From a virus: a stretch of DNA of 20,036 nucleotides. The notes beneath the pieces are model-generated. The model had not been told where the DNA came from and made no database searches. It saw only the letters and a list, made by a program, of their open reading frames with translations. Within the stretch, counting starts at the first letter, position 1; the number at the start of each line of letters is the position of its first letter. This document shows positions 1-20,036 of the stretch, piece after piece. A program made the position numbers and the translations under genes. The DNA is taken from IMG/VR virus record IMGVR_UViG_3300043469_000079, positions 1 to 20,036 of that record; one strand, given 5' to 3'.

Positions 1-275
1 AGTTGTTTGATATGGAGCAAGATGCTTTAGAGATTACAACACCTAACCTACAATTAATAGGTAATGAGTTCCCAAAACTATCATCTCCAAGATATGCCAA
101 CTTAAAGGCTACTTATGAGGCTGGTTACACAACTATACCTAAAGACCTTAAATTAGCCATATTAGATCAAATTAGCTACGATTACGAGAATAGAGGATTA
201 GATGCCGATTCTGGTATATGTGAGAAGTCTTGGAAAGCGTGTCAAAGATGGACAAGAATATCCCCAATTTTATAA
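1..275 (+). CDS. Head-tail connector protein (gp6-like), C-terminal part
   Basis: The reading frame is open from the left edge of the window, so this is the 3' part of a gene that begins upstream; the TTG at position 3 is unlikely to be the true start. The visible part reads L-x-A-x-Y-E-A-G-Y-T-T-I-P followed by a helix that leads into Y-E-N-R-G. That is the end of the usual layout of phage gp6-like connectors: a conserved A-G-Y-x-x-x-P turn, then a helix around A-I-L-x-x-I-x-x-x-Y-E-N-R. Such proteins form the ring under the portal to which the head-closure protein binds. The next gene, one base after the stop, is a head-closure protein, which fits. The last 20 residues, rich in C, K, W and R, are not distinctive. 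Full-length relatives are about twice this length. Confidence 0.7.
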   Translation, partial: LFDMEQDALEITTPNLQLIGNEFPKLSSPRYANLKATYEAGYTTIPKDLKLAILDQISYDYENRGLDADSGICEKSWKACQRWTRISPIL

Positions 276-276
276 T

Positions 277-618
277 ATGAAGTTAGGAAAAGCGAAAGCA
301 AATTACGTTGATGCCAACACGATGACCCGTGAGGTTGGAATCTATGCTCCAACAAGGACAAGTGATGGTCAAGGTGGCTTCACTACCACATTTGCCCTAC
401 AAAGCACAGTTTGGGGCGATTTAAGACCAGATAATCAAAATCGTGCAATAGATGACTTGGAATTGCAATTTGACCAAAGGAATAGGCTCTATATTCGTTT
501 TGGGGTTAACATAAACGATTCCTACGAGGTTGATGTTGAAGGTTCAAGATACACTATACATTCTATTAAGAACGTTGAGAACCAAAATAGGTTCTTGGAG
601 TTAATAATTTACAGATAA
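277..618 (+). CDS. Head closure / head-tail joining protein
   Basis: This 113-residue protein belongs by appearance to the phage head-tail joining family (SPP1 gp16 type, Phage_H_T_join). The features are an early R-E-V-G-I-Y-A-P segment, then D-G-Q-G-G-F, then W-G-D-L-R-P, and a C-terminal beta strand with Y-T-I-H-S-I-K-N-V and L-E-L-I-I-Y-R. Family members close the head after DNA packaging and form the docking surface for the tail. I chose ATG 277, one base after the upstream stop, over the in-frame ATG at 202, because the extra 25 residues would lie inside the connector gene and have no family counterpart. The stop overlaps the next start as TAATG, suggesting coupled translation. Confidence 0.8.
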   Translation: MKLGKAKANYVDANTMTREVGIYAPTRTSDGQGGFTTTFALQSTVWGDLRPDNQNRAIDDLELQFDQRNRLYIRFGVNINDSYEVDVEGSRYTIHSIKNVENQNRFLELIIYR

Positions 619-1148
619 TGGCATTTAGCGTAAACTTAAATGGACTAAAAGACATTCAAGATGCTTTAAAGAACATTGATACAAAATTAAAGCAAGATGT
701 GGGCGATGAGATTAACGCATCCGCTTTAAAGATATTAACTGATGCCAAAAGACTTGCTCCAGTCAATTTCGGGCAATTAAGAAATCAAATAGCTTTAGAC
801 CCAATTAATAATTTAACTTATGCAGTAGAGGCTAAGGCATCTTATTCTCCTTATGTAGAATTTGGTACTGGTCCACAAGTAAATGTTCCAGCTGACTTTA
901 CATCTTATGCAGCACAATTTAAAGGTCAAAAAGGCGGTAAATTTAAGGACTTTGTAGATGCGTTGACTTTGTGGGTTAAGCGTAAAGGCATTGGAGATGG
1001 CAAAAATGACAAAGGATTAGCCTATGTTATTGCAAGGAGTATATTGCGAAAAGGTATGCGACCTCAACCTTTTTTAATACCTTCGTATGAAACGGAGAAG
1101 CCAAAATTAATACAAAGACTAAAAAAATTGTTAGATGTTAAATCCTAA
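618..1148 (+). CDS. HK97 gp10-like neck/tail completion protein
   Basis: This 176-residue protein has the hallmarks of the HK97 gp10 family. These are an N-terminal helix (residues 10-55) with A-L-K-I-L-x-D-A-K-R-L-A-P-V, then G-x-L-R, then Y-x-x-Y-V-E-F-G-T-G, and near the C terminus the M-R-P-Q-P-F-L-I-P segment. These proteins act at the neck or as tail-completion factors in siphoviruses and are nearly always encoded between the head-closure and tail-terminator genes, exactly as here. It begins in a 1-bp overlap with the head-closure stop and its end overlaps the next gene by 14 bp. An insertion of about 40 residues between the F-G-T-G and M-R-P motifs, rich in G and K, is longer than in minimal family members. 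Confidence 0.82.
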   Translation: MAFSVNLNGLKDIQDALKNIDTKLKQDVGDEINASALKILTDAKRLAPVNFGQLRNQIALDPINNLTYAVEAKASYSPYVEFGTGPQVNVPADFTSYAAQFKGQKGGKFKDFVDALTLWVKRKGIGDGKNDKGLAYVIARSILRKGMRPQPFLIPSYETEKPKLIQRLKKLLDVKS

Positions 1149-1542
1149 TATTGAGATAAAGAAATATTTTTATACAAACTTGACAAGTGCGAGTGGATTA
1201 GTTGTTTACGATGGTTTTGCGCCAGAAGGAGCAGGGGATGAGTATATTGTAATGACAGGTAGGACATCAAGCCAAGATCAAGGCAAAGCTGGTTACACAA
1301 ATAGTATTAGTATCACAGTTGATATTATAACAAAAAATGCTAACTTTGGATATAAACGTGCTGAAACAATAAGCGATTTAATCTTGACTGCAATTAATTC
1401 GGACACCAATATAACATTGGCAAACGGATTCACGGCATCAAGTTTAAGTGTTGAAAGTGTAAGAAACTTAGATGGCTTAAACCCTTTAGATAACGTTTTT
1501 AGAGTATTAATAACTTATAACATAATAATAACACAAATTTAA
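1135..1542 (+). CDS. Tail terminator / tail completion protein (gp17-like)
   Basis: This 135-residue protein starts inside the end of the gp10-like gene (14-bp overlap). It opens with an N-terminal helix, followed by V-V-Y-D-G-F-A-P-E-G-A, then beta strands containing I-V-M-T-G-R and I-S-I-T-V-D-I-I-T, and ends in a strand with F-R-V-L-I-T-Y-N-I. This alternating layout matches DUF3168/gp17-type tail terminators, which cap the tail tube and join it to the neck. Position supports this: it lies directly before the major tail tube gene. Sequence identity to named family members cannot be judged by eye, so the call leans on layout and gene order. Confidence 0.65.
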   Translation: MLNPNIEIKKYFYTNLTSASGLVVYDGFAPEGAGDEYIVMTGRTSSQDQGKAGYTNSISITVDIITKNANFGYKRAETISDLILTAINSDTNITLANGFTASSLSVESVRNLDGLNPLDNVFRVLITYNIIITQI

Positions 1543-1553
1543 AATTAAATAAA

Positions 1554-2003
1554 ATGGCAGAAACAAAAGTAAGCGCAAGAGATTATATTCTTTTAGCTGA
1601 CATAAACAACGATGGTACGTTTTTACCTGTTGCTTGTTTGACTTCAAACTCTTTAACATCAACTAATGACACAATAGATGCAACATCTAAGTGTGGTAAC
1701 GAGTACACTCCAGCACCTTCTTTCTCTCAATCATTTGAGTGTGAAGGTTTTGCGATTGATGAAACAGGTACTCCAGCTAAAGATAGCTACCAACAATTGT
1801 ATGCTGCTCACGCTGCAAAGACTTTATTTGCAATCAAGATGGGTAAAGCGACTCCAACGGCAGGAGACATTACTTATGGTGGTGTAGGTCAAAAAGTGTT
1901 TATTAGCGATTTCGGTGTAACTGCTGATGATAAAGATGATGTTAAATTTACTGCAACTTTCGTAGTAAGTGTTCCTCCTATCACACAAACTGAAACTGTA
2001 TAA
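1554..2003 (+). CDS. Major tail tube protein (TP901-1-like)
   Basis: This 149-residue protein resembles TP901-1-type major tail proteins. It has an N-terminal D-Y-I-L-L-A-D-I strand, an A-C-L-T-S-N-S-L-T-S-T-N-D-T-I-D-A-T-S-K-C-G segment typical of the tube inner-sheet region, and a central helix (about residues 78-92, S-Y-Q-Q-L-Y-A-A-H-A-A-K). It ends with V-F-I-S-D-F-G-V-T-A and V-K-F-T-A-T-F-V-V-S. Its place between the tail terminator and the frameshifted chaperone is the standard position of the tube gene. Many copies stack into the hollow tail tube. A second tube-like protein is encoded at 6430-7122. The leader before the ATG is A-rich without a Shine-Dalgarno sequence. Confidence 0.78.
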   Translation: MAETKVSARDYILLADINNDGTFLPVACLTSNSLTSTNDTIDATSKCGNEYTPAPSFSQSFECEGFAIDETGTPAKDSYQQLYAAHAAKTLFAIKMGKATPTAGDITYGGVGQKVFISDFGVTADDKDDVKFTATFVVSVPPITQTETV

Positions 2004-2018
2004 TAAATAAAAAAAACT

Positions 2019-2372
2019 ATGTACGAATTAAAGACTGACAACAACACAATCCACCTAAAGTGGGGAACTTGGGCAATGAAAAGGTTTTGCGAATTAGAGA
2101 ATAAAAATCTAATGCAGCTGATTGAGGTTTTATCTGGAGGAATTTATGACTTAGATACAATCGTTCATATTGTTCAAGCCGCAGCAGAAAGTGGATATAA
2201 GAGCCTAAAAAAGCCTATTGACTTTGATGAATTTGATGTGTGCGAATGGATAGATCAAGTAGGTGGGTTATCGGCAAAAGATGGACAATTGGTTGAGTTT
2301 ATGAAATATATGCAAGATTCAATGACACCAGATTTAAAGCCAGAGAAGGAAACAGACGAAAAAAAAAATTAG
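2019..2372 (+). CDS. Tail assembly chaperone, short form (gpG-like)
   Basis: This 117-residue, mostly helical and acidic protein lies between tail tube and tape measure, the invariant position of the G/T chaperone pair. It contains G-T-W-A-M-K-R-F-C-E-L-E, A-A-A-E-S-G-Y and E-F-D-V-C-E-W-I-D-Q-V-G-G, matching the tail assembly chaperone pattern. The frame ends in G-A-A followed by A-rich codons and TAG directly after a run of ten A (2359-2368). The downstream -1 frame is open and lacks a good start, so a share of ribosomes is expected to shift and make a 219-residue fusion. Short and long forms together would bind the tape measure protein and hold it for tube polymerisation. Confidence 0.75.
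   Translation: MYELKTDNNTIHLKWGTWAMKRFCELENKNLMQLIEVLSGGIYDLDTIVHIVQAAAESGYKSLKKPIDFDEFDVCEWIDQVGGLSAKDGQLVEFMKYMQDSMTPDLKPEKETDEKKN
2359..2368 (+). promoter_or_regulatory. Probable -1 slippery site (A10 run)
   Basis: Ten consecutive A follow the G of the last GAA codon. In the zero frame they read as AAA AAA AAT and the next codon is TAG at 2370-2372. A slip of one base back moves ribosomes into the frame of the 2366-2677 segment, which is open through the slippery site. The heptamer A-AAA-AAA (2360-2366) is a classical slip sequence. A homopolymer of this length could also cause RNA polymerase slippage; the sequence cannot separate the two. Confidence 0.72.
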
Positions 2373-2677
2373 GGTTTTATAGTTGGGATTCAATAATCAT
2401 TCTCGCTATTGAAGTTGGCTTAACGATTAAAGAGTTTTGGCAATTGACGTGGCGAGAATTTTTGTTGTATAAAAAGGCTTATGATAATAAACAATTAAAG
2501 GAATGGGAAAGAACAAGGATGATTAGTTATTTGATTTATAAAGCTAATACAACCGATAAAAGTCCTAAGAGTTTAAAATCATTCTTCCCTTTGCCAAGTG
2601 ATGAACAAGAAGAAGAAACGCCAAAAATATCGCAAGAACAATTGGCACGGACATTAAAGTTGTATGGAGTAAATTAA
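2366..2677 (+). CDS. Tail assembly chaperone extension (gpT-like), made by frameshift
   Basis: From the A10 run this frame is open for 103 codons to TAA at 2675-2677. There is no ATG in its first 50 codons. The first candidate start is a TTG at 2444 that lies inside a conserved-looking helix (T-I-K-E-F-W-Q-L-T-W-R-E-F), so independent initiation is unlikely. Read as a fusion to the 2019 gene it adds a segment with S-W-D-S-I-I-I-L-A-I-E-V-G and L-L-Y-K-K-A-Y, which fits the T domain of G/T tail chaperones that contacts the tape measure protein. The fusion would be 219 residues. The tape measure gene follows 4 bp later. Confidence 0.7.
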   Translation, partial: KLGFYSWDSIIILAIEVGLTIKEFWQLTWREFLLYKKAYDNKQLKEWERTRMISYLIYKANTTDKSPKSLKSFFPLPSDEQEEETPKISQEQLARTLKLYGVN

Positions 2678-2681
2678 TAAA

Positions 2682-4205
2682 ATGGCACAAGAAACGTTAA
2701 AAATTACGATAACCGCAGACAATAAACAAGCGGTTCAAAATATTCAACAAACAGTTACCGCAACACAAAGTTTAGGTACTGCGTTCCAAAGATTGCCAAA
2801 TACAAGTAATCAAGCTACAAATGCTTTAACAAACTTATCAAGAGTTGCACAAGATGCTCCTTATGGATTTATTGGTATTGCGAATAACTTAAATCCATTA
2901 CTTGAATCATTTCAAAGATTAAAAGTTGATGCTGGTAGCACAAGTGGTGCATTAAAAGCAATGGGAGCAGGTTTAATGGGTCCAGCAGGTATCGGATTGG
3001 CTTTAGGTGCAGTTTCTTCTATTATAGTTGCATTTGGACCAAAAATAGCTGATTTTATAAAAGGAACAAACAAAGCATCCGAAGCAGAAGATAAATTTGC
3101 TACAAGTTTAAAAGATGCAAGAGCCGAAGCAAGTGAAACAGGAATAAGATTACAAGCATATTTATCTATAAGTGAAAATGCAAATGTTAGTGAAGAAAGA
3201 AGGGCAGAAGCATTTAAAGCGGTTGTAACTGAATTAGGAAAAGTAAATAGTGCTTACGCATCAACAATTACAACTGTTGACCAAGCAAGAGCAGCAGTTG
3301 ATTTATATACACAATCATTAGTAAATCAAGCGTTAACATCAAGATATATTGACCAACTTGCTGATAAAACTATTGCTTTAGCAGAAGCAAATAAAAAGAT
3401 AGTACAAACTGGAAGGGAATACTATAAAGAATTAGGAATAGCAAATGCACTTATTAATCAAAATGTTTATGCAACAATTGGTCAAGCAGATGTAATAAAT
3501 AATGCTGCTGATGCTAATGCTAATGCAAGAAAAGAGGCTAATGGATTAAAGACTGAAATAATCGGTTTAAAAAATGTAGTAAATGATTTATATGTTGCTG
3601 CTACTAAAGACCCATTTTTTACTTTTAATAAAGGTGCAAAAGAATTATCTAAATCAACAAAAGAAGTAGCTGATAACATACAAAAAATAGGCAAACAAGC
3701 AAGACCATTAGGACCAGATGCAAACCAACCTATATTGCAAGAAAGAAGAGCATTGCCAGCACTTGCAAATGCACCACAAACATTTACTGGTAATAATAAC
3801 CCAACAATTGAAGCAGAACGATATTTAGCAATCAAAAAACTTGCTGATGCACAACAAGTATATAACCTACAATTAGAACAAACTAAACAAATAACAAGTT
3901 TACTTGCACCTGCTTTTGATAGCGTTATTCAAGCAATGGTAATGGGAGAAGATATTGGATTAGCACTTCAAGCAGCATTTAAACAAATAGTTATTCAATT
4001 AATTTCAATGGTTGCACAAGCCTTATTATTTCAAGCTATAATGGCAGCGATAACAGGTGGAGTTGCTCCAGCAGCAGGTGTAGCAACTGGAGGAATGGGG
4101 ATGGGTGGTGGTAATTTATTAGGGCAATTCTTATTAAAAGGTAGTGATTTGGTTTTGGCAACTCAAAGAGCAAATAATAACTTAAATATAAGACGAGGCA
4201 ACTAA
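2682..4205 (+). CDS. Tape measure protein
   Basis: This 507-residue protein sets tail length and is probably ejected ahead of the DNA. The N-terminal 50 residues are Q/T-rich and helical. They are followed by R-V-A-Q-D-A-P-Y-G-F-I-G-I-A-N-N-L (about 54-70), a segment I associate with Bacteroidota phage tape measures. A strongly hydrophobic stretch lies at about 92-118 and a second, near the C terminus, contains I-Q-L-I-S-M-V-A-Q-A-L-L-F-Q-A-I, followed by a G/A-rich tail. The middle is long helix with low-complexity A/N/K composition. At about 0.15 nm per residue, the usual rule, the length implies a short tail of roughly 75 nm (inference). It starts 4 bp after the chaperone stop and shares one base with the next gene. 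Confidence 0.8.
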   Translation: MAQETLKITITADNKQAVQNIQQTVTATQSLGTAFQRLPNTSNQATNALTNLSRVAQDAPYGFIGIANNLNPLLESFQRLKVDAGSTSGALKAMGAGLMGPAGIGLALGAVSSIIVAFGPKIADFIKGTNKASEAEDKFATSLKDARAEASETGIRLQAYLSISENANVSEERRAEAFKAVVTELGKVNSAYASTITTVDQARAAVDLYTQSLVNQALTSRYIDQLADKTIALAEANKKIVQTGREYYKELGIANALINQNVYATIGQADVINNAADANANARKEANGLKTEIIGLKNVVNDLYVAATKDPFFTFNKGAKELSKSTKEVADNIQKIGKQARPLGPDANQPILQERRALPALANAPQTFTGNNNPTIEAERYLAIKKLADAQQVYNLQLEQTKQITSLLAPAFDSVIQAMVMGEDIGLALQAAFKQIVIQLISMVAQALLFQAIMAAITGGVAPAAGVATGGMGMGGGNLLGQFLLKGSDLVLATQRANNNLNIRRGN

Positions 4206-6412
4206 TGGCATACGAAATAAAATATAGAATCACGGCAGCAACAAAATCGGATGTTACAAGTATAGTTAATATTTATGAGGATGGTTATGCTGGTTCAATA
4301 ATAGAATATCCTTGCATAAGTTTACAAATACAATATATTCCAAGAAGTGATGACACCTTTGAGCCTATTTATGTAAGTCAATTAAATATATCAATTGATG
4401 TTACTGATGATGTGGCAAATATGCCTGACTTTACTACTTTGAACGATAGAAAGTATTTTGTAAGGGTTTTAAGTGGTGCAAATTTAGATTGGCAAGGCTG
4501 GGTTTTAAGTGATAACGTACAATATTTATTTAGTACAGGTAGAAAAGAATTAGCTTTTAATGCTATTGATGGATTAGGTATGCTTGAAAGAATACCTTTT
4601 TTTATTGCAGATGACACAACATTGGTTGATATTTTTACTGCTATATTTTACATAAAGACTGCATTGTTAATTTTAGAATATCCATTAGAATATGATATTG
4701 TAAGTGGTGTAAGTTTTTATTCCGATGGTATGGATAATAGAACGGATGATCCAGCTGCTGATACATTAGGTCAATCATACATTAATTACGCAACATTTAT
4801 TAATGATAATCAAGTAGCAACAAATTGTCTTGAAGTATTAACAAAGATTGTTAAATCTGTTGGTTCAAGATTATTTCAAGCAAAGGGAAACTTTTACATA
4901 GTTCCTTTAACACAATTTGCACAAGATTCTTATTATGTTACTATTTACAATAGTGATGGAACAGTATTTGATGATGCAATATATGAATCAACAGGTAACA
5001 TTGAAGGATTTAACTCAAACACAAGTGGTTTATACTTTGTAGATAATAGTCAGTTTAAGCTAATTAGAAAAGGTTTTAATAAGATTAGATTTGACAAAGT
5101 AATTGAATATCCAAATAACTACATTACAAACTGGGATTTAAAGAATTATACAGTTGTAAGTCCAACAGAAGGAAATGCATTTTCGTGGGAAGAAGAAAGA
5201 TTTGTTGACGGAATAATTTATGTTAAGTCATATCCAGAAAGAAGATACAATTCATTTATTATGGAGTATTCCCTTTCAAATCCTTTTACTGCTTTAGTTA
5301 GACCAATAAATTTGCCTAAAGTAAATACAAGCGATGTATTGAATTTAAGTATGGATGTTGCTGGATTAGGAGTTCCTGCAAGTGGACCAGATGCTTTATT
5401 TATTCTTAAAATAGTAGTTGATGATGGCATTGGTTCAGTATTTTTAGATGAAAATAAACAATGGGTAAATACAACTTTTAATGACCATTATTATTTTTTC
5501 CCATTTGATTCAACAACACCTTCAGTTAATTTAGATTTAGTTATGCCTTTGTTACCAATAGGAGGCGATTTAAGTATTGAGTTAATCCTATGTGATGCTT
5601 CTGCTCCTTATTGGAAATCAACTGTTGGTTCAATTGAGGCAAGTAACTTTCAATTATCGGTTGAAACATACTTCAAGCAAGTAACAACTGAAAGTTTTAT
5701 AAGTGATACAAATGAATATGTTTTAGAGATTGACCTTCCTTTAGGATTTAATGATATTAATGATGGTTTTTTTTCATATAGAGGTTTTTTGAGCGATTCA
5801 ACAGGTTTAAACTTAAAGAATTGGTACAGACAAGAATATTTAACTGATATTTATAGGAGCCTAAGTGAGTTAGTAGTTAAGCAATATTCAAACTGCTTAA
5901 ATAAGAACATCATAAACTTAGATGCATCTTTTATGGGTATGGAAACAACAGATGGTAGATTTAGCGGTGCGATGAGAATAACGGCATCCGATACTGACCC
6001 AGCACAAATAACTGTTCAAAATAAAAGTTACATAATAGGTAATTCAACAATTGATTTGCCAAATGATGTAATCACGGCTACTTTATTGGACATCAATCCA
6101 GAGAATATAGAAACCACAATGAGAACTATATACGATAGTAATAATTTACCAACAGAGATAACAGGCTATTCTCACTTTAGATCAAATGGTTATTTGACTA
6201 AGGAAGCTGCTTTGGCTGCTCCTTTAACTGGTAACGTTGTTTACTTAGCAGATATTGGAGTTCCAGATGTTGGAGATTTCTTCTATCAAAGTGAGTTCTT
6301 AACTGTTGGATTTAATGGTGCGAATATTTGGTGGAAGGTTTTGGTTACAGATACTTACTCACAAGCATATAGAATTAGCGGAGCAGGGGAAATATTAGAA
6401 ACATTCGGATAA
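4205..6412 (+). CDS. Baseplate hub / distal tail-tip protein
   Basis: This 735-residue protein is encoded directly after the tape measure, where distal-tail and hub proteins sit. It is beta-rich. The first 140 residues have the pattern Y-E-D-G-Y-x-G-S-I, then I-Q-Y-x-P-R-S-D-D-x-F-E-P-I-Y, then W-Q-G-W-V-L and A-x-D-G-L-G-M-L-E. This resembles the N terminus of large baseplate proteins seen in many Bacteroidota phages. A central region contains V-G-S-R-L-F-Q-A-K-G-N-F-Y-I-V-P, and the last 90 residues form a small separate domain. No enzymatic motif is visible. It probably closes the tail tube and carries the fibres. The exact family could not be named; the assignment relies on position, size and the N-terminal pattern. 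Confidence 0.6.
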   Translation: MAYEIKYRITAATKSDVTSIVNIYEDGYAGSIIEYPCISLQIQYIPRSDDTFEPIYVSQLNISIDVTDDVANMPDFTTLNDRKYFVRVLSGANLDWQGWVLSDNVQYLFSTGRKELAFNAIDGLGMLERIPFFIADDTTLVDIFTAIFYIKTALLILEYPLEYDIVSGVSFYSDGMDNRTDDPAADTLGQSYINYATFINDNQVATNCLEVLTKIVKSVGSRLFQAKGNFYIVPLTQFAQDSYYVTIYNSDGTVFDDAIYESTGNIEGFNSNTSGLYFVDNSQFKLIRKGFNKIRFDKVIEYPNNYITNWDLKNYTVVSPTEGNAFSWEEERFVDGIIYVKSYPERRYNSFIMEYSLSNPFTALVRPINLPKVNTSDVLNLSMDVAGLGVPASGPDALFILKIVVDDGIGSVFLDENKQWVNTTFNDHYYFFPFDSTTPSVNLDLVMPLLPIGGDLSIELILCDASAPYWKSTVGSIEASNFQLSVETYFKQVTTESFISDTNEYVLEIDLPLGFNDINDGFFSYRGFLSDSTGLNLKNWYRQEYLTDIYRSLSELVVKQYSNCLNKNIINLDASFMGMETTDGRFSGAMRITASDTDPAQITVQNKSYIIGNSTIDLPNDVITATLLDINPENIETTMRTIYDSNNLPTEITGYSHFRSNGYLTKEAALAAPLTGNVVYLADIGVPDVGDFFYQSEFLTVGFNGANIWWKVLVTDTYSQAYRISGAGEILETFG

Positions 6413-6417
6413 TTGAC

Positions 6418-6425
6418 TAAATTTG
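6418..6425 (+). promoter_or_regulatory. TAnnTTTG promoter element, near-leaderless
   Basis: TAAATTTG matches the Bacteroidota -7 consensus TAnnTTTG exactly and sits in a 17-bp gap. Four bases separate it from the ATG of the next gene, so a normal start site would fall at or next to the ATG. No TTG is visible at the usual -33 distance, so activity is uncertain. Confidence 0.4.
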
Positions 6426-6429
6426 TAAT

Positions 6430-7122
6430 ATGGCAGCAGTAATTGGAAATAACGTAATGCTTTATTGGCATAGAACAGATGTAGACCCAGCAGAAGATGT
6501 TGCGTTTGCTTGTAGTACAACTTGTACTTTCAATGTAAGCGTAGATCAAAAAGAAGTAACAAGCCAATCAAGTGCTTGGTTTCGTGAATATAAAAACGAT
6601 GTGGCTACTTGGAATGTTTCTTGTGATGGGTTAATTACTTTGACTGGCTTTTCTTATTTGTTTATGTTAGATAAGCAGTTAACAAGAGAGCCAATAGAGA
6701 TTAAGTTCGTAGTGGATAATGGAGTTGATGGATTAGTAGTTATAGCTGGAACTTGTAATATATCAAGTTTAGCAATAAACGCTCCTCAAAAGGATGTCGC
6801 TACTTACAATATTAGCCTACAAGGTACAGGAGCATACAATACAACAGGAACAAGCGTAAGTCCAGAAGGAATTATCATAGTAGGTGCAAATCCTGTTTTA
6901 ACAAAAGGTTACACGGCTGCTGGTGGGGAGACATCAATTACTTTTGCTGATACAGTTGGTTACACTTGTTTATACGTTTCAAGAGGTGGTATTGATGTTC
7001 AAGGCATAATTACAAGCGGAGTTCCAATTGATGAACAAGTTAAGTTTGTATCAAGTACTGGTGTGTTAACATTTAGCAGAGCATTAGGAAGTGGAGAATT
7101 TGTAAGGGCATTATTCCAATAA
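6430..7122 (+). CDS. Second tail-tube-like protein with C-terminal beta domain
   Basis: This 230-residue protein has about 140 N-terminal residues with tail-tube character. It has T-C-T-F-N-V-S-V-D-Q-K-E-V-T-S-Q-S-S-A-W-F-R-E, then W-N-V-S-C-D-G-L-I, a helix around F-S-Y-L-F-M-L-D-K-Q, and V-A-T-Y-N-I-S-L-Q-G-T-G. The remaining 90 residues form an added beta domain ending in V-L-T-F-S-R-A-L-G-S-G-E-F-V-R-A-L-F, of the kind found as an accessory on structural proteins. It lies between the baseplate and fibre genes, not with the main tube gene at 1554. It may form a terminal tube ring, a fibre-attachment collar, or decorate the tail tip. A TAnnTTTG box ends 4 bp before its ATG. Confidence 0.58.
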   Translation: MAAVIGNNVMLYWHRTDVDPAEDVAFACSTTCTFNVSVDQKEVTSQSSAWFREYKNDVATWNVSCDGLITLTGFSYLFMLDKQLTREPIEIKFVVDNGVDGLVVIAGTCNISSLAINAPQKDVATYNISLQGTGAYNTTGTSVSPEGIIIVGANPVLTKGYTAAGGETSITFADTVGYTCLYVSRGGIDVQGIITSGVPIDEQVKFVSSTGVLTFSRALGSGEFVRALFQ

Positions 7123-7132
7123 AAATAATAGT

Positions 7133-10129
7133 ATGAGCAATCAAATAGTAATATCAAGCGGAGCAAAAGTAAGGGCATTAGAAGGAGTTTTAACAGGTAC
7201 TGCTGGTATCGTTAACGCATTAGCTATAAACGTTGCAAATGGTATTCCTCAATTAGATGGTAGTGGTAAGATATTAGTATCTCAATTGCCTAACTCTGTA
7301 ATGGAGTACAAGGGAAGTTGGAATGCTGCAACAAATACTCCAACTTTAGTAAACGGAACAGGAAACGCTGGTGATGTTTATTTATGTGAGGTAGCTGGTA
7401 CAGTTAACTTTGGTGCTGGTCCAATTACTTTTGCAGTTGGAGATCAAGTAATTTATTCTGGTGCTATTTGGCAAAGAGCAAGTGGTGCAACAGGTACAGT
7501 TACAAGCGTGGCGGTTACAGAGAGTGGGGATGCTTTAACAATCACAGGAAGCCCAATTACTACAAGTGGAACAATTAATATAGGTTTTGCTGGTAATAGT
7601 GGTCAATATGTAAATGGTGCTGGAGGTTTAACTACATTTCCTTCTTTAACAGGTTTTGTTCCTTACACAGGAGCGACTGCTAACGTTGACTTAGGAACAT
7701 TTAATTTGACTGCTGATGTTATTACAGGTGCAACAGGTTCTTTTGCATCAAGCGGTGGTAGTGATACTTTTGCTATCAATCATTCAAGTGGTAGCGGAAT
7801 AGCTTTAAACATAACAAAAGGTGGCAATGGCGAAGGTTTATATATAAACAAAACAAGTGGTAGTGGTAACGCTGCAACTATTATAGGTACATTAAACGCA
7901 ACTACTTTAGTAAAAAGCGGAGGTACATCAAGCCAATTCTTAATGGCTGATGGTAGTGTTAATACTTCTGTTTTGCCAAGTGGTGCTTACCTACCATTAA
8001 CAGGTGGAACTTTGACCGGTCCTTTAAATGGCACAAGTGCTACGTTTGCAGGAAATTTAAATATAACAATAAATACATCTGGAGATATAAATTATTTAGC
8101 TTTAACTGATACAAGTTGGAATATAGGTGATAGAAAGTCTATTTCTTGGTATCAAGGTTCAACTAAATTATCAAGTATTGATTCTTATTTTGAAGCAGGT
8201 CTTAATGTAGGATTTAGATTTTCAACATATTCAAATGCAAATTATCTTCAAGATGCTTTTACAATATCTCCTGCAGGTGCTGGTATATTTTTATCTACTT
8301 TAACAGCAAATAACAATATTAGTGCTATTAGAAGCGGCAGTTCATTAACAACATTAGGACAATCAAGATACTTAAACTTAAATGATTATTTTGGTAATAC
8401 TAATGCAAGAATGGAAATTGGCTTTGGTTATTCTGCTGCAACAGGAGTTACAAATGTTCCTGCAATAATTGGTTTTTTACAAACAGAAGCAACTAATTTA
8501 TCAAAAGGGGATATTTACTTTGCAACAAGAGATGTTACAACTGATACTGCGCCAACTGTTAGACTTACAATAGCCTCAACAGGAGCAGCAACCTTTACTG
8601 GTGCTTTAAGTGGTACAAGTGCTACGTTTAGTGGTCAAGTAGATATTGTAAAATCAATTCCTACTTTATTATTAAAAGAAATTGCATCAAGAACAACGGG
8701 ATTAAGAGGAGAAATTTCTTGGGATAATTCAGCATCATCAACAGTAGCTGCAATTAGAGCAACAGCACTTACAGATAATGTAGGAACAAGTTTAGATTTT
8801 TATACAAGACCAGTTGGAGGTGGTTTAACAAATACTTTTACAATAGCTTCTACTGGTAACGTTGGAATCGGAATTACTCCAAGTGCGTGGTACACAGGTT
8901 ATACTGCTTTACAAGTAGGTTTTAGTGGTTCTATTTTTTCTAATAGAACAAGTTCTGATACTAATACTACAATGATTGCTAATAACGCATTTCTAAATTC
9001 TGCTGCAACAAATTGGATATATCAAAATAATGGATTTGCTACAAGATATACGCAAGTAAGTGGTGGACATGAATTTTATACGGCTGCAAGCGGCACTGCT
9101 GGTAATGCTATAACTTGGGGAACTGCTAAACTTACAATAGCTTCTACTGGTGCTGCTACATTCTCAAGTAGTGTAAATATGGGTGGTGATTTAGCTTTAA
9201 CACCAACAGATTCAGCTATTATTTTTTCAAGTGGAGCAGGTAGATTTTTTACTGGCGGAGCAGAACGTATGCGTATAACAAGCGGTGGTAGAATTGGAAT
9301 TTCAGGAGTAACAAATCCTACTTATGCATTAAGTATTGGTTCTGATACTGTTAATGGAATAGGTATTCAAAATGGGTCAGGGAATACATCTAATATATAC
9401 TTTAGTCAATATAGTAATGAAGCACTATCATATACTTATATTAGAGCAGATGCAAGAAGTACAGGTTATATGGCATTTCATACTAACGATACAGAACGAA
9501 TGAGAATCACAAGCGGTGGAAATATAGAAGTAGGTAATACGGGCTTTAGTTCTCCAAGTGGTGCAGATAGATTTATAGGTGTATATGGAGGTCAAGATTG
9601 TAGCTTAATATTACAAGATGCCGTACAACTTTGGGAACTTTATGTAAATGATGATTTTTATATAAATAGAGGTTCTACTAATGTACTTACTGCTTTAAGA
9701 AGTAATGGTAACGTTGGAATCGGAACGAGTAGTCCAAGTTATCAATTACAATTATCAACTGATAGTGCAGCAAAACCTACAAGTGCTTTATGGACTATTG
9801 CATCCGATGAAAGAATAAAAGAAAACATAAATCCTTATAATAAAGGTTTACAAGAATTACTTAAAATAAATCCAATTACTTACGATTATAATGGTTTAGG
9901 TGGATTTACAAAAGGTAAAGGTGGAGTAGGTATTATAGCACAAGAAATTATAGATATATTACCTGATAGTGTAAGTTCAATTAAAGTTAAATTGAATGAA
10001 ACAGACGACCAAGAAACTGATATATTAAATTTTAACGGACACGAACTAATTTATGTTTTAATAAATGCTATAAAAGAACAACAAGCACAAATAGAGGAAC
10101 TTAAAGCAATGATATTAGCTAAAAACTAA
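7133..10129 (+). CDS. Tail fibre with C-terminal S74 self-cleaving chaperone domain
   Basis: This 998-residue protein is the probable receptor-binding fibre. Residues 1-150 form an N-terminal attachment region, with a K-G-S-W-N-A-A-T-N-T-P segment that recurs in phage fibres. The shaft is made of repeated beta blocks such as L-T-I-A-S-T-G-A-A-T-F, G-T-S-A-T-F and E-R-M-R-I-T-S-G-G. The last 108 residues are an intramolecular chaperone of the endosialidase type (peptidase S74). S891-D-E-R-I-K896 supplies the Ser/Lys dyad, followed by I-N-P-I-T-Y-D-Y, G-V-G-I-I-A-Q-E and a final trimeric coiled coil. Known members cleave just before the Ser after trimerisation, which would leave a mature fibre of about 890 residues. 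It starts 10 bp after the tube-like gene. Confidence 0.85.
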   Translation: MSNQIVISSGAKVRALEGVLTGTAGIVNALAINVANGIPQLDGSGKILVSQLPNSVMEYKGSWNAATNTPTLVNGTGNAGDVYLCEVAGTVNFGAGPITFAVGDQVIYSGAIWQRASGATGTVTSVAVTESGDALTITGSPITTSGTINIGFAGNSGQYVNGAGGLTTFPSLTGFVPYTGATANVDLGTFNLTADVITGATGSFASSGGSDTFAINHSSGSGIALNITKGGNGEGLYINKTSGSGNAATIIGTLNATTLVKSGGTSSQFLMADGSVNTSVLPSGAYLPLTGGTLTGPLNGTSATFAGNLNITINTSGDINYLALTDTSWNIGDRKSISWYQGSTKLSSIDSYFEAGLNVGFRFSTYSNANYLQDAFTISPAGAGIFLSTLTANNNISAIRSGSSLTTLGQSRYLNLNDYFGNTNARMEIGFGYSAATGVTNVPAIIGFLQTEATNLSKGDIYFATRDVTTDTAPTVRLTIASTGAATFTGALSGTSATFSGQVDIVKSIPTLLLKEIASRTTGLRGEISWDNSASSTVAAIRATALTDNVGTSLDFYTRPVGGGLTNTFTIASTGNVGIGITPSAWYTGYTALQVGFSGSIFSNRTSSDTNTTMIANNAFLNSAATNWIYQNNGFATRYTQVSGGHEFYTAASGTAGNAITWGTAKLTIASTGAATFSSSVNMGGDLALTPTDSAIIFSSGAGRFFTGGAERMRITSGGRIGISGVTNPTYALSIGSDTVNGIGIQNGSGNTSNIYFSQYSNEALSYTYIRADARSTGYMAFHTNDTERMRITSGGNIEVGNTGFSSPSGADRFIGVYGGQDCSLILQDAVQLWELYVNDDFYINRGSTNVLTALRSNGNVGIGTSSPSYQLQLSTDSAAKPTSALWTIASDERIKENINPYNKGLQELLKINPITYDYNGLGGFTKGKGGVGIIAQEIIDILPDSVSSIKVKLNETDDQETDILNFNGHELIYVLINAIKEQQAQIEELKAMILAKN
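8855..8873 (+). repeat. 19-bp exact repeat in fibre shaft (second copy 9707-9725)
   Basis: GGTAACGTTGGAATCGGAA occurs at 8855-8873 and again at 9707-9725, both coding G-N-V-G-I-G in the fibre. It is the most exact of several near-repeats in this gene. Others encode T-I-A-S-T-G (about 8570, 8845 and 9137), G-T-S-A-T-F (about 8031 and 8613) and E-R-M-R-I-T-S-G-G (about 9267 and 9494). The repeats reflect beta-shaft units and are possible substrates for recombination that changes fibre length. Confidence 0.8.
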
Positions 10130-10147
10130 AAATATTAAGTATTTAAC

Positions 10148-10155
10148 TATATTTG
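10148..10155 (+). promoter_or_regulatory. TAnnTTTG promoter element of the lysis region
   Basis: TATATTTG matches the -7 consensus and lies in the 43-bp gap between fibre and lysis genes, 17 bp before the first ATG of the lysis block. I see no TTG at -33. The gap is otherwise almost entirely A/T. Confidence 0.45.
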
Positions 10156-10172
10156 TATATAAAATAAAAACT

Positions 10173-10316
10173 ATGATAACAATTAATCAAGATCAATTAA
10201 AGGAATTAGAAGCGTTCATTAATCAGATTCCAACTGCCTACGGACTTCCATTATTGCAGTTCTTAGGTAAGTTAAACGCAGAGCAAAATCCACCACAAGA
10301 ATCAACTGAAGCGTAA
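10173..10316 (+). CDS. Small helical protein of unknown function
   Basis: This 47-residue ORF is the first gene of the lysis block. It opens with M-I-T-I-N-Q-D-Q-L-K-E-L-E, which looks like a helix start, followed by F-I-N-Q-I-P-T-A-Y-G-L-P-L-L-Q-F-L and an acidic, Q/P-rich tail. It has no membrane segment or known motif. It is supported by a promoter-like element 17 bp upstream, an A-rich leader, and a stop overlapping the next start as TAATG. Its function is unknown; small proteins at this position may regulate the lysis genes or belong to the tail tip. Confidence 0.6.
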   Translation: MITINQDQLKELEAFINQIPTAYGLPLLQFLGKLNAEQNPPQESTEA

Positions 10317-10489
10317 TGGTACATAATAGCAATCAATCGGACTTATTAACTATTGTTAGCGGAACATCCGCATTTATTAGTGTTGTAAATGTGCAACCCA
10401 TAGTTTCTTTGATAGCGAGTTTGATTGCTATTGTTTCTGGTTTATTTGCAATTCGTTATTACATTAAGGCAGCTAAAAGATTTAAGTAA
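10316..10489 (+). CDS. Small membrane protein, holin candidate
   Basis: This 57-residue protein has a hydrophilic N terminus (residues 1-9, N/S/Q/D-rich). A long hydrophobic stretch covers about residues 10-50, broken by V-Q-P at 26-28, which could make one long or two short membrane helices. The C-terminal tail is strongly basic (R-Y-Y-I-K-A-A-K-R-F-K). Small size, hydrophobicity and a charged C terminus are typical of holins, but holins share no dependable sequence motif. Both its start and its stop overlap neighbouring genes by a single base, so translation is probably coupled along the block. One of three holin candidates here. Confidence 0.55.
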   Translation: MVHNSNQSDLLTIVSGTSAFISVVNVQPIVSLIASLIAIVSGLFAIRYYIKAAKRFK

Positions 10490-11043
10490 TGTATAAGAAT
10501 ATAGTAATAGCAATTTTGGTTATTATTGTGTTTCTTTTCATAAAGGATAAATCTGCATACATAGGTCAGCCATCGGTTATTGTAGATACCGACACAGTTT
10601 ACCAACAGAAAACTTTTACTAAGTATATCAAGGGGAAATCAATCCCTTTTGTCGTTTTAGATACAACCTATCTAATTGATTCAACCATAGTTCACGATAC
10701 AATCAAGATTTTATCCGATTATAGCCGTGTATATTCGTATTCGGATACAATACGCATAGACACACTTGGATACGCATACATCCAAGATACAATCTCACAT
10801 AACAAGATACAAGGCAGAAGTTTTAAGGCTGAAATAAACGAGAAAACTATTTACGTTACAAAGACTATTACACCAAAGCCTAAGAAAGAGGTTTATTTGG
10901 GTGTTATAGGCGATTTAAGGGCATTTGACAATAAAGTAGGCTTAGGACTTGGCTTAGGATATAAGACGGCTAAAAACGGCTTATTTACGATAAACGCAAC
11001 TACAAATCATTATTCATTAGGTTATTATATAAAATTATTCTAA
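10489..11043 (+). CDS. Membrane-anchored protein with outer-membrane-like C terminus
   Basis: This 184-residue protein has an N-terminal membrane helix (about residues 4-18) with a short positive N terminus, so the rest should face the periplasm. Residues 30-110 are threonine/aspartate-rich with repeated D-T and S-D-T pairs in beta-prone sequence (D-T-D-T, L-D-T-T-Y, H-D-T-I-K, S-D-T-I-R-I-D-T). After a K-P-K-K linker, the last 50 residues alternate like beta strands (Y-L-G-V-I-G-D-L, G-L-G-L-G-L-G-Y, L-F-T-I-N-A-T-T, Y-S-L-G-Y-Y-I-K-L-F) and end in Phe, as outer-membrane barrels do. I infer a role spanning the envelope, perhaps spanin-like; no family is recognised. Confidence 0.6.
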   Translation: MYKNIVIAILVIIVFLFIKDKSAYIGQPSVIVDTDTVYQQKTFTKYIKGKSIPFVVLDTTYLIDSTIVHDTIKILSDYSRVYSYSDTIRIDTLGYAYIQDTISHNKIQGRSFKAEINEKTIYVTKTITPKPKKEVYLGVIGDLRAFDNKVGLGLGLGYKTAKNGLFTINATTNHYSLGYYIKLF

Positions 11044-11044
11044 A

Positions 11045-11314
11045 ATGGCTTTACCTGTATCGTTTAAAGATTTTGCAAAGAATCCTGTTGTAGCTACTTT
11101 ATTTATTGTTCTATGTGGCATATCTGCATTGTATATTGATGTACGTTCTACCTTCAAAGACCAGATCACAAGTCAAGGGGTTAAAGTTGAAAAGTTAGAT
11201 GAGAAGGTTGACATTATGCAAGTGGCTTTAAGAAGATGCGATTCATCTTTGGCATCTGCAACGGCTAAATTAAGCACACTTGAAAGTTTAGGTAAAATTC
11301 AATCTATTAAGTAA
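11045..11314 (+). CDS. Inner-membrane coiled-coil protein, possible i-spanin
   Basis: This 89-residue protein has a single membrane helix at about residues 14-31 (P-V-V-A-T-L-F-I-V-L-C-G-I-S-A-L). A periplasmic-type helical segment follows, with heptad-like spacing (V-K-V-E-K-L-D-E-K-V-D-I-M-Q-V-A-L), then C-D-S-S-L-A-S-A-T-A-K-L-S-T-L-E. This type II topology with a coiled coil is the layout of inner-membrane spanin subunits, and the overlapping next gene encodes a possible lipoprotein. Spanins are called by topology and context rather than sequence. The family is otherwise unknown to me. It starts 1 bp after the upstream stop. Confidence 0.6.
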   Translation: MALPVSFKDFAKNPVVATLFIVLCGISALYIDVRSTFKDQITSQGVKVEKLDEKVDIMQVALRRCDSSLASATAKLSTLESLGKIQSIK

Positions 11315-11640
11315 TGAAATACTTATTATTTATATTTTTAATGGGGTGTACGGCATCAGCTCAAAATCAAAACGAGGAAACAAAAGAGGACATTGAGTTC
11401 CAAAAGTTAATGAATAAAGTTACTCAAACGAATGATTTGTCGGTACAAGTACAAGCAAAGGCGAGTAAAAAAGAAGCAGAATTGGTACAAAAGGCGGTGG
11501 AAACTATAAAGGAATTAAAAAGTGAAGTTACAATATTAAAAACCGAATTAAGTGAAGTCAAAGCATCTTTGGATAGTGTTAGTAATGATTCTGGTGTCAG
11601 TTTCAAGCTACTCGCAATACCCAATAATAAAGAAAATTAA
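11314..11640 (+). CDS. Exported coiled-coil protein, possible o-spanin lipoprotein
   Basis: This 108-residue protein opens with a short signal sequence. Residues 3-11 are hydrophobic, then L-M-G-C at 9-12 resembles a lipobox. An alternative signal peptidase I site (A-S-A before Q) follows at about 14-16, so lipidation is not certain. The body is a charged helix with clear heptads (A-E-L-V-Q-K-A-V-E-T-I-K-E-L-K-S-E-V-T-I) and a short tail. With the membrane-anchored coiled-coil protein immediately upstream (1-bp overlap), the pair looks like a two-component spanin that would fuse the membranes in the last step of lysis. The 3' end overlaps the next gene by 89 bp in another frame. Confidence 0.58.
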   Translation: MKYLLFIFLMGCTASAQNQNEETKEDIEFQKLMNKVTQTNDLSVQVQAKASKKEAELVQKAVETIKELKSEVTILKTELSEVKASLDSVSNDSGVSFKLLAIPNNKEN

Positions 11641-11938
11641 ACAAGATTCGGTTGTTATAATGACCATTGAGCAAGGCAAAGAAATAAACGCTTTGTATTT
11701 AGGTTATAAAAAGACAATAGATTCATTACAAATTAAAACAAGATATTATGATTCAGCAATTAATCAAATTAGTAAAAAGCAAGATACAATCAACATTTAC
11801 AGATATTATATCCAAAATACTAAACCAACCACAGGAATTGACAAAGAGTTCAAAGAAGCCTTTGAGAAAGAAAAAGGGATAAATAGGTTATGGACTTTAG
11901 TATTGTTTATGGCATTAGTACTTATTAAAACACAATAA
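11552..11938 (+). CDS. Exported protein with C-terminal membrane helix
   Basis: This 128-residue protein starts at GTG 11552 inside the previous gene. The first 22 residues look like a real signal peptide (K-S-K-H-L-W-I-V-L-V-M-I-L-V-S-V then S-S-Y-S-Q). The only later ATG, at 11585, would leave a weak signal, which favours the GTG. The body is helical and K/Q/D-rich (E-Q-G-K-E-I-N-A-L-Y-L-G-Y-K-K-T-I-D-S-L). Residues 113-125 form a C-terminal membrane helix (L-W-T-L-V-L-F-M-A-L-V-L-I). The topology recalls unimolecular spanins, but there is no lipobox cysteine. Function is unknown; a lysis or envelope role is inferred from the neighbours. Confidence 0.6.
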   Translation: MKSKHLWIVLVMILVSVSSYSQYPIIKKIKQDSVVIMTIEQGKEINALYLGYKKTIDSLQIKTRYYDSAINQISKKQDTINIYRYYIQNTKPTTGIDKEFKEAFEKEKGINRLWTLVLFMALVLIKTQ

Positions 11939-11939
11939 T

Positions 11940-12170
11940 ATGAAATGGATAGCAAATTTATTATCGGATGAAAGAGGTTCAATTAGCACAAAAAGAGTTA
12001 TAGCTTTATTGAGTGCGTTGTTTTTATGTATTACTTTATTGGCTAATTCTTTTAGTCATTTAGAAGTAGCACCAAGCGACAAACTTGTTGATGCAGTAAT
12101 GGCTATTTGTATAGCAGCAATGGGTTCAAGTACAATTGACAAATTCTCAACAAAGAAAGATGCCGAATAA
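11940..12170 (+). CDS. Holin-like protein with two membrane helices
   Basis: This 76-residue protein opens with D-E-R-G-S-I-S-T-K-R-V-I-A-L-L, followed by a first membrane helix (about 20-38). Then come the link A-P-S-D-K-L-V-D-A-V and a second hydrophobic helix (about 52-64, M-A-I-C-I-A-A-M-G-S-S-T-I), ending with D-K-F-S-T-K-K. The S-x-K-R-V start and the L-V-D-A-V-x-x-I-x-x-A-A-x-G pattern recall small two-helix holins common in Bacteroidota phages. The adjacent endolysin genes lack signal peptides and would need a holin for release. This is the strongest of the three holin candidates. Confidence 0.68.
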   Translation: MKWIANLLSDERGSISTKRVIALLSALFLCITLLANSFSHLEVAPSDKLVDAVMAICIAAMGSSTIDKFSTKKDAE

Positions 12171-12246
12171 CGAAAAAAGAGCATTACTCATAGGCTTTAT
12201 CTTATGGGTAGTTCTATTGACATATTTCACAATTAAAATGTTATAA
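12160..12246 (+). CDS. 28-residue membrane peptide
   Basis: This short ORF starts 11 bp before the holin-like stop in another frame. It encodes M-P-N-N-E-K-R followed by one hydrophobic helix (A-L-L-I-G-F-I-L-W-V-V-L-L-T-Y-F) and a short basic end, and stops 2 bp before the M15 endolysin start. The hydrophilic, charged N terminus plus a single helix is a sensible membrane topology, and the ORF fills exactly the gap between two tightly packed genes. It could modulate the holin. Its small size leaves doubt. Confidence 0.5.
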   Translation: MPNNEKRALLIGFILWVVLLTYFTIKML

Positions 12247-12248
12247 CA

Positions 12249-12755
12249 ATGAGAGACCAAAAAACGTTGGAGAGAATACAATTACTCCATCCTAAATTAA
12301 GAGAAGAAGCGTTGACTATGTACGATGAAATCGTTGCAGCTTTAACAGGCACGGCAGCTTGTCGCTTTGCTTATACACTAAGGACATTTGCAGAGCAAGA
12401 TGGATTATTTGCACAAGGTAGAACAAAGGCTGGTCCTATCGTTACTAAGGCTAAAGGCGGTCAGTCATATCATAACTACGGATTAGCTATTGATATTGTT
12501 TTGTTAGTTGACAAGGATAAGAATGGCACTTTTGAGACTGCAAGTTGGGATTTAAAGACTGACTTTGATGGCGATGGCAAGAGTGATTGGCAGGAGATTG
12601 TAGCTATTTTTAAAAGATATGGCTACGAGTGGGGTGGCGACTGGAAGTTTAACGATGCACCACATTTCCAAAAAACACTTGGCAAGTCTATTGCAGAATT
12701 ACAAGCATTACATAAAGCAGGAAAAATTGACAAGAATGGCTTTGTATTAATTTAA
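12249..12755 (+). CDS. Endolysin, M15 family peptidase
   Basis: This 168-residue cytoplasmic enzyme cuts peptide stems of peptidoglycan. The zinc site is visible: H75 and D82 in S-Y-H-N-Y-G-L-A-I-D and H139 in D-A-P-H-F-Q, with D136 as probable catalytic acid. The 7-residue H-D spacing and 3-residue D-H spacing match T5-type L-alanyl-D-glutamate peptidases (M15C). Between the zinc motifs lie two calcium-loop-like acidic stretches, D88-K-D-K-N-G-x-x-E and D105-F-D-G-D-G-K-S-D-W, recalling the calcium-dependent T5 endolysin. There is no signal peptide, so release depends on a holin. It is followed 33 bp later by a second lytic enzyme. Confidence 0.88.
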   Translation: MRDQKTLERIQLLHPKLREEALTMYDEIVAALTGTAACRFAYTLRTFAEQDGLFAQGRTKAGPIVTKAKGGQSYHNYGLAIDIVLLVDKDKNGTFETASWDLKTDFDGDGKSDWQEIVAIFKRYGYEWGGDWKFNDAPHFQKTLGKSIAELQALHKAGKIDKNGFVLI

Positions 12756-12788
12756 AATTATGCCAAAGAACCTATCAAAACTACTAAT

Positions 12789-13391
12789 ATGATTTCCAAG
12801 AAATCAATTGAAATGATAATCAAGCACGAGGTCGGAGGTCGGTCTGTGTACGAAAAACGCTATCAAAAGCCTATTTGGGCAGGTGGCGATTCTGGATGTA
12901 CAATTGGCTTAGGCTACGATTGTGGTTATGTAACTGAAAAGCAGTTTTTTAGCGACTGGCAAGGCTTAAATTTAAACTATCTTAATGCGTTAAGGAAAGT
13001 GGTAGGGATAAAAGGAGAGGCGGTTAAATCAATGATGCGAGGCGAAATACTACAAGTTAGGATTCCGTACAATTTTGCTTATGATGTATTTGTTAATAAG
13101 TCTTTACCTAAGTATTATCAAATGACAAAGGCAATATATCCAGAACTTGATACGTTAAACGAGGATACAAGAGGTGCGTTGGTTTCAATGATTTATAACA
13201 GAGGCAACAAGTTAGATGGAGATAGAAGGGCAGAAATGAGAGCCATTGTTGACCTTGTGGCTAAAGCTGATTACGAAGGGATAGCAGACCAAATAGAAAG
13301 AAGCAAAAGATTGTGGGAGAATGTCGGACTTGATGGACTTGTAAAAAGGCGAGAAGAAGAAGCAGATTTGATACTAAACTCACTAACCTAA
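12789..13391 (+). CDS. T4-lysozyme-like muramidase
   Basis: This 200-residue protein has the glycoside hydrolase 24-like active-site layout. E14 lies in the first helix (I-I-K-H-E-V-G-G), then D34 in G-G-D-S-G, then T38 in C-T-I-G-L-G-Y. This corresponds to the Glu/Asp/Thr triad of T4 lysozyme. Further signs are L-V-S-M-I-Y-N-R-G (131-139) and a C-terminal L-V-K-R-R-E-E-E-A-D-L. It should cut the glycan strands, complementing the M15 peptidase encoded just upstream. The gap from E14 to D34 is longer than in T4 lysozyme, suggesting a divergent subgroup. There is no signal peptide. It could instead be a virion-associated lysozyme, but its place next to the endolysin favours lysis. Confidence 0.75.
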   Translation: MISKKSIEMIIKHEVGGRSVYEKRYQKPIWAGGDSGCTIGLGYDCGYVTEKQFFSDWQGLNLNYLNALRKVVGIKGEAVKSMMRGEILQVRIPYNFAYDVFVNKSLPKYYQMTKAIYPELDTLNEDTRGALVSMIYNRGNKLDGDRRAEMRAIVDLVAKADYEGIADQIERSKRLWENVGLDGLVKRREEEADLILNSLT

Positions 13392-13400
13392 AATAAACCT

Positions 13401-14438
13401 ATGACAACAACAAAAAAAGGCGGAAGCAAAACCAAAATGAGTGGTCAAATAGTTTTAGACTATTTAGCCAAATACCCTCAATGGATGCCTTCTAACACTT
13501 TAGCTTCTTTGATTATGAAGGAGCAATCAGCACACTTTGACAATCAAGAAAATGTACGTTATTTGGTACGTTATTACAGAGGTAAGACTGGAGAAGATAG
13601 AGGAGTTAAAGGAAAGAATACACAATACATAGAAGATTTTAAGCGTACAGGCTCACACTTTGTGCAACCACCTACTTGGGTAGAGGAGAAGGTTGTTTAC
13701 TGTTTACCATTAGGAATTAAGAAGATGGGTTTTATAAGTGATTTGCAAGTGCCATTTCACGACCCTAAAGCAATTGATGCTTGTTTTAAATACTTACTGG
13801 ACCAGAAGATTGATTCATTATTTATCAATGGCGATTTGGTTGACTTTTACCAGTTAAGCGACTTCCAGAAAGACCCAAGAGTAAGAAAGTTTGATGAGGA
13901 ATATGAGGCTATTATTGAGATGTTAGGATTTATTAGAGCAACATTTCCTTTAATTCCTATTTACTACAACTTAGATGCTAATCACGAATTTAGGTATGAA
14001 AGGTATATGCGAACTAAAGCACCTGAATTATTAGGGTTGAATGGTAAGTTTGACATTGAGGAAATCTTAATGCTAAATACTTTTAACATTATTCCGATTA
14101 AGAATATAGATCACGTTAAGTTTGGCAAATTACCTATCATTCACGGCGATACTACATTTAGAAGGGGTAGCGGTGTAAACCCAGCTAAAACGCTTTACGA
14201 TAGAGTTAAGCAGTCGGCAATAGCTTCGCACGTTCATCAAGTACAATCATACACAACAAAGAATCAATTTGATGAGGAAGTATTTACTTGCTGGACCACA
14301 GGACACTTAATGCATCCAAACGTGGAATATTGTAAGCACGTTGATAATTACTCACAAGGCTTTGCGATATTAGAAAAGGATGTTGAAGGTTACTATTCGG
14401 TGCAAAATAAAAGAATATATAAAAACAAAATTTTCTAA
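13401..14438 (+). CDS. Metallophosphoesterase with N-terminal HTH-like region
   Basis: This 345-residue protein carries the calcineurin-like phosphoesterase motifs in order. They are S-D114-L-Q (motif I), N-G-D145-L-V-D (II), A-N194-H195-E (III), H248-G-D (IV) and S-H277-V-H279 (V). Motif I has Gln where the family usually has His (D-x-H), so one metal ligand is altered. Residues 1-70 are helical, with Q-I-V-L-D-Y-L-A-K-Y-P and a basic Y-Y-R-G-K-T-G-E-D-R-G, and may bind DNA. Such enzymes occur in many phages, with proposed roles in DNA processing or nucleotide metabolism. The substrate cannot be read from sequence. Start 13401 follows an A-A-A-C-C-T leader; ATG 13437 is a possible alternative. 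Confidence 0.82.
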   Translation: MTTTKKGGSKTKMSGQIVLDYLAKYPQWMPSNTLASLIMKEQSAHFDNQENVRYLVRYYRGKTGEDRGVKGKNTQYIEDFKRTGSHFVQPPTWVEEKVVYCLPLGIKKMGFISDLQVPFHDPKAIDACFKYLLDQKIDSLFINGDLVDFYQLSDFQKDPRVRKFDEEYEAIIEMLGFIRATFPLIPIYYNLDANHEFRYERYMRTKAPELLGLNGKFDIEEILMLNTFNIIPIKNIDHVKFGKLPIIHGDTTFRRGSGVNPAKTLYDRVKQSAIASHVHQVQSYTTKNQFDEEVFTCWTTGHLMHPNVEYCKHVDNYSQGFAILEKDVEGYYSVQNKRIYKNKIF

Positions 14439-14439
14439 T

Positions 14440-14631
14440 ATGCGATACCCTAAAAACTTTGCAAAATTGACAACAATACAACAAGAACAATGGCTGGTTT
14501 CTAAACTACAAGAAATACACCAATTAGAGCAAGAGATCAAAATTACATTAGGTAAAATCAGAGGTGGCGAAGTATTAATATTTAAAGAGATAGATAGACC
14601 TGACTTAGCTTTAATGAAAGATGAAAATTAA
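14440..14631 (+). CDS. Small helical protein of unknown function
   Basis: This 63-residue protein starts with M-R-Y-P-K-N-F at ATG 14440, one base after the phosphoesterase stop. An in-frame upstream start at 14380 was discarded because it would lie wholly inside the phosphoesterase gene. Most of the chain is a charged helix (Q-W-L-V-S-K-L-Q-E-I-H-Q-L-E-Q-E-I-K) followed by I-R-G-G-E-V-L-I-F-K-E-I-D-R-P-D-L-A-L-M. No family is recognised. It overlaps the next gene by 11 bp, consistent with one operon. Confidence 0.62.
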   Translation: MRYPKNFAKLTTIQQEQWLVSKLQEIHQLEQEIKITLGKIRGGEVLIFKEIDRPDLALMKDEN

Positions 14632-14890
14632 AGTAATACATAGAAAATTAGGAAGGGAACAGGCTCACGGCATTGCTGAAAGCGATGGTGTAGTTTATAT
14701 AGACTCACGACTAAAGGGCAAAAAGCATCTTGAAATCCTGTTGCACGAGTGCTTACATATATTGAACCCAATGGATGAAGAAGAAGCCATTATAGAGAAA
14801 AGCGTAACTTTATGTAAGGTTCTTTGGCAGCAAGGATACCGAATGGTAGATAATTCTAATGATACACCATTGCAAGATGGCTCTAAATAG
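14621..14890 (+). CDS. Mini zinc metalloprotease-like protein (HExxH)
   Basis: This 89-residue protein has a beta-rich start (K-V-I-H-R-K-L-G, V-V-Y-I-D-S-R-L). The helix L-E-I-L-L-H42-E-C-L-H46-I-L holds the HExxH zinc-binding motif. The acidic helix that follows (D-E-E-E-A-I-I-E-K) could supply the third ligand, as in SprT/IrrE-like zincins. It is shorter than typical proteases of this type and may be a minimal domain. The target is unknown. It is the last gene of the late block: a strong intrinsic terminator begins 16 bp after its stop. Confidence 0.65.
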   Translation: MKIKVIHRKLGREQAHGIAESDGVVYIDSRLKGKKHLEILLHECLHILNPMDEEEAIIEKSVTLCKVLWQQGYRMVDNSNDTPLQDGSK

Positions 14891-14906
14891 TTGTTGGTTC
14901 ATAGTT

Positions 14907-14934
14907 CCCCAGTCCTAAAAAGCTGGGGTTTTTT
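14907..14934 (+). terminator. Intrinsic terminator of the late block
   Basis: CCCCAG (14907-14912) pairs with CTGGGG (14923-14928) across a 10-nt A-rich loop and is followed by six T. It lies just after the mini-zincin gene and should end transcription of the lysis/phosphoesterase block. Confidence 0.85.
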
Positions 14935-14937
14935 ATA

Positions 14938-14945
14938 TATCTTTG
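14938..14945 (+). promoter_or_regulatory. TAnnTTTG promoter element between two terminators
   Basis: TATCTTTG matches the -7 consensus, 4 bp after the first terminator. The next transcript end is the second terminator at 15007, so use of this element would give an RNA of about 55-60 nt. No TTG is visible at -33. Confidence 0.35.
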
Positions 14946-14973
14946 GCTTTCATATTGGAGAACTTAGGTTTAA

Positions 14974-15007
14974 CCCCCTTGTCAATTTCTATTGATGGGG
15001 GTTTTTT
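14974..15007 (+). terminator. Second intrinsic terminator
   Basis: CCCCC (14974-14978) pairs with GGGGG (14997-15001). Inside, TCAAT (14982-14986) pairs with ATTGA (14991-14995) across a TTCT loop, and six T follow. It is a strong stem for an AT-rich genome and lies immediately before the promoter-like element of the HNH gene. Confidence 0.85.
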
Positions 15008-15009
15008 AG

Positions 15010-15017
15010 TATATTTG
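15010..15017 (+). promoter_or_regulatory. TAnnTTTG promoter element of the HNH gene
   Basis: TATATTTG is followed by four bases and then ATG 15022, the same spacing as at 6418-6430, so the predicted transcript is leaderless or nearly so. It lies 2 bp after the T run of the second terminator, which insulates the gene from upstream transcription. Confidence 0.45.
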
Positions 15018-15021
15018 CAAT

Positions 15022-15459
15022 ATGAAAAATACAACTTGGAAAACAATTAATGGCTTTACAGTTTATAAAATAAGTAACAATGGTATTGTTATGAATGTAA
15101 AAACAAATAGAATATTAAAAACTAATATAGACCCATATGGTTATGTAAGAATAGATTTACAACAAAAAATTGATGGAATAATAAAATATAGAAAAACATC
15201 AATACATAGGTTATTAGCAGAAAATTTTATTGATAATCCTAATAACTATAAATGTGTTAATCATATTGATGCAAATAGAATTAATAATAATTTGAATAAT
15301 TTAGAATGGTGTACTGCAAAACAAAATATGCATCACGCAAGATATGTAACAAAAAATGGAACAGTCATATCTAAACAAAAAATTATTAAATTAGTGGCTG
15401 AAAATCCTACTTTAAACAAAAATGATATAATAGATATGCTCATATCTAATTGCAGATAG
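15022..15459 (+). CDS. NUMOD4-HNH homing endonuclease
   Basis: This 145-residue protein has an N-terminal NUMOD4-like domain (W6-K-T-I-N-G-F-x-V-Y-K-I-S-N-N-G) and a central HNH_3 nuclease domain. The latter shows I-H-R-L-L-A-E-N-F-I (61-70), V-N-H81-I-D-A-N, then N-L-E-W-C-T and Q-N-M-H-H-A-R. Family members are free-standing homing nucleases that nick target DNA and spread by repair. The C-terminal 35 residues (I-I-K-L-V-A-E-N-P-T-L-N-K-N-D-I-I) look like a short helical DNA-binding tail. It sits alone between terminators and a control region with its own promoter-like box, as expected for an inserted selfish gene. Confidence 0.85.
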   Translation: MKNTTWKTINGFTVYKISNNGIVMNVKTNRILKTNIDPYGYVRIDLQQKIDGIIKYRKTSIHRLLAENFIDNPNNYKCVNHIDANRINNNLNNLEWCTAKQNMHHARYVTKNGTVISKQKIIKLVAENPTLNKNDIIDMLISNCR

Positions 15460-15476
15460 TCTTATTAGGGTGGTTT

Positions 15477-15510
15477 TTTATCGCTCATATAAAGTTCATT
15501 TATCGCTCAT
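15477..15510 (+). repeat. 12-bp direct repeat, 22-bp period, in control region
   Basis: TTTATCGCTCAT occurs at 15477-15488 and again at 15499-15510. A degenerate relative, TTTATCCCTATT, lies at 15531-15542. The 22-bp period is close to two helical turns, so a protein could bind both copies on one DNA face. They lie in the 180-bp gap (15460-15639) between the HNH gene and the early genes. No ORF of note is in this gap. Confidence 0.7.
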
Positions 15511-15514
15511 TATA

Positions 15515-15529
15515 GGTAGTAATACTACC
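15515..15529. promoter_or_regulatory. Perfect palindrome, probable operator
   Basis: GGTAGTA-A-TACTACC is a perfect inverted repeat with 7-bp arms and a one-base centre, without a T run, so not a terminator. Its form fits a site for a dimeric repressor or initiator. It lies about 80 bp upstream of the early promoter candidate and next to the direct repeats. Confidence 0.6.
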
Positions 15530-15581
15530 ATTTATCCCTATTATTTGCCGTTCATCACATTTATAGAAAATACTTGCATTG

Positions 15582-15615
15582 TTTGATAAAGATATAAGTT
15601 TATACCCTATCTTTG
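15582..15615 (+). promoter_or_regulatory. Early-region promoter (TTTG-N22-TAnnTTTG)
   Basis: TTTG (15582-15585) and TATCTTTG (15608-15615) are separated by 22 bp, within the 17-23 bp range described for Flavobacterium promoters. This is the only candidate in the window with both elements. Start of transcription would be near 15619, giving a leader of about 20 nt before ATG 15640, and it would drive the early operon. Confidence 0.6.
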
Positions 15616-15639
15616 ATTTCATAAACCAAAACAACCAAT

Positions 15640-15768
15640 ATGAACAAGCTAAAAACTCCACAAGAGAAAGCAAATGAGCGTTACGCTAACGAAAGCATCA
15701 AACCTATGTATGCTTTCATCATTATCTGTATCGCATTTTTAATTACCGCAATCCTACAAAACATCTAA
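15640..15768 (+). CDS. Small single-helix membrane protein
   Basis: This 42-residue protein is the first gene after the early promoter. A charged N-terminal half (K-L-K-T-P-Q-E-K-A-N-E-R-Y-A-N-E) is followed by a membrane helix (about 24-40: Y-A-F-I-I-I-C-I-A-F-L-I-T-A-I-L). Its leader ends in C-C-A-A-T before ATG, like that of the bet gene. First-expressed small membrane proteins in phages sometimes act in exclusion or host takeover, but nothing here shows which. Confidence 0.6.
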   Translation: MNKLKTPQEKANERYANESIKPMYAFIIICIAFLITAILQNI

Positions 15769-15771
15769 CCT

Positions 15772-16002
15772 ATGAAAACTCCAATGCAATTACTATTAGA
15801 GTACATTAAAACTGCTCACACCTTTACATTCCTTCCAGAGCAATTAGCTAAAACTATTGAAGAAAAGTATTTGCCTATTGAAAAATCCCAAATTAGACAA
15901 GCCTTTGATGATGGCGAAATAAACGTATGGAACGGCAAAAGAGATGAATCCTTTGAATTTGAGGGTGGGATTGACTATTACAATAAAAACTATAAAAACT
16001 AA
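15772..16002 (+). CDS. Small early protein of unknown function
   Basis: This 76-residue protein begins at ATG 15772 after an A-A-C-C-T leader, 3 bp after the previous stop. The N-terminal half is helical (M-Q-L-L-L-E-Y-I-K-T-A and L-A-K-T-I-E-E-K-Y-L-P-I-E-K-S-Q-I-R-Q-A-F-D-D-G). The C-terminal half is acidic and aromatic, ending F-E-F-E-G-G-I-D-Y-Y-N-K-N-Y. That ending recalls small proteins found in other Bacteroidota phages, but I cannot name a domain family. Confidence 0.68.
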   Translation: MKTPMQLLLEYIKTAHTFTFLPEQLAKTIEEKYLPIEKSQIRQAFDDGEINVWNGKRDESFEFEGGIDYYNKNYKN

Positions 16003-16005
16003 CCT

Positions 16006-16173
16006 ATGACACCAATTGAACTATTTATCAAGACATTAGAAACCCAATTAATTAATATGCCTTCTGGTTATGTAAGGGAAACAGTTGAAGCCTGTTTACA
16101 ATTAGCACAAGGCATTAAATCAAGTTATGAAATCCCTTATAACAACATTAGTGAGCCAACAGATCAAGACTAA
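16006..16173 (+). CDS. Small early protein of unknown function
   Basis: This 55-residue ORF has the same A-A-C-C-T-ATG start context as its neighbour, 3 bp after that gene's stop. It is helical (P-I-E-L-F-I-K-T-L-E-T-Q-L and Y-V-R-E-T-V-E-A-C-L-Q-L-A-Q-G-I) with a polar tail. The last 47 bp overlap the next gene in another frame. No family is recognised. Confidence 0.55.
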   Translation: MTPIELFIKTLETQLINMPSGYVRETVEACLQLAQGIKSSYEIPYNNISEPTDQD

Positions 16174-16345
16174 TCTACAAACCGAAGCCGACACAAAAGG
16201 CATAACCTTAAGTAAGTTGGTTTACAAAATCCTAAAACAATATGAGCAAACTAATCTATCAAGAGAAACAACTAAAGTTGCACAAAAGAGCAACAATGCT
16301 GCTGGAACTACTAAAACAAGCACAGGGAAGGCAAAATCTATTTGA
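16127..16345 (+). CDS. Ribbon-helix-helix-like DNA-binding protein
   Basis: Residues 3-42 fit the ribbon-helix-helix pattern: a short strand (L-I-T-T-L-V-S), a first helix (Q-I-K-T-N-L-Q-T-E-A-D-T-K-G), then I-T-L-S-K-L-V-Y-K-I-L-K-Q-Y as the second helix. This is the usual G-x-T/S-x-S-x-L-V signature of Arc/CopG/ParD-type dimers, which bind operator DNA. Residues 43-72 are a basic, S/T/K-rich tail in the region that overlaps the next gene by 104 bp. The start overlaps the previous gene by 47 bp. It is a candidate regulator of the early promoter, 0.5 kb upstream, where a palindrome is present (inference). Confidence 0.62.
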   Translation: MKSLITTLVSQQIKTNLQTEADTKGITLSKLVYKILKQYEQTNLSRETTKVAQKSNNAAGTTKTSTGKAKSI

Positions 16346-16538
16346 GGCTGACCTTGCAGAATGGAGGCGAGGACTTGATGACACAAGGACAATGATTAGC
16401 GAGGAGGACTTGTTAATCAAGATTGCAAGGATGAATGACATCCAGCGCAGAATCCTTAAAAGCTACCATTACTTGATTCTGGACCTTTACACCTTAACGG
16501 AGGACTTTATGCTCCCAATAAACCTTTTACATTTCTAA
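16242..16538 (+). CDS. Helical protein of unknown function
   Basis: This 98-residue charged helical protein (Q-L-K-L-H-K-R-A-T-M-L-L-E-L-L-K-Q-A, L-A-E-W-R-R-G-L-D-D-T-R-T-M, D-I-Q-R-R-I-L-K-S-Y-H-Y-L-I-L) overlaps the ribbon-helix-helix gene by 104 bp if ATG 16242 is used. An in-frame ATG at 16296 would reduce this to 50 bp and keep most of the helix. The stop shares one base with the DnaA-domain gene. No motif is recognised. Confidence 0.55.
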   Translation: MSKLIYQEKQLKLHKRATMLLELLKQAQGRQNLFEADLAEWRRGLDDTRTMISEEDLLIKIARMNDIQRRILKSYHYLILDLYTLTEDFMLPINLLHF

Positions 16539-16975
16539 TGAAAGAAGTACATAAAACATATATGGCAGAACTTGAAATTGAAGTTTTGCGAGATAAGAAC
16601 AAAGAACTAAAGAGAGAGATAAACCGATTAAAGGATTTATTAGATCATCATTTAAACATAAAAACAACACGAATGGACAAGGAACAACAAAAAGAGTATG
16701 CAGTTCAAATGGCTGAAAAGATATGCAATTACTATCAAATTAAGTATGGACAAATGATGTCTAAATACAGAGGCGAGGAAGTTACTTTGGCAAGGCAAAT
16801 GACTATGTATTTCACTAAGCAAAAAACCGAGTTAAATGGCGAGGAAATTGCACAATTATTCAAAAGGGATAGAACTACTGTTTTACATTCAATATCCAAG
16901 ATTAAGGGTCAATTATCAAATAAGTTTGATGATACCATAAAAAATGACATTTTCAACTTAAATGTGCTACTTTAA
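16538..16975 (+). CDS. DnaA domain IV-like DNA-binding protein
   Basis: This 145-residue protein has two parts. Residues 8-38 are a charged coiled coil (E-L-E-I-E-V-L-R-D-K-N-K-E-L-K-R-E-I-N-R). Residues 55-125 match the C-terminal DNA-binding domain of DnaA: K-Y-R-G-E-E-V-T-L-A-R-Q-M-T-M-Y-F-T-K, then L-N-G-E-E-I-A-Q-L-F-K, then R110-D-R-T-T-V-L-H-S-I. The last corresponds to the R-D-H-T-T-V-L-H signature that reads the DnaA box. There is no AAA+ ATPase domain. It is encoded before bet, so it may mark the phage origin, block host DnaA, or regulate transcription. The coiled coil could dimerise it. Confidence 0.78.
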   Translation: MKEVHKTYMAELEIEVLRDKNKELKREINRLKDLLDHHLNIKTTRMDKEQQKEYAVQMAEKICNYYQIKYGQMMSKYRGEEVTLARQMTMYFTKQKTELNGEEIAQLFKRDRTTVLHSISKIKGQLSNKFDDTIKNDIFNLNVLL

Positions 16976-17026
16976 TTTGGTTATTAACACTAAAGTACCT
17001 AATTTTAAACTCTAAAACCAACCAAT

Positions 17027-17758
17027 ATGAATGACCAACAACTGGCTAAAAAGCCACAACTTTCGTACACGAAAGATCAAGTAGAGTTAGTAAAATCGCA
17101 GATTGCTCCAGAAGCAACAGTTGATGAACTAAAACTCTTTCTTTATCAAGCACAAAGGACAGGACTTGATGCGTTATCAAGACAAATTTATTGCATCCAC
17201 AGGAACGTTAAAACGCAAAACGGATGGTCTAAAAAAATGACCATTCAAACAAGCATTGATGGCTTCCGAGTAATCGCTGAAAGAAGCGGAAATTACGGAG
17301 GTCAAAGCGAACCTATCTTTGTAGAAGAAGATGGCAAGTTAGTTTCTTGCAAGGTTTCAGTATTTAGATTTAATGGCGATACAAGGTATGAGGCAGCCGT
17401 TGGAGTTGCATACTGGGATGAGTATTGCCAAAGAACAAATGATGGTAAACCTATGGGTTTATGGGCAAAGATGCCACATACAATGTTAAGTAAAGTTGCA
17501 GAGGCATTAGCTTTGAGAAAGGCTTACCCACAAGATTTAAGCGGTCTTTACACAGGCGATGAGATGGCTCAATCAACAGATGAAACTCCAACCTACATTA
17601 AGGCTCACGAAAGCGTTGATGACTTAGAGTTAGCAATTGACTTGTGTGTTAATACTACCGAGTTAAGCCAACTTTACGCATTAAACAATGACATCGTAGA
17701 AAGAGAAGTAGCTAAAGAAGTAACTAAATTATTTACCAAGAAAAAACAAACTTTATGA
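17027..17758 (+). CDS. bet: Phage recombination protein Bet (RecT family annealase)
   Basis: This 243-residue single-strand annealing protein has the Bet/RecT family signatures. These are E-L-K-L-F-L-Y-Q-A-Q-R-T-G-L-D (34-48), R-Q-I-Y-C-I, M-T-I-Q-T-S-I-D-G-F-R-V-I-A-E-R-S-G (71-88), W-A-K-M-P-H-T-M-L-S-K-V-A-E-A-L-A-L-R-K-A-Y-P and L-S-G-L-Y-T-G-D-E-M (171-180). It anneals complementary single strands during recombination-dependent replication, usually with a partner exonuclease and SSB. An SSB-like gene lies downstream; no exonuclease is visible in this window. A 51-bp gap precedes it. The start follows A-A-C-C-A-A-C-C-A-A-T. Confidence 0.92.
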   Translation: MNDQQLAKKPQLSYTKDQVELVKSQIAPEATVDELKLFLYQAQRTGLDALSRQIYCIHRNVKTQNGWSKKMTIQTSIDGFRVIAERSGNYGGQSEPIFVEEDGKLVSCKVSVFRFNGDTRYEAAVGVAYWDEYCQRTNDGKPMGLWAKMPHTMLSKVAEALALRKAYPQDLSGLYTGDEMAQSTDETPTYIKAHESVDDLELAIDLCVNTTELSQLYALNNDIVEREVAKEVTKLFTKKKQTL

Positions 17759-18000
17759 CACCATTAAGCAGATTATGGGATTTAAGAGAGGAAGTTAAAT
17801 TTTGGAATTACAAAGTAGATACAAGCTATCCTCAAAACGCAAGTGAAATGATTGATAAATTAAATGCGGCTAAGTATAAACTTAAATTACATAAACAATT
17901 ACACTTCCCAGAGTTATTAGAGCAACCTAAAAGGAATTACATTCCTTATCAAATGTTAGCTGATAAATTTGAAGTAATTGAAAACTATTTAAACGATTAA
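17755..18000 (+). CDS. Small helical protein of unknown function
   Basis: This 81-residue protein overlaps the bet stop by four bases (ATGA), so it is probably translated by coupling with bet. It is helical and rich in aromatic and basic residues (L-W-D-L-R-E-E-V-K-F-W-N-Y-K-V-D, L-N-A-A-K-Y-K-L-K-L-H-K-Q-L-H-F-P). Tight coupling suggests a recombination or replication accessory role, but no nuclease motif is seen. Confidence 0.62.
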   Translation: MTPLSRLWDLREEVKFWNYKVDTSYPQNASEMIDKLNAAKYKLKLHKQLHFPELLEQPKRNYIPYQMLADKFEVIENYLND

Positions 18001-18002
18001 TT

Positions 18003-18170
18003 ATGCCTTATTCAACTTGCTGCGGAGCATATACCGATATGGAAGAAATCGGAATCTGCCCAGATTGTTTAGAACATTGCGACTGGGAAGAAGAAGAAGA
18101 TGAGGAAGAAGTAGAACAAGATAGACAAAATGAAATAGCATTAGAACAAGAACAATTAAATAAACATTAA
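18003..18170 (+). CDS. Small cysteine-rich (zinc-ribbon-like) acidic protein
   Basis: This 55-residue protein has five cysteines in its first 26 residues: C6-C7-G-A-Y, then C19-P-D-C22 and C26. This resembles a minimal zinc ribbon. The second half is extremely acidic (E-E-E-E-D-E-E-E-V-E-Q-D) with a Q/E helix. It starts 2 bp after the upstream stop. Short C-C-G/C-P-x-C proteins are common in phage early regions; their function is generally unknown. The acidic tail could mimic DNA or bind basic partners (inference). Confidence 0.62.
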   Translation: MPYSTCCGAYTDMEEIGICPDCLEHCDWEEEEDEEEVEQDRQNEIALEQEQLNKH

Positions 18171-18180
18171 ACTAAAAACA

Positions 18181-18453
18181 ATGATTGTATTAAACATTTG
18201 CAAAGAGGACATCAACTGGAAAGAAGCTAAGAACGGCAAAAATTACGCAAATATTGCTACCGACTTCTTAAAAGAACCAGATGACAAAGGAAACACGCAT
18301 ACAGTATGGAACAACCAATCACAAGAGGAAAGAGCAGAAAAAGCTAAGAAAAACTATTGTGGTAGAGGTAAGCAAGTTTCTTATAACGCACCAACAGGTA
18401 AGAAGGAATTTGCAGTAAACCAACAAGAAAGCGAAGACGATCTACCATTCTAA
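18181..18453 (+). CDS. SSB-like protein with acidic C-terminal tip
   Basis: This 90-residue protein begins with an OB-like strand pattern (I-V-L-N-I-C, I-N-W-K-E-A-K-N-G-K-N-Y-A-N-I-A-T-D). It continues with K-E-P-D-D-K-G-N-T-H-T-V-W-N-N-Q, a basic segment, and the tail E-S-E-D-D-L-P-F. The D-D-L-P-F end is the hallmark of bacterial SSB proteins, by which SSB recruits its partners. The body is shorter than a canonical SSB domain, so it may be a divergent ssDNA-binding protein or a mimic of the SSB tail. Its location in the bet operon supports a role on single-stranded DNA. Confidence 0.65.
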   Translation: MIVLNICKEDINWKEAKNGKNYANIATDFLKEPDDKGNTHTVWNNQSQEERAEKAKKNYCGRGKQVSYNAPTGKKEFAVNQQESEDDLPF

Positions 18454-18505
18454 AACAACCCCTCGTTGGGCGATAACGTAAAGCGCAAATTTAAAACCTA
18501 CAACT

Positions 18506-19009
18506 ATGAGCCAAACAACACAAATCGCAAACTACCTAAATTATAGCATAAGTAAAGATGGTAATGTTATAAATAACAAATTTAAACGAAAATTAAAACC
18601 ATTTTTAGATGCTTATGGATATTACCAAGTTTGTTTATGTAATAAAGGTCAAATTAAAAAGTTTCGTGTAAATAGGTTAGTAGCTGAAGCATTTATACCA
18701 AATACAAATAATTATAAACAAGTAAATCATATAAACGGAATTAAAACAGATAATAGGATAGAAAATCTTGAATGGGTAACTCCAAGTCAAAATATGTTAC
18801 ACGCTTATAAAATTGGCTTGAAAAAAGTTACTAATAAAAATATCAAAGCATCAAGATTAGCTAATTCAAAAGTTGTTTTAGATACTAAAACAGGTATATT
18901 TTATGATAGTGCTAAAGAAGCAGCAACTTTACTTGGATTAAATAAACAAACACTTTATTGTTATTTGTTAGGATATAATACTAATAAAACATCTTTAATT
19001 TACGCATAA
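18506..19009 (+). CDS. NUMOD4-HNH-NUMOD1 homing endonuclease
   Basis: This 167-residue protein has a NUMOD4-like start (Y-L-N-Y-S-I-S-K-D-G-N-V, about 10-21) and an HNH_3 nuclease domain. The latter shows V-N-R-L-V-A-E-A-F-I-P, V-N-H75-I-N-G, I-E-N-L-E-W-V-T and Q-N-M-L-H-A. A NUMOD1 DNA-binding helix lies at the C terminus (F-Y-D-S-A-K-E-A-A-T-L-L-G-L, 132-145). It lies between the SSB-like and HTH genes. Its first 12 residues match the start of the next gene at 7 positions (M-S-Q-x-x-Q-I-x-x-Y-L-N). The first 11 codons use more C than the rest of the gene, hinting that the 5' end was taken from another gene. Confidence 0.85.
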   Translation: MSQTTQIANYLNYSISKDGNVINNKFKRKLKPFLDAYGYYQVCLCNKGQIKKFRVNRLVAEAFIPNTNNYKQVNHINGIKTDNRIENLEWVTPSQNMLHAYKIGLKKVTNKNIKASRLANSKVVLDTKTGIFYDSAKEAATLLGLNKQTLYCYLLGYNTNKTSLIYA

Positions 19010-19020
19010 AAACAATTAAT

Positions 19021-19215
19021 ATGTCTCAAAATCAACAAATTAAATCTTATTTAAATAAAGGTAGAAAATTAACCCCTATTGATGCTTTAAACAAGTTCGG
19101 ATGCTTTAGATTAGCAGCAAGAATAAGTGATCTAAGGAATGATGGAATGAATATTAAAACAACCATTGTTAAGCTAAAAAACAACAAACAAGTGGCACAG
19201 TATTCAATTAATTAG
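19021..19215 (+). CDS. Small helix-turn-helix protein
   Basis: This 64-residue protein shows L-T-P-I-D-A-L-N-K-F-G (residues 17-27) followed by R-L-A-A-R-I-S-D-L-R-N-D-G-M-N-I (30-45), the pattern of a small HTH family (HTH_39-like). In that pattern the second helix reads DNA and the chain ends in a beta wing (I-K-T-T-I-V-K-L). Such proteins are usually phage transcription factors or replication accessories. It starts 11 bp after the HNH stop. Its N terminus M-S-Q-N-Q-Q-I-K-S-Y-L-N resembles the start of that upstream gene. Confidence 0.7.
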   Translation: MSQNQQIKSYLNKGRKLTPIDALNKFGCFRLAARISDLRNDGMNIKTTIVKLKNNKQVAQYSIN

Positions 19216-19217
19216 TG

Positions 19218-19225
19218 TATTTTTG
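19218..19225 (+). promoter_or_regulatory. TAnnTTTG promoter element before replication gene
   Basis: TATTTTTG matches the -7 consensus and begins 2 bp after the HTH stop. No TTG is at -33. A start near 19229 would give a leader of about 90 nt, much the longest in the window, beginning within the first hairpin of the structured leader. Confidence 0.45.
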
Positions 19226-19317
19226 TATTAGGTGTTGCAGACCTATTAAGAACTTATTGCCCTTGAGATGAACTCCTATCTGCAACATAGGAGGGATTTG
19301 ATAGGGCTATTTTATTT
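19226..19317 (+). ncRNA. Structured leader with two kissing hairpins
   Basis: Hairpin 1 spans 19226-19248: TTAGG-T pairs with A-CCTA-type arms (five or six pairs plus an outer TA/TA), loop GTTGCAG at 19234-19240. Hairpin 2 spans 19273-19293: CTCCTAT pairs with ATAGGAG (seven pairs), loop CTGCAAC at 19280-19286. The two 7-nt loops are perfect reverse complements, so they can form a kissing complex. GCCCT (19259-19263) can also pair with AGGGC (19303-19307) around hairpin 2. AGGAGG (19289-19294) lies in the 3' arm of hairpin 2 but is 23 nt from ATG 19318. I recognise no known RNA family. It may instead act as DNA, as an origin with hairpins. Confidence 0.55.
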
Positions 19318-19321
19318 ATGA
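19268..19321 (+). CDS. 17-codon leader ORF coupled to replication gene
   Basis: ATG 19268 opens a 17-codon frame (M-N-S-Y-L-Q-H-R-R-D-L-I-G-L-F-Y-L) that runs through hairpin 2. Its stop, TGA at 19319-19321, overlaps the next start codon as ATGA. It contains tandem AGG-AGG arginine codons within the hairpin arm. Translation would open hairpin 2 and break the loop-loop contact. No ribosome-binding signal is evident before it, so it could be a chance ORF. Confidence 0.35.
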   Translation: MNSYLQHRRDLIGLFYL

Positions 19322-20036
19322 AAAGTAACAGTTATTATTTTAGCCACGATTACAATTCGGCTAATGATACCAAGATTCTGTTTTTAAGGCATCAACTTGG
19401 TATGGAGGGGTACGGCATTTATTGGTTTTTAATTGAACAATTGGCAAATGCTGGAGGTAAATTACCATTAGAATTAATCCCTGTACTTGCTATGCAAATG
19501 CAAACAACCGATGTAAAGGTTAATGGAGTAGTACACAATTTTAATTTATTCTCAATTGAATCTGGGGAGTTCCATTCGGAAAGATTACAAAATCACTTGG
19601 CTTTAAGGCAAAATCTAAGCGAAAAAGGTAAATTAGGTGCTGCAAATAGGTGGAAAAATGGGGTGGCTAATGGGGATGCCATTGGGGAGGGCAATGCAAA
19701 GGAAAGGAAAGAAAAGGAAAGTAAAGTAAAAGAAAGTAAACTAAAGGTTAATAGGCAAACGCTATTTAGTGAAACTGAATTTTTAGATATAAATAAATTT
19801 AAGGCAGCTTTTATTGGAAGTCAATATGAAGAAGCTAATTTTACATACTATCACGAAGTCATCAAAAATTGGTCAGATTCAAATGGGGAAAAGAAATTAA
19901 ATTGGATTGCTACCGCAAAAAATTGGATGGCAAGAGATTTAAAAGAAGGCAAATTTGTACATATAAACTATAAACCAAATGCAACAGGAATTAGCAACAA
20001 TAGTAAACTCTCTTACGCAGAGCGAGAAGCTAATGC
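19318..20036 (+). CDS. DUF4373-like replication protein, 5' part
   Basis: The frame is open from ATG 19318 to the window end (239 complete codons). Residues 5-50 read Y-Y-F-S-H-D-Y-N-S-A-N-D-T-K-I-L-F-L-R-H, then L-G-M-E-G-Y-G-I-Y-W-F-L-I-E-Q-L. This is the start of DUF4373 (Lin1244/Lin1753-like) proteins, which are DnaD/replication-initiator-type proteins in phages and mobile elements. A lysine/glutamate-rich linker (about 128-145, K-E-R-K-E-K-E-S-K) follows. A second helical region then has F-K-A-A-F-I-G-S-Q-Y and W-I-A-T-A-K-N-W-M-A-R-D. Such proteins help load the replicative helicase. The structured leader and the ATGA-coupled leader ORF just before it suggest post-transcriptional control. 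Confidence 0.75.
   Translation, partial: MKSNSYYFSHDYNSANDTKILFLRHQLGMEGYGIYWFLIEQLANAGGKLPLELIPVLAMQMQTTDVKVNGVVHNFNLFSIESGEFHSERLQNHLALRQNLSEKGKLGAANRWKNGVANGDAIGEGNAKERKEKESKVKESKLKVNRQTLFSETEFLDINKFKAAFIGSQYEEANFTYYHEVIKNWSDSNGEKKLNWIATAKNWMARDLKEGKFVHINYKPNATGISNNSKLSYAEREAN

Follow-up and report, generated by a model that had tools for sequence, protein, structure and literature searches.

The window (the whole stretch of viral DNA that was analyzed; 20,036 nucleotides) carries, near its end, a replication-initiator-type gene preceded by a promoter-like box and a structured leader. The features of this locus are as follows.

19218 to 19225, + strand: TATTTTTG, a match to the TAnnTTTG motif of the Bacteroidetes sigma-A -7 box
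19230 to 19244, + strand: hairpin 1 (HP1), AGGT-GTTGCAG-ACCT, whose pairs covary
19234 to 19240, + strand: loop 1, GUUGCAG, the 5' side of the kissing helix
19245 to 19258, + strand: single-stranded linker with a conserved ACUUAUU (conserved alignment columns 28 to 35)
19259 to 19269, + strand: 5' strand of P2 (P2a, GCCCU; P2b, AGAU), from P2a/P2b covariation and the MFE fold
19273 to 19293, + strand: hairpin 2 (HP2, or P3), CUCCUAU-CUGCAAC-AUAGGAG, with covariation at 6/6 counted P3 pairs
19280 to 19286, + strand: loop 2, CUGCAAC, the 3' side of the kissing helix
19296 to 19307, + strand: 3' strand of P2 (AUUU..AGGGC), from covariation and the MFE fold
19308 to 19317, + strand: T-tract TATTTTATTT (consensus T6-A-T2-5), terminator-like and fixed to P2
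19318 to 20034, + strand: replication-initiator-type gene, Lin1244_N/DUF4373 (PF14297; E = 8.8e-9), which runs off the window

P2 pairs GCCCT (19259 to 19263) with AGGGC (19303 to 19307) and encloses HP2, and the AGGT/ACCT stem of HP1 gains an extra pair (T19229-A19245). The first-pass annotation, which had given the extent of the element as positions 19226 to 19293, placed both hairpins correctly and omitted the enclosing P2 and the T-tract, which reaches position 19317. Its description of the loops as fully complementary over seven positions is exact in letters and coordinates: GTTGCAG (19234 to 19240) and CTGCAAC (19280 to 19286) are exact reverse complements (7/7). It had also called such a match improbable by chance, and dinucleotide-preserving shuffles agree, with an expectation of 0.083 loop-matched pairs per window for stems of at least 4 bp and 0.003 when both stems have at least 5 bp. 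The + strand of the window contains no second loop-matched hairpin pair besides HP1/HP2. Elsewhere in the window, two homing-endonuclease-like genes interrupt the phage early region, one matching NUMOD4/HNH_3 (18506 to 19009) and the other judged by eye (15022 to 15459), and a short protein consisting only of the DnaA C-terminal DNA-binding domain is encoded near the replication genes (16538 to 16975).

Of 80 fetched loci encoding the downstream protein, 77 had upstream DNA (L036, L047, and L049 were truncated), and the element was found in 77/77 of these relatives; in L050 and L074, an inserted gene separates it from the replication gene. Eighty loci of a second replication-gene family were scanned by script and then by eye, and the element was detected in 60 by script and 6 by eye, the other loci comprising 7 with a second architecture (see below), 1 with a diverged leader (L440), 2 that were truncated, and 4 without the element. 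The diverged leader, upstream of position 1501 in L440, has the loops CTAGGGA and TCCCTAG, and its tail, ahead of the ATG, reads GAGCCTTTTTTATT. Pattern scans that did not require the second loop recovered at least 103 unique leaders with at least 12 loop pairs, and, among the matches listed, the loops were complementary at 7/7 positions in 103/103 unique leaders, although 6/7 was allowed; because the scans used exact patterns and cover only the matches listed, leaders with other HP1 letters are undersampled. A covariance model search located the element in 27/27 phage records, with one copy in 25 and two copies in 2, so that one copy per genome is usual. One match (L078, 2471 to 2550; covariance-model score, 25 bits) was discarded as false after inspection.

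The leader was matched to no family in Rfam 15, as the first-pass annotation had anticipated in recognizing no known RNA class. At the gathering threshold, a cmscan-type check of the window and 20 related loci gave 0 matches (riboswitches and Flavo-1 included), and relaxing the threshold to E values of up to 10 gave weak, unrelated matches only, far below the cutoffs, in a database that may lack some candidate RNAs of published screens. No homologue of the leader was found in cultured phages, where a whole-region search matched mostly the HNH gene. Bacterial genomes gave four pattern matches, none with the second hairpin, and the covariance model was silent in three of those genomes; a combined-pattern search of 395 Bacteroidota genomes yielded no match. 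All of the leader sequences compared are metagenomic. On the sequence evidence, the leader is a previously uncatalogued structured RNA of a Bacteroidetes-type phage family, located ahead of a replication gene.

To describe the fold, 98 distinct leaders were aligned over the pairs of HP1, the kissing helix, P2a, P2b, and P3. Standard pairs occupy 97.9% of the pair cells, and the covariation score is 0.677 for the true fold versus ≤0.147 for slid versions. The kissing helix is 100% Watson-Crick (686/686 cells), with double-sided changes at 5/7 pairs and invariant U7-A63 and A11-U59 pairs; pair 8-62 occurs as all four pair types and has the highest mutual information in the whole alignment. Compensatory changes of this kind, found in both the stems and the loop-loop helix, bear out the earlier suggestion of an RNA kissing complex, and comparison of the leaders establishes the fold and the kissing helix to near certainty. 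The counted stem pairs include 75 G-U and 0 A-C cells (67 and 0, respectively, in P3 alone), which favors an RNA of the + strand. The internal loop between P2 and P3 is symmetrical and purine rich, with a near-invariant G.A in 94/98 leaders; a kink-turn at P2/P3 was ruled out, since this loop is symmetrical and without a 3-nt bulge. The linker is mostly 14 to 16 nt long, measured from the 4-bp HP1 stem.

The element had been described as lying between a promoter-like box and a DUF4373 replication gene, and both neighbors were confirmed, the gene by its PF14297 match and the box by its recurrence: a TAnnTT[TC]G box lies upstream of the element in 187/187 unique contexts, and its distance from HP1 (4-bp stem) is 3 to 6 nt in 176/187, a coupling that the compared contexts establish. 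In Flavobacterium psychrophilum, a TAnnTTTG-type box spans -12 to -5 relative to the start site (PMC9723704); the +1 position should therefore fall at HP1 or within 2 bases of it in most leaders, and the transcript of the window is predicted to start at A19230, the first base of HP1. In a scan for this promoter type only, antisense -7 motifs were found in 25/190 leaders versus a background of 22%; they are thus rarer than background, and the proposal of control by an antisense RNA is not supported.

At the 3' end, the T6-A-T tail begins at the end of P2, and the ATG follows 9 to 12 nt later in 113 leaders, whatever the downstream gene, which establishes the position of the element before the AUG across the leaders compared. 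The position of the tail is constant relative to P2 and variable relative to the ATG. At sites with a strong hairpin and a T-run in seven related genomes, most hairpins end in GGGG-TTTTTTAT or similar (TTTTTTA), and the window itself has two strong terminator-like hairpins with the same type of ending. Both of these intrinsic-terminator-like hairpins (14907 to 15022) end in TTTTTTA and have a TAnnTTTG box downstream; only a few bases separate the second box from the ATG of an HNH gene, so that the transcript of this gene may be nearly leaderless. The start regions of ordinary genes of related phages are A rich, with A commonest at -11/-12, and initiation in Flavobacterium johnsoniae is favored by A residues at -3, -6, -12, and -13 (PMC6847099). 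The leaders mostly carry U or paired G/C at those positions, so that the tail looks built for termination rather than for ribosome binding.

The genes served by the leader are diverse. They include genes of the replication-initiator type with interchangeable N-terminal parts (Lin1244_N/DUF4373, DUF1376, weakly DnaD-like, and others unnamed by Pfam) as well as genes for endonucleases of the HNH and GIY-YIG types, for a putative methyltransferase, and for an ATPase/GNAT-like protein. In L165, L183, L206, L235, L270, and others, the replication proteins resemble one another in their C-terminal but not in their N-terminal parts, as if the DNA-binding part had been exchanged behind a constant leader. 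In L289, a leader copy (1966 to 2049) precedes a gene for what looks like an ATPase fused to a GNAT-like part; the copy that serves the replication gene follows 1.25 kb downstream. A shared metabolic theme among the downstream genes was tested for and not found. Since the same leader precedes unrelated genes, gene-specific sensing by a riboswitch is unlikely, and the suggestion of ligand sensing tied to the gene is not supported.

The leaders also vary as units. Among 353 leader pairs in which both flanks are near-identical (about 92 to 95% identity), 59 of them different-loop pairs, leader identity was 98.7% for the same loop and 65% for different loops, a pattern which shows that leaders are exchanged modularly as discrete alleles, a point absent from the first-pass annotation. 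The two copies on two-copy contigs always have different loops, and the loop GTGAGAT was found only before HNH-type genes among the matches listed. No protein tracking the loop allele was seen in seven genomes. The allele pattern may reflect selection for specificity or may have been produced by recombination alone.

A second, unrelated-looking leader precedes similar replication genes in L450, L451, L454, L455, L457, L458, L459, and L460 to L534. In these DUF1376-type relatives, TAnnTTTG is followed by a large-loop hairpin, a plain terminator hairpin with a 9-bp stem, TTTATTTTTTTT, and the ATG. Over 8 nt, the loop of the terminator complements that of the upstream hairpin, with three matched loop pairs and a single mismatch in 1/20 sequences. 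This architecture appears to repeat the same loop-clamped terminator logic in related phages.

We consider the best reading of the leader, with somewhat better than even confidence, to be a cis-acting attenuator of ~88 nt whose terminator loop is clamped by the upstream hairpin. Transcription would begin at the first base of HP1, which would fold first, and the loop of the emerging HP2 would pair with the HP1 loop over 7 bp. Closure of P2 would then put the GC-rich base of the hairpin against the U6-A-U tract to give an intrinsic terminator; some of the transcription would therefore stop just before the start codon, leaving a short, end-protected RNA, and read-through alone would yield the replication initiator. 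The kissing helix would clamp the terminator hairpin and set the stopping frequency. In the read-through mRNA, the fold would lie ~10 nt upstream of the AUG and should hinder ribosomes too. Termination itself, the direction in which it acts, how it is regulated, and any influence on translation are inferred here from sequence features, and the leader probably limits the amount of replication protein made. Against an attenuator, P2a has 4 to 5 bp and is split from P3 by internal loops and so may terminate weakly. As for a mutually exclusive antiterminator helix, no competing helix covaries among the 98 leaders.

Control may instead act on translation, with the kissing pseudoknot serving as a roadblock or entrapment beside the start codon and the U-tract as no more than an open landing site for ribosomes. 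The strict spacing of 9 to 12 nt between P2 and the ATG, kept in 113/113 leaders before any gene, could equally have a translational role, and ribosomes of Bacteroidetes are sensitive to structured start regions (PMC6847099). We nevertheless regard this account as rather unlikely, since T6-A-T is fixed to P2 and not to the ATG and is terminator-like, unlike the A-rich start regions. It is improbable that the compact leader RNA is itself the product, as a stable small RNA, or that its structure shields the mRNA at its 5' end: HP1 at the predicted +1, a terminator hairpin as the 3' end, and ends locked by 7 bp would suit such roles, but every copy lies 9 to 12 nt before an open reading frame, which a free-standing small RNA would not need.

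Still more doubtful is a trans-acting specificity (incompatibility or superinfection exclusion), by which leaders of the same allele would pair in trans and block expression of the replication genes of related phages. The discrete alleles, the differing loops of two-copy contigs, and the lack of an allele-tracking phage protein among the seven genomes speak for it; however, each loop already has its partner in cis, and recombination alone can produce the allele pattern. Lysogenic immunity is unlikely because no integrase or HTH_3 repressor was found in 13 records of 29 to 34 kb. A leader RNA-based specificity system of virulent phages, which would silence the replication genes of phages with the same allele and of no others, its loops diversifying and changing hands in the manner of incompatibility types, is a speculative idea to which we give little credence. 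Least probable of all is a DNA-level element, such as the replication origin suggested initially, or a ligand-sensing riboswitch. The element adjoins a replication gene, and its internal loop is rich in purines and has a G.A pair that hardly varies, but the G-U wobbles without A-C cells favor a + strand RNA over a DNA-level origin, a promoter is always present at near-fixed spacing, second copies precede endonuclease genes, the downstream genes are unrelated, and the internal loops are variable.

Among known systems, the attenuator proposed here appears most like pT181-type attenuators in its working. In pT181 repC attenuation, the kissing partner comes from an antisense RNA, the terminator is in competition with an antiterminator helix, and a translational block has also been reported (PMC5435934). 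Both systems have a replication-initiator leader, a terminator (terminator-like here) close to the start codon, and kissing hairpins in the decision, and in both, control of transcription and of translation is possible; attenuation may possibly be combined with a translational block here as well. Unlike in pT181, both kissing partners lie in one leader. The leader was not classified as pT181 type because an antisense promoter and RNA and a competing antiterminator helix were looked for and not found.

The kissing loops of ColE1 are 7 nt long and fully complementary, as are the two hairpin loops in 103/103 unique leaders among the matches listed. In ColE1 RNAI/RNAII and the I-complex RNAI/SLI (PMC10724649), loop-loop pairing is likewise tied to replication control and loop letters decide specificity, but those pairs are sense-antisense RNAs, whereas here both loops belong to one strand with one promoter. 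The HK022 putRNA, with putL just downstream of PL, is also a phage cis-acting RNA with two stem-loops near a promoter, and it renders polymerase resistant to terminators far downstream (PMC9378689). The put stem-loops are not described as kissing, however, and here the second hairpin is terminator-like and lies beside one gene. Purine, lysine, and guanidine-II riboswitches share with the leader a 5' position and adjacent hairpins joined by loop-loop contacts; unlike these RNAs, with their gene-linked ligands and conserved pockets, the leader has no Rfam match and precedes unrelated genes.

A new RNA family, present in a large group of uncultured phages and built around an intramolecular kissing helix of 7 bp, is supported by the covariation; this helix is as long as those of the classical kissing complexes between plasmid RNAs and their antisense RNAs. 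With alleles that are discrete and swapped, loop specificity can be put to the test, and designed RNA switches could use the naturally matched loop pairs as parts. Should the attenuator reading hold, these phages would have a compact control logic that dispenses with the antiterminator helix competing in known attenuators, and the same logic would occur in two unlike architectures of related phages.
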